DNA from: a virus
IMG/VR virus record: IMGVR_UViG_3300036859_000215
Location: 1-55,516 of that record
Strand: one strand, 5' to 3'
Length of the DNA stretch: 55,516 nucleotides
The translations under genes were made by a program, and so were the position numbers. The notes below the pieces were generated by a model. It did no database searches and was not told where the DNA came from. It saw only the letters and a list, made by a program, of their open reading frames with translations. Positions 1 to 55,516 of the stretch are shown one piece after another (position 1 is the first letter of the stretch; every line of letters begins with the position of its first letter).

Positions 1-148
1 CTACGCGACGAGACCGGCTCTTATTTCACTAAGGTTTATGGCGAATTGGTCGATCAGAAGCTCCCGGCTGAATTCCAAATTCTGGGTCTGCTCGATCCGG
101 TGCAAAATCCGGCGCAGGTTAATTCGGTGACGCAAATTTTAGGTGTCT
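1..148. repeat. Terminal direct repeat, left copy (circular contig overlap)
   Basis: These 148 bases are repeated at the right end of the window. The only difference I see is G at 127 here and A at 55495, which changes a Val codon to Met in the virion protein that runs through it. The repeat means the molecule is circular or was assembled from circularly permuted or redundant ends. The unique length is 55368 bases. Whether it is a true packaged terminal repeat cannot be told from the sequence. Confidence 0.95.
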
Positions 149-1368
149 CCACCGAGACGCTAAAAAAGGATTTGGGCGCGGCGGGGCAGACCGTGGATGC
201 TGATCTGTTCAATCCGATTGAGGAGAGCCTAACCGATTTCCGCCAAGCCTGGGAGTTCGGCCCTTACGGCGAGAGCGCCAAGCAACAAGCCTCAAGCCTG
301 ATCGAGGCAGCCAAGAAAGTTGGATTGAACCATTACCGCCTGACCGGAGACTTGAGCGAGGCGCAGCGGCGGGCCGTGGCGCTGATCGAGGATAACGTCG
401 AGATCGTGGTTGGGGACAATATCCGCGCCATCGTGCCCAAGGAGACTGGCCTCTCCGAAACCGAGATCGAGGCGGCGACCGAGTTCATGCAGAAGCGGTC
501 GCGCATTGATGAATTTGAGCCCGAGAGCATCGGCGTGCCAACGGCGACAAGACCTGGGACTCCTGAAAGCTTCGGGATGGCGGCCGTCTATAACGAGAAG
601 AAGGACAAAGCTGACAGGCGGATGTTGGAATTTTGGGATGCTGGCGACGAAGGATGGGATTGGGAGGGCAAGCACTACGACCGTCCCGCCAATCTTCCTC
701 TCGATAAGGCAGGCATTGAAGTGTTGGACAAGTCGGCCTCGGCGCTCGATGTGTTGGGCGATATTGTCTCGCACAAGCTGGTGAAAACCGACCAAACGCT
801 GGCCAACATCTACAGCACTTTTAAGGACTCTCTGACGCCATATCAAGATTGGCGATTCCATAAGATATATGACAAGGTTAGGGCGAAGGGAGAGGAAAAG
901 AGCTTTGAAGAATGGCTTGATACCAACGGACTGCCTGAACTTTTCCGAGGCTACACGTTTCGGCAATATGATACGGAGGATATGAAAGGCGCTCGATACA
1001 CGCCAGAGCAGAAGAAATTGCTTGATGGGGTTTTCAATTATCTCGGCGTGAATCCCGACGAGTTGAAGGCTCAATCGGCACAGAGTTTCATTGAGCAAGG
1101 AAACGTTGAGGGCAATTTCCGTAAGGACCGCACCCGTCAGACCGCTGCCAATTACGGCATTTGGGCGACCAACGACCGTGGCGACGGACTAACCCTGCTC
1201 GTGCCCATGGGCAACGGCGTGTCCTTCACTAGGCTATTCAACGCGAAGGGCGAGCCTTACGAAATCAAGTTCGCTGACATTCCGGTACTGGCCAAGAAGG
1301 GAGCGGCTGAGAGGGTGACTAAGGAACTGGAAGCCTTGCCCTCTATCGCGCGGCCTGAGTTGCCCTGA
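1..1368 (+). CDS. Internal virion protein with lytic transglycosylase domain, C-terminal part (continues from right end)
   Basis: The reading frame is open from base 1 and is the same frame as the gene that starts at 53443, so this is the C-terminal part (about residues 643-1097) of one protein of 1097 residues. No catalytic motif is seen in this part; it is charged and mostly soluble-looking. In T7-like phages the equivalent large internal core proteins are ejected into the cell envelope ahead of the DNA and form the channel. The stop is followed after two bases by the next gene at 1371. A separate start at 46 is possible in principle but unnecessary given the circular junction. Confidence 0.85.
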   Translation, partial: LRDETGSYFTKVYGELVDQKLPAEFQILGLLDPVQNPAQVNSVTQILGVSTETLKKDLGAAGQTVDADLFNPIEESLTDFRQAWEFGPYGESAKQQASSLIEAAKKVGLNHYRLTGDLSEAQRRAVALIEDNVEIVVGDNIRAIVPKETGLSETEIEAATEFMQKRSRIDEFEPESIGVPTATRPGTPESFGMAAVYNEKKDKADRRMLEFWDAGDEGWDWEGKHYDRPANLPLDKAGIEVLDKSASALDVLGDIVSHKLVKTDQTLANIYSTFKDSLTPYQDWRFHKIYDKVRAKGEEKSFEEWLDTNGLPELFRGYTFRQYDTEDMKGARYTPEQKKLLDGVFNYLGVNPDELKAQSAQSFIEQGNVEGNFRKDRTRQTAANYGIWATNDRGDGLTLLVPMGNGVSFTRLFNAKGEPYEIKFADIPVLAKKGAAERVTKELEALPSIARPELP

Positions 1369-1370
1369 AG

Positions 1371-3011
1371 ATGCCCCTCCCAACCCGGCAAACAGAGGAC
1401 GATGTTTTCCTGCACAACTTCGGCGGACGAGGGCTGCCCACCACACTTGCCAAGTCGGTGGGAGCGATCACCCAAGATCCCCGGCTTCGCCCCACCCAGC
1501 TCTTGAGCGAATACCAACAAGAAGACCCGGAACGCTTTCGCAGGCAAACGGCACCCCTGGCGGTCTCGCCCATTGTTGGGGCTTACACCAAAGCCATTGA
1601 GGCGTTTGGCTATGCCTTTCCCTCGCGTCAACCAGAGCCTGATGACGATGTGATGCTCACTCCCGAGCAGGTAAAAGCCGAGTTTGGCCATCTCGGCGTG
1701 ACCTTCAATCGTCCAACGCCAAGGCGGGTTGCGGAGATGACCTCCAAGCGTCGGCAAGAGGATATGCACCGGGAGGAGATTATTGCGGCAAGCCCTCAGA
1801 ACCTAGCCGCCAAAGGGGTGCGGTTCGGATCGGCTTTAATGGGCGCGGTGGTCGATCCGCTCAATATCGCCTCGGCCTTCATCCCGGTGATGGGAGAAGC
1901 GCGATTTGCCAGCATTACCGCAACAGCCGGTCGGGCCACGGCTCGGGTGGCTTCCGGCGCAGAGGCGGGATTCGTCGGTTCGCTGGCCATCGAACCTCTG
2001 ACCTATGGGCTCTCCAAGCAGCTTCAACTCGACTATTCCATGGGCGACGCACTGCTCAATATCGCGCTCGGGACCACTATCGGCGCGGGCCTGCACGTTG
2101 GCGTCGGGGCCGTTGCCGACCGTGCCGCATATATAAAGTCAGGAAAGGGGACTAAGGCCCTGCCTGTTCTCGATATACCCCTACCGGAAACAGCCCTTAG
2201 GGCCTCGCCTGAGGCCGTGGAAGGGGCCATGCGGGGGGCGGTTGCCCAGTTTGTCGAGGGCAAGCCAGTCGATGTCGCGCCCATCTTCGAGGTGGATCGG
2301 GGTTTCGCGGATGCGAGTGCGACGAAAAATCCACCAAAGTTGGTTGTGGCCAGACGGATGCCCGATGGCGCAATCAAGCAGGGGAGGCCAGGTCAAGTTC
2401 ACACTGATCTTATGTCAAGAGAGGAATTAGCGGCGGATGTCGATAGTCCGGAGATTGCCAATTCGATGGGGTATGCGACGCCTGATGGGAAATTCCTAAA
2501 TAGGATCGAGGCACTTGAGTTCGCAAGAGCATTTGAGCCGGAGCGCGCTGCCTTCTCTGATGAGAGGCCAGAGTTTGGGCTTGATGCGGCGACTTATAAC
2601 GAAGCAACAGCAATCAATCGTGTGCCACTTGCGCCCGCCGAACGCGCCCAAGCCATCGCTCCCCACAAGGCAGCCATCAACCGCCTGGTAGAATCCAAGA
2701 CCGACTTTGAGGAGTCAATTCAAGCGCCAGGGGTCGAGCCCGTCACCGAGTTCAACGTCGCCCAAGCCGAGCAATTCGATACCGAGGCATTAGAGCTGAT
2801 CGAGCAGGCCATGGTCGATGCGCGCAATTTGGAACCGAAGGAATCGGATGCCCTTCCGAAAGGCGAGACTGAACAGCCACCAATGCCAAAAGTTGAAGGC
2901 GACCCGAAAGGGCAAAAGGAACTCGACACCGCCAACGAGAATGTTACCGTTGCCGAGGAGTGGGGTGAGGCAGTAAATCAACTGGCGCTCTGCATTTCGA
3001 GAAAGGGCTGA
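1371..3011 (+). CDS. Internal virion (ejection) protein
   Basis: This 546-residue protein has a soluble N-terminal third, then an Ala/Gly-rich hydrophobic stretch at about residues 145-265 that could form several membrane-inserting helices, then an acidic Glu- and Pro-rich tail. The layout resembles podovirus ejection proteins that enter the host envelope during DNA delivery. It lies between the transglycosylase-containing virion protein and another very large virion protein, with only a few bases between genes, so the three are probably translated together late in infection. The assignment rests on position, size and composition rather than on a catalytic motif. Confidence 0.7.
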   Translation: MPLPTRQTEDDVFLHNFGGRGLPTTLAKSVGAITQDPRLRPTQLLSEYQQEDPERFRRQTAPLAVSPIVGAYTKAIEAFGYAFPSRQPEPDDDVMLTPEQVKAEFGHLGVTFNRPTPRRVAEMTSKRRQEDMHREEIIAASPQNLAAKGVRFGSALMGAVVDPLNIASAFIPVMGEARFASITATAGRATARVASGAEAGFVGSLAIEPLTYGLSKQLQLDYSMGDALLNIALGTTIGAGLHVGVGAVADRAAYIKSGKGTKALPVLDIPLPETALRASPEAVEGAMRGAVAQFVEGKPVDVAPIFEVDRGFADASATKNPPKLVVARRMPDGAIKQGRPGQVHTDLMSREELAADVDSPEIANSMGYATPDGKFLNRIEALEFARAFEPERAAFSDERPEFGLDAATYNEATAINRVPLAPAERAQAIAPHKAAINRLVESKTDFEESIQAPGVEPVTEFNVAQAEQFDTEALELIEQAMVDARNLEPKESDALPKGETEQPPMPKVEGDPKGQKELDTANENVTVAEEWGEAVNQLALCISRKG

Positions 3012-3015
3012 CACT

Positions 3016-5505
3016 GTGGCCAAAGCCAAAGACGATTGTGTAGGTGCCCTGACCGAAGCCTTTGCGGCGCGCAAGACGCTCACCGAAGGAGAGATCAAAT
3101 TCATCGCCGAGGAACTGCGCCGCCGCTTCAAGCAGACGCGCGACTCAAGCACGCTCGGTCATGACCAGCAATGGTCGAAAGTCGCCCGCGACATTGCCGA
3201 GGAAATCAAAGAGACCGCTTTGATCGAGCGGCGCAACGCCGCGCTGAACGTAGCCGCCAAGCAGCGCCTGCTCGCCATGGGGAGAGATGCCGATGAGCGT
3301 TATGGCGATCCATCACTCGGACTGGAAGCGGCCATGGTCGGCATCAACAAACCTCTAGCGGGCGGGCGTCTCTCGGTCGATGCCAAGGGCATGGCCTTGT
3401 TCGACAAATATATGGGCGGGTTGATCGGAGAATTGGAACGCAACGGACTGCTCGTGCATCTCAACACCGGGCATATGGATTTGGAGGTTGCCAGGGTTTT
3501 GGAAAAACTCTCTAAGCCTGAAGCCAAAGGCTCGGCCATTCCCGAAGCCGTTAAGATCGCCCAACTGATAGACAAATACCGCAAGCTGGCGCTTGACCAG
3601 CAAAATCGGTCAGGTTCTTGGGTGAAACCCTTGACTGGCTACATTACCCGCCAGTCGCACGACATGACCAAGGTTCGCAAGGCGGGTTTTGAGGCGTGGC
3701 GCGATGCGGTGATTCCGCTACTCGACCCACGCACCTTCGGCGATTCCAACTCAGACGAGTTTCTAAGAGAAGCCTATCGCACCATCGTCAACGGCGAGCA
3801 GCTTTCCTCAAGAGGTGCGGATATAGACCTCAACCTGGCTTTCAAGGGGCCGGGCAATCTGGGCAAGCGCATCTCACAGCACCGGGTTTTGCATTTCAAG
3901 GATGCTGATGCCTGGATGGCCTATAACGAGCGCTTCGGCACCGGTACTTTGCGCGAGGCGGTGCTCGGCGAGTTCATCGGCATGGCGCGCAACACCGCCC
4001 TGATGGAGACCTTCGGCCCAAATCCGCGAGCATTGTTCGATGACGTAGCAGAAACGTTGCGTAAGGAATCCTCCGACACACCAGAGAAGGTTGACCGCTT
4101 GCGGCGCAATCTCCTGGGCTGGGAGCTAGACGAGATTACCGGCCAATCACGTGTGGCCACCAATCCGACACGGGCTGCGGTCGGCCGTTCAAGCCGGGCT
4201 ATTATCTCTATGGCCAAGCTTGGCGGTGCGGTGCTATCGTCAATCACCGATATTGCCTCAAAGGCCGCGCAAATTCGTTACATGGACGGCGGCGGTATCC
4301 TTTCCCCGCTGGCTAAATCGGTTTCAACTTTCTTTGAGGGGATTCCGAGCAAGGAACGGCGCGCGGTTGCTGACCGGATTCGGGCAGGGTTAGACGGCAT
4401 GATTGGCGGCATCGCCGAACGCTTTGGGGCCGTGGATAGCCCTTCCGGCTCTATGAGTCGCGCCGTGCGGATGTTCTTCAAGGTCAATCTTCTAACTGGC
4501 TGGACCGATGCCAACAAGCGCGGACTGGCGATGTTCGCCTCCCGCTCTCTAGCTGCCCATGCCGGAAGCGTGTTCGACAAGTTGCCCGACCATATGAAAT
4601 TCATCCTTGGTCAATACGGTATCGACGCCAAGAAATGGGAGGTCGCGCGGCAGCTCATAGAGAAGGTTGATGACCAGACCTATCTCTTGCCTGACATCAT
4701 CCGCGATTTGCCCGATGAGGCTTTTACTAAGCATGGGCTTGATCCAGTGGTTGACCGGGAAGGAATCGAGACGGCGATCCGCACCTACTTTGTGGACGTG
4801 ACCGAGTTCGGCGTGCCGACTCCCGGAGCGCGCGAACGAGCGATGATGACTTGGGGCTATCGCCCCGGAACCCCGGAAGGCGAGGCGCTCCGCTATTTGA
4901 TGCAGTTTAAGGCGTTCCCGCTCACCGTCACCACTAAGGTTCTGGGGCGCAAGCTCTACGGCAATCCGGGGGGCAAGGCCGACAAACTCGGGCTGGCTAT
5001 GTATATCGCTTCGTCCACGGCACTTGGTTATCTCGCCATGAGCATGAAATCGCTGCAACGCGGACAGACCCCGCGTGACCCGATGGACTATAAGACTTGG
5101 ATCGCCGCCATGACGCAAGGCGGCGGCTTCGGCCTCTACGGGGATTTTATGCTCGGGGAAACCAACCGCTTCGGTCGCTCGCTACTCGATACGCTGGCAG
5201 GGCCAGGACTCGGCATCATCTCAGACATTGACGAGTTGCGAGCGCGTATTATGGCAGGGGATGATGTGGCGGGTAATGCCCTTCGGTTAGCAATGAACAA
5301 CACGCCGTTCGTAAACCTGTTTTATACCCGGGCCGCGCTCGACTACCTCATCCTATATCAGCTCCAGGAGATGGTGAACCCTGGCTATCTCCGCCGCATG
5401 GAACGGCGCATCGCCAAGGAACAGGGACAACGCTATCTCTTGCGTTCTCCATCCCAAGCCATTCCGCGTGGCGGCGGTTCGAGACTGTTTGAGGGCGTGC
5501 GCTGA
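3016..5505 (+). CDS. Large internal virion (ejection) protein
   Basis: This 829-residue protein starts with GTG at 3016. It is largely helical and charged in its N-terminal half, with short hydrophobic segments towards the C-terminus (around residues 655-690). No enzyme motif is recognised. Its size and its place at the end of the tail-tube and internal-protein run (48910-5505 through the junction) match the largest ejected core protein of podoviruses, the positional counterpart of T7 gp16. I infer a role in genome delivery. The last bases overlap a possible small minus-strand gene. Confidence 0.7.
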   Translation: MAKAKDDCVGALTEAFAARKTLTEGEIKFIAEELRRRFKQTRDSSTLGHDQQWSKVARDIAEEIKETALIERRNAALNVAAKQRLLAMGRDADERYGDPSLGLEAAMVGINKPLAGGRLSVDAKGMALFDKYMGGLIGELERNGLLVHLNTGHMDLEVARVLEKLSKPEAKGSAIPEAVKIAQLIDKYRKLALDQQNRSGSWVKPLTGYITRQSHDMTKVRKAGFEAWRDAVIPLLDPRTFGDSNSDEFLREAYRTIVNGEQLSSRGADIDLNLAFKGPGNLGKRISQHRVLHFKDADAWMAYNERFGTGTLREAVLGEFIGMARNTALMETFGPNPRALFDDVAETLRKESSDTPEKVDRLRRNLLGWELDEITGQSRVATNPTRAAVGRSSRAIISMAKLGGAVLSSITDIASKAAQIRYMDGGGILSPLAKSVSTFFEGIPSKERRAVADRIRAGLDGMIGGIAERFGAVDSPSGSMSRAVRMFFKVNLLTGWTDANKRGLAMFASRSLAAHAGSVFDKLPDHMKFILGQYGIDAKKWEVARQLIEKVDDQTYLLPDIIRDLPDEAFTKHGLDPVVDREGIETAIRTYFVDVTEFGVPTPGARERAMMTWGYRPGTPEGEALRYLMQFKAFPLTVTTKVLGRKLYGNPGGKADKLGLAMYIASSTALGYLAMSMKSLQRGQTPRDPMDYKTWIAAMTQGGGFGLYGDFMLGETNRFGRSLLDTLAGPGLGIISDIDELRARIMAGDDVAGNALRLAMNNTPFVNLFYTRAALDYLILYQLQEMVNPGYLRRMERRIAKEQGQRYLLRSPSQAIPRGGGSRLFEGVR

Positions 5506-5576
5506 CAGCCTTCCGGCTCGGCGTAGATGATGGCGATGAGGATAAGTGTGCCGAGAAAATAGGAATGGGCGTTCAT
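5433..5576 (-). CDS. Small membrane protein, uncertain
   Basis: This is a possible 47-residue protein whose ATG overlaps the stop of the upstream minus-strand gene (ATGA), a coupling seen all over this genome. It has one hydrophobic N-terminal segment (residues 8-18) followed by a polar tail. About half of it overlaps the end of the large virion gene on the other strand, which lowers confidence. Confidence 0.35.
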   Translation of the reverse strand: MNAHSYFLGTLILIAIIYAEPEGCQRTPSNSLEPPPRGMAWDGERKR

Positions 5577-5779
5577 TGGCGGCGCAGTGCCCAGACTAGC
5601 CCAATGGCTAATAGAGCCCCGACGATTGCCCAAGGCAACCACACCCATAATCTCCAGCCAAGCCAAGGCGCAAAAGTCATATGAGAAGGCACCGCGGCCG
5701 TGCTGACGAAATAGCAGGCGAGCGTGCCAAAGATTGCGCCCGCGCCCCCGATGATAGCGATGGCTAAGGCGTCGCGCAT
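5573..5779 (-). CDS. Small membrane protein with two transmembrane segments
   Basis: This 68-residue protein has hydrophobic segments at about residues 5-24 and 42-64 separated by a polar and aromatic loop, and ends in two arginines. It lies on the opposite strand from all its late-gene neighbours, in the only gap between the internal virion genes and the tail-adhesin genes. Two-segment membrane proteins of this size can be holins or superinfection-exclusion proteins, but nothing in the sequence decides between these. Its reverse orientation would fit expression in the lysogen, which is inference. Confidence 0.55.
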   Translation of the reverse strand: MRDALAIAIIGGAGAIFGTLACYFVSTAAVPSHMTFAPWLGWRLWVWLPWAIVGALLAIGLVWALRRQ

Positions 5780-5869
5780 ATCTTTGATATTCTAGCAGGG
5801 AATTTCTTAGGGCGCCACTAGGTCCGCGCTTTACCGTGCTCCCAAGATTTCGCAATTTGGGGGCACTCC
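5780..5869. promoter_or_regulatory. Intergenic control region with GGGAATTTC motif
   Basis: This gap separates the minus-strand membrane gene from the plus-strand structural gene at 5870. It contains GGGAATTTCTTAGG at 5798-5811, similar to motifs at the start of other transcription units (9914-9926, 40092-40103, 48312-48320). It may hold a late promoter for the adhesin block. No clear -10/-35 pair was found. Confidence 0.35.
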
Positions 5870-6343
5870 ATGGCTCGCTACACGATTGGCACTGGCCACG
5901 CTGGCACGCAACAGGCCATGACCACTACCTATAAGACGCTGGTGTCGCTCACGGCGGCGACCGGCGCTACCACGCTGCGCAAGGCGTGGATCTATGACGC
6001 CATGTGGGGGGCGGATGGAACCCCAGCCGATAACCAAGTGACGGTTAAGCTGGACCGGCAGACTTCGGTGGGAACGGGCACGGCGGCGGTTGCGTCTCCA
6101 CTTGATGGCGGGGATGCGGCGGCCCTTATCACCGAGACGGTCAATCACACCATCGAACCTACGGTTACAGCAGCCACACAACTCATCGAATTGTCCATCA
6201 ACCAGCGCGCTTCTTACCGCTGGGTTGCGGCGCCGGGGGGAGAGCTAGTGGTTCCGGCCACTGACGTTGCTGGTATCGGCTCGCGCGCTAAGAGCGCTGC
6301 CTATACTGGCACGATGGTGAGCACTCTGCACTTTCACGAATAG
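5870..6343 (+). CDS. Putative virion structural protein
   Basis: This 157-residue protein is rich in Thr, Ala and Gly, has predicted beta character throughout and contains no signal peptide or enzyme motif. It looks like the small beta-structured phage proteins that coat capsids or form part of tail fibres. It is the first plus-strand gene after the internal virion genes and begins a run of structural genes. The start ATG at 5870 follows a GGGGGCAC sequence that could serve as ribosome binding site. Function is inferred from context only. Confidence 0.6.
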   Translation: MARYTIGTGHAGTQQAMTTTYKTLVSLTAATGATTLRKAWIYDAMWGADGTPADNQVTVKLDRQTSVGTGTAAVASPLDGGDAAALITETVNHTIEPTVTAATQLIELSINQRASYRWVAAPGGELVVPATDVAGIGSRAKSAAYTGTMVSTLHFHE

Positions 6344-6346
6344 TCG

Positions 6347-6820
6347 ATGCGCTTCACTGGTTCGTGTGAGCCGTTTGCATCTGTTGACATTACAGAGATG
6401 GCGGCGTGGATTGCCGCCATACCTTTTTCAGATTGGCCCCAGCAACACAAAGTCGATGAACAGTTGCGCCCGGCCATGGTCACCGATCTAACGTGGCATG
6501 GCTTCGGTGTAGAAGCCGCGGCGATTGTCGGTTGGCTGTCGGGTTATTTCCCCGGCTGCGCGGCATATCAGTTGATGCTCTCAGTGGTGATGCAGGGACA
6601 CTCTATCGAACCGCACACCGACGCGCAACCTCCCAATTGGATTACTCGCGTGCATGTGCCGCTCCTGTCCAATGACGCAGCGTGGTTCGACTGCGGGGGA
6701 AAATCCTTCGTGCTCAAACCGGGCTCAGCTTACAAAGTGAATACCGAAGCGGAACACGGGATTCGCAATCTCGGTACCACTCCGAGGGTGCATTTCATGT
6801 GGGACGTGCGGAATGCATAA
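6347..6820 (+). CDS. 2-oxoglutarate/Fe(II) oxygenase-like hydroxylase
   Basis: This 157-residue protein has the layout of a small double-stranded beta-helix oxygenase: an HxD motif at His90-Asp92, a distal His at 137 and an Arg at 147 that would bind 2-oxoglutarate. The spacing and the C-terminal pattern resemble aspartyl/asparaginyl beta-hydroxylase or prolyl-hydroxylase-like proteins of phages. Such enzymes hydroxylate an amino-acid side chain, nucleobase or small molecule using oxygen, Fe(II) and 2-oxoglutarate. The substrate is unknown. Its location among virion genes suggests a structural protein or host ribosomal protein as target, which is speculation. Confidence 0.65.
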   Translation: MRFTGSCEPFASVDITEMAAWIAAIPFSDWPQQHKVDEQLRPAMVTDLTWHGFGVEAAAIVGWLSGYFPGCAAYQLMLSVVMQGHSIEPHTDAQPPNWITRVHVPLLSNDAAWFDCGGKSFVLKPGSAYKVNTEAEHGIRNLGTTPRVHFMWDVRNA

Positions 6821-7109
6821 AGAGCAAGGGCTTGCCATTCTTACCAGCCCGGATGGGGTGAAGGAATGCTCGACCTTCACCTGTGCCCGTTGCAGCCGCG
6901 TGGTGCATGTCAAGCCGAGATGCGCCCCGGAAGATTTAGGGGGCGTCGATTATCGCTCGGGGCGATTGATTTGCTCCACTTGCGTCAACGCCGAGACGCG
7001 GCTGTGGGAGGAACGAGTGGAATTTCTTGAGACCGAGATCGAGCGTAGCCGTTTTTCTGGTGGTGTGAGTGAGCAGCGGTTCAATGAGATTCTGCGGGGA
7101 CGGTTCTAA
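6813..7109 (+). CDS. Small zinc-ribbon protein
   Basis: This 98-residue protein overlaps the oxygenase gene by eight bases. It has two Cys pairs, CARC near residues 24-27 and CSTC near residues 54-57, that would form a zinc ribbon, followed by an acidic helical C-terminus. Nothing identifies a specific role. Because it is coupled to the hydroxylase gene the two might act together, but this is only suggested by the overlap. Confidence 0.65.
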   Translation: MHKEQGLAILTSPDGVKECSTFTCARCSRVVHVKPRCAPEDLGGVDYRSGRLICSTCVNAETRLWEERVEFLETEIERSRFSGGVSEQRFNEILRGRF

Positions 7110-7114
7110 CGGGC

Positions 7115-7852
7115 ATGACGGCGAATCTCGAACTCATAAAATACGACGCGATGGGGCATCTTCGACCGAGTATGCCGTTCGGGTTGCCAGTTCCAATTGG
7201 CAACGACAGCTTCACCAAGCTCTTGCTACACTGTAATGGAGCCGATGCATCGACAACCTTCACCGATTCGTCGGCATCGGCGCATACCGTCACCGTTGGT
7301 GCCGATGCTCAAATAGATACAGCCCAATCGAAATTTGGAGGAGCTTCCGGCAAGTTCGATGGGACAGGGGATAATCTAACCAACGATGGAGGCGCTGATT
7401 TTGCCTTCGGAACTAACACTTTCACGGTCGATTTTTGGGTACGGCTCGCCGCGACCGGCGTTCAATACGTGTTGTATGATAGCAGGCCAGCCGCGACGAA
7501 TGGAGTTTATCCTACCATCTATATCAGTACTGGCAATGTCGTTGTGTTTTTCCAGAACAGCGCCGACCGTATTACCGGAACAACGACGCTCTCGGCGGAT
7601 ACATGGTATCACGTCGCGCTCGCGCGCTCAGGAACGAGCACGAAGTTGTTTCTTAGTGGCACGCAGGAAGGTTCCACCTATACCGACAGTAATGACTATC
7701 TCAACGGTACGTCACGCCCAGCCATTGCGGCCAGCGGCATCAATCCTGCTACCACCAACAATTTGAATGGGTGGATTGATGAATTTCGAGTGTCGAAAGG
7801 CATCGCGCGCTGGACGGCGAATTTCACCACTCCGACAATGGCATATATCTAA
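7115..7852 (+). CDS. LamG/concanavalin-A-like lectin domain protein
   Basis: This 245-residue protein has the repeating beta-strand pattern of a LamG-like jelly-roll fold: a central segment with the FTVDFWVR motif, then a WYHVALARSG strand, then a segment ending WIDEFRVSKGIARW near the C-terminus. These are typical landmarks of phage and bacterial LamG-like domains that bind carbohydrate. It probably forms part of a tail spike or fibre and contacts host glycans. It has no signal peptide. The stop overlaps the next ATG by one base (TAATG), indicating coupled translation with the next gene. Confidence 0.8.
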   Translation: MTANLELIKYDAMGHLRPSMPFGLPVPIGNDSFTKLLLHCNGADASTTFTDSSASAHTVTVGADAQIDTAQSKFGGASGKFDGTGDNLTNDGGADFAFGTNTFTVDFWVRLAATGVQYVLYDSRPAATNGVYPTIYISTGNVVVFFQNSADRITGTTTLSADTWYHVALARSGTSTKLFLSGTQEGSTYTDSNDYLNGTSRPAIAASGINPATTNNLNGWIDEFRVSKGIARWTANFTTPTMAYI

Positions 7853-9060
7853 TGTCAGTCTGGATGCGGAATCTCGACGGCAACCGTGACTGGGCCGACG
7901 ACCGGATCGAGGCGCGTATCTATGCCGAGCCGATGTGGGAGAGTGGTTCACCGTTCGTAAGCTGGAACGGCACGCTTACCATTCCGCCCCGCTCGGGCGG
8001 AGGAGATCATACCTGGCTTTGGCTTTGTTGCGATGCAGATGGGAGCAACGTCGATCTCGTCCCGACCGAACCCTTCGTAACGCCGAACCGAGACCTAAAG
8101 CGCGTCGTCGGGAATTGGGGCACGGTTGACCGGACCACCGGAGACCCGATAGCCCCGCGCACTACGCTCATTCGCCAGATTATCAATAACCGCGACGTGT
8201 GGTTCGACCACGCTTACGCGGATTTCGGCACGCCTGCCATGCTAGCGATAATGACCAGCGGGGCATGGAGTGCCATCGACGTGTCGGATGCCGTCCCGGC
8301 TGGGCTGGCCGATGCGGTGTTCATGCGGCTCGAAGCAAAACGGACTGATACAAGCAACATTGCTCAAGTCAATGCGGGAACGATATTCGATCCAGCGATC
8401 CCCTATTTCCATGAGCGCACGCAGGCCAAAGCTTACAGCGTTCAGAATCAAGGTGGCATGACCTCGCTCGACCGAGCTTGGATCGACATCGAGCCGGGTC
8501 AAACGACCTTCTATGTGGCTGTCAGTTCCGGGCATGAAGGGCAAATCCATATAAGGGGCTATCGCCTAGCTGCACCGCCGTTACCGCTTGCCACACCCCC
8601 ACCGCCCCCGCCGTCGGAGACAGAGGAAACAATAGGCGCGATCTTCGCCAACACCGTCACCGGGAACTTCACCTATATCGACCGGGGCATGACGCTCGAT
8701 CCGGGGCGGGTCGTCACCGCTCTTGGCTGCTATTCGAGCGCCCCTGCTAGTTTTCCGCTCAAGATCGTCAAGCAGACTGTAGCCTGGCAAGTAGACGTGG
8801 CGCATCAAGTCACGCTCTCGCATCCGGGTGGTGGCTGGGCGGAAGTGGCAACAAGCTTCAATGTGCCAAACGATGGGGCGAGCTATTACGCCGGAGCCCA
8901 CGCCAACAACTACACCATGCCGCTGTTCGGTTCGCGCCCACGCTCTTACGCACCGGGGAACATTTCTGGAAACGGCGTAGCGGTCACGGAGCAGAATCTT
9001 CCCGGCTCTTATGACGGCGGCTGGCTGGTAGTGGGGATGAGGATTCGTTACGCGCCCTAG
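7852..9060 (+). CDS. Putative tail fibre/appendage protein
   Basis: This 402-residue protein is made of two beta-rich halves joined by a proline-rich linker (a run of six prolines at about residue 250). The N-terminal half is rich in Trp and Asp. No enzyme motif was recognised. The linker and the coupling to the LamG-like protein suggest a multi-domain appendage that helps hold or extend the receptor-binding part. A glycan-binding function is possible but not demonstrated. Confidence 0.65.
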   Translation: MSVWMRNLDGNRDWADDRIEARIYAEPMWESGSPFVSWNGTLTIPPRSGGGDHTWLWLCCDADGSNVDLVPTEPFVTPNRDLKRVVGNWGTVDRTTGDPIAPRTTLIRQIINNRDVWFDHAYADFGTPAMLAIMTSGAWSAIDVSDAVPAGLADAVFMRLEAKRTDTSNIAQVNAGTIFDPAIPYFHERTQAKAYSVQNQGGMTSLDRAWIDIEPGQTTFYVAVSSGHEGQIHIRGYRLAAPPLPLATPPPPPPSETEETIGAIFANTVTGNFTYIDRGMTLDPGRVVTALGCYSSAPASFPLKIVKQTVAWQVDVAHQVTLSHPGGGWAEVATSFNVPNDGASYYAGAHANNYTMPLFGSRPRSYAPGNISGNGVAVTEQNLPGSYDGGWLVVGMRIRYAP

Positions 9061-9214
9061 CGCCGAGTTGCTGCCAGAACTTGATGGGTAGGGTGACGAC
9101 GCCGACAGTAGGCAGAGCTGGACCACGCATCAAGGCAAAAGTAACGGTCATCGTGTCCTCGTCTTGCTCAACCGAGACAACATAATCGGCAACGATGTGG
9201 GGAGGTTGTGTCAT
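8984..9214 (-). CDS. Small minus-strand hypothetical protein
   Basis: This possible 76-residue gene fills the gap between the fibre gene and 9266 on the opposite strand and overlaps the end of the fibre gene by 77 bases. The first 55 residues read like a real protein with alternating beta-strand pattern, whereas the C-terminal part over the fibre gene is low-complexity. No function can be assigned. Together with 5573-5779 it is one of the few minus-strand candidates inside the late region. Confidence 0.4.
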   Translation of the reverse strand: MTQPPHIVADYVVSVEQDEDTMTVTFALMRGPALPTVGVVTLPIKFWQQLGARARNESSSPLPASRRHKSREDSAP

Positions 9215-9265
9215 CTGAGGAAAAACCTGAAACTACCAATGATGCCATAGCTTACACTCACCGCC

Positions 9266-9574
9266 ATGCCATCGCCAGCCTCATACCTGCTCTATCCATC
9301 GCTAATCGATCCTATCAGGGTTGAGCCCGTCACTGGCCCCGGCCCGGAGGCAATTGAGTGGTTCATGCCTCTCAGCGAGCCCTCCGCCTTTTTACAGCCC
9401 AGGGGTCTGCCAACGCACCTCCAACAATTCTTCATCCATCAGTTGGAAGCCGTGTTTGCCGGTTATGGACTGATTACGCTCCATGCCAAACATGACGAGA
9501 TTATCGAGCTTCATGCTAAGCATGACGAGACAATAGAGTTGCACGGCAAGCTGGAACGAGGGGCGGGGAACTAA
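9266..9574 (+). CDS. Hypothetical protein with tandem 10-residue repeat
   Basis: This 102-residue protein ends in a tandem repeat of the pattern LHAKHDE(I/T)IE, followed by a third degenerate copy LHGK. The repeat is probably a short amphipathic helix or trimeric coiled coil, as found in phage fibre stalks or chaperones. The N-terminal 60 residues are rich in Pro and aromatic residues. It lies between the fibre genes and a BppU-like gene, so an appendage role is likely. Confidence 0.6.
   Translation: MPSPASYLLYPSLIDPIRVEPVTGPGPEAIEWFMPLSEPSAFLQPRGLPTHLQQFFIHQLEAVFAGYGLITLHAKHDEIIELHAKHDETIELHGKLERGAGN
9479..9538 (+). repeat. Tandem 30-bp repeat (two copies)
   Basis: Two adjacent 30-base units (9479-9508 and 9509-9538) match at most positions and encode a 10-residue repeat. 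A third, shorter and degenerate copy follows. The unit could expand or shrink by slippage or recombination. Confidence 0.8.
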
Positions 9575-9575
9575 A

Positions 9576-9914
9576 ATGGAGATCACCGATTTCTCCATGA
9601 CGCGTGGCGATACCAAGCTTATTGATGTGTCGGTCACTGAGATTTCTGACGGCAGCGCCACCACGATCAGCGGCGCCACCATCAATTGGAAAGCCACCAA
9701 ATCGCACCGCTCCTCGGCGGTAATTAGCAAGGCCACGGGCGGCTCGGGCATCGCCATCACCGGAACCAATACCTTCCGCATCACGCTCAACGCCGCGGAC
9801 ACATCAAGCCTGACGCCAGGAGACTACTATCACGAAGCCCAGGTCAGCTTCTCCGATGGAGAGGTGGCCACCGTGCTCAAGGGCGTGATGACGCTCGAAC
9901 TGGGATTTATCTAG
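9576..9914 (+). CDS. BppU-like/Ig-like phage structural protein
   Basis: This 112-residue protein begins with a short strand, an MTRGDT turn and a conserved-looking DGSATTISGATINWKA stretch, then a GTNTFRITL strand and a TPGDYYHEAQV strand. This pattern is that of the N-terminal baseplate-attachment domain found in BppU and related Siphoviridae and Podoviridae proteins, an Ig-like beta sandwich. It probably joins receptor-binding proteins to the tail. It follows the repeat protein after two bases. Confidence 0.65.
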   Translation: MEITDFSMTRGDTKLIDVSVTEISDGSATTISGATINWKATKSHRSSAVISKATGGSGIAITGTNTFRITLNAADTSSLTPGDYYHEAQVSFSDGEVATVLKGVMTLELGFI

Positions 9915-9993
9915 GGGGAATTTCCTAAACATATCGGCCAATCGCCGCCTATCGTTCCGGCACCGTCATCTGGGACTGGGGGAACGATGTGCT
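9915..9993. promoter_or_regulatory. Intergenic region before lysis cassette with GGGGGAATTTCC motif
   Basis: This 79-base gap begins directly after a stop codon with CTAGGGGGAATTTCCTAAAC, which resembles the motif at 5798, 40092 and 48312. It probably carries the signals for the lysis genes. I do not see a confident -10/-35 pair or a terminator. Confidence 0.35.
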
Positions 9994-10515
9994 GTGGCTG
10001 ACTGGACAAAAACAGGCACTATTGCCGTCCCTTCGGCGGTGAGAGCATTTGACGTGATTCCTACTAAAACGTTGTTCGTCGGGCTGCTTGTCGGGCTGGC
10101 GCATATCACTTCGGGAATTGCTGTATTAGTGAATCCGGCCGCGCTGAATGTCACTCCGCTCGCACTTTTGGTTAGTGGTGCAGACTTGCTCGGTTATACG
10201 AATGGCGGGCTTGCTGGCATGCTGCTCTTGACCGCTGGCGTCATGGCGGTCATCGGGAGCAGTAGAGGCATTCATGCCACGCGTCTGACGCGCGCACTGC
10301 TCTTCTCCCCTCAGGAATTTCTTTTAGTCTTGCAGATTGTGTCGATTTCTCTAGCGCTAGTTTCAGGGAAATATCCTGACGGCTATGAGCCAGTCGGCGG
10401 CACTTGGTTCATTGCCGCAGACCAATCTTGGGCTTGGATTCTCGCGGTGTCGCACTCCGTATGGCTCGCCGCATTCATCTACGGAGGCGAGGGGGATGGA
10501 AGGCATCATCGGTGA
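9994..10515 (+). CDS. Multi-pass membrane protein, candidate holin
   Basis: This 173-residue protein, starting with GTG, has four hydrophobic segments (about residues 28-50, 52-90, 103-125 and 145-163) and a charged C-terminus. It is the first gene of the lysis block, directly before a second membrane protein and the endolysin, and its stop overlaps the next start by 20 bases. A holin or antiholin function is the simplest reading, since SAR endolysins work with pinholins, but no sequence signature proves it. Confidence 0.55.
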   Translation: MADWTKTGTIAVPSAVRAFDVIPTKTLFVGLLVGLAHITSGIAVLVNPAALNVTPLALLVSGADLLGYTNGGLAGMLLLTAGVMAVIGSSRGIHATRLTRALLFSPQEFLLVLQIVSISLALVSGKYPDGYEPVGGTWFIAADQSWAWILAVSHSVWLAAFIYGGEGDGRHHR

Positions 10516-10840
10516 GGCTGTATCGGCAGTCCTTGAAAAGTTTGGGGTACTCGGTTTTTTCGTCGCGCTCTCGTTTTATCTGCTGTGGGTCGTCTTCAGA
10601 GACAGGAAGAAGCACAATGGCAATGGCAGCGGAATGGCCTACGCACGCAAGTCCGAACTTGACGAGCACAAGAAAATGACCGCTGACCACCTGATCATCA
10701 TAGAAGGTCGCATCGCTGACAATTACGAGGAATTTCTGAAGTTCCAGACTGACGTTGCGAAGGAACTCGCGACGAAGGATGACCTTGACGCAACCGAGCG
10801 GCGCATCATCACGCACATTGACGTTGCGCTGAGGAGATAG
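10496..10840 (+). CDS. Membrane protein with coiled coil, candidate holin/antiholin
   Basis: This 114-residue protein has one transmembrane helix (about residues 17-35) followed by a basic stretch and a long charged helical C-terminal region. The ATG at 10496 is preceded by GGAGGCGAGGGGG, a strong ribosome binding site, and overlaps the previous gene. It lies just before the endolysin. It may be a pinholin partner or a membrane-anchored regulator of lysis; the sequence does not decide. Confidence 0.6.
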   Translation: MEGIIGEAVSAVLEKFGVLGFFVALSFYLLWVVFRDRKKHNGNGSGMAYARKSELDEHKKMTADHLIIIEGRIADNYEEFLKFQTDVAKELATKDDLDATERRIITHIDVALRR

Positions 10841-10853
10841 GGGAACTCACGAT

Positions 10854-11354
10854 ATGGCTTCTCGATTGAAGGGGGTTGGCGCTGCTGCCGGGGTCGTCAC
10901 CGCGCTCGGCCTTCTCGCGATAACTGTGGTCGGCAATTTCGAGGGCCTGCGCCTCTACGCCTACCAAGATGTCATCGGCGTTTGGACGGCCTGTTACGGC
11001 GAAACCAAGGGCATCAAGGGAGGCATGAAGTTCACCAAGGAACAATGCGATGTCATGTTTATCGATGGACTTGCCCGCCATGAGGCAGGGATGCGGAAGT
11101 GCCTGACCTTCCCCGATCTTCTCCCGGAAAAAACCTACGTAGCTTTTCTATCCTTCACCTACAACGTAGGGACTGGCGGATTCTGTCGGTCGAGCATCCG
11201 CTATAAGGCAAATGCGGACGACCTGCGCGGGGCGTGTAACGCACTAATGAAATGGACTAAGGCCAAAGGCCGAACGCTCAAGGGATTAGTCACTCGTAGG
11301 ACACAGGAGCGGAAGCTCTGCCTCCAAGGCGTCTTCGAAGGAGTGGCTTCATGA
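10854..11354 (+). CDS. SAR endolysin, GH24 lysozyme (muramidase)
   Basis: This 166-residue protein hydrolyses peptidoglycan glycan strands at the end of infection. It has a weakly hydrophobic N-terminal segment (residues 7-27, rich in Gly/Ala) of the signal-anchor-release type, then the GH24 triad at Glu30, Asp39 and Thr45, with exactly the spacing of T4 lysozyme. The length fits phage GH24 enzymes. Several Cys (48, 62 and later ones) could form disulfides that control activation in the periplasm. It is followed by the spanin pair, with a four-base overlap. Confidence 0.92.
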   Translation: MASRLKGVGAAAGVVTALGLLAITVVGNFEGLRLYAYQDVIGVWTACYGETKGIKGGMKFTKEQCDVMFIDGLARHEAGMRKCLTFPDLLPEKTYVAFLSFTYNVGTGGFCRSSIRYKANADDLRGACNALMKWTKAKGRTLKGLVTRRTQERKLCLQGVFEGVAS

Positions 11355-11800
11355 TTGCCAATTTCTTTTCGACGATATTCTCCGCCATCACGACCACGCT
11401 TATCCTAGCTGCGGTCGGGAGCGTGGTCGGGATCGCTGCTGCACTTGCATCCCGTTTCGTCGGCGGGTTGTCGTCTTATGGAATAGCAGCCGGAGTCGGC
11501 GCCATCATGCTCGTGGGAACCTACGGGACGGGATATTTGGGCGCGCGCGGGGACTGCAAGTCCGCCATGCAAGTCGCCCAACTTCAGGCCGAGAAGGACA
11601 AGCTGGCGCACGATCTCGCGGCGCTGAACGAGGTCCGCAATTACGAGAGCCAGCAATCGAAGCACCAGGCCGAGCAGCTTGCCGAAGCGCAGGCGCTATA
11701 TCTCAAGGTGGTTGAGGCCATCGCAAAGCATAAGGACGACGGGTCGTGCCCCATCGCGGCATTCGAGGACGAGCTCAAGGCAATCGGAGAAATGAAATGA
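11351..11800 (+). CDS. Inner-membrane spanin-like protein (Rz-type)
   Basis: This 149-residue protein has two N-terminal hydrophobic segments (about residues 12-38 and 43-64) and then a long charged coiled-coil region (about 68-130). It overlaps the endolysin gene by four bases and its stop overlaps the start of a lipoprotein gene. That order, endolysin then coiled-coil membrane protein then small lipoprotein, is the classical spanin arrangement that fuses inner and outer membranes in Gram-negative hosts. Confidence 0.75.
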   Translation: MIANFFSTIFSAITTTLILAAVGSVVGIAAALASRFVGGLSSYGIAAGVGAIMLVGTYGTGYLGARGDCKSAMQVAQLQAEKDKLAHDLAALNEVRNYESQQSKHQAEQLAEAQALYLKVVEAIAKHKDDGSCPIAAFEDELKAIGEMK

Positions 11801-12084
11801 TGAAGTTGACGCCTCTGTTACTGCTCCTCCTGACCGCAGGCGTGGTGCCCGGCTGCGATCCGAAGGGCGCGGTTCCTCCCGGCGTGGTACTGCCCCATGC
11901 GCCCGCTCACTATGCCGGGTGCTTCAAGCAGCTCACCACCATTCCGATTTCAAGCCTAACCCGCGAGAAGGTCGTGCTTCTGGTAGCCGAGTTGCGCAAG
12001 TCCGAACTCGCTAAGAGCCGGTGTGGAAGAGACCTTTTGGATTGGTATGGACGTGTTCGCGTGGCCTACGGCCCGAAGAAATGA
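11797..12084 (+). CDS. Outer-membrane lipoprotein, o-spanin-like (Rz1-type)
   Basis: This 95-residue protein starts with a Leu-rich signal peptide and has a lipobox ending in Cys (VVPGC, Cys at residue 19), so it should be a lipoprotein. A proline-containing stretch follows. The ATG at 11797 overlaps the stop of the i-spanin-like gene (ATGA). It is longer than many Rz1 proteins but its position and lipobox support the o-spanin role. Confidence 0.7.
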   Translation: MMKLTPLLLLLLTAGVVPGCDPKGAVPPGVVLPHAPAHYAGCFKQLTTIPISSLTREKVVLLVAELRKSELAKSRCGRDLLDWYGRVRVAYGPKK

Positions 12085-12302
12085 TGAAGTTCCTTGCTGT
12101 CGTCGTCGCTTGCGGAATTTATCAGAACGCAAACCGCGTATGCCTGGAGTGGACAGATCAGCGTTGGCACGCATCGCGTGAGATGTGCATGAAGCGGGCA
12201 CAGGAGATCGTCAAGCAGGTAAAGAATCTAACTTGGTATGCCAGCGTCAAGCTCGAGAAAAACCCAGTTCCGAAATGTGTCGTGAAGGAGAAAACTCAAT
12301 GA
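12081..12302 (+). CDS. Small exported Cys-containing protein
   Basis: This 73-residue protein begins with a short hydrophobic leader (MMKFLAVVVACG) and then has a Cys- and Trp-containing mature part with four Cys in all. It is coupled by overlap to the lipoprotein gene before it and to the membrane peptide after it. The Cys residues could form disulfides in the periplasm. Function unknown; lysis or envelope related by context. Confidence 0.55.
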   Translation: MMKFLAVVVACGIYQNANRVCLEWTDQRWHASREMCMKRAQEIVKQVKNLTWYASVKLEKNPVPKCVVKEKTQ

Positions 12303-12406
12303 CCAATATGGAGAAGCTCAAAGCCTGGTGGGAGTCGCTTCCCACTTACAAGTGGTGGGTCGCGGTTGTCGTCGCCGTGGTCGTTGTCTTGGTGATGATG
12401 AAGTAG
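12299..12406 (+). CDS. 35-residue membrane peptide
   Basis: The peptide has a Trp/Lys-rich N-terminus and a single Val-rich transmembrane segment (about residues 19-34). It overlaps the preceding gene by four bases. The size and form resemble small phage membrane peptides such as pinholin-like or inhibitory peptides, but no family was recognised. Confidence 0.55.
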   Translation: MTNMEKLKAWWESLPTYKWWVAVVVAVVVVLVMMK

Positions 12407-12416
12407 GCCAACCCGG

Positions 12417-12674
12417 ATGGCGCGCCCAGACAGCCTCATGGGATTACACCCGGACGATCAGGCGGACATCTACGCCCACAACCGCAGTCCAATCATTATC
12501 GGCTGGCTCACCGTGAGCTTGCTAGTGGCAATGGCGGTGATCATGCTTCTGATCGGGCTTTATGTCTACGCGGCACCGCCCGGCCTCACCATCGTTCCCA
12601 AATCGTCGGAGCGTTTGTTTCCTGAATTGCCAGTCGATCCAATTTTAGCACAAACCCTAAAGCTGGAGATCTGA
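12417..12674 (+). CDS. Single-pass membrane protein
   Basis: This 85-residue protein has a polar N-terminus, one strong transmembrane helix (about residues 26-51) and a Pro-rich C-terminal tail. It belongs to the run of small envelope proteins after the spanins. No specific function can be given. Confidence 0.6.
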   Translation: MARPDSLMGLHPDDQADIYAHNRSPIIIGWLTVSLLVAMAVIMLLIGLYVYAAPPGLTIVPKSSERLFPELPVDPILAQTLKLEI

Positions 12675-12725
12675 AATGACGAAGATCAAGCAACCGCCTA
12701 TCGCGCCTCCTGATTGGGAGCTTTA
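12675..12725 (+). CDS. Very small open frame, uncertain
   Basis: A 16-residue frame (ATG at 12675) fills the short gap between two membrane or exported proteins. It is too short to judge and may simply be a leader that couples translation. Confidence 0.25.
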
Positions 12726-12728
12726 GCC

Positions 12729-13169
12729 ATGTCCGTGACCATCCCGCCCATCCTGGTGCTGATCGTATGTAAGACCATTTCTGCCGGTCCGATCGATGAC
12801 GTGGCGACGAACAATGCCCGCTTCACGCAATGGGAAAATCTCACCTGGGCGACCGAGCACTCGATGATGGTGTGCCGGCGCAACGAGATCCAACTTTACG
12901 ATTCGGCGGAAGGCATGAAGCTCAATGAGAAAGACGATCCGGTCATACCGCTCAACCCGAATTTCGCCGACAAGACGCAATGCGCCCGAGCCGGAATCCG
13001 ACTCGCAATGGACTGGGATCAGCAGCACAAGAACTCGCGCTGGCGCGTTTGGCGAGTCGGGTGTCCCACGCCGATGGTGGACACAAACACTGGCGAGATC
13101 GTCGGCTATCAGCTTCCGGATTGCGGCCACCGCGACACGGTGATTTGTGAAACGGACTCTGTCATCTAA
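12729..13169 (+). CDS. Exported hypothetical protein
   Basis: This 146-residue protein has a hydrophobic N-terminus (residues 3-19) that could act as a signal peptide, followed by a mature part with several Cys and Trp. The ATG at 12729 gives a better leader than starts further upstream. It lies at the end of the envelope-protein run and before the phosphoesterase gene. No family was recognised. Confidence 0.55.
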   Translation: MSVTIPPILVLIVCKTISAGPIDDVATNNARFTQWENLTWATEHSMMVCRRNEIQLYDSAEGMKLNEKDDPVIPLNPNFADKTQCARAGIRLAMDWDQQHKNSRWRVWRVGCPTPMVDTNTGEIVGYQLPDCGHRDTVICETDSVI

Positions 13170-13178
13170 TGAGCGGTT

Positions 13179-14222
13179 ATGAACCAGCGCTCTAACACCA
13201 AAGAGGAGTTGGATGCCGCCCTCGCGGCCTATATAAAACATGGCAGCAAGAACGCTGCCGCCCGCGCTCTAGGCTGGAAGCCATCGACGTTCCGCAATCG
13301 GCTTGCCATCGCTCAGAGCGGGATGGACACAGAGGATGCCCCCCCAACTCCAGAAGTCCAATTCCCCGATTTCCCCGACGAAGATATTCCAGTTGAGCGG
13401 ATTATTGAGCTTCAGGCCGAACGCTTCACCAAACGCATGGCCTCGCATGAGGCACACACCTGGTTCCCGATCAAGATTAAAGACAACAAGCCGATCGGGC
13501 TATGCTGGTTCGGAGATCCTCACCTTGACGACAACGGCTGCAATTGGCCCGTTCTTCGGCGTCACGTAGAGCTTTGCAAAGTCACTGATGGGCTTTACGG
13601 CGCCAACGTAGGTGATACCACTAACAACTGGACTGGCCGTCTGGTGAGGCTCTACGCCAACCAGGACACGTCCGTTAAGACCGCTCGTCGCTTGGCCGAA
13701 TGGTTCATGCTCGATAGCGGCGTTCGCTGGCTGATCTGGCTCCTAGGCAACCACGACCAATGGGGCGACGGTTCGGCAATTCTCGCCCAGATGGCCAAGC
13801 GTCACGGGACGCACAAGCTGATCTGCCACGATTGGGAGGCACGGTTCACGCTCAGATTCCCCAACGGATGGGAACCCAAAATCTATACCGCCCACAACTT
13901 CAAGGGCAACTCGATCTGGAATCCGATGCACGGGCCAATGCGGGAGGGGCAATTAGGAGAGGATGCTGATCTCTATGTCTGCGGCGACAAGCACACCGCC
14001 GCCAAGTTCTGTTTCGAGAACGCCGCGCGGGGGCATTTCCAGCATTTCATGCGCGTTCGTGGATTCAAGTTCATGGACGATTTCGCCCGCCGACTCGGAC
14101 TCAAAGAACAGAGCGATGGCTGTTCCGGCGTGACTATCTTCGATCCTGAGAGTCAGTCAATCACCGCGTTTCTCGATGTGGAAGAAGGTGCTCAATTTCT
14201 GACTATGAAGCGTGGTGGGTGA
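13179..14222 (+). CDS. Calcineurin-like metallophosphoesterase with N-terminal HTH
   Basis: This 347-residue protein has a helix-turn-helix-like N-terminus (about residues 8-42) and then the metal-binding motifs of the calcineurin-like phosphoesterases: GDPH (112-115), GDTTNN (145-150), GNHD (190-193), a later AHN and a GDKHTA motif. These bind two metal ions and hydrolyse phosphomono- or diesters. Similar fusions occur in phages, where a role in nucleic-acid processing is likely but not proven. The stop overlaps the next start (TGATG). Confidence 0.85.
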   Translation: MNQRSNTKEELDAALAAYIKHGSKNAAARALGWKPSTFRNRLAIAQSGMDTEDAPPTPEVQFPDFPDEDIPVERIIELQAERFTKRMASHEAHTWFPIKIKDNKPIGLCWFGDPHLDDNGCNWPVLRRHVELCKVTDGLYGANVGDTTNNWTGRLVRLYANQDTSVKTARRLAEWFMLDSGVRWLIWLLGNHDQWGDGSAILAQMAKRHGTHKLICHDWEARFTLRFPNGWEPKIYTAHNFKGNSIWNPMHGPMREGQLGEDADLYVCGDKHTAAKFCFENAARGHFQHFMRVRGFKFMDDFARRLGLKEQSDGCSGVTIFDPESQSITAFLDVEEGAQFLTMKRGG

Positions 14223-14431
14223 TGGCCCGCTACATCCAAGACGACGGCGAGTGGTTTGAGCCAAAGCAACGCGGTTTTCGTCAGCAATGCTGTCATTGCG
14301 GATTGGTTCACGAGATCGACTTTCGGGTGAATGCGCGCGGGAGGGTCGAGGTGCGCTTTTTTCAGCATCCAAAGGCCACTGCCGCCGCTCGTCGGTCGCG
14401 CAAGAAGAACGTGGTGATTGTCGGTGACTGA
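14222..14431 (+). CDS. Small Cys/His protein, possible zinc finger
   Basis: This 69-residue basic protein has a CCHCG-x2-H cluster near residues 23-30 and ends in a basic RRSRKKN stretch. The cluster could bind zinc and the basic tail nucleic acid. It is translationally coupled to the phosphoesterase gene. No named family. Confidence 0.55.
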   Translation: MARYIQDDGEWFEPKQRGFRQQCCHCGLVHEIDFRVNARGRVEVRFFQHPKATAAARRSRKKNVVIVGD

Positions 14432-14621
14432 ACCAGAAAAAGGCATTATCGTCACGGTAGTCGAGAGCAGTCCAGGCCAGGTCACGCTATCGGTTTACGA
14501 ACGTCACGGCCCAGAAGCACCAGGCATCACACTTCGTAAGGATCTCGACCTATTCGAGATGCAAAGGATCAACGAAGTGCTGACCAAGGCGCTGTGGTTT
14601 CATGTGCGGACTTTAGTCTAA
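14424..14621 (+). CDS. Small hypothetical protein
   Basis: This 65-residue protein probably starts with GTG at 14424 (a TTG at 14418 is also in frame). It overlaps the previous gene by eight bases. It is the last plus-strand gene before the leftward block, and its stop codon overlaps the stop codon of the minus-strand gene at 14618 tail to tail. No function recognised. Confidence 0.5.
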   Translation: MTEPEKGIIVTVVESSPGQVTLSVYERHGPEAPGITLRKDLDLFEMQRINEVLTKALWFHVRTLV

Positions 14622-14914
14622 CGTGGTTCCCTTCGTGCCGAGGCAGAGGGCTTAGGTGGCTCGGGTAAAGGCATCCAGTGTGAGGGTTCGGAGCCTTCTT
14701 CAAATGGGTGATAATGGTTTCTATAATCTCGCCAACCGGGACCAACTTCCTTGAAGGTCGAGTCATCGAAATTCGTTTCGAACCACTGAAGGATTGCAAC
14801 GTAAGGACACTGCTTTTTGTCCTTTAGAGTTGGGTAACAACTCCACCACAAAGGATTTGTAGCGAGAATAACCGTCCCGTCCTTCGGCGCCGTCTCGATT
14901 GGCTGCCACTCCAT
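14618..14914 (-). CDS. DUF551-like small phage protein
   Basis: This 98-residue protein contains the W-x-P-I-E-T-A-P-K-D-G start and the P-S-H-W-M-P-L-P-E-P-P end that define the DUF551 family of phage early proteins. The ATG at 14914 is preceded by AAGGAGG at good spacing. It is one of three genes lying beyond attP, so in an integrated prophage it would be at the opposite end from the integrase. A second DUF551-type segment occurs in 17293-18549. Function of the family is not known to me. Confidence 0.75.
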   Translation of the reverse strand: MEWQPIETAPKDGTVILATNPLWWSCYPTLKDKKQCPYVAILQWFETNFDDSTFKEVGPGWRDYRNHYHPFEEGSEPSHWMPLPEPPKPSASARREPR

Positions 14915-14915
14915 C

Positions 14916-15221
14916 TCATCCCTCCTTGGTGGCGGTGAGCATGTATTGCCAGAATGTCGTAAACTCGTTTGGGTAACGTGGTTCAAACCAGTATTCTTCA
15001 CCGTACCCGTCATTACCCCAAGAGGCCTTATGCATCTTCTCTGTCGGCTCCACCGGCACTATAGCCCACCCGGCTGATTCTAGTGCGGAGAGGACTTCGT
15101 CTGCTGCTGTGAGCGGCCAAACCGTGCCAAACGCCTTTTCTAAATGTTTGGCAAGAACATCTCTGGCTTGTTTTTTTGACTCAGGCAACAAGCTAGAACT
15201 TGTATCCTCTCTCGTGCTCAT
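14916..15221 (-). CDS. Hypothetical phage protein
   Basis: This 101-residue protein has a helical N-terminal half and an aromatic-rich C-terminal half. It overlaps the GIY-YIG-like gene by four bases and leads into the DUF551 gene. Proteins with a similar WAIVPVEPTEKM motif are frequent next to DUF551 in temperate phages, but I cannot give a function. Confidence 0.65.
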   Translation of the reverse strand: MSTREDTSSSLLPESKKQARDVLAKHLEKAFGTVWPLTAADEVLSALESAGWAIVPVEPTEKMHKASWGNDGYGEEYWFEPRYPNEFTTFWQYMLTATKEG

Positions 15222-15694
15222 AGGGTGTGGTCCTTGGGGGTTATGGGTTCATCAATCGCTGAGACCCTTACGTATTGGTGAGCCTCACACCATGAGTCCA
15301 TTTTCTCTTTTGGGTTTTCGACGGCTAAGCATTCAGTGATAGATGCGTTTGGGGTGCCGACGATTTCGAGCCATAGCCGTGCGTCCTGCAAATCCTCCAC
15401 TAAGTCGGCTACCGTATCGTTGTAGCTGAACCACTCGCGCTTCAGGTGGTGCTCTTTAAGGAGCGCGTGAATTCGCTGCTCATCAGCCTTGCTGGCAGGG
15501 AACAACGCCTCCCAATTCAAATCCTCCGCACTCCAAGTATTCGCATTGGCTAGGCGCATGTCTGGCGTGTCGGTGTAACCAACCTTCACCGTTTCGCAGT
15601 CGGCCGACACAAGGAAATAGACGAAACCTGACTGTGCCGGTTTCTGTGCGGCAGCGTTGTCCGATTGTTCCGATATGGCTGATTTGTCCGTCAC
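15218..15694 (-). CDS. GIY-YIG/T5orf172-like nuclease domain protein
   Basis: This 158-residue protein has a GFVYFLVS strand near residue 24, a VKVGYT motif about 15 residues later, and a conserved-looking HLKREWF segment. These match the T5orf172 branch of the GIY-YIG superfamily, whose members are DNA-binding or endonuclease-like. The GTG at 15694, preceded by AAGAGG, is a better start than the upstream TTG at 15751, which would lie inside attP. It is the first gene downstream of the tRNA-derived attP. Confidence 0.65.
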   Translation of the reverse strand: MTDKSAISEQSDNAAAQKPAQSGFVYFLVSADCETVKVGYTDTPDMRLANANTWSAEDLNWEALFPASKADEQRIHALLKEHHLKREWFSYNDTVADLVEDLQDARLWLEIVGTPNASITECLAVENPKEKMDSWCEAHQYVRVSAIDEPITPKDHTL

Positions 15695-15724
15695 CTTAAA
15701 CCTCTTGTGTTCCAAGGAAATAAA

Positions 15725-15773
15725 TGGCTGGGGGACTTGGATTCGAACCAAGACTGGCGGAGTCAGAGTCCGC
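15725..15773 (-). other. attP: 3' half of a tRNA-Gln (CTG) gene
   Basis: Read on the minus strand this is the anticodon arm (anticodon CTG), variable loop, T arm (GGTTCGAATCC) and acceptor end with CCA of a tRNA-Gln. The 5' half of the tRNA is absent. It lies 51 bases beyond the integrase stop codon. Temperate phages commonly carry such a piece so that integration restores the host tRNA. I infer that the host attB is in tRNA-Gln(CTG) and that this segment contains the recombination core. Confidence 0.88.
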
Positions 15774-15824
15774 GTGGCTGTTCCTATTTCCTGTTTTAGT
15801 ATAGCACATTAGCTCGTGAATCCG

Positions 15825-16838
15825 CTATGCCTGTGCCGACTTTTGTGCGGCGTTATGCAGGTTTTCAAACTCTAAAAAGGCATAGGCCCGCTCCGTTGTA
15901 AGGACCGACTCGTGGCCCAGCCACTCCTTCACGGCCTCCATAGATAGTCCGTAGTCCTGTAGCAGCCGGCAACCGCAGGTGCGCCGTAAATCGTGCCACC
16001 TCAGGGCTCTAATGCCCCCCCGCCGCCTGGCTGCCTTCAACCCCTTCTCCATAGTCTTGAGCCTGTCCCCGTTCCCGTGGCGGAATACATAGGGGCTCCG
16101 AATGTGCCGGGGCATCTGTGCCAGTATTTGTGCCGTCCTCGGCAATATGGGGACCCGGCGCGGCTTCCCGCTCTTGGTGCTACCGTCGAGCCAAATAGCC
16201 TTCGCTTGAAGGTCTACCTTGTCCCAGGTCAATCCGAATTGCTCCTCTCGGCGAAGGCCCGTATCAATCGCCAGTGTAATAGCCGAAAAAACGGCCGGAG
16301 TAGCATTTGCGAGGAGGGTCGTTTCTTCAGCGTGAGACAGATAGCGCGTACGGGCCGGGGCCTCTCGTAACCCCCGTTTCTTCCGGCGCCGCATATAGGC
16401 TGGCACGGGGTTAAGATCGCACCACTCCCATTCGATACAACACCCGAAGATAGATGATAGGCAGGCGAGGTCGCGCCGCACGGTCGGGACAGATGCTTGC
16501 GCGCGGCGCTTGCGCTCGAACTCCATAAGAGCTGCCGTGCCGATCTGGTCGAGAAACTTGCCTTCGAACTCATCTGCCAGCCAATCCAGAGAAACACCGT
16601 AGCGTTTTGCCGAAGAAGGCTTTAGAGTCAGAAAGTGCTCTTTGACAAAGCGCTTGGCTGCCTCATCGAATAGCCTTCGGGGTTTATCTCCCCAAGCTAT
16701 CGCGTCGAGTTCGCCGAGCCATTGGCGATAATGTCTCTCAGCGATTGCCTTAGAAGTTGTTTTAAGGGGGTGTCGCCGCTCCTTACCGTTACGCTGGGCA
16801 CGCCCCCACCATTGTCTGCCTCTCTTATAGACACCCAT
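15825..16838 (-). CDS. int: Tyrosine-family site-specific integrase
   Basis: This 337-residue protein integrates and excises the phage. The catalytic residues are visible: Arg196 (TGLRREE), Lys222 or Lys225 in the beta-hairpin, His282 and Arg285 (HDLRRT), His309 (LGHES) and Tyr319. The N-terminal 150 residues hold the arm-binding and core-binding domains. An ATG at 16838 is preferred; an in-frame start at 16868 is possible. The start lies inside the excisionase-like gene in another frame. attP follows directly. Confidence 0.95.
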   Translation of the reverse strand: MGVYKRGRQWWGRAQRNGKERRHPLKTTSKAIAERHYRQWLGELDAIAWGDKPRRLFDEAAKRFVKEHFLTLKPSSAKRYGVSLDWLADEFEGKFLDQIGTAALMEFERKRRAQASVPTVRRDLACLSSIFGCCIEWEWCDLNPVPAYMRRRKKRGLREAPARTRYLSHAEETTLLANATPAVFSAITLAIDTGLRREEQFGLTWDKVDLQAKAIWLDGSTKSGKPRRVPILPRTAQILAQMPRHIRSPYVFRHGNGDRLKTMEKGLKAARRRGGIRALRWHDLRRTCGCRLLQDYGLSMEAVKEWLGHESVLTTERAYAFLEFENLHNAAQKSAQA

Positions 16839-17023
16839 GATTGCCCCCGTCTCTTTGTCGAGCGCCACCAGGGCTCGAACTCGTCAAGGGTAAACCTCCA
16901 AGCCCCACCGGGGCCAGATGGTTGGTGGGCACCGGGGATTTTCCCACAGGCTGCCATGCGAACTATCTGTCGAACCGAGAAGCCCGTCTTGACCGCTATC
17001 TGTTTGGCTCCAATGGGCCTCAT
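16697..17023 (-). CDS. Excisionase-like HTH protein, overlapping integrase
   Basis: The 108-residue protein has an N-terminal winged-helix/MerR-like segment (about residues 3-50) with the pattern IAVKTGFSVRQIVRM and a GGAWRFTLDEFEPWW end, as in phage excisionases of the AlpA/helix-turn-helix-17 type. Its last 47 codons overlap the start of the integrase gene in a different frame. It probably directs the integrase towards excision. The long overlap is unusual. Confidence 0.7.
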   Translation of the reverse strand: MRPIGAKQIAVKTGFSVRQIVRMAACGKIPGAHQPSGPGGAWRFTLDEFEPWWRSTKRRGQSWVSIREADNGGGVPSVTVRSGDTPLKQLLRQSLRDIIANGSANSTR

Positions 17024-17289
17024 TCAGCCCTCTCAGGAGCGTCGTGGGCGGCTTTAAGAGACTGCCTTATCCTTCCCGCTCTGCGGGACTGAACTGCCGC
17101 CAGCGACTTTAGATGTTTGGCTGTGGTATCGGCTATAAACGCCTCGGCTCTGCGATTGGCCTCGCGTTCGGTTTTGCCGAAGAAGCGGAACCAGCAATCC
17201 CCGCATGTGCTGACATGTACCTTGACCATGTAGCAGTCCGGCGCCCACGTCACGCTCTTGGTGATGAACTCTGGCGGGCGCTCTCCCAT
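17020..17289 (-). CDS. Hypothetical protein
   Basis: This 89-residue protein contains a CGDCW motif and a basic helical C-terminus. It overlaps the excisionase-like gene by four bases. No family was recognised. Confidence 0.6.
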   Translation of the reverse strand: MGERPPEFITKSVTWAPDCYMVKVHVSTCGDCWFRFFGKTEREANRRAEAFIADTTAKHLKSLAAVQSRRAGRIRQSLKAAHDAPERAE

Positions 17290-17292
17290 CTC

Positions 17293-18549
17293 CTACCCCG
17301 CTTCTTTGGTGGGGGAAACGAGCGCCTTAAGTCTCGCTATTGTGGCGTCTTGGGTGGAAACTCTATTGCTGTAATACTCGGTGGTTTTGGCCAGGCCATT
17401 TCTCAGCCTCTCATTCTCTCGCTCTGCCCGCTCTAGGGCGACAGCAGCTTCTTCAGCATGGTCGAACCAATCTTCAATCCATGATTCCAAACATAGGCGC
17501 GGCCAATCTCCACCGCCGCCATCTGCGATGTAGCCACGCATTCTGTCCCAAGCTTTCAGATACCATTCGAGCTTGTCAGCGCCGCGAAACGCTTTCAACC
17601 GCGCCACCAGCCCCTCGCTATTGGGGGCGGCCCTTTTTAGTTCGTCAAAGAATGCGACTTCCTCAGCGTCAATCTCTGGCGCTTGCCGCTTCATGTTCTC
17701 CAGCCATTGCTGTTCCTCTGATGTCTCGCTATTGGGGGCGGGAGAGGGGGAGGGCTTTGGCCATTGAATGTTTCCGTACCCTGGGGCGTAAAACGACTCT
17801 TGCGGTGTAACGAGGTCAAAATCAGGAGCCGCCGATTGAGCCGGTGCGTCCTTGCCAGGTCTTGCATACCCGGTATGCCGCAAAAAATTCTCATCAACAG
17901 GCTCTCGCTCCTGTTCTTCCAATGGCTTGCTGGTGGGCTCCCCGGCCACGTCTTGAGGGAGGGAGGGTGCTTCCTCTAATGCGTTGGCAGCGTCGATAAG
18001 AATGGGTATGTCAATATCATGGCTTGCCATGATGTCGTATTGTTTGCGGAGTTCATCGGCCAACTCTTGATGAGAGAGTTCACAAATTTCCGGTATCCAA
18101 TCCTCTGCCTGAGCCGGGGGAGGGGGAGCGGGGAGGGGTTGCCAGTGGGTTGGATTAGGTTTGTTTTCTATCGCAGAATTACAAGTCTCACCTTGTAACC
18201 AACGACCATCAAACCAAAAGCCAACGAGCCACTCTCCGTGTTCATATAAAAGAATTACTCTCCCATCCTTCGGCGCTGTCGAAATGTCTCGCCACCCTCC
18301 AGCAGCTTGTATGGAACGGCGGGCGAGGGTGATGATCTTGTCTAGATCAGTTGTTAGGGTTTTGTGAAATCTCTGGCCGGTTTGGAGACAGTGGTACACG
18401 CTTGACGAATAAGCATCCAATTCCTCCACGCTGAGTGGTGAGTTTGTGTCTGCGTCAGGCTCGCTGCGGGTCATAGCTTTCGGTCTTTTGCCCTCTTGAG
18501 GGAGGAAGTTTCCTCGACATTCTGGCGGTGCTCCGTCGAACTCGCTCAT
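17293..18549 (-). CDS. Large composite early protein with DUF551 segment
   Basis: This 418-residue protein is a mosaic. After a polar N-terminus there is a DUF551-like unit (about residues 85-145, from W-R-D-I-S-T-A-P-K-D-G to H-W-Q-P-L-P), then a helical part, a Pro- and Ser-rich linker, a short segment with WYLKAWDRMRGY, and a C-terminal coiled coil. Such patchwork proteins occur in early regions of alphaproteobacterial phages. No enzymatic activity can be inferred. It overlaps the upstream gene by four bases. Confidence 0.65.
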   Translation of the reverse strand: MSEFDGAPPECRGNFLPQEGKRPKAMTRSEPDADTNSPLSVEELDAYSSSVYHCLQTGQRFHKTLTTDLDKIITLARRSIQAAGGWRDISTAPKDGRVILLYEHGEWLVGFWFDGRWLQGETCNSAIENKPNPTHWQPLPAPPPPAQAEDWIPEICELSHQELADELRKQYDIMASHDIDIPILIDAANALEEAPSLPQDVAGEPTSKPLEEQEREPVDENFLRHTGYARPGKDAPAQSAAPDFDLVTPQESFYAPGYGNIQWPKPSPSPAPNSETSEEQQWLENMKRQAPEIDAEEVAFFDELKRAAPNSEGLVARLKAFRGADKLEWYLKAWDRMRGYIADGGGGDWPRLCLESWIEDWFDHAEEAAVALERAERENERLRNGLAKTTEYYSNRVSTQDATIARLKALVSPTKEAG

Positions 18550-18971
18550 ATCTTCCCCATGCGTTGAAGGGCGCGGATGGTGTCTGCGATATGTTCGGCA
18601 GTAAGTTCGCTCGCACGATGAAGGTCGGCTTCGTCCACGCTATCGTCGTTGCAGTCGCCTTCTGCGAGAATTTCAGACCTGGCCTGGGCGTGCTTGCGTA
18701 CTTCGCCGTCCGCCACCTTCGCCGCTTCCTCAATCGCTTCGGCGCGGGCGGCGCGGATTTCTTCGACCCTCACCCATGTTTGACCGTCAATGGTGATGCG
18801 GGCGTAGTTGCCAGCTATCGCATCCTTCAAGCCCCGGACAGCGATGCGTCCCACGCGAGCGGCCTCTACAAGCAGTGGAAGTTCGTTGCCGCGCAGGACA
18901 AACTCAGCATCAGCCGCGACCGCTATTGCAATCTCGGTTAGACGTTGGTTGCTTAGCTCTGGCTCGCTCAT
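18546..18971 (-). CDS. Hypothetical early protein
   Basis: This 141-residue acidic helical protein includes an EEAAKVADGE segment and ends in a segment of the type ADTIRALQRM, a pattern shared with the protein at 30520-30780 in the opposite early block. Both may belong to one widespread small phage family of unknown function. Confidence 0.6.
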   Translation of the reverse strand: MSEPELSNQRLTEIAIAVAADAEFVLRGNELPLLVEAARVGRIAVRGLKDAIAGNYARITIDGQTWVRVEEIRAARAEAIEEAAKVADGEVRKHAQARSEILAEGDCNDDSVDEADLHRASELTAEHIADTIRALQRMGKI

Positions 18972-18993
18972 TCTCCGCCTCTATCTTCTTCGG

Positions 18994-19410
18994 TTAGTCT
19001 GGTGTGCGCGCTACAGTCATGTTCGCTTCGATGACTTTTCGCATGGCGCATATGTCTCCGCGATTGAACCAGAGCGCGTTGGCAAGTACGTAGCAGTCGA
19101 TGCCTCGTGTCTTGAACCAGGATGCCTCTTTCCGTGAGCCGACCTTGTGAACCTCGTCATGCTCGTCACGGGTTAGCGGGACGCACCATTTATCGGTAGC
19201 CTTCATCCCGACCCCGCGTTCCGCTTTGATGCGAAGATGGTGCGGGTCGCATGGGCGCTTTCCTGAGATACATGATGGGAGCTTGGCGACGTTTCGGCGA
19301 TGCTCGTCTGACATGCCTTCCCGTTTTTCCCGAGCGGTCTTGTCCCGCGTTTTGTTGGGATTCTTAGGCGGCTTGAAGTTGCCGAGGATTGGTTTGCCGA
19401 GATAGTTCAC
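18994..19410 (-). CDS. DUF968/HNH-like putative nuclease
   Basis: This 138-residue protein has a CxxHH-type core: C-D-P-H-H-L-R at about residues 54-60, then a W-C-V-P-L-T-R-D-E-H-D-E-V-H segment. That spacing is typical of DUF968-like proteins of lambdoid and rhizobial phages, which have a predicted HNH-like fold and are linked to recombination. It sits with an exonuclease-like protein and a possible ssDNA-associated protein. Activity is inferred. Confidence 0.65.
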   Translation of the reverse strand: MNYLGKPILGNFKPPKNPNKTRDKTAREKREGMSDEHRRNVAKLPSCISGKRPCDPHHLRIKAERGVGMKATDKWCVPLTRDEHDEVHKVGSRKEASWFKTRGIDCYVLANALWFNRGDICAMRKVIEANMTVARTPD

Positions 19411-19724
19411 AGTCGGTCCTTCACCTGAGACTGGTAGAGGCCGATGGTGATTTTCGCGGCGTCTCTGCGGGCCTCTAGACCCTTCAGTGCGGCCGTTGCT
19501 TGGGCATCTTCAGTAATGGCTTCCACGTACCGTTCGGTGGCTCGTGCATATTCCTTGCACACTGTCGCGGGCGTCTTACCTTCGTGGAAGCTCTTAACCA
19601 AAAGAGCCTCGACGTGCTTCACCATTGATTCCTTCATGCGCGCTTGCTCCCAAAGCGTTTCGATTGCCTTGGCGCTCTCGCGCAAGAAGTCCACGGCCTC
19701 TTCAGCTTTTTCGACGGCGATCAT
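19407..19724 (-). CDS. Coiled-coil hypothetical protein of recombination block
   Basis: This 105-residue protein is almost entirely helical and charged, with no enzyme motif. It overlaps the DUF968-like gene by four bases and follows a possible ssDNA-binding protein. A role as recombination accessory factor is suggested only by the neighbours. Confidence 0.6.
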   Translation of the reverse strand: MIAVEKAEEAVDFLRESAKAIETLWEQARMKESMVKHVEALLVKSFHEGKTPATVCKEYARATERYVEAITEDAQATAALKGLEARRDAAKITIGLYQSQVKDRL

Positions 19725-19727
19725 GGC

Positions 19728-20144
19728 TTAGAATTCGTCATTGCCAGGAGCGAAGGGGTGCTGATCCTTCGGGCCGTTCTTGAGGAACTTTGGCTTGCCA
19801 GTGTTCGGCTTCACCACGCGAACTCGGATAGCCTCGACCGACTCATTCCCGAACTGCACCATTGTCGGATAGAGCGTGATCGGCTTGCCGACCCAGTCGT
19901 CCATTTCTTTGCCGTATGCGTAGGCAATGGACGTTCTATTGGTCTTGTTGCAGACGAATGTTTTTTCCGTCTCTTGGAAAGAGAAGATCGCTTTCTTGGA
20001 TGTATATGCCTGTCCGGTTTTTTTGTCTGTCTCGTTAAACTCTTTCACGGTGTATCCGGCGATGGTCAGAGTAACTTCGCTGCCATCGAGATCGGATGCC
20101 TTGAGAGTGTTGGTCGGCGGGGAGAGTTCATCAACGCTTGTCAT
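19728..20144 (-). CDS. Putative recombination-associated (ssDNA-binding-like) protein
   Basis: This 138-residue protein has an alternating beta pattern with conserved-looking aromatic residues (YPTMVQFGNE near residue 90) and a flexible acidic C-terminal end, which is how phage single-strand binding proteins often look. The ATG at 20144, after AAAGGAAAC, is preferred to an upstream start. It directly follows the PD-(D/E)XK exonuclease gene. The SSB suggestion is tentative. Confidence 0.5.
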   Translation of the reverse strand: MTSVDELSPPTNTLKASDLDGSEVTLTIAGYTVKEFNETDKKTGQAYTSKKAIFSFQETEKTFVCNKTNRTSIAYAYGKEMDDWVGKPITLYPTMVQFGNESVEAIRVRVVKPNTGKPKFLKNGPKDQHPFAPGNDEF

Positions 20145-20938
20145 TGCAAGTTTCCTTTTCGGGCTTCGGGTTTCTGGTCGATAATCTGCGGTATGTATCG
20201 GTTCTTGGCTTGCCAATAGGCTAGGAGGGATTTGAACATCTCCCATCCCTGTGCGAGATCGTCCTGATCGACCTCAACGAGATGGGTCAGACCGGGAACT
20301 CGGGTCGAGACGTAGACAATGGCGCAGCGGGCGCGAAACAGTGCGAACCCTTCCCGGTAGGCAGCCAACTGCATTGCGTGATTGTCATAAGCGAGGGGCA
20401 GAGCATCTTCGGTGAAGTCCTTGGACTTGAAATCAGCAAGGAACCCCGGCTTGTGCACATCGCACTTGCCGCCGTACCCAAGCGGATGGCAGAAGGATTT
20501 TTCAGAGCCGCAATCGTCTAATCCCTGGCACCAGGCGGCGAGCGTTTTCAGCGCGCCATCAACATGCGGATTGTAGGTGTAGTCATAAGGCAGGCCGCAC
20601 AAATCCTTTTCGATGCAGCCGTGAATGAGGCTGCCTAGTTCGGCGGCTTTCCTTGCTTGCTCCTTGGAATCTCTTTTGATACGCTTGGCAAATTCCTCGG
20701 TTTCCTCACCATCAATCCGAGGCAGAGTGAGCGCGGACATAATGGCCTGGTCGATCTTCCAATTCTCCAAGGCGTCGGCGGCGGCACATTTGATAATTCC
20801 TGAGACTGATGGTGCGAGATTGAGCTTGCGGGCATCACGTAACGTAGCCGGACGCATGGAGCCATTCCGGGCCGCGACCTCATAGGCTGGTCGCCCGGCC
20901 GCGTCATACCAATGCCCGGACTCGCTGGCTAATGTCAT
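20141..20938 (-). CDS. PD-(D/E)XK family exonuclease (recombination)
   Basis: This 265-residue protein carries the catalytic signature of RecB/lambda-exonuclease-like nucleases: an upstream LIHGCIE helix (His106, Glu110), then GGKCDVH (Asp160) and FLADFKSK with the D-x-K pair Asp169 and Lys171. A later QLAAY helix fits motif IV. It probably degrades one strand at DNA ends for annealing recombination. It overlaps genes on both sides by four bases. Confidence 0.82.
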   Translation of the reverse strand: MTLASESGHWYDAAGRPAYEVAARNGSMRPATLRDARKLNLAPSVSGIIKCAAADALENWKIDQAIMSALTLPRIDGEETEEFAKRIKRDSKEQARKAAELGSLIHGCIEKDLCGLPYDYTYNPHVDGALKTLAAWCQGLDDCGSEKSFCHPLGYGGKCDVHKPGFLADFKSKDFTEDALPLAYDNHAMQLAAYREGFALFRARCAIVYVSTRVPGLTHLVEVDQDDLAQGWEMFKSLLAYWQAKNRYIPQIIDQKPEARKGNLQ

Positions 20939-21195
20939 CGCCGGACCTCATCAAGCCATTTCTTGCAAATCTTCTCGACAAGGGCGAAGCGATGCCGCGC
21001 AAACAATCTCTCTAGGGCGTGATCTGCGATAGCTTCGTCATTCCCATCGTCGATTTCTCCGTGACGCATGGCGAGAAATTCGTTTATCCCCCCGTCGAAT
21101 CCGATCTCTTGGGCTTCCAGATATTCGTCCATTGCCTGTGCTAGTCCTGAGTAGCAGGCAGGAAGTTCGTCGGGTGTCGGCCAGGGCTTGTTCAT
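20935..21195 (-). CDS. Hypothetical acidic protein
   Basis: This 86-residue acidic helical protein is coupled by four-base overlaps to the exonuclease gene and to a tiny membrane peptide gene. No family was recognised. Confidence 0.55.
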   Translation of the reverse strand: MNKPWPTPDELPACYSGLAQAMDEYLEAQEIGFDGGINEFLAMRHGEIDDGNDEAIADHALERLFARHRFALVEKICKKWLDEVRR

Positions 21196-21332
21196 CGCGT
21201 TGGCATCCCTTCCATAATCCTAATCGCGGCGTTCTCAACCTCCGGCGCCACATTCAAGCTCTGTTGCATCTGTCCCTGTGAGACGAGCAACATGGAGAGG
21301 ATGATCCAGATCAGGGCTAGGTGGAGGTTCAT
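21192..21332 (-). CDS. 46-residue membrane peptide
   Basis: The ATG at 21332 overlaps the stop of the methyltransferase gene and the TGA stop overlaps the next ATG. The peptide has one hydrophobic N-terminal helix (about residues 3-17) and a polar tail. Perfect coupling on both sides supports it as a real gene. Function unknown. Confidence 0.6.
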   Translation of the reverse strand: MNLHLALIWIILSMLLVSQGQMQQSLNVAPEVENAAIRIMEGMPTR

Positions 21333-22099
21333 GCCGCTTGCTCCTGTTTCAGAAGCGCAGCCTTCACGGCTTTAGCTACAGCTCGGCCCATTGGGAGAGG
21401 GACGCCGTTGCCTATGCACTTACGTTTGCCGTGCGCTGTCAGCGGGCAATCATCGCCTTCTAGGAAACCTTCCGGTAATCCCTGGAGCGCGCACATGCGG
21501 GCGAGCGAAATGTTGCCTCGCTCATGCGAGAAGGCCGCGCCATGACCGGCTGGCACAGTTGGTGGTCGCCATGTCTTTTTGATTTTGCCGCCGCCGCCGA
21601 GTTTCACCGAAACTGGATTGCTGGCGCTCGTGACGGCTTGTGCTTCTAGCATCGGCTCGAAAACTTCTGTCTCAACGCGGAAAGTTATCGAGGCTGGGCC
21701 GCCGAATGAAAAACGTCTAAGCCGGTTTTGCTCCGCGCCAAGCCAGCGTGGGTTCAAATAATGGCTCGTTACCTTGTAGCCATAGACGCTCGGCTCTGGA
21801 GCGTCCTTGACGTTCTCCATGACGAACCACCACGGCATAGCTTCTTCGACAATTCGCTCAAACTCTGGTATAAGGTTGCCGTGCTTTCCGGCGTGCCGAT
21901 TGATGTGGCGAAACTGGCTGAAGATTTGGCATGGAGGGCCGCCGATCACGCCCTCAAATTTGCCGTAAGGCGCGTGCCATTTCCGTATATCCCCGCCCCA
22001 CAAAAGATCGGGACCGCGCACGACGCAAAAACCCTCTTCCTCGAGGGCCATGTCAAGTAGCCCAATGCCAGGAAAAAGGGAAAGGACGAGTCCGCTCAT
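21329..22099 (-). CDS. DNA (cytosine-5-) methyltransferase
   Basis: This 256-residue enzyme methylates cytosine in DNA. The family motifs are present: FPGIG (residues 9-13, AdoMet binding), GGPPCQ with catalytic Cys57, ENV (95-97), a QNRLRR segment and a C-terminal CIGNGVP. It is short for this family, with a small target-recognition region. No cognate restriction enzyme was found nearby, so it is an orphan phage methylase that probably protects phage DNA or alters gene control. Confidence 0.92.
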   Translation of the reverse strand: MSGLVLSLFPGIGLLDMALEEEGFCVVRGPDLLWGGDIRKWHAPYGKFEGVIGGPPCQIFSQFRHINRHAGKHGNLIPEFERIVEEAMPWWFVMENVKDAPEPSVYGYKVTSHYLNPRWLGAEQNRLRRFSFGGPASITFRVETEVFEPMLEAQAVTSASNPVSVKLGGGGKIKKTWRPPTVPAGHGAAFSHERGNISLARMCALQGLPEGFLEGDDCPLTAHGKRKCIGNGVPLPMGRAVAKAVKAALLKQEQAA

Positions 22100-22494
22100 G
22101 CTGGCACACCTTCCTTGTCGAGCGCAGGATCGCCTACGAACTCAACATGCGGGCGGGGGATTTCGATGTCTTGCGGGCGCCAGAGATGCAGGCAATGTGG
22201 ATGGTTGTTGACATGATCGGCGGGCGGGACATGAAGCTGCATTGCCGTTTCTTCGTCGCGGAAGAAAAGCCGCTTCACGTGATCCATCTCAATCCAGTTA
22301 GGGCACCGGTTTCGTCGGCTAACCGAAACGTGATCCCATCCCTCGCCAGCGGACGCCACCACCTTCATCGGTTGCCGATCTATGGGCGATGGGACGGTAA
22401 AAACTCCGCACGTCTCGTCGCCGGCGCTGCCATAGTATCGGACCACTTGTGGGCTAGCATCGCGGTAGACGTTGAGCAGATAGAGATTCCTCAT
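22096..22494 (-). CDS. DUF7694-like phage protein
   Basis: This 132-residue protein contains a GWDHVSVS segment, an RCPNW-x-EM motif and a VNNHPHCLHLWRP motif, which I associate with a widespread family of phage early proteins (DUF7694). ATG at 22494, after AGGAG, is preferred over the start at 22521. The conserved His/Cys-rich region might bind metal. No function is known to me. Confidence 0.7.
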   Translation of the reverse strand: MRNLYLLNVYRDASPQVVRYYGSAGDETCGVFTVPSPIDRQPMKVVASAGEGWDHVSVSRRNRCPNWIEMDHVKRLFFRDEETAMQLHVPPADHVNNHPHCLHLWRPQDIEIPRPHVEFVGDPALDKEGVPA

Positions 22495-22691
22495 TTCCAC
22501 GGCGCTCCTAAGCTCAAGCACTTGTCACAGATCAGCACGCATTCTTTCTCGCCCTGATCGTTGATCCAGATTTCGTTGTCGTAATCCATGCGAGTGAACT
22601 TTCCGCAGGACCAACATTCGTATTCTTGGATGCTCGCTTGATTGGCTTCGCGCATCGTGTCGGTGATTTGGCGGAAAGGATGCTCGGTCAT
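22491..22691 (-). CDS. Small zinc-ribbon protein
   Basis: This 66-residue protein has a CWSC pair and a CDKC pair separated by about 30 residues, a zinc-ribbon layout. The ATG at 22691 follows GAGGAA. It overlaps the neighbouring genes by four bases. Confidence 0.65.
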   Translation of the reverse strand: MTEHPFRQITDTMREANQASIQEYECWSCGKFTRMDYDNEIWINDQGEKECVLICDKCLSLGAPWK

Positions 22692-23038
22692 TTCCTCTCC
22701 CCTTTGGCCAGAGCGATGGCGGCGCGCATTTTGTCGATAGCTTCCCATGCCGCCGAATGAATATCGCGCAGTTCGGTTTCTTGGCCGTCATCGGTTTCGG
22801 AGTGCATTCCGCTCAGCCAGCGTTCGGCAGATTTCAGTTCCGCTAGCAGCACCGGAGCGGCTGCTATCAGAGCGGCCACCGCGCGTTCCGCACTGTAGTC
22901 GGCTTCAAGCGAGTTATCCTTTCGGGAGTATTCGGCGATCTCAGCTACGAGGCTGCCGTTAGCGTCCAGAACCTCGAACAAGCCGTTCGGGTATTCTTTC
23001 ACTGACCATGGTTTTGGTGAGTGTCCCATCCAGGTCAT
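22688..23038 (-). CDS. Hypothetical early protein
   Basis: The 116-residue protein begins with a PKPWSVKEYPNG segment, typical of a common small family in early regions of temperate phages, followed by a helical part with repeated Ala/Leu. A start at 23029 is also possible. Function unknown. Confidence 0.65.
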   Translation of the reverse strand: MTWMGHSPKPWSVKEYPNGLFEVLDANGSLVAEIAEYSRKDNSLEADYSAERAVAALIAAAPVLLAELKSAERWLSGMHSETDDGQETELRDIHSAAWEAIDKMRAAIALAKGERK

Positions 23039-23310
23039 TCTCCCTTGTGAGAGGCGTAGGATCGGGCCGCGCGACTAGCGGCGTATCCGCTTCCGGCAGG
23101 CTCGCCATCTTCTGTCCACAGTCCGCGTCCATATTCTGCGAGGCCCTTTCGGGTAAGCGACCTACAAGCGCGTCGAATTTCTTTGATGCCGAGACGCGTC
23201 TTTGCGCGGATGCCCTTGAAGCTAAGATAGCAAAATCCGCAGTAATCATCGGCGCTCACCAAAGCCCTAAGCACTTTCCGCTCCAGTTCGTTTAGCCGTG
23301 CCTCGCTCAT
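23035..23310 (-). CDS. Putative winged-helix DNA-binding protein
   Basis: The 91-residue protein has the helical pattern of a winged helix: an LERKVLRALV helix, an IRAKTRL-x-IKEIRRA recognition-type helix and a KGLAEY-x-RGLW wing. Two Cys near residue 24-27 could bind metal. It may regulate early genes. It is coupled to neighbours by overlap. Confidence 0.55.
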   Translation of the reverse strand: MSEARLNELERKVLRALVSADDYCGFCYLSFKGIRAKTRLGIKEIRRACRSLTRKGLAEYGRGLWTEDGEPAGSGYAASRAARSYASHKGE

Positions 23311-23531
23311 TTCCCCTCATCCTTCTGGCTGGAGAGGGCGGCGCGGCCATGTAGAGTGAGCCGGCAAATTGCCATCGGCTCATAAGGCCGTCCGTTTTCC
23401 GGTGCGATCAATTCACGCTTGCAAAGGGCTCTTGCCGTGAGGCCATGCACGCCTTTGTGGTACGCGTTGCCGGGGCCTAGTGCCCATCTTTGCAGCGCCC
23501 TTAACTGCGCCTCGCTCAGCTCACTCGGCAT
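23307..23531 (-). CDS. Hypothetical protein, possible winged helix
   Basis: The 74-residue protein starts with a Leu-rich amphipathic helix and ends in a RLTLHGRAAL segment that resembles the second half of a winged helix. It is related in layout, though not obviously in sequence, to the gene before it. Confidence 0.5.
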   Translation of the reverse strand: MPSELSEAQLRALQRWALGPGNAYHKGVHGLTARALCKRELIAPENGRPYEPMAICRLTLHGRAALSSQKDEGK

Positions 23532-23733
23532 GGGGAGAGTCCATAAGGTTTTCGCGTCCCACTAGATCGCAGCGGCGGATTTCTTTTGCGCCAATGGCCC
23601 GCTTAAGTCCGCGCACAGTGCCTTCGATTGGTGACGAGATAGGATTGCCGTCTGCGACGTAGACGTAACCCGGATACACCGGATAATCATCCGGCAAGAT
23701 TCGCTCGTCCAATTCGCGCGTCTCACTCACCAT
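23521..23733 (-). CDS. Hypothetical protein
   Basis: This 70-residue protein has a Tyr/Pro-rich N-terminal third (DDYPVYPGYVYV) and a basic middle. It overlaps both neighbours by 11 bases. No family recognised. Confidence 0.5.
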   Translation of the reverse strand: MVSETRELDERILPDDYPVYPGYVYVADGNPISSPIEGTVRGLKRAIGAKEIRRCDLVGRENLMDSPHAE

Positions 23734-24031
23734 GTGACTTCTCGCTGGTGGGAGATTGAGAGAGGGCTTTGGAGATGGCGAGGTCGTACATCTGCATGAC
23801 GGCGGCGTGGCCGAGATAGTCGTTGACCTGAACGGCGGCTAACCCGAATAATTCTTTTGCTGATCGGCGCAGAACGGGGATTGCGTTCTGCTTGCTCATA
23901 AGAAGAGCACCCAGCGCGCACATGCGACCATTGAGTTCAAATGCGCCTCGACACCAATTCTCCGAGTTCTCTATCCGCTTCTTGGCGGCGATCAGTTCGC
24001 GGGCAATTGGATTTAATTTGCGGTCGCTCAT
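23723..24031 (-). CDS. Hypothetical protein (DUF6197-like pattern)
   Basis: The 102-residue protein has a WCRGAF-x-LNGRMCALGAL segment at about residues 27-43, a pattern also seen in small phage and actinobacterial proteins of the DUF6197 type, then a helical region with DYLGHAAVMQMYD. Function unknown. Confidence 0.55.
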   Translation of the reverse strand: MSDRKLNPIARELIAAKKRIENSENWCRGAFELNGRMCALGALLMSKQNAIPVLRRSAKELFGLAAVQVNDYLGHAAVMQMYDLAISKALSQSPTSEKSHGE

Positions 24032-24034
24032 CTC

Positions 24035-24238
24035 TCATTCCTGTCGGTTAGTGAATGCGAAATGGTTTTCAAGGAGAGGCAGGGCGCTACTCCTGCTACG
24101 AGAAATCACGGCGGTTCCGTTTGATGTTATCGCCGGTCCCGTTACCCGCTCGCCAGTTGCGGTTGGCGAGTGCTCCGTTAGGAAGGCCGCAACGCCTCCC
24201 GCGTGTCTGCTTTCCACGCCGCTCTCCATGAAAACCAT
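24035..24238 (-). CDS. Doubtful small open frame
   Basis: A 67-residue frame starting three bases after the end of the 40-residue gene. Its composition is Ser/Thr-rich and not convincingly protein-like, and no ribosome binding site is evident. It occupies an otherwise empty stretch in the leftward block. Confidence 0.3.
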   Translation of the reverse strand: MVFMESGVESRHAGGVAAFLTEHSPTATGERVTGPAITSNGTAVISRSRSSALPLLENHFAFTNRQE

Positions 24239-24239
24239 C

Positions 24240-24362
24240 TCACTTTCTGCCGTTGACGAAATCGAGGATGCGTTGCGCGACAACCACCACATCTTCATGT
24301 GTTGAGAGGACAACGCCCTGCGCTATTTCGAGGCACCTAATTCTGATTTCTGCTTCTGTCAT
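24240..24362 (-). CDS. 40-residue early protein
   Basis: ATG at 24362 follows GGAGAAGAA at good spacing. The short protein forms one or two helices (EIRIRCLEIAQ and VVAQRILDFV). Tiny proteins of this kind are common in phage early regions. Function unknown. Confidence 0.6.
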   Translation of the reverse strand: MTEAEIRIRCLEIAQGVVLSTHEDVVVVAQRILDFVNGRK

Positions 24363-24389
24363 TTTTCTTCTCCGGTTTCAGCCAGTGTC

Positions 24390-24438
24390 CCCGACATTCG
24401 CGTCGGGTTCACCGGGAGGGGAGAGCCTAGGGGCTCTC
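24390..24438. terminator. Two hairpins in leftward early transcript, possible attenuator
   Basis: Two inverted repeats lie in the gap after the first leftward gene: CCCGAC/GTCGGG with a six-base loop at 24390-24407 and GAGAGCC/GGCTCTC with loop TAGG at 24421-24438. Neither is followed by a T run on the minus strand, so they are not strong intrinsic terminators. They may attenuate or stabilise the leftward transcript. Confidence 0.4.
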
Positions 24439-24446
24439 GGGTAAGG

Positions 24447-24623
24447 TTAGGCGGCCACCATTTCGAGATAGGCGACCATCTTGCGAATCGTGCTGGTGCG
24501 GATTTTCGCGGCGCCATCCAGCCATGCGGCGACGGCGTTGCGCGTCTTGAAAGTTAGGGGACCGCGCCCGTCATGCTGGTGCGTGGCATCTAATGCCTTG
24601 GCTGCTTTGTCCCGTAACGTCAT
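24447..24623 (-). CDS. First leftward early gene, small protein
   Basis: This 58-residue protein starts at ATG 24623 after GGAGGGATGAG. It is mostly helical with a basic KIRTSTIRKMV segment. It is the first gene behind the operator-controlled leftward promoter, the position held by Cro or N-type regulators in other temperate phages, but it has no recognisable HTH. A regulatory role is possible. Confidence 0.6.
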   Translation of the reverse strand: MTLRDKAAKALDATHQHDGRGPLTFKTRNAVAAWLDGAAKIRTSTIRKMVAYLEMVAA

Positions 24624-24647
24624 CTCATCCCTCCATCATCTGATACC

Positions 24648-24662
24648 GTACTTATAAGGTAC
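24648..24662. promoter_or_regulatory. Operator 1 (15-bp palindrome)
   Basis: GTACTTATAAGGTAC matches the pattern GTACY-N5-RGTAC also found at 24689 and 25070. It completely covers the -10 box of the leftward promoter, so binding there would block transcription of the early block. The nearby XRE-family protein is the likely ligand. Confidence 0.75.
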
Positions 24663-24679
24663 GCCATGCAAGGCGTCAA
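24652..24679 (-). promoter_or_regulatory. Leftward early promoter
   Basis: On the minus strand there is TTGACG at 24679-24674 and TTATAA at 24657-24652 with a 16-base spacer. This is a good sigma70-type promoter pointing to the gene starting at 24623. Operator 1 overlaps its -10 box and operator 2 lies just upstream of the -35 box. Confidence 0.7.
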
Positions 24680-24688
24680 GTGGAAATC

Positions 24689-24703
24689 GTACCCGTTAGG
24701 TAC
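24689..24703. promoter_or_regulatory. Operator 2 (15-bp palindrome)
   Basis: GTACCCGTTAGGTAC lies ten bases upstream of the -35 box of the leftward promoter and 41 bases, about four helical turns, from operator 1 centre to centre. That spacing would allow cooperative binding of repressor dimers on one face of the DNA. Confidence 0.72.
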
Positions 24704-24747
24704 AATTATTTATGGCCGGATTGTGGCAGGATATGCTCTAGGAAGCC

Positions 24748-24999
24748 CTAGGCGGCCCGCTCAGGGGCCTTCGGCTCGGTGGGCAGGAGGATGCCGACCG
24801 GAACTTCAAGGGCCGTACAGATGCGCCTGAGGGTTTCCAGTGGGGGTTGGGTGTCGCCCCGTTCATATTTGCGGTAGGTATGGGGGTGGATGCCCATCAT
24901 CTCCGCAAATTTTTCTGCCGAGGGGTATTTTTCTTTACGGGCTGCCCGAAGGTTCTTGCCGAAGGTCGTCATCGTCTTGCTACGCTTGGGCTTGGCCAT
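24748..24999 (-). CDS. XRE-family HTH regulator, candidate prophage repressor
   Basis: The 83-residue protein is a compact Cro/C1-type helix-turn-helix domain: FGKNLRAAR, then SAEKFAEMMGIHPHTYRKYERG as the HTH, then a third-fourth helix region ending in PVGILLP. It has no C-terminal dimerisation/protease domain, so it would not be cleaved by RecA like lambda CI. It lies between operator pair 1/2 and operator 3 and is transcribed in the same direction as the genes it probably represses. Confidence 0.82.
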   Translation of the reverse strand: MAKPKRSKTMTTFGKNLRAARKEKYPSAEKFAEMMGIHPHTYRKYERGDTQPPLETLRRICTALEVPVGILLPTEPKAPERAA

Positions 25000-25005
25000 G
25001 CCGGG

Positions 25006-25011
25006 ATTTTA
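25006..25011 (-). promoter_or_regulatory. Possible -10 box directly upstream of repressor ATG
   Basis: TAAAAT on the minus strand ends six bases before the ATG at 24999. A transcript started from it would begin at or near the AUG and be leaderless, as lambda cI is from PRM. The gene also lacks an obvious ribosome binding site. The matching -35 region (GATTTA at 25033-25028) is weak. Confidence 0.35.
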
Positions 25012-25066
25012 CCGCCGCAAAGCCACTTAAATCCCGTAAGACATGGGTTCGTTAAAATCATGCTTG

Positions 25067-25096
25067 ACCGTACCCGCAAAGTACGGTACTTGTCAA
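25067..25096 (-). promoter_or_regulatory. Candidate repressor promoter with TTGACA box
   Basis: TTGACA at 25096-25091 and TACGGT at 25072-25067 are 18 bases apart on the minus strand, pointing to the XRE gene. Operator 3 fills the spacer and touches the -10 box, which would allow the regulator to control its own synthesis. The -10 box is poor. Confidence 0.45.
25070..25084. promoter_or_regulatory. Operator 3 (15-bp palindrome)
   Basis: GTACCCGCAAAGTAC fits the same pattern as operators 1 and 2 and is followed at once by an extra GTACGGTAC (25081-25089), giving overlapping half sites. It lies upstream of the XRE regulator gene. Confidence 0.7.
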
Positions 25097-25345
25097 TTAC
25101 AATTGAGGGAGCTTCGGATGCCGCTTAGCTTGTCTGAGAGCCTTCCAAAGGTCGAGATAGAGCTTTTCTGCGGTGTCAACCGACATAGTGATCCGCGTCA
25201 AAATCCGGCGCTCTTGCATGTCCGAGATGTCCGCATAGCCGACCAATTGGGCGGTATGTGCATCGGCGATCAGCGCGATTCCAGTCACAAAGACCGAGTC
25301 AGCCGGCTCCGGCTCGGTCAACTCAAACGCCTCATCTGCCCGCAT
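25097..25345 (-). CDS. Hypothetical protein upstream of repressor
   Basis: This 82-residue protein, from ATG 25345 (a TTG at 25366 is also in frame), has a beta-rich first half and a helical second half. It belongs to a type of small protein I associate with rhizobial genomes and phages. It is the most upstream gene of the leftward block. Function unknown. Confidence 0.6.
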   Translation of the reverse strand: MRADEAFELTEPEPADSVFVTGIALIADAHTAQLVGYADISDMQERRILTRITMSVDTAEKLYLDLWKALRQAKRHPKLPQL

Positions 25346-25442
25346 CCTGCGGACAATACTGCACAACTTCGAGTCAATTGTCCAATTCGTCGCGTCATTA
25401 GCCGCATCAATAGTCCTTATTACCGCCCTGAGTTTTGGGGGC

Positions 25443-25497
25443 GGGAGTCTCGATAAGCGCCACGCGGGGGATATTTAGGCGGCAAATCGAGACTCCC
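25443..25497. promoter_or_regulatory. 12-bp perfect inverted repeat with GANTC sites
   Basis: GGGAGTCTCGAT (25443-25454) is repeated inverted as ATCGAGACTCCC (25486-25497), 31 bases apart. Each arm contains one GANTC site, the target of the alphaproteobacterial CcrM methylase. GcrA binds promoters with methylated GANTC, and the phage GcrA-like gene begins about 165 bases downstream. This gap lies between the divergent early blocks. Confidence 0.6.
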
Positions 25498-25567
25498 TAG
25501 TCAGTACGGCAAGTAGGGGCGGGAAATCCCAACAAGCCGATGTAAAGCGTAGAGCGAGAGGTGTTCC

Positions 25568-26014
25568 GTGTCCTCGCATAATTCGTGCTCGCCAAAAAGC
25601 GAGCGAGCAAATCTTGTGCTCGAAGCCCGACGCATCGTGCTTTGGGCCGGATCGCTAACCGATGACGGGGAAGAACTTGGCGGAATCGGAACACAATTAC
25701 GCAGAGCCTCTGAACGGCTCCGACTCCATCCCGGAGTTGTATGGCGAGCGTATCAACGACGCTCAGGGCCGGAAATCTTCCCCTCAATCTGGGAAGCGCG
25801 AAACCAACTTATTGAATGGCTTGCCAGCGATATGCGACGGCGAGACCCATCCCCTTGGCACGGTGACGTTCACTTGCGAGGATTGCGGTCAGAAGGAAAC
25901 GCGAATCAAGAGATACGGAGATCGCGGTCAACCGTTGGGACGCGAACCGAGATTTTGCAAACTCTGCCTGAAAGCCCACGACAGGAATCACCGCCGAGGA
26001 AAATACGGGCATAA
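25568..26014 (+). CDS. Putative DNA-binding early protein overlapping GcrA-like frame
   Basis: The first 90 residues look like a real small protein, with a helix-turn-helix-like RASERLRLHPGVVWRAYQRR segment. From about residue 95 on, where the GcrA-like frame becomes convincing, the composition turns into low-quality Arg/Ser-rich sequence. The ORF ends at 26014 and overlaps the next gene by 353 bases. Either both frames are used, or one start or stop is not what it seems. Confidence 0.5.
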   Translation: MSSHNSCSPKSERANLVLEARRIVLWAGSLTDDGEELGGIGTQLRRASERLRLHPGVVWRAYQRRSGPEIFPSIWEARNQLIEWLASDMRRRDPSPWHGDVHLRGLRSEGNANQEIRRSRSTVGTRTEILQTLPESPRQESPPRKIRA

Positions 26015-26498
26015 GCCTCGTACTGACCTCTGGTCGCTTGAGCGAAAAGACCTGGCCGCACATCTATGGGGCCACGGACGCTCTGCCACTGAGATAGCCA
26101 TGCATCTCGGCGGCGTAACTCGCAACGCCGTCATCGGTATCATTTCCAGAATGGGCCTGCTCGGCAAGCGCCCCAAGACGCACAAATCACAGGACGCGAT
26201 ACGACTGAGGCGCAACGAATATCAGCGCTCCTATCGCGCCAAGAACGGAAATCCCCGACCGCGCAGAGCTTCCCCGGCGATGCACGGTCATAAAGCGCGG
26301 GCGTCTAAAGCGGCGTTCCCCTCTTCCGCCGTGCCCGCGCTTCCCCCTCTCAATCTCTCGATCATCGACGTAGCACGCAACCAGTGCAAATTCATGGCGG
26401 GGAACGATCATCTGTGCTGCGGGCATTCGGTTCATGCCGACACAAGTTGGTGCCCGTCACACTATCGCGTCGTCTACGGCCTTGGAGGCGCGTCATGA
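25662..26498 (+). CDS. GcrA-like transcription regulator with N-terminal zinc-finger extension
   Basis: In the 278-residue reading, residues 124-170 match the GcrA DNA-binding domain (WSLERKDLAAHLW, then GGVTRNAVIG), and the C-terminus has the Cys/His cluster (Cys242, Cys252-253, Cys264, His267) typical of the GcrA sigma70-binding end. GcrA is an alphaproteobacterial cell-cycle regulator that recruits sigma70 RNA polymerase at methylated GANTC sites. An additional zinc-finger-like part (Cys72, 75, 99, 102) precedes the GcrA core. A start at GTG 25863 would remove the first 67 residues, which overlap another frame. Confidence 0.82.
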   Translation: MTGKNLAESEHNYAEPLNGSDSIPELYGERINDAQGRKSSPQSGKRETNLLNGLPAICDGETHPLGTVTFTCEDCGQKETRIKRYGDRGQPLGREPRFCKLCLKAHDRNHRRGKYGHKPRTDLWSLERKDLAAHLWGHGRSATEIAMHLGGVTRNAVIGIISRMGLLGKRPKTHKSQDAIRLRRNEYQRSYRAKNGNPRPRRASPAMHGHKARASKAAFPSSAVPALPPLNLSIIDVARNQCKFMAGNDHLCCGHSVHADTSWCPSHYRVVYGLGGAS

Positions 26499-26698
26499 GC
26501 GCTCCCCGCAACTATCTCAAGCGTGGCCGGCCATCTCATTCGATGCCAACCGAACACCGTCCCATGACAACAGAAGAACTGCGGGCTTACCGAGCGAGCC
26601 AGCCGCCTGACAATCGAGATTTAACCGCTCGCTTGCTTGGCGATCCTCCCGACTATCGCTCAGCCCTTCACGGCCTCGCGGCGGGGAGGGTGATGTGA
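26495..26698 (+). CDS. Small hypothetical protein
   Basis: This 67-residue protein starts within the stop of the GcrA-like gene (ATGA) and is polar and basic. It is coupled to the endonuclease-like gene downstream. No family recognised. Confidence 0.55.
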   Translation: MSAPRNYLKRGRPSHSMPTEHRPMTTEELRAYRASQPPDNRDLTARLLGDPPDYRSALHGLAAGRVM

Positions 26699-27006
26699 CC
26701 AACCCATCCTACATCAAAGGAGCAAAATTCGAGCGCGCGATACGGGACGCACTCGGAACCTGCACGCGCTCATTTATGAGTGGAGCCTATACCGGCGATG
26801 TTGACTTGCGATGGGACCGCGACGGCAGAATTTGGAACTGTAGCTGCAAGATCAAGGGCGACGGGTTCAAGTTCGATTACGCGGAATTAGACAAGGCCGA
26901 CATTCTGTTCAAGCGAGCGGATAGAAAACCTGCGCTTGTCACGATGACGCTCGCTAAATTTCTAGAGCTGCTCACCCTCCCCGCACACATCGAGAGGGAT
27001 GGGTAG
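26695..27006 (+). CDS. PD-(D/E)XK-like endonuclease (Holliday-junction resolvase type)
   Basis: This 103-residue protein starts with GTG. It has a G-x-K-F-E-R helix, a GDVDL motif and then CSCKIK, consistent with the E, D and x-x-K residues of a small PD-(D/E)XK nuclease such as phage or archaeal Holliday-junction resolvases. It lies between GcrA-like and methylase genes. It could resolve recombination intermediates before packaging. Confidence 0.6.
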   Translation: MTNPSYIKGAKFERAIRDALGTCTRSFMSGAYTGDVDLRWDRDGRIWNCSCKIKGDGFKFDYAELDKADILFKRADRKPALVTMTLAKFLELLTLPAHIERDG

Positions 27007-27984
27007 GTGACCGTCCGCATCATCAACGCCGATGTGATGGACGGGCTTGCACAGCTCGAAAGCGAGAGCGTGCATTGCGTGGTAACTTCTCCCCCTTATT
27101 TTGGGCTGAGAGACTACGGGATGCCGGGACAAATCGGCCTTGAGCCGACACCCGATGCCTATGTCGCAAAGCTGGTTGAGGTATTCCGCGAAGTCAGAAG
27201 GGTTCTCCGCAAGGATGGAACGTGCTGGCTGAATTTAGGGGATAGCTACGGTCGCGGTGAGAGGGTCAAATGGGCTGGCGATGCCACGCGAGACAAGAAC
27301 GGTTTCCAATCGCACATCACACAAAGCGGCAATTACGGCACGGGTGCCATTCTAGCAAACAAGCAACTCATCGGCATCCCCTGGCGTGTCGCCTTTGCTC
27401 TACAGGCCGACGGCTGGTGGCTAAGACAAGACATCATCTGGTCGAAGCCAAACCCGATGCCCGAGAGCGTCACCGACCGCTGCACCAAGGCGCATGAATA
27501 TCTCTTTCTGCTTACCAAGGCAGAACGGTATTTTTATGACGCGAAGGCGGTGAGGGAAGATTTTTCTGACGAGCGCATGGGCAACCCCGGCACGCCTAGC
27601 CCAAAGGCGGCAAACATACCGGGGCAGCGGCCACACACCATCGGAAGCAAGGTTTGGGATGCGGGCGCGGAGCGTGGTGGCCGCAACAAACGCTCCGTCT
27701 GGGAAGTCACAACTCAACCCTTCCCCGAAGCTCATTTCGCCACCTTCCCCCCAGCTCTCATAGAGCCTTGCATCAAAGCCGGATGCCCGGAAGGCGGGAC
27801 GGTTTTAGATCCATTCGGCGGTAGCGGAACCACCGGCCTTGTCGCTGATCGTCTCGGCCGCAATGCCATCCTGATTGAACTGAACCCGGAATATTCCGCG
27901 ATGGCCGATCGCCGGGTCAAAGGCGACTGCCCGATGTTCGCTCAAGTCTCCGCCACACCACACATCGAGAGGGAGAGGGGATGA
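27007..27984 (+). CDS. DNA methyltransferase (N4-cytosine or N6-adenine), SPPY type
   Basis: This 325-residue protein, starting with GTG, has the catalytic TSPPY motif (27-31) near the N-terminus and a DPFGGSGTT AdoMet-binding motif near the C-terminus, the order of the beta class. A long insert between them includes a WEV-containing segment. It is an orphan methylase, without a restriction partner. SPPY is commonest in N4-cytosine enzymes but N6-adenine ones exist. Confidence 0.9.
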   Translation: MTVRIINADVMDGLAQLESESVHCVVTSPPYFGLRDYGMPGQIGLEPTPDAYVAKLVEVFREVRRVLRKDGTCWLNLGDSYGRGERVKWAGDATRDKNGFQSHITQSGNYGTGAILANKQLIGIPWRVAFALQADGWWLRQDIIWSKPNPMPESVTDRCTKAHEYLFLLTKAERYFYDAKAVREDFSDERMGNPGTPSPKAANIPGQRPHTIGSKVWDAGAERGGRNKRSVWEVTTQPFPEAHFATFPPALIEPCIKAGCPEGGTVLDPFGGSGTTGLVADRLGRNAILIELNPEYSAMADRRVKGDCPMFAQVSATPHIERERG

Positions 27985-28106
27985 CAGCCTGTCAAATCAT
28001 CTGCCTCGCCACGGAACGCAAGAAGCGGGAGTTAACTCCGACTCCGGTTTCAGATTTCTATCATGCTTGGCTGGCGCTGTGGCTGCATGTGTGGGGGGTA
28101 GAGTGA
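27981..28106 (+). CDS. Small hypothetical protein between methylases
   Basis: This 41-residue frame overlaps the preceding methylase (ATGA) and the next small gene. It contains a FYHAWLALWLHVWG aromatic helix. Coupling on both sides supports it. Confidence 0.5.
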   Translation: MTACQIICLATERKKRELTPTPVSDFYHAWLALWLHVWGVE

Positions 28107-28252
28107 GTCAGTGGGCTTTCACCGTCATCATTATCAGCCTCTATTTCTGCAACTCGATTTGGCTTGCGAGCCTCGGGAACTTTTGGGCGGCGGGTTATTG
28201 GCTGTTCGCCGGTGGGATTTCGATTTGCGCCATGATGGGGCTGACGCGGTGA
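28103..28252 (+). CDS. Small membrane protein
   Basis: Starting with GTG at 28103, this 49-residue protein has two hydrophobic stretches (about residues 5-20 and 26-45). It overlaps the second methylase gene by four bases. Confidence 0.5.
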   Translation: MSQWAFTVIIISLYFCNSIWLASLGNFWAAGYWLFAGGISICAMMGLTR

Positions 28253-29028
28253 CCTGGCGTGAGGAACAGATCGGCGACGCACGGCTCATTCTCGGAGATT
28301 GCCGGGAGGTCTTGCCCTCCTTTGCGCCTGACTCCATCGACATGATTTGGACCGATCCGCCCTATGGGCATAGCAATCATGACGGCGATTGGAACGCGCG
28401 CCTAAACGAACATCGCGGCATTGAAGGTATTCCGATTGCCAACGATGACGCAGACTCCATGCGGGTTGTTGTTGACGCAATGCTAACCGAGGCAGCGCGC
28501 ATTCTCAAGGCTGACTGCTGCTGCTGCTGCTGCTGCGGCGGCGGACCGAGGCCGACATTTGCGTGGGTTGCGGATCGGCTCGACAGGGAAGGGCTCACAT
28601 TTTTTCACAGTGTCATTTGGGACAAGAAGAATCCTGGCCTTGGTTGGCGCTATCGCCGACAGCATGAAATGGTCATGGTAGCGCATAGGGAAAATGGCAA
28701 ATTATTGTGGCGGGACAATGACATAACCGCTCGCAACATCTTCGATTTGATGCCACCACGCGAGCGATTTCACCCTAACGAAAAGCCGGTTGGGCTAGTG
28801 AGCCATTTCATCCAACTTCACAGCGATCTCTGCCAAACAATTCTCGATCCGTTTATGGGGAGCGGCACGACTGGTGTTGCGTGCGCCAAGGCGGGACGGA
28901 ACTTCATAGGCATAGAGCTTGAGCAGAAATGGTTCGACATCGCCTGCAAACGCATAGACGAAGCCTATAAGCAAGGAGACATGTTTATCGAGCGACCGAA
29001 GCCTGTAAAGCAAGAGGCAATGTTATGA
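28249..29028 (+). CDS. DNA adenine-type methyltransferase (DPPY) with polycysteine run
   Basis: The 259-residue enzyme starts with GTG at 28249. It has DPPYG at residues 36-40, the signature of N6-adenine methylases, and a DPFMGSGTTG motif towards the C-terminus. Residues 90-96 are seven consecutive Cys followed by Gly-Gly-Gly. It is the third orphan DNA methylase in the phage. Its site is unknown. A GANTC or other host-like site could link it to the GcrA-like regulator, which is speculation. Confidence 0.9.
   Translation: MTWREEQIGDARLILGDCREVLPSFAPDSIDMIWTDPPYGHSNHDGDWNARLNEHRGIEGIPIANDDADSMRVVVDAMLTEAARILKADCCCCCCCGGGPRPTFAWVADRLDREGLTFFHSVIWDKKNPGLGWRYRRQHEMVMVAHRENGKLLWRDNDITARNIFDLMPPRERFHPNEKPVGLVSHFIQLHSDLCQTILDPFMGSGTTGVACAKAGRNFIGIELEQKWFDIACKRIDEAYKQGDMFIERPKPVKQEAML
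28516..28536 (+). repeat. (TGC)7 microsatellite encoding polycysteine
   Basis: Seven TGC codons in a row inside a methylase gene, followed by GGC GGC GGA. The run is prone to slippage and could act as a contingency locus, although in-frame triplet changes would only alter loop length. Confidence 0.85.
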
Positions 29029-29056
29029 TTTTCCAAGACCGCAGAGAGGAGCGGTG

Positions 29057-29626
29057 ATGAGCGGAGTTATTAGTGCAGCTCTCCGGCATATGATTGCGGC
29101 AGGTATGGGGCCGGAAGCCCTATTGGCCGCCGTCGAGGATATGGAATTGGCGCTCTCCAAACCATCACCAAAGACAGATGCGGAACGCTCCAAGTCCTAC
29201 CGCGAGCGTCACGCGTCACGTGACTATGTGACGGAGACACCCATAAAAGAAATACCCCCCACACCCCCTAAAGAAAATATATATATCTCTCCTCCCAACA
29301 CGCGCGCGAAGGGTATCCCGGCTAACTGGACCCCCACCCCTGAAAACCTCTCTTGGGCGAAAGCCAAGGGATACCCGCCGGATTTTGTGGCGCGCGAGAC
29401 AGAGAGGCATCAACTTTGGGCCGAGTCTCGTGGTGTTGCGCGCAAAAGTTGGTCCCGGTCATGGCAGGGCTGGTTGATGCGTTCGTGGACCGAACAACAC
29501 CTGTCTGGCTCAGACCCGCCCAACCCCATGCAAGCTGCAATCGAGCGCGTGAAAACCAAAGCGAGAGAGACTGAAAATGCCGAACGAAGTGGTGAAATCG
29601 TTGAGTTTGCCCCCCGCCGTAGTTGA
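29057..29626 (+). CDS. Putative replication initiation protein (O-like)
   Basis: This 189-residue protein has a helical N-terminus, a Pro-rich central linker and a C-terminal Trp-rich helical block (KSWSRSWQGWLMRSW). This layout resembles phage replication proteins that bind the origin or the host helicase. It is followed by a gene that resembles a helicase-loader. ATG 29057 follows AGGAGCGGTG. The assignment is by layout and place. Confidence 0.5.
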   Translation: MSGVISAALRHMIAAGMGPEALLAAVEDMELALSKPSPKTDAERSKSYRERHASRDYVTETPIKEIPPTPPKENIYISPPNTRAKGIPANWTPTPENLSWAKAKGYPPDFVARETERHQLWAESRGVARKSWSRSWQGWLMRSWTEQHLSGSDPPNPMQAAIERVKTKARETENAERSGEIVEFAPRRS

Positions 29627-30083
29627 GGCAAAGCGGAGGCTTGGGCGGGCGTGCACCCCGTCCGAGGCGGCTGATGTGGCTGGCGTGATTGTGGGGAGCT
29701 ACCCCCAACGGAACGTCACTAATGCGGACGTGTATCTTACACAGATTGCAGTGCTCCTCGGTGAATATCCGTTTTCGGTTGTCAAAGAGCTGGCCCACCC
29801 CTGCTTCGGCATTGTTGGGGCCTGCAAGTTTCTTCCAAGCGTGGCCGAAATTAAGGAACTTGCCGACAAAAAACTATACGAGCTTCGCGGCGTTATTTGG
29901 GCGCATGAGCGAGAAGAACGAAAGCGTGAGGAGGCTCGGAAAGAAGATACCTGGAAACCACTTACGGCTGAGGAGCGGGCGTGTCGCGCCGAACAGGTCC
30001 GCAGATTAGTTCGTGGCTTTGCTTCTACGCATGACATGAAAACCAAGAGTCATCGCGCCATCCCCCACCGATCCAGAGCCTAG
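29577..30083 (+). CDS. Putative helicase loader/replication accessory protein
   Basis: The 168-residue protein overlaps the end of the previous gene by 50 bases. Its middle part (EYPFSVVKELAHP, then KFLPSVAEIKEL) is a pattern found in small replication proteins of rhizobial phages, which function like lambda P or DnaT. The C-terminal half is highly charged. Since no helicase or polymerase is encoded, host replication proteins must be recruited. Confidence 0.5.
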   Translation: MPNEVVKSLSLPPAVVEAKRRLGRACTPSEAADVAGVIVGSYPQRNVTNADVYLTQIAVLLGEYPFSVVKELAHPCFGIVGACKFLPSVAEIKELADKKLYELRGVIWAHEREERKREEARKEDTWKPLTAEERACRAEQVRRLVRGFASTHDMKTKSHRAIPHRSRA

Positions 30084-30090
30084 GAGAGAG

Positions 30091-30348
30091 ATGATGAAAA
30101 TGGTTTGTGTGGGGTGCGGGGCGGAGGATGATTTGCGCCTCGGGTTTTGTTTTGATTGTGCGACGGCGGGGGAGGAAAGGGCCGCTCGGCGAACCGTTTT
30201 GCAGCACATCTGCAAGGGCGTTTGGAACTTTGTTCGCGGCCGATTTTGGCAAGCGCGCTTCGATTTCACTTGGGCGTGGGGACGCCTAACCAAGACCGGA
30301 GACTATGCGTCGAATGGGGAATTTGTAAGGCGGGGCATAGAGAAATGA
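30091..30348 (+). CDS. Small zinc-ribbon membrane-like protein
   Basis: The 85-residue protein has a CVGCG pair at residues 6-10 and a CFDC pair at about 20-23, and then an aromatic basic part. It is coupled by overlap with the next gene. Confidence 0.55.
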   Translation: MMKMVCVGCGAEDDLRLGFCFDCATAGEERAARRTVLQHICKGVWNFVRGRFWQARFDFTWAWGRLTKTGDYASNGEFVRRGIEK

Positions 30349-30512
30349 TGGAGCCAAGGATGAGCGTAAAGCAGGTGGTCAGGTTTGTGCGGCAGATTGT
30401 AGTTGGGTGGGCGATATGTTCATGGGTAGGGCACTCCTGGGTGCGTTATGCCAAGTCTGGACGCAACACGATTTTTGCTTGTCGCACTTGCGACATCCGA
30501 TCAGTGGGATGA
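30345..30512 (+). CDS. Small hypothetical protein
   Basis: A 55-residue basic protein with a Trp/Val-rich amphipathic region and a CRTC pair at the end. Overlaps the previous stop (ATGA). Function unknown. Confidence 0.5.
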   Translation: MMEPRMSVKQVVRFVRQIVVGWAICSWVGHSWVRYAKSGRNTIFACRTCDIRSVG

Positions 30513-30519
30513 GCGCGGA

Positions 30520-30780
30520 ATGATAATTTGCACAAGGCCAGAGTGCCAAACCACAGCGGGATGCAGGTGTGGAACTAATCCCGTTGCTGTTTTACACGGC
30601 GTGACCGTCGATGAATTTAATGCCGCTGTTCGTGCCGCCCAAGAGCGTGGAAGGCAAGAGGGACTGGAGGAGGCGGCGAAGGTGGCCGAGGGTTTTATAA
30701 TGCATGGACAGTTTCGGGTAGGACAAGCCGAAACTGTTGCCGATGCCATCCGCTCTCGCCTCACCCACCCAGAAGGATGA
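30520..30780 (+). CDS. Hypothetical early protein with Cys-rich N-terminus
   Basis: This 86-residue protein starts at ATG 30520. Its N-terminus has four Cys (4, 9, 15, 17) and its C-terminal half (GLEEAAKVAEGF to ADAIRSRL) is similar to part of the protein at 18546-18971. A small family shared by both early blocks. Confidence 0.55.
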   Translation: MIICTRPECQTTAGCRCGTNPVAVLHGVTVDEFNAAVRAAQERGRQEGLEEAAKVAEGFIMHGQFRVGQAETVADAIRSRLTHPEG

Positions 30781-30783
30781 GGA

Positions 30784-30972
30784 ATGACCTGCATGACTGC
30801 ATCTGGGGACCAATACGAAAGCGAAAACCGCAATGATCCATTGCGTCCGCCGCACTCGCGTAAATATGCGCAGTTTACTCGTGAATGGTATGCGGCTTGT
30901 GAGCGGGCCTTTAAGACAGTTATGCAGGACGAGCTACGCCACATCAAACGTGAAATGAAGGAAGCGAGCTGA
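30784..30972 (+). CDS. Small hypothetical protein
   Basis: A 62-residue charged helical protein. It lies one base before the GapR-like gene. No family recognised. Confidence 0.5.
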   Translation: MTCMTASGDQYESENRNDPLRPPHSRKYAQFTREWYAACERAFKTVMQDELRHIKREMKEAS

Positions 30973-30973
30973 C

Positions 30974-31243
30974 ATGACCACCAATATTCCTGAAGCCTTT
31001 CATTATGCCGAGAAGATCATTACCTTGCGTCAAGAGCAAGCCGAGCTCGGCGGCGAGATACGTGAGTTCTTCCGTGCGGCGGCGGAGGTTGGCTATCCTC
31101 GCGCAGCAATGTCGGGTGCCATCCGCTTTGTGCTCAAGCTGCAAAAGGCGCGGGAGAACAATCAACTCGATTTGTTCAAAACCAACGAGGACCGCACCGA
31201 AGCATTGAAAGAGGAATTTGTGCGGAAGCTGGGGCTGGATTAG
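30974..31243 (+). CDS. DUF2312/GapR-like small protein (tentative)
   Basis: The 89-residue protein is helical, with an EKIITLRQEQAELGGEIREFF helix and an AAEVGYPRAAMSGAIRF segment, which resembles the coiled-coil core of GapR (DUF2312). GapR is an alphaproteobacterial protein that binds overtwisted AT-rich DNA. The match is by eye and partial. It closes the rightward early block. Confidence 0.45.
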   Translation: MTTNIPEAFHYAEKIITLRQEQAELGGEIREFFRAAAEVGYPRAAMSGAIRFVLKLQKARENNQLDLFKTNEDRTEALKEEFVRKLGLD

Positions 31244-31280
31244 GGCACACTCGGCTTTAATTTAATCTTGGGGGCGCACT

Positions 31281-31712
31281 ATGGGATTTTTGCGATCGGC
31301 GAAGGGTAAGAGACAGGTCAGGCTTATTTTCCCAGGCCAGATAATCCCTGCGACAACTGGCGGTTCGCGCTTCTTGCAACAATATGCTGGTGGCTTTGCT
31401 ACGCTTGCCGGAGCGAGCCCGACTGGGGCTAAATCCGGTGACAAGGCGGATTTGATTAAATCGTTAAGAGCAGGGATTTCGACTGGGACTGGCGTTGCCA
31501 AATCGGAGCGTGCCACCGATCCGCGCTCCGGTGCGGATTTAGGAAATATCACGATCGGTATTGATCGGGAGTTTTCCGGCAAAGAAACACCGAGAACAGG
31601 CGCGATCTCCGAGATTAAGAAACTCGGCGCCGCTGATCGCCGGTTTAAGTTTGCCGGTCTTGCCGGCCGCAAAGAACGCAAAGGCAAACGGCGCCTCAAG
31701 GTGCTTACCTAA
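31281..31712 (+). CDS. Hypothetical basic protein
   Basis: A 143-residue Gly/Lys/Arg-rich protein preceded by CTTGGGGGCG. It is the first gene of the packaging/morphogenesis block. The basic composition suggests DNA or virion contact. Its stop overlaps the next start (TAATG). Confidence 0.55.
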   Translation: MGFLRSAKGKRQVRLIFPGQIIPATTGGSRFLQQYAGGFATLAGASPTGAKSGDKADLIKSLRAGISTGTGVAKSERATDPRSGADLGNITIGIDREFSGKETPRTGAISEIKKLGAADRRFKFAGLAGRKERKGKRRLKVLT

Positions 31713-31882
31713 TGCCCAAGGGGACTAAAGTTGAGGCGATCTATCAAGCCTTGAAGCGCAAAGGCGCATCTTCTGGCAAAGCCGCGCGCATCGCTCAAGC
31801 GCAAACTGGCAAGAGCTTAGCGACCGGACGAAAGCCGAAGCGGAAAAGGAAAGTAAGTAATGTCCAAGCCCAAACTTACTAG
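31712..31882 (+). CDS. Small basic protein
   Basis: This 56-residue Lys/Ala-rich protein (pattern KAARIAQAQTGKSLATGRKPKRKRK) resembles the tiny basic proteins of unknown function found before terminase genes. It overlaps the next frame by 23 bases. Confidence 0.5.
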   Translation: MPKGTKVEAIYQALKRKGASSGKAARIAQAQTGKSLATGRKPKRKRKVSNVQAQTY

Positions 31883-31997
31883 ACAGCAAAGGCGCAAAGC
31901 TTTGAGGCGAACAGCTAGGTTGACGAGGCGGAGCCTCTCCAAGAGGGGTCTTTGGAAGAGATTGGGACAGATGTTGTTTGAAAATCCTCTAGGTTGA
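31860..31997 (+). CDS. Small Arg-rich protein
   Basis: This 45-residue protein has an Arg/Lys-rich helix (RQQRRKALRRTARLTRRSL). It could bind nucleic acid. It ends 28 bases before the terminase small-subunit gene. Confidence 0.45.
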   Translation: MSKPKLTRQQRRKALRRTARLTRRSLSKRGLWKRLGQMLFENPLG

Positions 31998-32025
31998 ATC
32001 AGCGCGCAAACGGCACAATGCGTTT

Positions 32026-32520
32026 ATGTCGGTAGGAAGACCCTCAAAATACGATCCAGCCTTTGTCGAGCAAGCGAGGAAGCTTTGCGAGCTTGGTGCC
32101 ACTGATGCCGATCTAGCCGATTTCTTTGGCGTTCACCGCGCGACGCTCTATCGCTGGAAGCACGACTCTCCAGAGTTTTGCGACGCCCTAAAGGCAGGCA
32201 AAGAAGCCTCTGATGATCGTGTTGAGCGCAGCTTGTACCATAAGGCTGTCGGCTACACTTTCGAGAGTGAGGAAATCCGCGTGCTACGTGACGGGACGGT
32301 GGTACGGGTGCCGACTAAGGAGCATGTGCCGCCCGATACCACTGCTGCAATCTTCTGGCTCAAGAACCGAAGGCCAGAGCAATGGCGCGACAAACACGAT
32401 GTCGAGCATTCCGGCGAAGTGACGCAAAGGCATCAGCATGTCAGAGATGAGATTGCACGCGAGCTCGATAAGCACGCTGCCCAAGGCAAAGAGGGAGGCG
32501 TGGCTCGCGTCACTCACTGA
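32026..32520 (+). CDS. terS: Terminase small subunit
   Basis: The 164-residue protein begins with GRPSKYDPAFVEQARKLC followed by an HTH-like segment (GATDADLADFFGVHRATLYRW), the usual start of phage terminase small subunits that recognise phage DNA for packaging. A C-terminal charged helical region would bind the large subunit. It overlaps the large-subunit gene by 83 bases. Confidence 0.85.
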   Translation: MSVGRPSKYDPAFVEQARKLCELGATDADLADFFGVHRATLYRWKHDSPEFCDALKAGKEASDDRVERSLYHKAVGYTFESEEIRVLRDGTVVRVPTKEHVPPDTTAAIFWLKNRRPEQWRDKHDVEHSGEVTQRHQHVRDEIARELDKHAAQGKEGGVARVTH

Positions 32521-33814
32521 CGAGCAGCTTGATTTTCTCAAATATGATTGGCTGTTTCGAGCGCGGCCGGAGCAGCTTCCTCCCATCGGCGACGATTGGC
32601 TGATTTGGTTGGTGCTGACCGGGCGTGGTTGGGGCAAGACCAGAACTGGCTCTGAGTTCATTCGCAAGATGTTGTGCGGAGAGACCCCGCTCGAGCGCGG
32701 CAGATATGCCCGCGTAGCGCTGGTAGCCGAGACCGCCGCTGACGCGCGTGATGTCATGGTTGAGGGCGAGTCGGGAATCCTGAGCGTACATCCTGCGGCC
32801 TTCCGTCCAATGTACGAGCCGTCAAAACGTAGACTCACTTGGCCGAGCGGAGCCGTGGCTACATTATTCAACGCCACTGAGCCCGACCAGTTGCGTGGCC
32901 CGCAACATGATCTTGCCTGGTGCGATGAGTTAGCCAAATGGCGATACGCGCAAGAGACTTGGGACATGCTGCAATTCGGCTTGCGCTTAGGTGACGTGCC
33001 TCGCCAGCTTATCACCACTACGCCGCGCCCAATCCCACTCATCAAACAGATCCTGGCCGATCCCAAAACCAGGGTGACGCGAGGAACCACCTTGGAGAAC
33101 CGGGCTAATCTCGCGCCAGCCTTCTTCGATCAGGTAGTGAAGCGGTACCAAGGGACACGGCTCGGTCGGCAGGAACTCAATGCCGAGGTGCTTGATGATG
33201 TGCCAGGTTCGTTATGGACGCGGGCCAACCTCGACGCGCATAGGATAACACCAAATTCTTGTCCCGTGTTTAAGCGCGTTGTGGTGGCCATAGACCCGGC
33301 TTGCGAGGCTGAGAGTGAGGATACTGCCGAGACCGGAATCGTGGTTGCCGGACTTGGCATTGATGGCAGGGGCTACGTTCTAGCCGATCTCTCTGGCAGG
33401 CTCTCTCCTAATGGTTGGGCGCGCATGGCGCTATCAGGTTACGATCTGTACGAAGGTGACGCCATTGTGGCCGAGGTCAATCAAGGCGGCGCTATGGTGG
33501 TGAATACCATCAGAGCGGTACGGCCAACAGTGCCAGTGATTTCTGTGCGCGCCTCGAAAGGAAAAGTTACGCGAGCTGAACCCATCTCGGCGCTATATGA
33601 GCAGGGACGGGTGAGTCATGTCGGGACGTTTCCACAACTAGAGGATCAAATGGTTCTGTTCACTCCGTTTGGCATCGAGGGTGAAACCACGGCCGATCGC
33701 ACCGATGCTTTGGTGTGGGCACTGTCGGAGTTGTTCCCTGGCATGACCAAAAAGGCGCCGAAGAAGCCAGTCAGAGTTGAGGGCGTTTCGGCTTATAACG
33801 CGCAGAGGTTTTAA
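32438..33814 (+). CDS. terL: Terminase large subunit
   Basis: The 458-residue packaging motor has a Walker A motif (GRGWGKT, residues 62-68), a Walker B motif ending in Asp163-Glu164 (DLAWCDE), a TTTPRP coupling segment (193-198), and a C-terminal RNase H-like nuclease starting at Asp286 (VVAIDPA). The length is typical. It starts inside terS. The nuclease and ATPase together cut and move DNA into the capsid. Confidence 0.93.
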   Translation: MSEMRLHASSISTLPKAKREAWLASLTDEQLDFLKYDWLFRARPEQLPPIGDDWLIWLVLTGRGWGKTRTGSEFIRKMLCGETPLERGRYARVALVAETAADARDVMVEGESGILSVHPAAFRPMYEPSKRRLTWPSGAVATLFNATEPDQLRGPQHDLAWCDELAKWRYAQETWDMLQFGLRLGDVPRQLITTTPRPIPLIKQILADPKTRVTRGTTLENRANLAPAFFDQVVKRYQGTRLGRQELNAEVLDDVPGSLWTRANLDAHRITPNSCPVFKRVVVAIDPACEAESEDTAETGIVVAGLGIDGRGYVLADLSGRLSPNGWARMALSGYDLYEGDAIVAEVNQGGAMVVNTIRAVRPTVPVISVRASKGKVTRAEPISALYEQGRVSHVGTFPQLEDQMVLFTPFGIEGETTADRTDALVWALSELFPGMTKKAPKKPVRVEGVSAYNAQRF

Positions 33815-33815
33815 G

Positions 33816-34019
33816 ATGATTGATGGCTTTGCACCGACACCGACTGAGGAAGAGCGCCATCGCATGATTGTGCGCTACAAAGAGTCGGCTTGCTATATCG
33901 ACGATGAATTCTCTCACGACGCAATTGAACTCCTCAAGCACGGCTTAGTGGCGTTTTATCCGCCGAATCGGTTTGCGATAACTGAATTTGGGCACCAGAC
34001 TGGCGGAGATGATGCCTAA
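33816..34019 (+). CDS. Hypothetical small protein
   Basis: A 67-residue acidic helical protein starting one base after the terL stop. It overlaps the next gene. No function known. Confidence 0.5.
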   Translation: MIDGFAPTPTEEERHRMIVRYKESACYIDDEFSHDAIELLKHGLVAFYPPNRFAITEFGHQTGGDDA

Positions 34020-34491
34020 GAAACTCACACCGCGCGACACCGCCGAACTGGCCGTCTGGATTTGCGACGACGATCCAGAGGCGAAACTCGCTTGGTGGAA
34101 GCAGGTCGAAGCCCCGCGCGTCTTCAAGGAAAGTGCTGATGCTTGTGGCGTCAAGCTCGGCCCGATCCGCTGGTCTGAGTTACAGCCGGGCGAGGGCCGG
34201 GCTGGCCATCCGCCTAGGGCCATCCAGGGGACTAATGTCCGCCTTTTGGTGGCGGAATGCGATGTGGTAGGCACGTTGCCCGTGTCACTACCAGATCTTG
34301 GCTTTACCGAAGATCTATCTCCCAGTGACCTTCAACGAATGCGCTCCGTGACCCGCCGTGCCTATGGATTGGTAGTGGCAGCGGATGGCAGTAGTTTGCG
34401 CGAATTGCGTGATGATGAATGCGACAAGATCATCAACCTGATGGCCCCCGAAGCGGCGGCACGGGAAGCGGTTAATGCCACCAAGCATTAA
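34009..34491 (+). CDS. Hypothetical protein of packaging block
   Basis: The 160-residue protein follows GGCGGAG. Its second half is helical, with a segment DLSPSDLQRMRSVTRRAY. It lies between terminase and portal genes, and could be a head-associated or packaging accessory protein. No family recognised. Confidence 0.5.
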   Translation: MMPKKLTPRDTAELAVWICDDDPEAKLAWWKQVEAPRVFKESADACGVKLGPIRWSELQPGEGRAGHPPRAIQGTNVRLLVAECDVVGTLPVSLPDLGFTEDLSPSDLQRMRSVTRRAYGLVVAADGSSLRELRDDECDKIINLMAPEAAAREAVNATKH

Positions 34492-34666
34492 GCCCACGAA
34501 AATTGAGCGGGGAAATGGTTGGGAAGAACTCGACCTAGCTGACTACATTGCCGAGAGGAACCGTGCGGCAACGCTTCGCATCTTCGGCGACCCGGACGCC
34601 AAGAAAGAAGTTCAGGTCGAGAACGCGAAGCGGTTTGACCCGCACCTTTGGCAACGGGGGCGATGA
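34475..34666 (+). CDS. Hypothetical small protein
   Basis: A 63-residue polar protein, overlapping the previous gene by 17 bases and the next by four. No motif recognised. Confidence 0.5.
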   Translation: MPPSIKPTKIERGNGWEELDLADYIAERNRAATLRIFGDPDAKKEVQVENAKRFDPHLWQRGR

Positions 34667-35127
34667 TGGGCCTTTTCAGCGATCTTTTCGGCGATAGCAA
34701 AAGCAAAAAACAGGCTAAGAGGGCCAAAGAGGCAGCGAAGGAGGCTGAGAAGCAAGCCGAGCAAGCTAAGCAGCAAGCGGAAGCCCAAGCGGCAGCGGAT
34801 GCGGCCAAGCTCAAGAACCAATCAGCCAGCTTCAGTGCCGCGCAGAAGAAACAATACGAAAGCTTCCAGAAGCAATTCGGCGAGTCGCAGACAGCCTTCG
34901 ACAAGCTTCTAGCGGAGCAACAGACTAGCTTCAAAACCGCACTCGCGGCTGCGGTTCCCGCCCCTGAGGCCCCACCGCTCGATCCCGATGTGGCACTGCA
35001 GCAGTTGAAAGGTGTGCGCAAATCGCGCCGCAAGGGCCGACGCCAAAAGGGGGGCGTGGCCGGGTTAATCCTCTCATCGCTGGGTAGCGGCGGCAGCACG
35101 CTTGGCGGCGGCGCGTTAGGGGGCTAA
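34663..35127 (+). CDS. Coiled-coil virion-associated protein
   Basis: The 154-residue protein has a short hydrophobic N-terminus (GLFSDLFG), a long Ala/Lys/Gln/Glu coiled coil (about 15-100), and a basic then Gly-rich C-terminus. Its place directly before the portal gene suggests a head or core protein. The composition is like that of internal virion proteins. Confidence 0.55.
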   Translation: MMGLFSDLFGDSKSKKQAKRAKEAAKEAEKQAEQAKQQAEAQAAADAAKLKNQSASFSAAQKKQYESFQKQFGESQTAFDKLLAEQQTSFKTALAAAVPAPEAPPLDPDVALQQLKGVRKSRRKGRRQKGGVAGLILSSLGSGGSTLGGGALGG

Positions 35128-36789
35128 TTGGCAACCATAGCGGCCGATGTCAAAGCGCGGCTTGGCACGCTCTGTCGGCGACGCGATCCTTGGCTACAGA
35201 CTTGGCAAGAGCTGGCAGAAGTCTTTCTGCCCAGTCGAGCCCAATTCAACACGCGTCGGCTAGAGGGTGAACGCGCCAACGAGGCGATCTATGACGGCAC
35301 GCCACGACTGGCCGCGCGCGATCTATCGGCTGCCATTGATGGGCTCATCAAGCCCAAGACCTCCAACTGGTTCGAGCCTTGGCTGCTTGACGAAGAGCTG
35401 GCTGAGAACGAGCAGGTCAAGGAGTGGCTGGAGATCGTCGCCGAGAAGATGTGGCAGGGGATCTACCATAAGGACGCCCGCTTCATTCAACGCTCGAGCG
35501 AAGTAGACGATGCTTTGGTGGTGTTCGGTTGGGGAACGTTGTGGATCACCGAGAACCGCGCGCGCAACGGGCTATTGTTCCGCTCCTTCCACAACAAGGA
35601 CGTGTCGTTCGATGAGGATGGCGATGGGGTGATCGACACTGTTGCGCTCGAGGAGGATTTGACCGCGCGTCAGGCGGTCTATCGTTTCGGCGAGACTAAG
35701 CTGCACAAGGACATTGTTGAAGCGGCCAACAAAGACAACAAGGCTACCGAAGCCAAGACCTATAAGTTTGTCCAGATGGTATTGCCGAACTATGACGCCC
35801 TGGCTGGCCGCATCGGCACGCAGGGTATGGCCTACACCTCGGCGATGCTCGATGTGGAGCATGAGGAGATTCTCAGCAAGGGCGGTTACCGAGAGTTTCC
35901 CGCTTCGATACCCAGATGGGAGACCGAGCCGGGGCAGGTCTATCCGCGCTCGCCGGCGATGATTGCATTGCCCGATGCGCTGACCTTGCAGGCCATCTCC
36001 AAGACCCTGTTGATTGGCGGGGAGCGGGCGGCCGATCCGCCTTTAATGGTGCCGTCCGATGCGTTTATCTCGCCGGTGCGAACCTTCCCTGGCGGGCTGA
36101 GCGTGTTTGATACGCAAGCGCTAGTCGATGGCAATTTGAGCTCCCCGGTGTTTCCGCTGCCGACCTCATCGGCCTTGCCGGTCGGGCGCGACATGCAGTC
36201 CGATTACCGCTTCCAGGTGCAACAGGCGTTCTTCAAGCATGTGCTCACCTTGCCGCAAGAGGGCGTCAAGACCGCCACCGAAGTCTTGGAACGCAAGGAA
36301 GAATTTATCCGCCAATTGGGACCGATCTTCGGCCGGCTGGAGACCGACTATATCGGGGCGGTCTGCGATCGCGTGTTTGCCATCATGGAGCGAGCCGGTG
36401 CCTTTCCGCCACGACCGCCGCAGATCGAGCGCGAGAAGATCATCTTCCGCTTTCAGTCGCCATTACAGCAAGCAAGAAAGTCGCTGGATGTGGCCGGGCT
36501 CAATCGCACCATGGAGGTAACTGCCCCGCTGGCAGCATTACAGCCGTGGATTTACGACAATATCGATGGCGACAAGATTATGCGCGATTCGCCCGGCTGG
36601 TCTGGTATCCCGCAAGACTGGCTGAAGAGCGAGGACGAGGTGCAAGAGAAGCGCGTCAACGACGCCGAGCAGCAAGAGAACCTTGCTCTAATCGAGGGCG
36701 CCAAGCCGGTGGCCGATGCACTCAAGTCCACGGCGCAGGCCCGACAAATCTCGGCAGAAGGAACGCCTGAATTTGCCCCGCCGATCTAA
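35128..36789 (+). CDS. Portal protein (T7-like head-tail connector)
   Basis: The 553-residue protein starts with TTG directly after the previous stop. It begins with a segment of the type RRDPWLQTWQELAEVFLPSRAQF, characteristic of podovirus connectors, and a later region with QVQQAFFKHVLTLPQEG and TATEVLERKEEF. Length and place after terminase fit the T7 gp8 type that forms the dodecameric portal. Confidence 0.88.
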   Translation: MATIAADVKARLGTLCRRRDPWLQTWQELAEVFLPSRAQFNTRRLEGERANEAIYDGTPRLAARDLSAAIDGLIKPKTSNWFEPWLLDEELAENEQVKEWLEIVAEKMWQGIYHKDARFIQRSSEVDDALVVFGWGTLWITENRARNGLLFRSFHNKDVSFDEDGDGVIDTVALEEDLTARQAVYRFGETKLHKDIVEAANKDNKATEAKTYKFVQMVLPNYDALAGRIGTQGMAYTSAMLDVEHEEILSKGGYREFPASIPRWETEPGQVYPRSPAMIALPDALTLQAISKTLLIGGERAADPPLMVPSDAFISPVRTFPGGLSVFDTQALVDGNLSSPVFPLPTSSALPVGRDMQSDYRFQVQQAFFKHVLTLPQEGVKTATEVLERKEEFIRQLGPIFGRLETDYIGAVCDRVFAIMERAGAFPPRPPQIEREKIIFRFQSPLQQARKSLDVAGLNRTMEVTAPLAALQPWIYDNIDGDKIMRDSPGWSGIPQDWLKSEDEVQEKRVNDAEQQENLALIEGAKPVADALKSTAQARQISAEGTPEFAPPI

Positions 36790-37084
36790 ACCAAAGGACA
36801 TTCCGCGTCCTGCCGATTTGGCCGCCTGGAAGACCGAGATCGACCGCGCGCGGGATTTCATTGCGGTTTTCAACGGGGAATCTTCTAGGGAGCAGGGACA
36901 GCGGGTGTTTATGCAAATTGAGATGTGGTGTTCCCCCGCCCCTGTCCGCGATCATGCCGATAAGCCAGGCTTGCTTGCCTTCAAGGAAGGACGGCGGTCC
37001 ATCCTCAGAGAGATATTGGAGGCGAGCAACATGACCCGCCCGCGTACTCCCAAGATCGAAAGGACGCCGAACGATGCCACCTGA
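36773..37084 (+). CDS. Bbp19-like small phage protein
   Basis: The 103-residue protein, with a probable TTG start at 36773 after AGAAGGAA, contains FIAVFNGESSREQGQRVFMQIEMW and FKEGRRSILREI. These are the features of the Bbp19 family first seen in Bordetella podoviruses between portal and scaffold genes. Its function is not known. It overlaps portal and scaffold genes. Confidence 0.65.
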   Translation: MPRRSKPKDIPRPADLAAWKTEIDRARDFIAVFNGESSREQGQRVFMQIEMWCSPAPVRDHADKPGLLAFKEGRRSILREILEASNMTRPRTPKIERTPNDAT

Positions 37085-37964
37085 TGAGACTACAGAGACA
37101 ACGGAAGCAACCCAATCTACGGAGACAACCGAGACTACGCAGACATTACCTGACGAGCGTGCTGGCAATACCCCAGCCCAGGATTGGCGCGACGCGCTCG
37201 GCGTAACCGACAAAAAGCTCCGCGACTCCCTGGGGAAGTTCACCTCTGGCAATGCCTTCGTGGAGTCGCACAATCACCTAGCCGGCCGGTTGAAGAGCGC
37301 CATCTTCATACCCAACGAGAAATCGCCGGAGGAGGAAGTCGTGAAGTTCCGCAAGGCACTTGGCGTGCCCGACAAGTCGGATGGCTATCTCGCAGCGATA
37401 CAGTCTCCCGAAGGGCAGCAATATGACGAGAGCGACCTCGCGGTGATCGAGGAGTTTGCCGAAATCGCGCTACAGCACAATGTCCCGGCGGGAGCCTTCG
37501 GTGCCTTTATGCAGAAACTGACCGAACGGGCTGGCGGCCTGCGCGAGAGCGTGGTCGAAGAGATCGAATCTGCCCGTGATGCCGCCGAGGATGAACTGGC
37601 CAAGGAATGGGGCAACGACTTCGACAAGAACGTGCAACTAGCTACCCGTGCTGCCAAAGCGCATGGCGGGGATCGCTTCGTCAAGTTCCTCAACGGCACC
37701 AAGGTCGAGGGCTTCGGCCTGCTCGGCGACCATCCTGAGGTGGTGCGCTTTTTGGCAAACATTGGGTCGAAATCCGACGAGCATGATATGGTGCTGCAAT
37801 CGACATCAACCGAGCGCGCTTCGGTACAGCAACGCATCGACGAGATTTACGAGAAGTATCCAGTCGATTCCACAGGCTACAAATCGAAGCGAGTGCAGGA
37901 GGAACTGGCGGGGCTATTTGCCAAACTGCACGGAGACAAGCCGGTCGTCGGCGCAACACGATAG
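37074..37964 (+). CDS. Scaffolding-like protein
   Basis: This 296-residue acidic protein begins with a Thr/Glu low-complexity stretch, has a central helical region (about 70-200) and ends with a RVQEELAGLFAKLHGD helix. Acidic helical proteins between portal and major capsid are the scaffolds of podoviruses. They are lost on maturation. Confidence 0.75.
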   Translation: MPPDETTETTEATQSTETTETTQTLPDERAGNTPAQDWRDALGVTDKKLRDSLGKFTSGNAFVESHNHLAGRLKSAIFIPNEKSPEEEVVKFRKALGVPDKSDGYLAAIQSPEGQQYDESDLAVIEEFAEIALQHNVPAGAFGAFMQKLTERAGGLRESVVEEIESARDAAEDELAKEWGNDFDKNVQLATRAAKAHGGDRFVKFLNGTKVEGFGLLGDHPEVVRFLANIGSKSDEHDMVLQSTSTERASVQQRIDEIYEKYPVDSTGYKSKRVQEELAGLFAKLHGDKPVVGATR

Positions 37965-37973
37965 GGGGCAATC

Positions 37974-38090
37974 ATGGCAACCACTGAGACACCAAATCCA
38001 GCACCGGGCGGCAAGTCCGCCAAGACCGTAGTTGAGGAAAAGAACCCAGGGCAGAACACAGGCTCTGTGGTCACCGATTCGAACAAATGA
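37974..38090 (+). CDS. Small hydrophilic protein
   Basis: A 38-residue Pro/Lys/Thr-rich protein with a start following GGGGGCAATC. It overlaps the next gene (ATGA). Function unknown. Confidence 0.5.
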   Translation: MATTETPNPAPGGKSAKTVVEEKNPGQNTGSVVTDSNK

Positions 38091-38197
38091 ACGCCACGGC
38101 CATTCTTTTCATCATCGGCGGCATCTGCGGCCTCGTCGTGGACGCCCGTATTGGCTGGCTGTGCATTTTGCTGGCCGGTCTCCTGATGGTGCTTTAA
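38087..38197 (+). CDS. 36-residue membrane peptide
   Basis: The peptide consists of two short hydrophobic stretches split by DARIG. It is coupled to the previous gene. Unusual between scaffold and capsid genes; function unknown. Confidence 0.5.
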   Translation: MNATAILFIIGGICGLVVDARIGWLCILLAGLLMVL

Positions 38198-38432
38198 CCG
38201 GCAGAGAAAAATTTTCTTTTCGTGAGAAATTTTCTTGGTGCCTTCGCGCGCTGTCATTAGCGTGAAGGTGCTGGCTACCGCTCACCGCGCCCCGGCACAA
38301 GCAAGGGCCAAACGCAAAGCCCCTCTTTTTCGGATCATCGGCGCCCTCTCTTAGAGCCACCGCCGGCCGAGCTAGAGGCCACCTGAAGCGGGCGGACGCA
38401 CTCTCAACAATCGCATCAACGGAGGCTGATCG
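38198..38432. promoter_or_regulatory. Long leader of the major capsid gene
   Basis: This 235-base gap contains two near-identical A/T-rich units (38204-38218 and 38224-38236, pattern GAGAAA(AA)TTTTCTT), each nearly palindromic. Then comes a nine-pair hairpin CCTTCGCGC/GCGTGAAGG at 38241-38268 and a short GGGC/GCCC stem followed by TCTTTTT (38305-38330), a weak terminator candidate. It ends with GGAGG shortly before ATG. It probably sets high capsid expression. Confidence 0.5.
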
Positions 38433-39329
38433 ATGTCCACATCGATTACCACGGCCTTTGTTGCGCAATATGAGAGGGAAGTCCACCACCAGTTCCAGCG
38501 TTACGGTGGCGTTCTCCGCTCGGCAGTGCGCACCAAGACCGACGTTGTTGGCTCAACCACTACGTTCCAGAAGATTGGAACAGGTTCAGCCAGCACCAAG
38601 GCACGCCATGGGGTGATTACCCCGATGAACGTGTCGCATACAGCTCCGGCTGCGACCCTCGCCGATTTCTATGCCGGTGATTGGGTCGATCGGCTGGACG
38701 AGGCCAAGATCAATCACGACGAGCGCATGGCTCTGGCGCAGGCTGGTGCCTGGGCTTTGGGCCGCAAGGTCGATGAGCAAATCTTGACCGCCATGGACGG
38801 CACCACCCAGACCACGGTCTCGGTGTCGCTGACCGGCACCTCGCAGTTCTTGTCATCCATGCTTGAGTGGAGCCGCGCGCTTGACCGCAATGACGTGCCC
38901 AATGACGGCAATCGTTATGCGGCGGTGTCGCCCTTCGCTTGGTCATGCTTGAGCAAGATCACGGCGTTTGCGTCGGCCGATTATGTCGGCGCCGATGGCC
39001 TGCCGCTGAAGGAGGGCGCTCCCCTTCTGAAGTGGAAGGACTGGAACGGCATCAAGTGGACCGTGCATAACGGCCTTACGGGTGTCGGCACGGCCACAAG
39101 CGAGATGTTCATGTGGCATAGGAACGCTGTCGGCTACGCCACGGGCGCTCACCCGCGCAACGCTGGCGAGCAGTCCAACGCCATCATGGCCGATATCACC
39201 TGGCACGGCGACAGAGCCGCGCATTTCATCAACCACTGGATGAGCGGTGGGGCTGTCCTGATCGACGATACTGGCGTCATTGAGGCCAATATCGACGACG
39301 GCGGCACCGTGCCGATCTCGTCCAGCTAA
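38433..39329 (+). CDS. Major capsid protein
   Basis: The 298-residue protein begins with TTAFVAQYEREVHHQFQ and shows a central FYAGDWVDRL segment and an ARALG-KVDE type helix followed by alternating beta strands, a pattern of the HK97-fold capsid proteins of podoviruses without a head protease. Its place after the scaffold gene and its long leader with strong ribosome binding site support the major capsid role. Confidence 0.85.
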   Translation: MSTSITTAFVAQYEREVHHQFQRYGGVLRSAVRTKTDVVGSTTTFQKIGTGSASTKARHGVITPMNVSHTAPAATLADFYAGDWVDRLDEAKINHDERMALAQAGAWALGRKVDEQILTAMDGTTQTTVSVSLTGTSQFLSSMLEWSRALDRNDVPNDGNRYAAVSPFAWSCLSKITAFASADYVGADGLPLKEGAPLLKWKDWNGIKWTVHNGLTGVGTATSEMFMWHRNAVGYATGAHPRNAGEQSNAIMADITWHGDRAAHFINHWMSGGAVLIDDTGVIEANIDDGGTVPISSS

Positions 39330-39347
39330 TAGGGGGAGGGCAAAACA

Positions 39348-40007
39348 ATGGCTTTCGGAGCAACAAACCTCCACCTCAACCCGGTGGCACCTGGTTCGAA
39401 TTGCTATCTGTATCGAACTAGCGACACGATGGCGACTGTGCTCGACATCAATGGGGACGGTTATTTTGACTACGGCCCCAACACGGCACCGCGCCTTGTT
39501 GCGGACGATCTGATCTACTGCGTTTGCGGCGATGGCAATATGTGGCTGAAGGTCGATTCCGCCTCTGACAGCACTGGCATCGTCACTGTGCGGTTCGCGG
39601 GTGGCAATTTGCCGATCCGCACTTGGGCCACGGGTACGGCCGCAGGCGATTTCGGGATGAGTCCTGGCTATTACGAGGTCGGCACCTCGATTGCCTCTGG
39701 CACCCGAGGCGTTCTGCCGGTTCCGTATCCTGGGGCCGAAGTCAAGGTGTTCAAGGTGGACTCCGGCACGCAGTCGTTCAACTTCGATGCTGGCGCTTCT
39801 GCCTCAAACATCTCTTGGGTTGACGGTACAGCAAGCGGCGGCACTGGCGTCACTTTTGACGGCTCCAACCGGCGCATTCTTCTGCGGGCGGAAGGCGATG
39901 GGTTCCACGTTGTGGGCACGACGACCTCCCGCTGGCGGCTGCAGTCCTTGGAATTTGCGGCTTCGGCCGTGTCCGAGGCTGGTTCTGTGGTCATGCCCGG
40001 TACTTAG
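39348..40007 (+). CDS. Capsid-associated or head decoration-like protein
   Basis: The 219-residue protein is rich in Gly, Ser, Thr and beta structure, with no signal peptide. It follows the capsid gene after GGGGGAGG and precedes a strong terminator, so it is expressed with the capsid. A decoration or head-completion role is likely. Confidence 0.65.
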   Translation: MAFGATNLHLNPVAPGSNCYLYRTSDTMATVLDINGDGYFDYGPNTAPRLVADDLIYCVCGDGNMWLKVDSASDSTGIVTVRFAGGNLPIRTWATGTAAGDFGMSPGYYEVGTSIASGTRGVLPVPYPGAEVKVFKVDSGTQSFNFDAGASASNISWVDGTASGGTGVTFDGSNRRILLRAEGDGFHVVGTTTSRWRLQSLEFAASAVSEAGSVVMPGT

Positions 40008-40050
40008 GAATGGGGGGAGCCAAGCCCGAGGGCATTGGCTTTCGCAGGGG

Positions 40051-40088
40051 AGAGACCGGAGGGGAGCAATTCTCTCCGGTCTCTTTTT
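40051..40088 (+). terminator. Rho-independent terminator after capsid genes
   Basis: AGAGACCGGAG (40051-40061) pairs perfectly with CTCCGGTCTCT (40074-40084), and a run of five T follows (40084-40088). The stem of 11 pairs and the loop of 12 bases make this the strongest terminator in the window. It separates the capsid transcripts from the sugar cassette. Confidence 0.93.
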
Positions 40089-40160
40089 GTGCGGGGAAAT
40101 TCCTGCTCGGATTTTGGCTGACCTGCGCTATCCAAAGTCACCCTTGCGATTGGAGTCCCT
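40089..40160. promoter_or_regulatory. Start region of sugar cassette with GGGGAAATTCC motif
   Basis: Right behind the terminator lies GCGGGGAAATTCCTGC (40091-40106), similar to the motifs at 5798, 9914 and 48312. The cassette promoter should lie here because the terminator blocks read-through. I do not see a clear -10/-35 pair. Confidence 0.4.
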
Positions 40161-41069
40161 ATGCCACGTCATGTTTGCTTGGTGGGAACGGCTGGTTCCC
40201 GTGCCGGTGCCCCCGTTCAAGATCCCAATGTCGAAATTTGGGGGGTATCGAGCCGAGGCAAGCTGCCACGAGCCGACCGCTGGTTTGAGCTTCACCCGAT
40301 AGACGTGACTTTTGAGAAGCCAGGCGAAGCCAACGGCTGGCGGGCTGAACTCAAGAAATTCACCACCGACATCGCGGAACTCTGGATGCTGTTTCCAGAG
40401 TACGGCCTACATCGCAACGTGATTGCATACCCAATCGAGAAGATTAAGACCCGCTTCGGCACCGAGCATATGGCCTCTACATTCTCTTGGATGATGGCCA
40501 TTGCCATCGATGAGATGTGCCCCATCGATCCTGACGGAACGCGACACTTTGCTGAGCCGGGAAGTATCATCTCTATCTACGGCGTCGATATGCTGCATGG
40601 CAGCGAATACGAGGAGCAGCGCAAGGGATTTCAAGCCATGATAACCGTTGCCAAGCAACTCGGCATTGACGTGCGCCGGGTGCTTTCTGGCGGCCTCATC
40701 TATGAGCCGGTTCCCTATCCCCTTTGGCAACTGGACCCCCTCATCGCCAAGCTTGATTTGCGCATCAAGGAATCGAGTGCTGCCCTCACTACTTTGGACC
40801 AATCCATCATCGCTACGCGGGAGATGATTTGCTCCACACAAGGCCAGCTTTCCGAGGTGCAGTTGATGATAGCGGGGGATGGGGTGGCCGAGATGCTCAA
40901 GGACGAGGATGGTCCGTCCAAGCCGTATGACCCGCAGGAGCGGGTCAAATTCCTCAATCAGCAGCTAGACCACCTCAAGAAGACCTCGGCGCAAATCTCA
41001 GCCGATATTGTCGGGCACAGCGCCGTCAATGGCGAGCAGCGCTACATGCGCAGCTACTTAATGGGGTAG
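40161..41069 (+). CDS. Rossmann-like protein with coiled-coil tail, first gene of sugar cassette
   Basis: The 302-residue protein starts with VCLVGTAGSRAGAP, a loop like a nucleotide-binding Rossmann turn, followed by an IWGVSSRGKLPRADRWFELHP stretch. Residues about 100-185 hold an Asp-rich region. The C-terminal third (about 205-290) is a coiled coil. I have seen proteins of this N-terminal type only as uncharacterised phage proteins. A sugar- or nucleotide-binding role is plausible from the fold and the context, and no glycosyltransferase motif is clear. Confidence 0.55.
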   Translation: MPRHVCLVGTAGSRAGAPVQDPNVEIWGVSSRGKLPRADRWFELHPIDVTFEKPGEANGWRAELKKFTTDIAELWMLFPEYGLHRNVIAYPIEKIKTRFGTEHMASTFSWMMAIAIDEMCPIDPDGTRHFAEPGSIISIYGVDMLHGSEYEEQRKGFQAMITVAKQLGIDVRRVLSGGLIYEPVPYPLWQLDPLIAKLDLRIKESSAALTTLDQSIIATREMICSTQGQLSEVQLMIAGDGVAEMLKDEDGPSKPYDPQERVKFLNQQLDHLKKTSAQISADIVGHSAVNGEQRYMRSYLMG

Positions 41070-41076
41070 GCCAGCC

Positions 41077-41601
41077 ATGAAGCAGACAGGGATCAGGTCA
41101 CTTGCTAACGAAGCCTTGCTGACACAGGCGAGGCTTAGGGAGCTTCTGACTTATTTCCCGGACTTAGGGAAATGGAAGTGGAATGTTAGGCGGAATGGTG
41201 TTCGTAACGAATGGGCGGGCACCCCCGATGGATCCGGCTACATACAAATCCGCATTGCTGGGATTAAGTACCGCGCTTGCCGATTGGCCTTTCTTTTTAT
41301 GCGCGGGACATGGCCACCTCAATTAGTTGACCACATAAACAGAAATGTGGGAGACGACAGGTGGGAGAATCTCCGTCTTGCTTCCCGCAGCCAAAATGGC
41401 GCTAATGCCTGTCATCCCAAGCGAAAGCGGTTTGATCTTCCTCAGGGCGTAACCGAGCATCCTGGCGGCTACCTCGCAAAAATTTCAATCGACGGCTACC
41501 GCAAACACGTTGGTCTGTTCAAGACGCCAGAAGAAGCGCAGGCCGCATACCTTAATGCCTCTGCCTTTCGCGCCGAATTTTTGCCGGAGGGCACGGCATG
41601 A
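41077..41601 (+). CDS. HNH homing endonuclease-like protein with AP2 domain
   Basis: The 174-residue protein has an HNH-3-like core (LVDHINRNVGDDRWENLRLAS) at about residues 85-107 and a C-terminal AP2-like segment (GGYLAKISIDGYRKHVGLFKTPEEA). This is a common free-standing phage homing endonuclease layout. It lies between the first cassette gene and the PseA-like gene, overlapping the latter by four bases, and may have moved in with it. Confidence 0.85.
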   Translation: MKQTGIRSLANEALLTQARLRELLTYFPDLGKWKWNVRRNGVRNEWAGTPDGSGYIQIRIAGIKYRACRLAFLFMRGTWPPQLVDHINRNVGDDRWENLRLASRSQNGANACHPKRKRFDLPQGVTEHPGGYLAKISIDGYRKHVGLFKTPEEAQAAYLNASAFRAEFLPEGTA

Positions 41602-42683
41602 CAGAGGTTTTCCGGTGTCGGACCTGTCTCTACACAAACAAAAAGCCCGACCTTCACTTTGACTCCGAAGGCATCTGCTCGGCCTGCCGCAACTATGCTA
41701 ACCGGCCGGAGATTGACTGGGACACGCGCAAGAAAGAACTCGTCAATATCCTGTCGGACTCGAAGCCGAACGGCTCCGGCTATGACTGCATCGTGCCCTC
41801 GTCAGGCGGGAAAGACTCCCACTACCAGGCTCTTACGCTCATTGAACTGGGAGCACGCCCGCTCATCGTTACCGCCACCACGGACTTCTTAACTCCACTA
41901 GGGCGGGCGAATATCGACAACCTTTCCCGCTACGCCACCACGATAGAGGTGACGCCGAATCGGAGTGTTCGCGCCAAACTATGTCGGCTCGGGCTGGAAC
42001 TGGTCGGTGACCCGTGCTGGCCGGAGCACGTCCTAATCCACAGAGTTCCGTTTCGTGTGGCCCGCGATCTTGGCATCTCCCTGATCTTCTACGGTGAGTG
42101 TGGTCCAGTCCAATATGGCGGCCCGAAGGGCACCGAGAATACGAGACAAATGACGCAGAGATTTGTGTCCGAGTTTGGCGGCTTCCTCGGGTTGCGTGCA
42201 GAGGATTTCATTGGCCAGGAGGGTATCACCGAGCAGGATATGCGCGACTATGTAGCTCCGGACAGTGCCGAGTTAGTCAGCGCCAATATAGCCGCGCATT
42301 TTCTTGGCTGGTACCAGCCTTGGGATTCACATCGCAATGCGGCGGTCGCCAAGGCGCACGGGATGCGGCAAGAGCTTCCGTCTCCCGCGAATTATTGGTG
42401 CCACGAAAACCTCGATAACATTTTCACATCGGCCCATGATTTTTTGATGTGGAGAAAATACCACTACGGCCGCGCCACGGCGCAGCTCTCCGTTGACATT
42501 CGTGCCGGGCTTATCACCCGCGAAGAAGCTCTGCCGATCGCCGAGCAGCGTGATGGCATCATGCCTGACATGTATGCGGGCGGCGATGTTTGGGAGGCTA
42601 TGGAAATGATTGGCGTGAGCAAAGCACGATTTTTTGAAATTGCTGACCAGTTCACCAATTGGAGCCTGCACACTCGATGCTGA
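41598..42683 (+). CDS. PseA/WbpG-like N-acetyl sugar amidotransferase
   Basis: The 361-residue protein has zinc-type Cys pairs at Cys7/Cys10 and Cys27/Cys30 and a PP-loop SGGKDS at residues 69-74, which binds ATP. Members of this family convert an acetamido group of nonulosonic or related sugars to an acetamidino group, using ammonia from a HisH/HisF pair. The next gene is a HisF-like protein, the family's usual partner. The length agrees with the family. Substrate identity is inferred. Confidence 0.85.
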   Translation: MTEVFRCRTCLYTNKKPDLHFDSEGICSACRNYANRPEIDWDTRKKELVNILSDSKPNGSGYDCIVPSSGGKDSHYQALTLIELGARPLIVTATTDFLTPLGRANIDNLSRYATTIEVTPNRSVRAKLCRLGLELVGDPCWPEHVLIHRVPFRVARDLGISLIFYGECGPVQYGGPKGTENTRQMTQRFVSEFGGFLGLRAEDFIGQEGITEQDMRDYVAPDSAELVSANIAAHFLGWYQPWDSHRNAAVAKAHGMRQELPSPANYWCHENLDNIFTSAHDFLMWRKYHYGRATAQLSVDIRAGLITREEALPIAEQRDGIMPDMYAGGDVWEAMEMIGVSKARFFEIADQFTNWSLHTRC

Positions 42684-43375
42684 AAACCCGCATAATCCCG
42701 ACGCTACTGACTCGCGGGCGCGAACTCGTCAAGGGCGAGCGCTTCGATAGTTGGCGCCGGGTCGGCAATGCCATGCAGGCCTGCCGCGTGCACAACATGC
42801 GCGGGGTGGATGAACTTGTCTTGTTGGAAGTCGGCGGCGGGATGATTGACACCGAAACAGTAAGCGCGCTGGCTGGCGAATGCTTCATGCCGCTGGCTGT
42901 GGGCGGTGGTGTCAGAACCCTGGAGGATTTTCACTGGCTGATCGGAGCCGGGGCCGACAAGGTGGTGCTGGGCAGCGTGGCTTGGCAGAACACCAAGTTG
43001 GTGGCGGACGCTTCCAAGAAATTCGGCGCGCAAGCCGTAGTGATCTCCATCGCCGTGCGCCAGGGGGACGACGCGGTGGGCTGGGCCATCGACATGCAGA
43101 CGCTCGGTGCCGGCGAAATCCTCCTGCAATCGATTGACCGCGACGGGACTATGGAAGGCTATGACCTTCCACTTATCAAGGCTGTTTCGGAAGCAGTAAG
43201 CATCCCAGTCATCGCTTCTGGCGGATGCCGTGACTATGCCAACATGGCCGATGCTCTAATAGCCGGAGCGCACGCGGTAGCCGCCGGAGCACTCTTTCAG
43301 TTCAGTGATGCGACTCCGCAAGGCGCTGCCCGCTATCTCCATGAACATGGGTTCAACACGAGGCTTGCGGCATGA
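42677..43375 (+). CDS. HisF-like TIM barrel, ammonia-channel partner without cyclase residues
   Basis: This 232-residue protein aligns by eye with HisF from its RIIP start. HisF catalytic Asp11 is replaced by Leu11, and the position of Asp130 by Ala126 (ISIAVR instead of IDAKR). So it cannot be an imidazole-glycerol-phosphate cyclase and matches the HisF2 type that feeds ammonia to WbpG/PseA. The partner glutaminase HisH is not found in this window, so host HisH may supply it. Confidence 0.85.
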   Translation: MLKTRIIPTLLTRGRELVKGERFDSWRRVGNAMQACRVHNMRGVDELVLLEVGGGMIDTETVSALAGECFMPLAVGGGVRTLEDFHWLIGAGADKVVLGSVAWQNTKLVADASKKFGAQAVVISIAVRQGDDAVGWAIDMQTLGAGEILLQSIDRDGTMEGYDLPLIKAVSEAVSIPVIASGGCRDYANMADALIAGAHAVAAGALFQFSDATPQGAARYLHEHGFNTRLAA

Positions 43376-44217
43376 GCGCCATTCTCGTGACGGGCGGTTC
43401 GGGAACTTTCGGGACAGCTTTCGTCAAGCGTCTGCTTAAGGGCTCGGACTATAGCCGTATCGTTATCCTCTCGCGTGGGGAGCACAGACAGGCCGCTATG
43501 CGGGCGGAAGTCCGCGACCCAGAGGGAAGGGTGCGTTGGCTCATTGGGGACGTGAGGGACTTTAGGCGGCTGTGCAGGGCCTTCTCCGGCATTGACGTGG
43601 TGGTTCACGCTGCGGCGCTCAAGCGCATCGAAGTCTGCGAGTATGACCCCATCGAGGTCGTGCGAACGAATGTGTTGGGCGCGGTGAATGTCATCGAAGC
43701 CGCCCTCGAGAAGGGCGTCGGGAAAGTCGTGGCGCTCTCGACCGACAAATGCGTGGATCCGATCAATGCCTACGGCGCCAGCAAACTTCTCGCCGAAAAA
43801 CTGTTCATAGCTGCGAACAACATGCGCGGAGCCTGTGGCACGGTCTTCGCGCTTGCGCGATATGGGAACATCGCCGGCTCGCAAGGTTCTGTGATTCCTA
43901 AATGGCGTGAGCTTTTGGAGCACACCGACACGGTGCCCGTGACCGACCCTGATGCCACAAGATTCTGGATGACAGCCGAGGAGGCTGTGCAGCTCGTGCT
44001 TGACACGATTGAGACTATGGAGGGCGGTGAGGTCAATATCCCGACGTTGCCAGCCTATCGGCTTGGTGACTTAGCAGAAGCCATGGGAGCGAGAATGGAT
44101 GTTCGTGGCCTGCCATTTTTCGAGAAACAACACGAGTTGATGGATCGCGGAAATAGTAGCGATGCCGCGCGGCGTATGACCGTGAACGAATTGCGGGAAA
44201 GGCTGGCCGCGCTATGA
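43372..44217 (+). CDS. PseB/FlaA1-like UDP-sugar 4,6-dehydratase
   Basis: The 281-residue short-chain dehydrogenase has the NAD(P) motif TGGSGTFG (7-14), Asp125-Lys126 and the YGASK motif (Tyr134, Lys138). This combination is that of the PseB-type inverting 4,6-dehydratases, the first step in pseudaminic acid synthesis from UDP-GlcNAc. It is about 50 residues shorter than many PseB proteins. ATGA overlap with the HisF-like gene shows coupling. Confidence 0.82.
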   Translation: MSAILVTGGSGTFGTAFVKRLLKGSDYSRIVILSRGEHRQAAMRAEVRDPEGRVRWLIGDVRDFRRLCRAFSGIDVVVHAAALKRIEVCEYDPIEVVRTNVLGAVNVIEAALEKGVGKVVALSTDKCVDPINAYGASKLLAEKLFIAANNMRGACGTVFALARYGNIAGSQGSVIPKWRELLEHTDTVPVTDPDATRFWMTAEEAVQLVLDTIETMEGGEVNIPTLPAYRLGDLAEAMGARMDVRGLPFFEKQHELMDRGNSSDAARRMTVNELRERLAAL

Positions 44218-44438
44218 AGCGTGTCGAGATCAGCGACCACGCCATGTTGCGCTATTTGGAGCGCACCGGTCGCATCGACATGGAAGCGCTGAAGAAGGAA
44301 ATCCTCACGCCGGATTTGGTTTCTGCTGTCAAGCTTGGCGCCAATTCCTTCAAAGTCAATGGTCATACCTGGTTGATGGAGAACGGACGCGTGGTGACGT
44401 TTCTGGACAATACCAAGCGGGGCTATCGGCCGAGATGA
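44214..44438 (+). CDS. Small protein in sugar cassette
   Basis: The 74-residue protein starts in the stop of the dehydratase gene. It has an ISDHAMLRYLER helix and a beta-rich end (SFKVNGHTWLMENGRVVTFL). The layout is like small RelE/DUF4258-like folds, but this is weak. It overlaps the next small gene by four bases. Confidence 0.55.
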   Translation: MKRVEISDHAMLRYLERTGRIDMEALKKEILTPDLVSAVKLGANSFKVNGHTWLMENGRVVTFLDNTKRGYRPR

Positions 44439-44614
44439 GCGACAAGCGCAAGCCGAAAGGATGGCTCGACGACGAGCGTCTGCTAGTGCCTGACCTCCAT
44501 GTGTATGAACCAGAGGAGCCACGAGAGACGGGACTGCTTGACCACTCTGGGCGGAAACTCGTTCGAGAGACGAGACGCATTGGTTTCCTGCCGTCGAGAC
44601 CGCGAAGCCGATGA
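44435..44614 (+). CDS. Small polar protein in sugar cassette
   Basis: A 59-residue protein rich in charged residues and ending in a GFLPSRPRSR stretch. Its start and stop overlap the genes before and after by four bases each. No family recognised. Confidence 0.55.
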   Translation: MSDKRKPKGWLDDERLLVPDLHVYEPEEPRETGLLDHSGRKLVRETRRIGFLPSRPRSR

Positions 44615-45216
44615 TTGATCCCTATCAGGTGGTGCGCGATTTCGAGCAGGAGCTCTGCGATTATACCGGAGCGCCTTATTGCGTTTCGACCAATTCCTGT
44701 ACTATGGCGCTGCTCATCACGCTGTCTTGGTGGAAGATGCTGAGGGGCAAAGAGACGATTTCCTGCCCGAAGCGCACTTACGTTTCGGTGCCGCAGTCGA
44801 TCAAGCTGGCCGGCCATCGCATCAAATGGCGCGACGAGGACTGGCTCGGCATGTATGCGCTGCCGCCCACGCCCATCTGGGATTGCGCCCGCCTGCTCAC
44901 CTCCGGCATGTATAAGCGAGGCACGATTCAGTGCCTGTCGTTCCATTGGTCGAAGCATCTGCAAATCGGTTTGGGCGGTGCCATCCTGCATGATCGCAAG
45001 TCGGCCGACCCGATCTTCCGCCGCATGCGCTTCGATGGACGCACCGAAGGGTTGACGCCGGATCAGGATAGCTTCCCTGTTCTTGGATACCACGCCTATC
45101 TCACTCCGGGTCTGGCGGCTGACGGACTTATGCGCTTGTCACTCTTGCCGGAGCACAATGAGCCGCTGCCGAATAGTCCCTATCCCGACTTGAGCCAGTT
45201 CGAGATATTCGCATGA
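44611..45216 (+). CDS. PseC-like DegT/DnrJ/EryC1 aminotransferase, minimal form
   Basis: The 201-residue protein matches the large PLP-binding domain of DegT-family sugar aminotransferases: a STNSCTMAL segment (26-34), a CPKRTYVS segment, Asp91 and the PLP lysine Lys115 in FHWSKHLQIGLGGAIL. Normal members have about 370-390 residues. The small C-terminal domain is missing and only a short tail follows. It may still be active as a dimer, or may be a decayed enzyme. Confidence 0.75.
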   Translation: MIDPYQVVRDFEQELCDYTGAPYCVSTNSCTMALLITLSWWKMLRGKETISCPKRTYVSVPQSIKLAGHRIKWRDEDWLGMYALPPTPIWDCARLLTSGMYKRGTIQCLSFHWSKHLQIGLGGAILHDRKSADPIFRRMRFDGRTEGLTPDQDSFPVLGYHAYLTPGLAADGLMRLSLLPEHNEPLPNSPYPDLSQFEIFA

Positions 45217-45238
45217 ACGCTAGGAGGATGTATCTCCT

Positions 45239-45868
45239 ATGACGGCGGCTGTGATTGTGCAGGCAAGGATGAACTCGACGCGATTCCCTAGGAAGGCTGT
45301 TGCCGACCTAAACGGTTCGCCTGTTCTCTGGCACGTCCTCACCAGATGTCTGATGATTGACGGTGCCGACATGGTGATTCTCGCTGTGCCCGACGAGGCC
45401 GACAGCGATGAATTGGAAGTGATTGCCGAGAATTTAGACATCAAAGTGGTGCGCGGCTCCGAGAATGATGTGCTGTCTCGCTATCTGAAAGCTGCGAGAG
45501 CAGTGAGGGCGGATGTCGTAATGCGCGTGACGGCAGATTGCCCGCTGATCGATCCGCATGTGTGCTCTGCCGTGCTCGATGCGGTGAAGCGCGGTGACGT
45601 GGACTATGCCTCCAATACCCATCCCCGCACCTTTGAGCGTGGGCTTGATTGTGAAGCCTTCACTCGTTGGGCGTTGGAGGTGGCGGCGAGGGATGCGACT
45701 GACCCCTATGACCGTGAGCACGTAACAAGTTGGATGCACAGCAATCCGCTGTTTCACACGGTGAATGTAGAGAGCGGTGACCCAGGTAGGGCACAGATAA
45801 ATCATTGCGTCGATTACCCGGAAGACCTGGATCGCCTTAGGGGGCTTTTCTGCAATGTCGCAGCGTGA
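45239..45868 (+). CDS. SpsF/PseF-like CMP-sugar cytidylyltransferase
   Basis: The 209-residue protein begins with VIVQARMNSTRFPRKA (the CTP-binding loop) and has a TADCPLIDP motif at 98-106 that binds metal through Asp100. This is the SpsF family of cytidylyltransferases, which activate nonulosonic acids as CMP-sugars in Pse and Leg pathways. Length is a little short (usual about 230-250). An AGGAGG ribosome binding site precedes it. Confidence 0.85.
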   Translation: MTAAVIVQARMNSTRFPRKAVADLNGSPVLWHVLTRCLMIDGADMVILAVPDEADSDELEVIAENLDIKVVRGSENDVLSRYLKAARAVRADVVMRVTADCPLIDPHVCSAVLDAVKRGDVDYASNTHPRTFERGLDCEAFTRWALEVAARDATDPYDREHVTSWMHSNPLFHTVNVESGDPGRAQINHCVDYPEDLDRLRGLFCNVAA

Positions 45869-46400
45869 ATTAAGCCAAAACTATCAGGCTAGGTATCAAC
45901 GCGCATGGAGGCGGGCCAATCCAGAAAGAGCCCGCGAACGTGATCGGAAAAAGGAGCAACGTGAGCGAGAGCGTGATCCTAACGGATTTCGGCAAAAGGC
46001 GACTGCGAGAATGCGGGCATGGCGAGCACGTAACCCAGAACGCGCAAAGGAGGCCAATAAGAAACACAACTCCCTCAGGGTCAAGCAATGGAGGGCAAAC
46101 AACAAGACAAAGACGCGCGTTTACGGATCAAACTATCGCGCCCGCGTCAGCGCGGCGGAAGGTGCTTACAATGCAGAGGACATCCAACGCCTCTACAAGG
46201 CGCAGAGGGGCAAGTGTGCATATTTTCGGTTTTGCGGGAACCGTCTCGCCGGAAGTTACCACATTGACCATATCATACCTCTAATTGAGGGCGGCTCTAA
46301 CTGGCCAGCAAATCTGCAACTCACATGCCCAGAATGTAATCAGCGAAAGAATCGACGCGACCCGCTTATCTTCAGCAGGGAATTGGGGGCGCTTCTATGA
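45855..46400 (+). CDS. HNH endonuclease
   Basis: The 181-residue protein has a strongly basic repetitive N-terminus (RARERDRKKEQ type) and then a C-terminal HNH nuclease core: Cys pair CAYFRFCG, YHIDHIIPL, NLQLTCPECNQRK. It overlaps the preceding gene by 14 bases and the next by four. It is the second endonuclease in the cassette and may be a mobile homing-type gene. Confidence 0.85.
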   Translation: MSQRELSQNYQARYQRAWRRANPERARERDRKKEQRERERDPNGFRQKATARMRAWRARNPERAKEANKKHNSLRVKQWRANNKTKTRVYGSNYRARVSAAEGAYNAEDIQRLYKAQRGKCAYFRFCGNRLAGSYHIDHIIPLIEGGSNWPANLQLTCPECNQRKNRRDPLIFSRELGALL

Positions 46401-46804
46401 GGTTCATCTCGGTTTATGATTATCCCGCCGCAGCGCAGCCTCTCTATGATCTGTTAGCTGAGCGGGCGCCAGAGGTGAATATCTCGCATAAGGAGATGCC
46501 GACTTGGGAGGCGCATCTTAAATTTATCGCCTCGCGGCCATATGAATCTTGGTATCTGATCGAGGTGGACACCGTTCCGGTTGGGACGATCTATCTGACC
46601 AATCAGCGCGAGGTCGGACTATTCATCTTCAAGCTATATAGAGGCCAAGGCTACGGCGGCGAGGCGTTGGCCGAGTTGAAACGTAAGCATCCGGGCCAGT
46701 TGCTCGCCAATGTCAGCGTCAACAACAAGGATGGCCTGTCTTTTTGGCAAGACCAAGGCTTCAAACCCCTGCAACAGACTTTGCTCTGGAGTCCCCCATG
46801 CTAG
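46397..46804 (+). CDS. GNAT acetyltransferase, PseH-like
   Basis: The 135-residue protein has the acetyl-CoA-binding signature RGQGYGGEAL and a C-terminal NNKDGLSFWQDQGF segment, both typical of GNAT enzymes. PseH acetylates the 4-amino group of the 6-deoxy-AltNAc intermediate; the context makes the same role likely here. It is shorter than PseH by about 30 residues. Confidence 0.75.
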   Translation: MRFISVYDYPAAAQPLYDLLAERAPEVNISHKEMPTWEAHLKFIASRPYESWYLIEVDTVPVGTIYLTNQREVGLFIFKLYRGQGYGGEALAELKRKHPGQLLANVSVNNKDGLSFWQDQGFKPLQQTLLWSPPC

Positions 46805-47517
46805 ACCTTCAATCGAGAGACAGATGTTTTGTGATCGCCGAGGCCGGGACGGCGCACGCCGACCCCGACCCTAAGAAGCGATTCTGCAAGGCGCTGCGTT
46901 TGGTTGATGCGGCACACTCCGCAGGAGCCGATGCCATCAAGTTCCAGTGGTTTGCCTCGCCGTGTGAAATGTTTTGCTGGATGGAAGGCGATGGAATGAG
47001 GGCCCCGCGGTGGTTGGCATCTTGGATGGACCCAGAGGAACACTGGAAGCAAGTCAAGGAATTCTCTGAGGCGTGCGGGCTTGTGTTTCTTGCCAGTGCC
47101 TTCGAAAGAACCACTACCCAATGGCTGATTGATCTCAACCTCGCCGCCACCAAAGTAGCTAGCCGTGCCGCCAAGACTTTCCCCTATGACATGGAGGGAT
47201 TGCCGAGGCCGTTCCTGATTTCGGGTGGCATGGGTTTGCCAGTAAACCCGCTCCCTCAAGATACCATCTTGCTTGAGTGCGAGTCCAAATACCCATCAAC
47301 ACAGGCATGGGAGAAAGCATGGCCGGGCTTCTCCGACCATTCTGGCAAGCCCTTCCTCGGCATCGATGCCATTTCACGCGGCTGCAAGCTGCTAGAGGTG
47401 CATTTCATGATCGACCCGATCGATGCGGGTCCGGACCTTCCAGCCTGTCTCACCATTGATGAGTTGAAGCTGGTCTGTCAGGCGCGGGATTATTACGCAG
47501 AGAGGAAAACGGCATGA
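46798..47517 (+). CDS. PseI/NeuB-like nonulosonic acid synthase, barrel only
   Basis: The 239-residue protein has NeuB-family marks: an IAEAGTAH segment (13-20), KFQ (48-50), SGGM (142-145), FSDHS (178-182) and EVHFMID (200-206). The family condenses phosphoenolpyruvate with a six-carbon sugar to give the nine-carbon acid. Family members are about 340 residues with a C-terminal SAF (antifreeze-like) domain, which is absent here. It starts inside the PseH-like gene. Confidence 0.85.
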   Translation: MLDLQSRDRCFVIAEAGTAHADPDPKKRFCKALRLVDAAHSAGADAIKFQWFASPCEMFCWMEGDGMRAPRWLASWMDPEEHWKQVKEFSEACGLVFLASAFERTTTQWLIDLNLAATKVASRAAKTFPYDMEGLPRPFLISGGMGLPVNPLPQDTILLECESKYPSTQAWEKAWPGFSDHSGKPFLGIDAISRGCKLLEVHFMIDPIDAGPDLPACLTIDELKLVCQARDYYAERKTA

Positions 47518-47705
47518 CCATTGCCATTCAGGAGAAGAAGACCAAACAGGCGGCCAACTATCGTAAGGGCTCAGTGCGGCAGCGCTGCGGACTCTGTGTG
47601 CATTACCGGCCCAAGCCGGGAGCGTGCGAGTTGGTGCGCGGCCTGATCGAGCCGAGCGCGTTGTGCGATCTGTATGAGCCAAAGAAGGCGGCGAGAGCGG
47701 CATGA
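47514..47705 (+). CDS. Small Cys-motif protein (zinc or iron-sulfur)
   Basis: The 63-residue protein has four Cys (25, 28, 38, 51), in the order C-x2-C-x9-C-x12-C, and a final YEP segment, reminiscent of small metal-binding or high-potential iron-sulfur-like phage proteins. It is coupled by overlaps to synthase and methylase genes and may be part of the pathway. Confidence 0.6.
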   Translation: MTIAIQEKKTKQAANYRKGSVRQRCGLCVHYRPKPGACELVRGLIEPSALCDLYEPKKAARAA

Positions 47706-48280
47706 CGGCGATCGACTGGTGGAGAGGTGCCGGAGGCGACAGCTACACGCAAAGGAACCGCGTCGATTGGCAAAAGCGCATCCCTTTCTGGCGGGCCATT
47801 GTCGATGATCTAACCCCGGAGTCAGTCCTGGAAGTCGGCTGCAATGCGGGGTGGAACTTGCTCGCACTACGCGCTTGCTTTCCGCGCATCGATCTGACTG
47901 GCATTGAGCCTAACGCCGTGGCTAGACGTGAAGCACAAGGCCACGAACTTACGGTGGCTCCTGAATTTTGGGTGCATGGTAGGGTTTACAACCTGGTTTT
48001 CACCGCTGGCGTTCTGATTCACGTCCCGTCGCCAGAGTTGCCCATATTCATGCGCCGCATCGTTGATGCCTCCAAACGCTACGTCATCGCCGTCGAATAC
48101 GACGCCCCAGAGGAAACCGAAATCGAATATAGGGGCGAAATGGGCCTGTTATGGAAACGCCCTTACGGTAAGCTATATCAGGATATGGGGCTGAGGCTGT
48201 TGGGTGATTGTCACCTCCCGCCAGAGTCGGGGTTCGATCATTGCCACTTTTGGCTCTTGGAAAAACCCGACGTTTCCTGA
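47702..48280 (+). CDS. Pseudaminic acid-associated methyltransferase
   Basis: The 192-residue protein has an AdoMet motif VLEVGCNAGW (42-51) and an N-terminal GDSYTQRN segment (12-19), the features of the methylases annotated as pseudaminic acid biosynthesis-associated (TIGR03587 type). It would methylate the sugar or a precursor. As the last cassette gene, its presence strengthens the interpretation as a nonulosonic acid pathway. Confidence 0.82.
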   Translation: MTAIDWWRGAGGDSYTQRNRVDWQKRIPFWRAIVDDLTPESVLEVGCNAGWNLLALRACFPRIDLTGIEPNAVARREAQGHELTVAPEFWVHGRVYNLVFTAGVLIHVPSPELPIFMRRIVDASKRYVIAVEYDAPEETEIEYRGEMGLLWKRPYGKLYQDMGLRLLGDCHLPPESGFDHCHFWLLEKPDVS

Positions 48281-48399
48281 TCTCAATCCTTCCCCATCAC
48301 TGATTTTTCGCGCGGGGAAAGTCTGCCTGTTCCCCGTCATACCCCTCCTACAGTGCGGAAGACCCTATGCGAATCTAACCCCAAGAGGAGTTTATCTAA
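48281..48399. promoter_or_regulatory. Intergenic region after sugar cassette with GGGGAA/TTCCCC hairpin
   Basis: The gap holds GCGGGGAAAGTC, similar to the motif at 40091, and within it an inverted repeat GGGGAA (48314-48319) and TTCCCC (48330-48335) with a ten-base loop. It ends with AAGAGGAG before ATG 48400. It probably starts the tail-tube transcript. I see no T-run terminator for the cassette. Confidence 0.45.
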
Positions 48400-48888
48400 A
48401 TGACCGCCGTTAAAGTTGCCTTCCGCCTCAAGCCAGCCGACCTATCCTTCGGGGAAGCCTTCCAGGCCCGCTATCAGGCCCGTGTAGATCGCCCGATTGA
48501 TGACCTTGATCTCAATGAATTGTTCCGCGACGTACAGAGCAATCTTCGACCCGGCGATTGGGTCACCATCGTGGCTTATAAGGACAACACTTGGCAACAG
48601 GTGATGGAGGGCTGCACCGCTATCATCACCTCGATCCGCCAGGAGGTTCCGGCTGGCCCGAAAGTGGTGCGGGCGATCTGGCATAGCGATCTGTTCAAGG
48701 TGCCGCAGACGGCGGTGGCGCAGTCCGCCAATCAGCCCAAGATCAAGCTCAGCGTGAAGAAAGAATTCGGCGGTGGCTACACCGTCCGCGACGAGAAAGG
48801 CCACGTCATCGAGTCGGTGAACACCAAAAAAGAAGCAGAGGATTATATCGCCAGCCTGGACCGTCAGCCGAAAGCTGTTGCGGCCTGA
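48400..48888 (+). CDS. Putative virion-associated protein
   Basis: The 162-residue protein has a charged helical N-terminus, a beta-rich middle and a C-terminal segment that resembles a short DUF1508-like unit (GGYTVRDEKGHVIESVNTKKEAEDYI). It is the first gene of the tail-tube transcript. Function unknown. Confidence 0.55.
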   Translation: MTAVKVAFRLKPADLSFGEAFQARYQARVDRPIDDLDLNELFRDVQSNLRPGDWVTIVAYKDNTWQQVMEGCTAIITSIRQEVPAGPKVVRAIWHSDLFKVPQTAVAQSANQPKIKLSVKKEFGGGYTVRDEKGHVIESVNTKKEAEDYIASLDRQPKAVAA

Positions 48889-48909
48889 CATGGCTAAGGG
48901 GAGGGGCAA

Positions 48910-49551
48910 GTGGGCGCCGAGACAAGCACGTCAATCTGTAACATCGCGCTCACGCGCATTGGCGCCAAAGAGATCACCAGTGTCGAAAACGACGCCAACC
49001 GCGAGGCCGTCATTTGCCGCCGCCTGTTCCACGTTGCACGCCGGACTGTGCTCGCCTCCCATCACTGGAACGGTGCTAAGAGATCTGTCCAGCTTACGCA
49101 AATCGCAGCAGCGACTGTCACCCCAATATTCTGGTCTTATGCCTACACGCTCCCCACGGATTTCATCCGCGTCATCTCGGTGCATCACTCCGACGACTTG
49201 AACGCCACCTGCGACTTCACCATCGAGAATGCCAACGATGCCGATGCCGACAATGTGCTGATGTCGGACTCGAACCAGATTTATATTCAATATGTATTCG
49301 ACAATCAGGACATCGGCACGCTGAGCCAGGGCTTCCGCGACGTGCTGGCCTTTCAGTTGGCGCGCGATCTGTGTTTGGCGCTCGGCAAGTCCACCTCGAA
49401 GTACGAACTGACCAATCGGGAATATCGCCGAGCTCTGACTAATGCCAAGAGCGTAGACGGCTTTGACGATTATCCCAAGCGGCTGCCGGACGGTTCCTGG
49501 GTCACCTCCCGTTATGGCCTGTATAACGACAAGCTGATCCAAACCACGTAA
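48910..49551 (+). CDS. Tail tubular protein A (T7 gp11-like)
   Basis: The 213-residue protein starts with GTG. It has a SICNIALTRIGAKEITS start, an ARRTVLASHHWNGAKR segment and a DDYPKRLPDGSWVTSRY end, the usual features of podovirus tail tubular protein A. It forms the gatekeeper ring between portal and nozzle. Confidence 0.88.
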   Translation: MGAETSTSICNIALTRIGAKEITSVENDANREAVICRRLFHVARRTVLASHHWNGAKRSVQLTQIAAATVTPIFWSYAYTLPTDFIRVISVHHSDDLNATCDFTIENANDADADNVLMSDSNQIYIQYVFDNQDIGTLSQGFRDVLAFQLARDLCLALGKSTSKYELTNREYRRALTNAKSVDGFDDYPKRLPDGSWVTSRYGLYNDKLIQTT

Positions 49552-49552
49552 G

Positions 49553-52504
49553 ATGGGGACTCCTAGCAACCCCTTCATCGAAAGCCTGAACAGCGGCGAG
49601 TTCTCCCCGCGCATGGAAGCGCGGGTGACGTTCGAGCGCTACGCCAATGCGGCCAGAATGTGCCGTAACATGCTGTTGCTGCCGCAAGGCGGCATGACCC
49701 GCAGACCGGGCACGCGCTTCGTCAAAGAGGTCAAGGACTCCTCAGTCAATACCATCATTCTCCCGTTTCAGTTCTCGGAATCCGATGCTTGGATAGTCGA
49801 AGCTGGCAGCGTCTATTTTCGCTTTTATCGGCGTCAGGCGCGGGTTGACGTGGCGGACACCGCTGTGGCCGTCACCAATGGCACCTTTACCGGCAACGCT
49901 TCGGGCTGGACACTCGGCGGAACAGCGGCTTACGGCACCAATCGGGTAGATTTTCCCGCTTCCGGCGACACGGCGGCGCAAACTATCTCGGTAGCGGCGG
50001 GCGACCGCTCCAAGCAGCATGTGCTGGCTTTTCAGATCGCAGGCATCGGCTCGATGGACTGCACCATCACCGACAATGCAGCTACGGTGCTAGCCACCAG
50101 AGACGTGACCGAAGGCTATCATCTTATTGGCTTCATCACAGGCGCGGGTTCCACCTCGATCACCATTACCTTCACATCGAACGGCTCGACCTTTACCACT
50201 GGGGCCACGCTCTATCTCGACAACGTGTCACTGCTCGATAATGCGGCGATGGAGATCACCACGCCTTATGCTACCGCCGATTTGGAAGAGTTGCGCTTCT
50301 TTCAGGCGGCAGACGTGGTTTACATCTGCCATCAGGACTACCAAACCCGGCGGCTGGAGCGCCACGGCACCTACTCATGGTCGCTGGAGACGGTGACCTT
50401 TCTCGACGGCCCATGGATGCCTACCAATGAACTCAACAGCGATGTCGAGTTTTTCGACCCGGAAGTGTATCAGCTCGTTCTCAATCCGTTTTTCGAGAAC
50501 GGCCTACAAAATTGGACCGATTCCTCGACTGGCGATGGGCATATATTTCACACTTCGGTCGGTGCCGAGCTTGATGACGGAACCTCTGGCGGCTCGGGCG
50601 TAGCCAATTTGCGTACTAGTTTCTCGGGTGCATCTGACGCCTCCGATTTTATCATCTGGTCGTTTGTCGTCAACCAGACTTGCACGCTCGATGTCGGCAC
50701 CACGGCGGGCGGCACCGAAATCACTACCGGCACGTTGCAGCCAGGCTGGAACCGCACGCAGATTTCCTCGACCGCCGCCACTATCCATCTGGAATATCAT
50801 ATCAATGGCCATACCGGTGAGCGCACTGGCGTCGGAGCGGTATTGGTTTATGGCTCGCGCGCGCGGCTGCTTGATCCTTCGGCCACCACTGGTAGCGTCA
50901 CGGTCGCGGCCATAGGGTTCTCCCCGTTTGCTTCTACCGATGTTGGCCGCTCATTGCGCATCGGCGCGGTCGGGCAGGAATGGGGATGGGGGATTATCAC
51001 GGCGTTCTCCTCCTCGACCTCGGTGACGTTGCAAGTAATGAGTGAATTGCCGACCGCGACCGCCACACCGGATTGGGCCTTCGGTGCCTTCGGAGGCGAA
51101 CAGGGCCATCCCAAGACATCCGGCTTTATCGATGGAAGGCTGGCATTCGCTAATACTACGGAAGCCCCGCAGTCGTTGTGGCTCTCGCAATCCGGCGATC
51201 TGGAAAATATGCAGCCGGATTCTTTCAGTGAAGGCACCCAGACGGTGGAGGACAGTGATGCTATCGCCGTGACGCTCAATTCCAAACGCATCGATCCGAT
51301 TCTTTGGCTGGCTGAGGTCAACGACCTCATTCTCGGCACGGCTGGCGCGCAATGGAGCGTGGACTCGATCGGCGGGGTAGTTACGCCAACCGACATCTTC
51401 GCCAAGACCAACTCTGCTCTACCCGCTGGTGATATGGAGGTGCTTGCCGTCAATCAAGCGCTGATCTTCACCGACAAGACCAAGCGCGAGCTTTATGAGA
51501 TTGCCTATTCCACCGAGGAATCGGGCTATATTCCCACCCTGCTCACGGTGTTCGCCGATCATATCTTCACCTCGCCAGCGCATATCCTCTCCTTTCAGCG
51601 CGCGCCGCGATCAGTGGTGTGGGCGCCGCGCGATGACGGGCGCATTGCCACACTTTCCTATAATCGTCAGCATCAAGTGCTTGGCTGGTCGCAGCAGATT
51701 CTCGGCGGCGATTTTAGCACTGGCGATGCCGTGGTCGAGCACATCGCCGTGATCCCCGGCATAGTTGATGCCACGCAAACCAACGATTCGGATGAACGTG
51801 ATGAGGTGTGGGTTATCGTCAAGCGCACCATCAACGGCGAGACCAAGCGCTATATCGAGTTCTTCGAGAAGGAGTTCTTCGGTCCACTGCGGGAGGATTA
51901 CAACACTAATGCGGCGTGGTGGACGCAGATAAAGACCGACCAGCAAGACGCTTTCTATGTCGATTCTGGGATTACTTATGACGGCTCGAGCACCACAAGC
52001 ATTACAGGTCTGACGCATCTCGAGGGCCAGACGGTCAAAGTGCTCGCCGATGGCAAGGTGCACCCCGACAAGACGGTTTCGAGCGGGGCTATCACCCTCG
52101 ATTATGCCGCCTCGAAAGTGCAAGTGGGTTTGGGCTATACATCACGCTATCTGAGTCTGAAGCTGCCTACCGGGGCGCAGGCGGGCACGGCGGTCAACAA
52201 GCAGAAGGCGATCACTGGTTGTGGCGTGGTGGTGCTCGATACCGGCACGTTTGATATTGCCACCGTCGATCATGACGACGATACGGGCCGAGAAATCCAT
52301 GATCTTTATACTTTCGACTTCCGCCTGAACCAGAATAGAGATTTGAGCGAGGCGATTCCGGTGTTTTCGGGCGAGAGCTACAAAGCGCTGGATACCAATT
52401 TCTCTACCGACCCTAGGCTTTATATCGAGACCGACGCACCGCTGCCGCTCACCCTGTTGGGCTTGGCGCCCATGATCGAAGGCACCGACGAGCCGGAGAC
52501 TTAA
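49553..52504 (+). CDS. Tail tubular protein B (T7 gp12-like nozzle)
   Basis: This 983-residue beta-rich protein starts with a SGEFSPRMEARVTFERYANAARMCRN segment and a GGMTRRPGTRFV segment, which typify podovirus nozzle proteins. Later parts contain an EGQTVKVLADGKVHPD sequence. It follows tubular protein A after one base. It is larger than T7 gp12 (794), with inserted beta domains (about 100-330) that may bind host surface sugars. Confidence 0.85.
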   Translation: MGTPSNPFIESLNSGEFSPRMEARVTFERYANAARMCRNMLLLPQGGMTRRPGTRFVKEVKDSSVNTIILPFQFSESDAWIVEAGSVYFRFYRRQARVDVADTAVAVTNGTFTGNASGWTLGGTAAYGTNRVDFPASGDTAAQTISVAAGDRSKQHVLAFQIAGIGSMDCTITDNAATVLATRDVTEGYHLIGFITGAGSTSITITFTSNGSTFTTGATLYLDNVSLLDNAAMEITTPYATADLEELRFFQAADVVYICHQDYQTRRLERHGTYSWSLETVTFLDGPWMPTNELNSDVEFFDPEVYQLVLNPFFENGLQNWTDSSTGDGHIFHTSVGAELDDGTSGGSGVANLRTSFSGASDASDFIIWSFVVNQTCTLDVGTTAGGTEITTGTLQPGWNRTQISSTAATIHLEYHINGHTGERTGVGAVLVYGSRARLLDPSATTGSVTVAAIGFSPFASTDVGRSLRIGAVGQEWGWGIITAFSSSTSVTLQVMSELPTATATPDWAFGAFGGEQGHPKTSGFIDGRLAFANTTEAPQSLWLSQSGDLENMQPDSFSEGTQTVEDSDAIAVTLNSKRIDPILWLAEVNDLILGTAGAQWSVDSIGGVVTPTDIFAKTNSALPAGDMEVLAVNQALIFTDKTKRELYEIAYSTEESGYIPTLLTVFADHIFTSPAHILSFQRAPRSVVWAPRDDGRIATLSYNRQHQVLGWSQQILGGDFSTGDAVVEHIAVIPGIVDATQTNDSDERDEVWVIVKRTINGETKRYIEFFEKEFFGPLREDYNTNAAWWTQIKTDQQDAFYVDSGITYDGSSTTSITGLTHLEGQTVKVLADGKVHPDKTVSSGAITLDYAASKVQVGLGYTSRYLSLKLPTGAQAGTAVNKQKAITGCGVVVLDTGTFDIATVDHDDDTGREIHDLYTFDFRLNQNRDLSEAIPVFSGESYKALDTNFSTDPRLYIETDAPLPLTLLGLAPMIEGTDEPET

Positions 52505-53443
52505 ATGGACCCGATCACTATAAGTGCCTTTCTAGGCTCGGCCGGTTCCAGCCTGCTCGGTGGGTTGCTCGGCCGCAAGGCCGCTAAGACCAAGGCGGCG
52601 GAGGCCAGAGCCTCCTTTATAGTGGAAAAAAGCGCATCGGCAATACGCGGGCAAGCCATCGAGGCCGAAGCCAAAGCCGCGCGCGAAGCCGCCGGCATTG
52701 AATGGAAGGCGGGGCTCATTGATTTCGATGCCTCGCTGATCGAGGGGCAGGCGGTCACCGCCGCTTCTGCTTCCGATTATTTCAATGTTCTGATTGATGC
52801 CGAAAACACGGCAATGGCCTTCGAGGCCGACGCCACCGAAGGGGAGTTCAATGCGCGAGTGGCGCTGCAAATGGCCCGCAACGCTATCGAGGTCGCCGAT
52901 GCGGAAGCAAGAGACTATCGTTTAAGAGGCAATGCCGCCATCGAAAGCCAGGCCGCGCTACAGGCCGGCTCCGGCTTCATGCTGCAAGGCTCGCCGATGT
53001 TGGTGCAGGACGTGTTGTTTGGCGAGGTCGAACTCGGCGCTGCGCGGCTGAAACATGCCGGCGAGGTCGAGGCGACACGCCTCAGAAACGAATCCGAGCT
53101 TTTGACCTACAGCGCCACGGTGAGCACGATCAATGCCAAAACAGCGCGAGAGGTAGCCAAGATCAACGCTGGCTATGTCAAAGAGGCGGGCAAGATCAGA
53201 CTAGATGCGGCGTTCTTGAGCGGCGATCGCAGTCTGCTCAATCTGGAAAGCTCGTTGCTCAATGCCCGTACTACCGAGCTCAAGGCGGACTATCTGAAAA
53301 TCGCCAATAAGAGCGAGCTTGACGCCGCCCAAATTCAGACCGCCGCGATTGCCAAGGGGGCGAAGATCGAGGGCCAAGCCGCAGTAGTGGCTGGCATCGG
53401 CCAGGCATTTTCCACCATCGCCTCGTCAGGGAAGTTCGGCTAA
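52505..53443 (+). CDS. Internal virion protein (T7 gp14-like)
   Basis: The 312-residue protein has a Gly/Ala hydrophobic N-terminus (about 5-25), then a very long Ala-rich helical coil, and ends in VVAGIGQAFSTI. That is the layout of gp14-type internal core proteins that insert in the outer membrane. It overlaps the next start (TAATG). Confidence 0.78.
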   Translation: MDPITISAFLGSAGSSLLGGLLGRKAAKTKAAEARASFIVEKSASAIRGQAIEAEAKAAREAAGIEWKAGLIDFDASLIEGQAVTAASASDYFNVLIDAENTAMAFEADATEGEFNARVALQMARNAIEVADAEARDYRLRGNAAIESQAALQAGSGFMLQGSPMLVQDVLFGEVELGAARLKHAGEVEATRLRNESELLTYSATVSTINAKTAREVAKINAGYVKEAGKIRLDAAFLSGDRSLLNLESSLLNARTTELKADYLKIANKSELDAAQIQTAAIAKGAKIEGQAAVVAGIGQAFSTIASSGKFG

Positions 53444-55516
53444 TGGCACGCAGGAAGGGGCTTAAGTCGTCTGATATTCTGCGGCCGGGGGACATTGCGC
53501 TCCCCGGTGTGGCGAAAGACCCTGGCGTGCGGGCACGGTTCAATCCGCTACAAGTGCCCCGGCGCATCGATCCGCGCGGGGCGGCTTTGGGAGACTTGGC
53601 ACAAGCCAAAGGCGGGTTGGCCGATGCCACTAGAGGGCTGGCCAATACTACGCGGCAGAGCGGCACCATTGCCGCCAATGCGCTGGCGCAAGTCGGTCAA
53701 GCGCAAAGCCAGGTGGCCGACGCTACGCTAAAGGGCGGGCAGATTGTTGCCAACGCGCAGGAGATGTTTGCCAATTCCGTGGCGCAGATTGGCCAAGCGT
53801 TCGAAACCCTCGGTAATCTGCGCAAGAAGAAAGAGGAAGATCTGGCGGTCGAGAAATGGGAGTTCAACCGTGCCAAGGCCACCATCGGCTTTGAACAGTC
53901 GGAAGCCGAAAATCCCAACCCGAAACGATTAAGAGGCAAAGCCTATCTGGACGATGTAGATTCCCGCTACGCCAAGTTCCTGGACGACAACACCAAGGCC
54001 ACCGAGGAAGAACTAGGCTTTACCATTGCGGGTGAAGCCAGGGCGAAAGTTACGGCGCTGTCCTTGCGCGCCCGGGTGCAGGCGATGGAATCCGCTGCCA
54101 ACCGGGACCATGACCGTAGTGTCATGCAACTATATGAAACGGCCAAGAATGACGTGATCGAAAGCGGCAGGCTAGTTGGTGCAGATGGTGACATTGGTAC
54201 CGGACTTGCCCGCGCCGATAAAATTTCTTCCCGAATTGAGGGCGTGGTCGCTCCCGATAAATATCTCGGCTTCAAGGAGGCCGCGCGGCGCAATGCCTAT
54301 GAGCAGGGCATTCGCCATTACCTCGCCAAGGGTGATGTTGCGACGGCAGAGGCCATTGTCTCGCAATTGACGGGTCTACCCGGTCCTGGGGCTGATAGTG
54401 TGAGCACCGCCATCATGGATGCCTTCAGGGCAGAGGGCGTTGATACGGTGCTCGGGCTCGCCATCTCTCACCGCGAAACCGCTGGAACCTTCGACCCGCA
54501 AAGCAAGACTTTCATCGACCCGAGAACCGGCAAGCGTGCCTCGAGCGCGTCCGGCCTGTTCCACATGACCGACGCCACGGCGAAATCCTATCTTGGCGCA
54601 GTCAATGCTAGTGACGATCCGGTCGAGAACCAAGTGAAGGCCGGTGCCAAGCTGACGGCCGACAACAAGAAGGGCCTGCAACGAATCTTGGGCCGAGAGC
54701 CTAGTTATGGCGAGGTTTATCTCGCGCATGTATTGGGGCTAAACAAGGCGGCAGCAGTGGTCACGGCGGACCCGGACGTGCCGCTTTCAACTGTTTTGAA
54801 CGAAACCGAAATCCGCAACTCTGCCCCTAAACTATTGCGGGGATCCGTGGGCGATATGCGCGCTTGGGCAGACGATGCCATGCAAGCCAGCATGGAAGCG
54901 GTGACCAATGCTGGGATTGTCACGGGGCGGACGATAGCCAGCAATGAAGCCGGGCTGCCGATGGACGACGCGGCGCGACTGTGGAAAGAGGTAGAGGATA
55001 CCAAGAAGCGCCTGGCTGATGAGCAGGAGAAACTCAACAATGAGTTCATTGATGCCTTTGTGCCAGTCAAGCCAAGGGCGGAACGCGATTCTGCAGCCTT
55101 CGTTATTAAATACTCTCCGGTAGCGGCTAAAGCCTATGGCGTTGCCGATGCAGTCAAGGCCGATCCAGAATCTACGCGCGAGGAAAAGATTGCGGCCCAA
55201 ACCAGAGCTTTCGCCGTTTCCATTGAGGAACAGAAGATGCTCGCTGGCGCGCGGGGCGTCTCCTTCTCGGAGCGAGACGCCAAGCTTCTTTCTATTCCGC
55301 AAGCTAAGGCGATTGTGAATAGCCTCACCGAAGCTAAGGGACCGGATGCGGTGCAGGCATTCTATCAACTACGCGACGAGACCGGCTCTTATTTCACTAA
55401 GGTTTATGGCGAATTGGTCGATCAGAAGCTCCCGGCTGAATTCCAAATTCTGGGTCTGCTCGATCCGGTGCAAAATCCGGCGCAGGTTAATTCGATGACG
55501 CAAATTTTAGGTGTCT
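53443..55516 (+). CDS. Internal virion protein with lytic transglycosylase domain, N-terminal part (continues at base 1)
   Basis: The frame stays open to the end of the window and continues in the same frame at base 1, giving 1097 residues. At about residues 335-440 there is a transglycosylase-like motif: catalytic Glu345 in ISHRETAGTFDP, then ASGLFHMT, then a PSYGEVYLAHVLG segment. This is the SLT fold that cuts peptidoglycan as DNA enters. The gene is the counterpart of the T7 gp16 lytic domain but lies earlier in the order. Confidence 0.88.
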   Translation, partial: MARRKGLKSSDILRPGDIALPGVAKDPGVRARFNPLQVPRRIDPRGAALGDLAQAKGGLADATRGLANTTRQSGTIAANALAQVGQAQSQVADATLKGGQIVANAQEMFANSVAQIGQAFETLGNLRKKKEEDLAVEKWEFNRAKATIGFEQSEAENPNPKRLRGKAYLDDVDSRYAKFLDDNTKATEEELGFTIAGEARAKVTALSLRARVQAMESAANRDHDRSVMQLYETAKNDVIESGRLVGADGDIGTGLARADKISSRIEGVVAPDKYLGFKEAARRNAYEQGIRHYLAKGDVATAEAIVSQLTGLPGPGADSVSTAIMDAFRAEGVDTVLGLAISHRETAGTFDPQSKTFIDPRTGKRASSASGLFHMTDATAKSYLGAVNASDDPVENQVKAGAKLTADNKKGLQRILGREPSYGEVYLAHVLGLNKAAAVVTADPDVPLSTVLNETEIRNSAPKLLRGSVGDMRAWADDAMQASMEAVTNAGIVTGRTIASNEAGLPMDDAARLWKEVEDTKKRLADEQEKLNNEFIDAFVPVKPRAERDSAAFVIKYSPVAAKAYGVADAVKADPESTREEKIAAQTRAFAVSIEEQKMLAGARGVSFSERDAKLLSIPQAKAIVNSLTEAKGPDAVQAFYQLRDETGSYFTKVYGELVDQKLPAEFQILGLLDPVQNPAQVNSMTQILGV
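55369..55516. repeat. Terminal direct repeat, right copy
   Basis: Repeats bases 1-148 with one difference (A55495 versus G127, codon ATG versus GTG). See the left copy for the interpretation. Confidence 0.95.

Follow-up and report, generated by a model that had tools for sequence, protein, structure and literature searches.

A recurrent cassette of pseudaminic-acid-type sugar enzymes near the late genes of uncultivated phages

Genome analysis of the window (the whole stretch of 55,516 nucleotides studied here, IMG/VR record IMGVR_UViG_3300036859_000215) led to eight collinear sugar enzymes, with head genes before them and tail-tube genes after them, and the same set of enzyme families was found beside differing backbones in other viruses. 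We lean, with modest confidence, toward a virus-adapted, slimmed-down pathway, in which a CMP-activated sugar of the pseudaminic acid type would be made late in infection and would then most likely be placed onto a virion surface protein.

The first and last 148 bases of the record (1-148 and 55369-55516) are the same except for a single mismatch at position 127; the record, which the database classes as linear, thus amounts to a complete, circularly permuted genome of some 55.4 kb. Family searches recognised an integrase, a terminase, a portal (head-tail adaptor), a major head protein, the tail tubular proteins A and B and internal virion proteins, and by this gene content the virus is a temperate podovirus. 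The cassette is preceded by the major head protein and followed by a tail tubular protein. The same genome bears three DNA methyltransferase genes (21329-22099 on the minus strand; 27007-27984 and 28111-29028 on the plus strand). Downstream of the internal virion proteins lies a protein with a Concanavalin A-like lectin domain (PF13385, 7115-7852), possibly a virion part that binds glycan. The cassette and its upstream boundary consist of the following features:

40048..40082, plus strand: intrinsic terminator at the boundary of capsid block and cassette, a hairpin of ~18 pairs followed by a T run (terminator scan)
40161..41069, plus strand: A302, a protein of 302 aa, Rossmann-like with long C-terminal helices (no family match; AF2 model)
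41077..41601, plus strand: HNH endonuclease (PF13392 HNH_3, E-value = 6e-11)
41598..42683, plus strand: WbuX/PseA-like N-acetyl sugar amidotransferase (TIGR03573)
42677..43375, plus strand: WbuZ/HisF2-like partner of WbuX (TIGR03572, NF038364, PF00977)
43372..44217, plus strand: PseB-like UDP-GlcNAc 4,6-dehydratase (TIGR03589)
44214..44438, plus strand: small ORF of 74 aa (phrog_8252, unknown function)
44435..44614, plus strand: small ORF of 59 aa that overlaps both neighbours (read from the sequence)
44611..45216, plus strand: PseC-like single-domain mini-DegT sugar aminotransferase, 201 aa (PF01041, AF2, Foldseek)
45239..45868, plus strand: cytidylyltransferase, CMP-nonulosonate (NulO) synthetase-like (PF02348, E-value = 7e-24)
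45855..46400, plus strand: HNH-like endonuclease (read from the sequence)
46397..46804, plus strand: GNAT acetyltransferase, PseH-like role (PF00583)
46789..47517, plus strand: NeuB/PseI-like synthase of 242 aa without the C-terminal SAF domain (PF03102)
47514..47705, plus strand: small Cys-containing ORF of 63 aa (read from the sequence)
47702..48280, plus strand: pseudaminic-acid-biosynthesis-associated methylase (TIGR03587)

An earlier note, made from the letters of the window, had described this interval as eight enzymes with overlapping starts and stops behind a strong terminator. Each of the eight is backed by a family search, at the place and in the order given there. Stops and starts overlap at most junctions (41598/41601, 42677/42683, 43372/43375, 44214/44217 and 46397/46400), and the terminator hairpin at 40048-40082 folds with an MFE of -36.3 kcal/mol (z = -6.88). 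The description was incomplete in that the interval also holds two HNH-type ORFs, A302, which belongs to no known family, and three small ORFs. Both HNH-type genes (41077-41601 and 45855-46400) stand in line with the operon and are probably insertions outside the pathway; a relative of the first one is located directly upstream of WbuX in another viral locus (L007).

As judged from sequence, WbuX, WbuZ, PseB and the methylase are strongly supported as family members; for the NeuB-like synthase, the cytidylyltransferase, the DegT protein and the GNAT protein the support is moderate. Specifically, WbuX matches TIGR03573 with 251 bits (cut-off 203), retains the SGGKDS PP-loop and the CxxC motif and has all 29 of the 29 family-conserved residues, while its WbuZ/HisF2-like partner has TIGR03572 as best model (215 bits, under the cut-off of that model) and reaches 202 bits with NF038364. 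For the PseB-like dehydratase, TIGR03589 is the best of all models with 314.8 bits, against 205.8 for FnlA and 55.8 for LegB; the match spans positions 6-265 of 324, with a shorter C-terminus, and is under the curated cut-off of 407.75. The TDK and YxxxK motifs are retained and 22/22 conserved residues are present. The methylase scores just above the cut-off of TIGR03587 (113.3 bits, cut-off 112.05) and has 25/25 conserved residues. Concerning the second group, the window cytidylyltransferase belongs to PF02348 (85 bits, above cut-off) and no PseF model match was found for it in the HMM search; the cytidylyltransferases of two relatives present 168 and 190 bits to PseF, under its cut-off of 205.7. 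The acetyltransferase is a generic GNAT (PF00583, 32 bits, above cut-off) from a family common to 51 loci, and an HMM search of the window protein gave no match to a PseH model. Family searches had been proposed in the earlier note as a check of the pathway; they place most of the proteins in families of the pseudaminic/legionaminic type, more clearly so in the relatives, most of whose synthases score above the cut-off for PseI.

The window copy of the synthase belongs to PF03102 (76 bits, above cut-off) and keeps 16/16 residues that are conserved among the relatives, including K48, H181 and H202. Its likeness to NnaB is greater than to PseI (84.8 bits for TIGR03569 vs. 53.3 for TIGR03586, under cut-off). 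Full-length synthases in six relatives have PseI as best model with 328-430 bits, five of them above cut-off, and this argues for a Pse-type product. Short synthases are found in several other loci besides the window (242 aa), with a range of 215-264 aa, and the window copy forms a divergent SAF-less type together with one relative (L058, 50% identity). A scan of viral contigs that used the window NeuB as its only query gave no relative, because this copy is divergent. Both the NeuB and the DegT proteins of the window are much shorter than the bacterial enzymes.

The DegT protein has about 200 aa, vs. about 370 aa in bacterial enzymes. It is above the cut-off of PF01041 (63 bits), reaches 32 bits with the PseC model TIGR03588 and is devoid of the C-terminal domain. 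Structure prediction, another check proposed earlier, returned a DegT fold in a confident AF2 model (pLDDT 97.5); in Foldseek, its matches were the large domains of ArnB, perosamine synthase and H. pylori PseC (E-values 1e-8 to 1e-10). All 57 mini-DegT sequences compared have the Schiff-base lysine K115 and D91, and the window protein retains 47 of the 49 conserved residues. The mini-DegT is a virus-specific form: its profile matched 263 IMG/VR contigs vs. 3 contigs in 84,980 genomes scanned, all three being MAG or single-cell fragments, and in 274 bacterial genomes it matched longer DegT proteins weakly (open frames of 291-423 aa, at most 51 bits), with one phage-like contig (333 bits) as sole exception. 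Relatives also exist in Flavobacterium phage immuto and Synechococcus phage S-SCSM2R, inside other sugar islands; the mini-DegT is therefore best described broadly, as a phage sugar aminotransferase, and alone is no marker of nonulosonates. In immuto (NC_055915.1, 56735-57379) the neighbours of the relative are a "pilin glycosylation protein" and an epimerase of nucleotide sugars. Immuto is a cultured phage and offers a laboratory system in which the enzyme could be studied.

Two genes shorter than their bacterial forms and two HNH genes, probable insertions, could also be taken as signs of cellular contamination, or of a decaying capture without function in the window phage. However, the cassette sits in a complete, circularly permuted genome and has phage genes at both sides, the family-conserved residues are retained, and a short DegT is the norm of its family in about 75 loci. 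Contamination is ruled out by the complete phage genome and the viral relatives, and the reading as a whole, largely refuted by these comparisons, is hardly credible.

Although the position of the pathway had been called rare in the earlier note, many uncultivated viruses turned out to have the same set. A search with the window WbuX gave 14 related viral contigs, most of them with nearly the same gene set, and the best 80 of the 263 viral contigs matched by the mini-DegT profile were taken into a locus comparison. The resulting set comprised 89 distinct loci, namely the window, 85 other viral loci and 3 from the cellular-genome scan. The eight most frequent protein clusters in it are the eight enzyme families (present in 77, 71, 62, 62, 61, 56, 55 and 51 loci), followed by an unknown 112-aa protein (35 loci) and A302 (31 loci); loci were collected via the aminotransferase or WbuX, so these counts are conditioned on both, and related contigs are not independent. 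All eight enzymes occur together in 22/89 loci. Where at least 8 kb were available on each side (n = 27), at least six enzymes were present in 21 loci and all eight in 14. Gene order differs between loci, and the viral backbones vary, with several unlinked terminase, portal and capsid clusters. Among 33 long contigs, a T7-type tail tube B protein was found in 20 and a PF00589 integrase in 7 (the integrase search covered the PF00589 family), and the label of temperate podovirus, correct for the window, does not hold as a rule for the carriers. As far as these loci show, the cassette is a recurrent virus module beside differing backbones. Evolution as a single unit was considered and rejected: WbuX and WbuZ are the only pair to co-vary strongly (Spearman 0.77) and the other pairs range from 0.06 to 0.52, which indicates that genes reshuffle. 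The conserved protein of about 112 aa (L074:3266-3604 and 34 other loci), located directly after or near the mini-DegT and absent in the window, is a candidate for a missing step or a virion protein. Neither WbuX nor the synthase of the window had a match among 50,697 phage records, the eight-enzyme set is absent from the loci examined in cultured phages with a mini-DegT relative, and no cultured phage of the collection searched bears the full set.

In the pathway that we prefer, PseB would convert UDP-GlcNAc to a 4-keto-6-deoxy sugar, the mini-DegT would aminate it at C4 and the GNAT would acetylate the aminated sugar. The UDP would then be taken off by a host enzyme or by an unrecognised one, and the PseI/NeuB-like enzyme would condense the sugar with PEP. 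WbuX and WbuZ may convert the N-acyl group to an acetamidino group, the methylase may methylate the sugar, and the cytidylyltransferase would yield the CMP-sugar. A CMP-sugar of the Pse type is the probable product, perhaps amidinated and methylated. Finally, the sugar would be transferred in the cytoplasm onto a virion surface protein, before or during assembly, by A302 or by an unrecognised protein.

In known routes, UDP removal is obligatory ahead of PEP condensation. PseG (TIGR03590) was found in 0/43 viral contigs, and a NeuC-type epimerase (PF02350) and the GT28 C-terminal domain (PF04101) in 0/24 each. Additionally, the WbuY/HisH glutaminase (TIGR01855) was found in 0/43 viral contigs by a search that matched 14/14 controls. 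Since the window genome is complete, the lack of a UDP-sugar hydrolase and of HisH is genuine in this phage. Together, these gaps are where a strict Pse-pathway claim is weakest, and the lack of HisH means that free or host-supplied ammonia would be needed if WbuX and WbuZ work as an acetamidino system. Either the host or an unrecognised protein may remove UDP and release ammonia, or the chemistry may be different. Why both PseG and HisH are consistently missing is a well-defined question of biochemistry, and the most interesting one raised here.

The same absence of a recognisable UDP-removing enzyme from every contig tested is what would be expected if another modified sugar and no nonulosonate were made, with the NeuB-like protein using another substrate or having a new role and the UDP-sugar being used directly, e.g., by A302. 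The SAF-less synthase of the window and the presence of the mini-DegT in other phage sugar islands would agree with this. Nevertheless, most relatives tested have a full-length PseI above cut-off, and the synthase is found repeatedly alongside the cytidylyltransferase and the Pse-type methylase, none of which a direct UDP-sugar route would need, leaving a slim chance for such a sugar.

In the relatives, the genes immediately 5' of the cassettes match Holliday junction resolvases, NinG/Rap endonucleases, a transcription antiterminator family and DNA methyltransferases, and those immediately 3' match small and large terminase subunits and portal proteins. These neighbours indicate that the cassette usually heads the presumed late region, the window cassette lying further inside it, and that the cassette is probably a late-region element. 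In T7, a terminator lies between the capsid gene and the tail-tube genes. The window cassette occupies a place matching this post-capsid site, and by analogy we infer moderate, late expression by read-through; a search for a sigma-70 promoter for the cassette gave no excess over shuffles. Sequence does not tell apart the three roles considered in the earlier note; the late position mildly favours the one in the virion, and virion glycosylation, possibly by A302, is our preferred use.

It is also known that phages can alter the surface sugars of their hosts. The pathway could accordingly yield a nonulosonate that a host transferase puts on the host surface (LPS, capsule or flagellin), where it would block superinfection or stop progeny from re-adsorbing to sister cells and debris. 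Two reports describe phage-borne genes altering the pseudaminic acid of Acinetobacter capsules (PMC12053666, PMC6586298). No known glycosyltransferase recurs in the cassette among the loci compared, so a host transferase could serve, and the window phage is temperate. On the other hand, the cassette is located among late genes and not in a separate conversion locus, and many hosts would be without a transferase for such a sugar. Moreover, a PF00589 integrase was not found in 26/33 carriers (long contigs, searched for the PF00589 family), which weakens lysogenic conversion and makes it unlikely as a general role. We consider a host-surface destination rather unlikely.

For virion glycosylation, A302 is a possible but doubtful transferase; it may also be an accessory protein. 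HMM searches gave it no family match, and its AF2 model, Rossmann-like with long C-terminal helices (pLDDT 81.5), had no PDB match. A search with A302 only gave 80 loci; at least 9 kb upstream were available in 24, and 22 of these 24 had at least three cassette enzymes there, a proportion to which lineage contributes because the query set came from cassette-bearing phages. In a Microcystis phage, an A302 relative adjoins the terminase, with no cassette within the stretch examined. One match to an MptE-like protein was found in BFVD (E-value = 4e-3), a suggestive likeness only. An assignment as Maf/MptE-like enzyme was not established, as PF01973 was matched by 1/25 members (E-value = 0.16) and hhalign gave a probability of 15.9 over 24 columns.

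Compared with known systems, the cassette shares with the bacterial CMP-pseudaminic acid pathway (PseB, C, H, G, I and F of Helicobacter/Campylobacter; Caulobacter flm) the enzyme families for dehydration, amination, acetylation, PEP condensation and CMP activation. It differs in that the viral contigs tested are without PseG, PseC is replaced by a single-domain DegT of 200 aa, the window synthase is SAF-less, and the genes are virus-borne, in or beside the virion-gene block. The adjacent WbuX (above cut-off) and WbuZ/HisF2-like partner resemble the acetamidino modification of WbuX-WbuY-WbuZ and PseA-HisH-HisF, from which the viral version differs by the missing glutaminase subunit. Transfer of a nonulosonate onto a surface protein in the cytoplasm before assembly, as proposed here, would recall flagellin O-glycosylation by FlmG/Maf; neither FlmG nor Maf was found, and the MptE-like resemblance of A302 is weak. 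Mycobacteriophage capsid glycosyltransferases and the sugar islands of cyanophages and immuto are likewise phage-borne sugar enzymes; immuto and S-SCSM2R share the mini-DegT relative, but the eight-enzyme set is missing from every cultured-phage locus examined. The gene abbreviations listed for marine phages in one review include pseI (PMC6359870), and no description of the eight-enzyme module was found in the literature searched, which mostly lay outside subscription papers and preprints.

In its boldest form, the proposal would be a widespread virus-only gene set providing a late modified-Pse route that glycosylates virions, with a minimal aminotransferase, a substitute for PseG and, in A302, a new class of cytoplasmic nonulosonate transferase; that all of this holds together seems rather unlikely. 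If the pathway reading is true, the mini-DegT would stand as a minimal aminotransferase that arose in nature, and many environmental phages would make sialic-acid-like sugars themselves. This would add an extra chemical layer to phage particles or infected cells, which is left out of current models. Surveys would usually file the single genes as separate auxiliary metabolic genes, and viewing them as one module makes their role testable.
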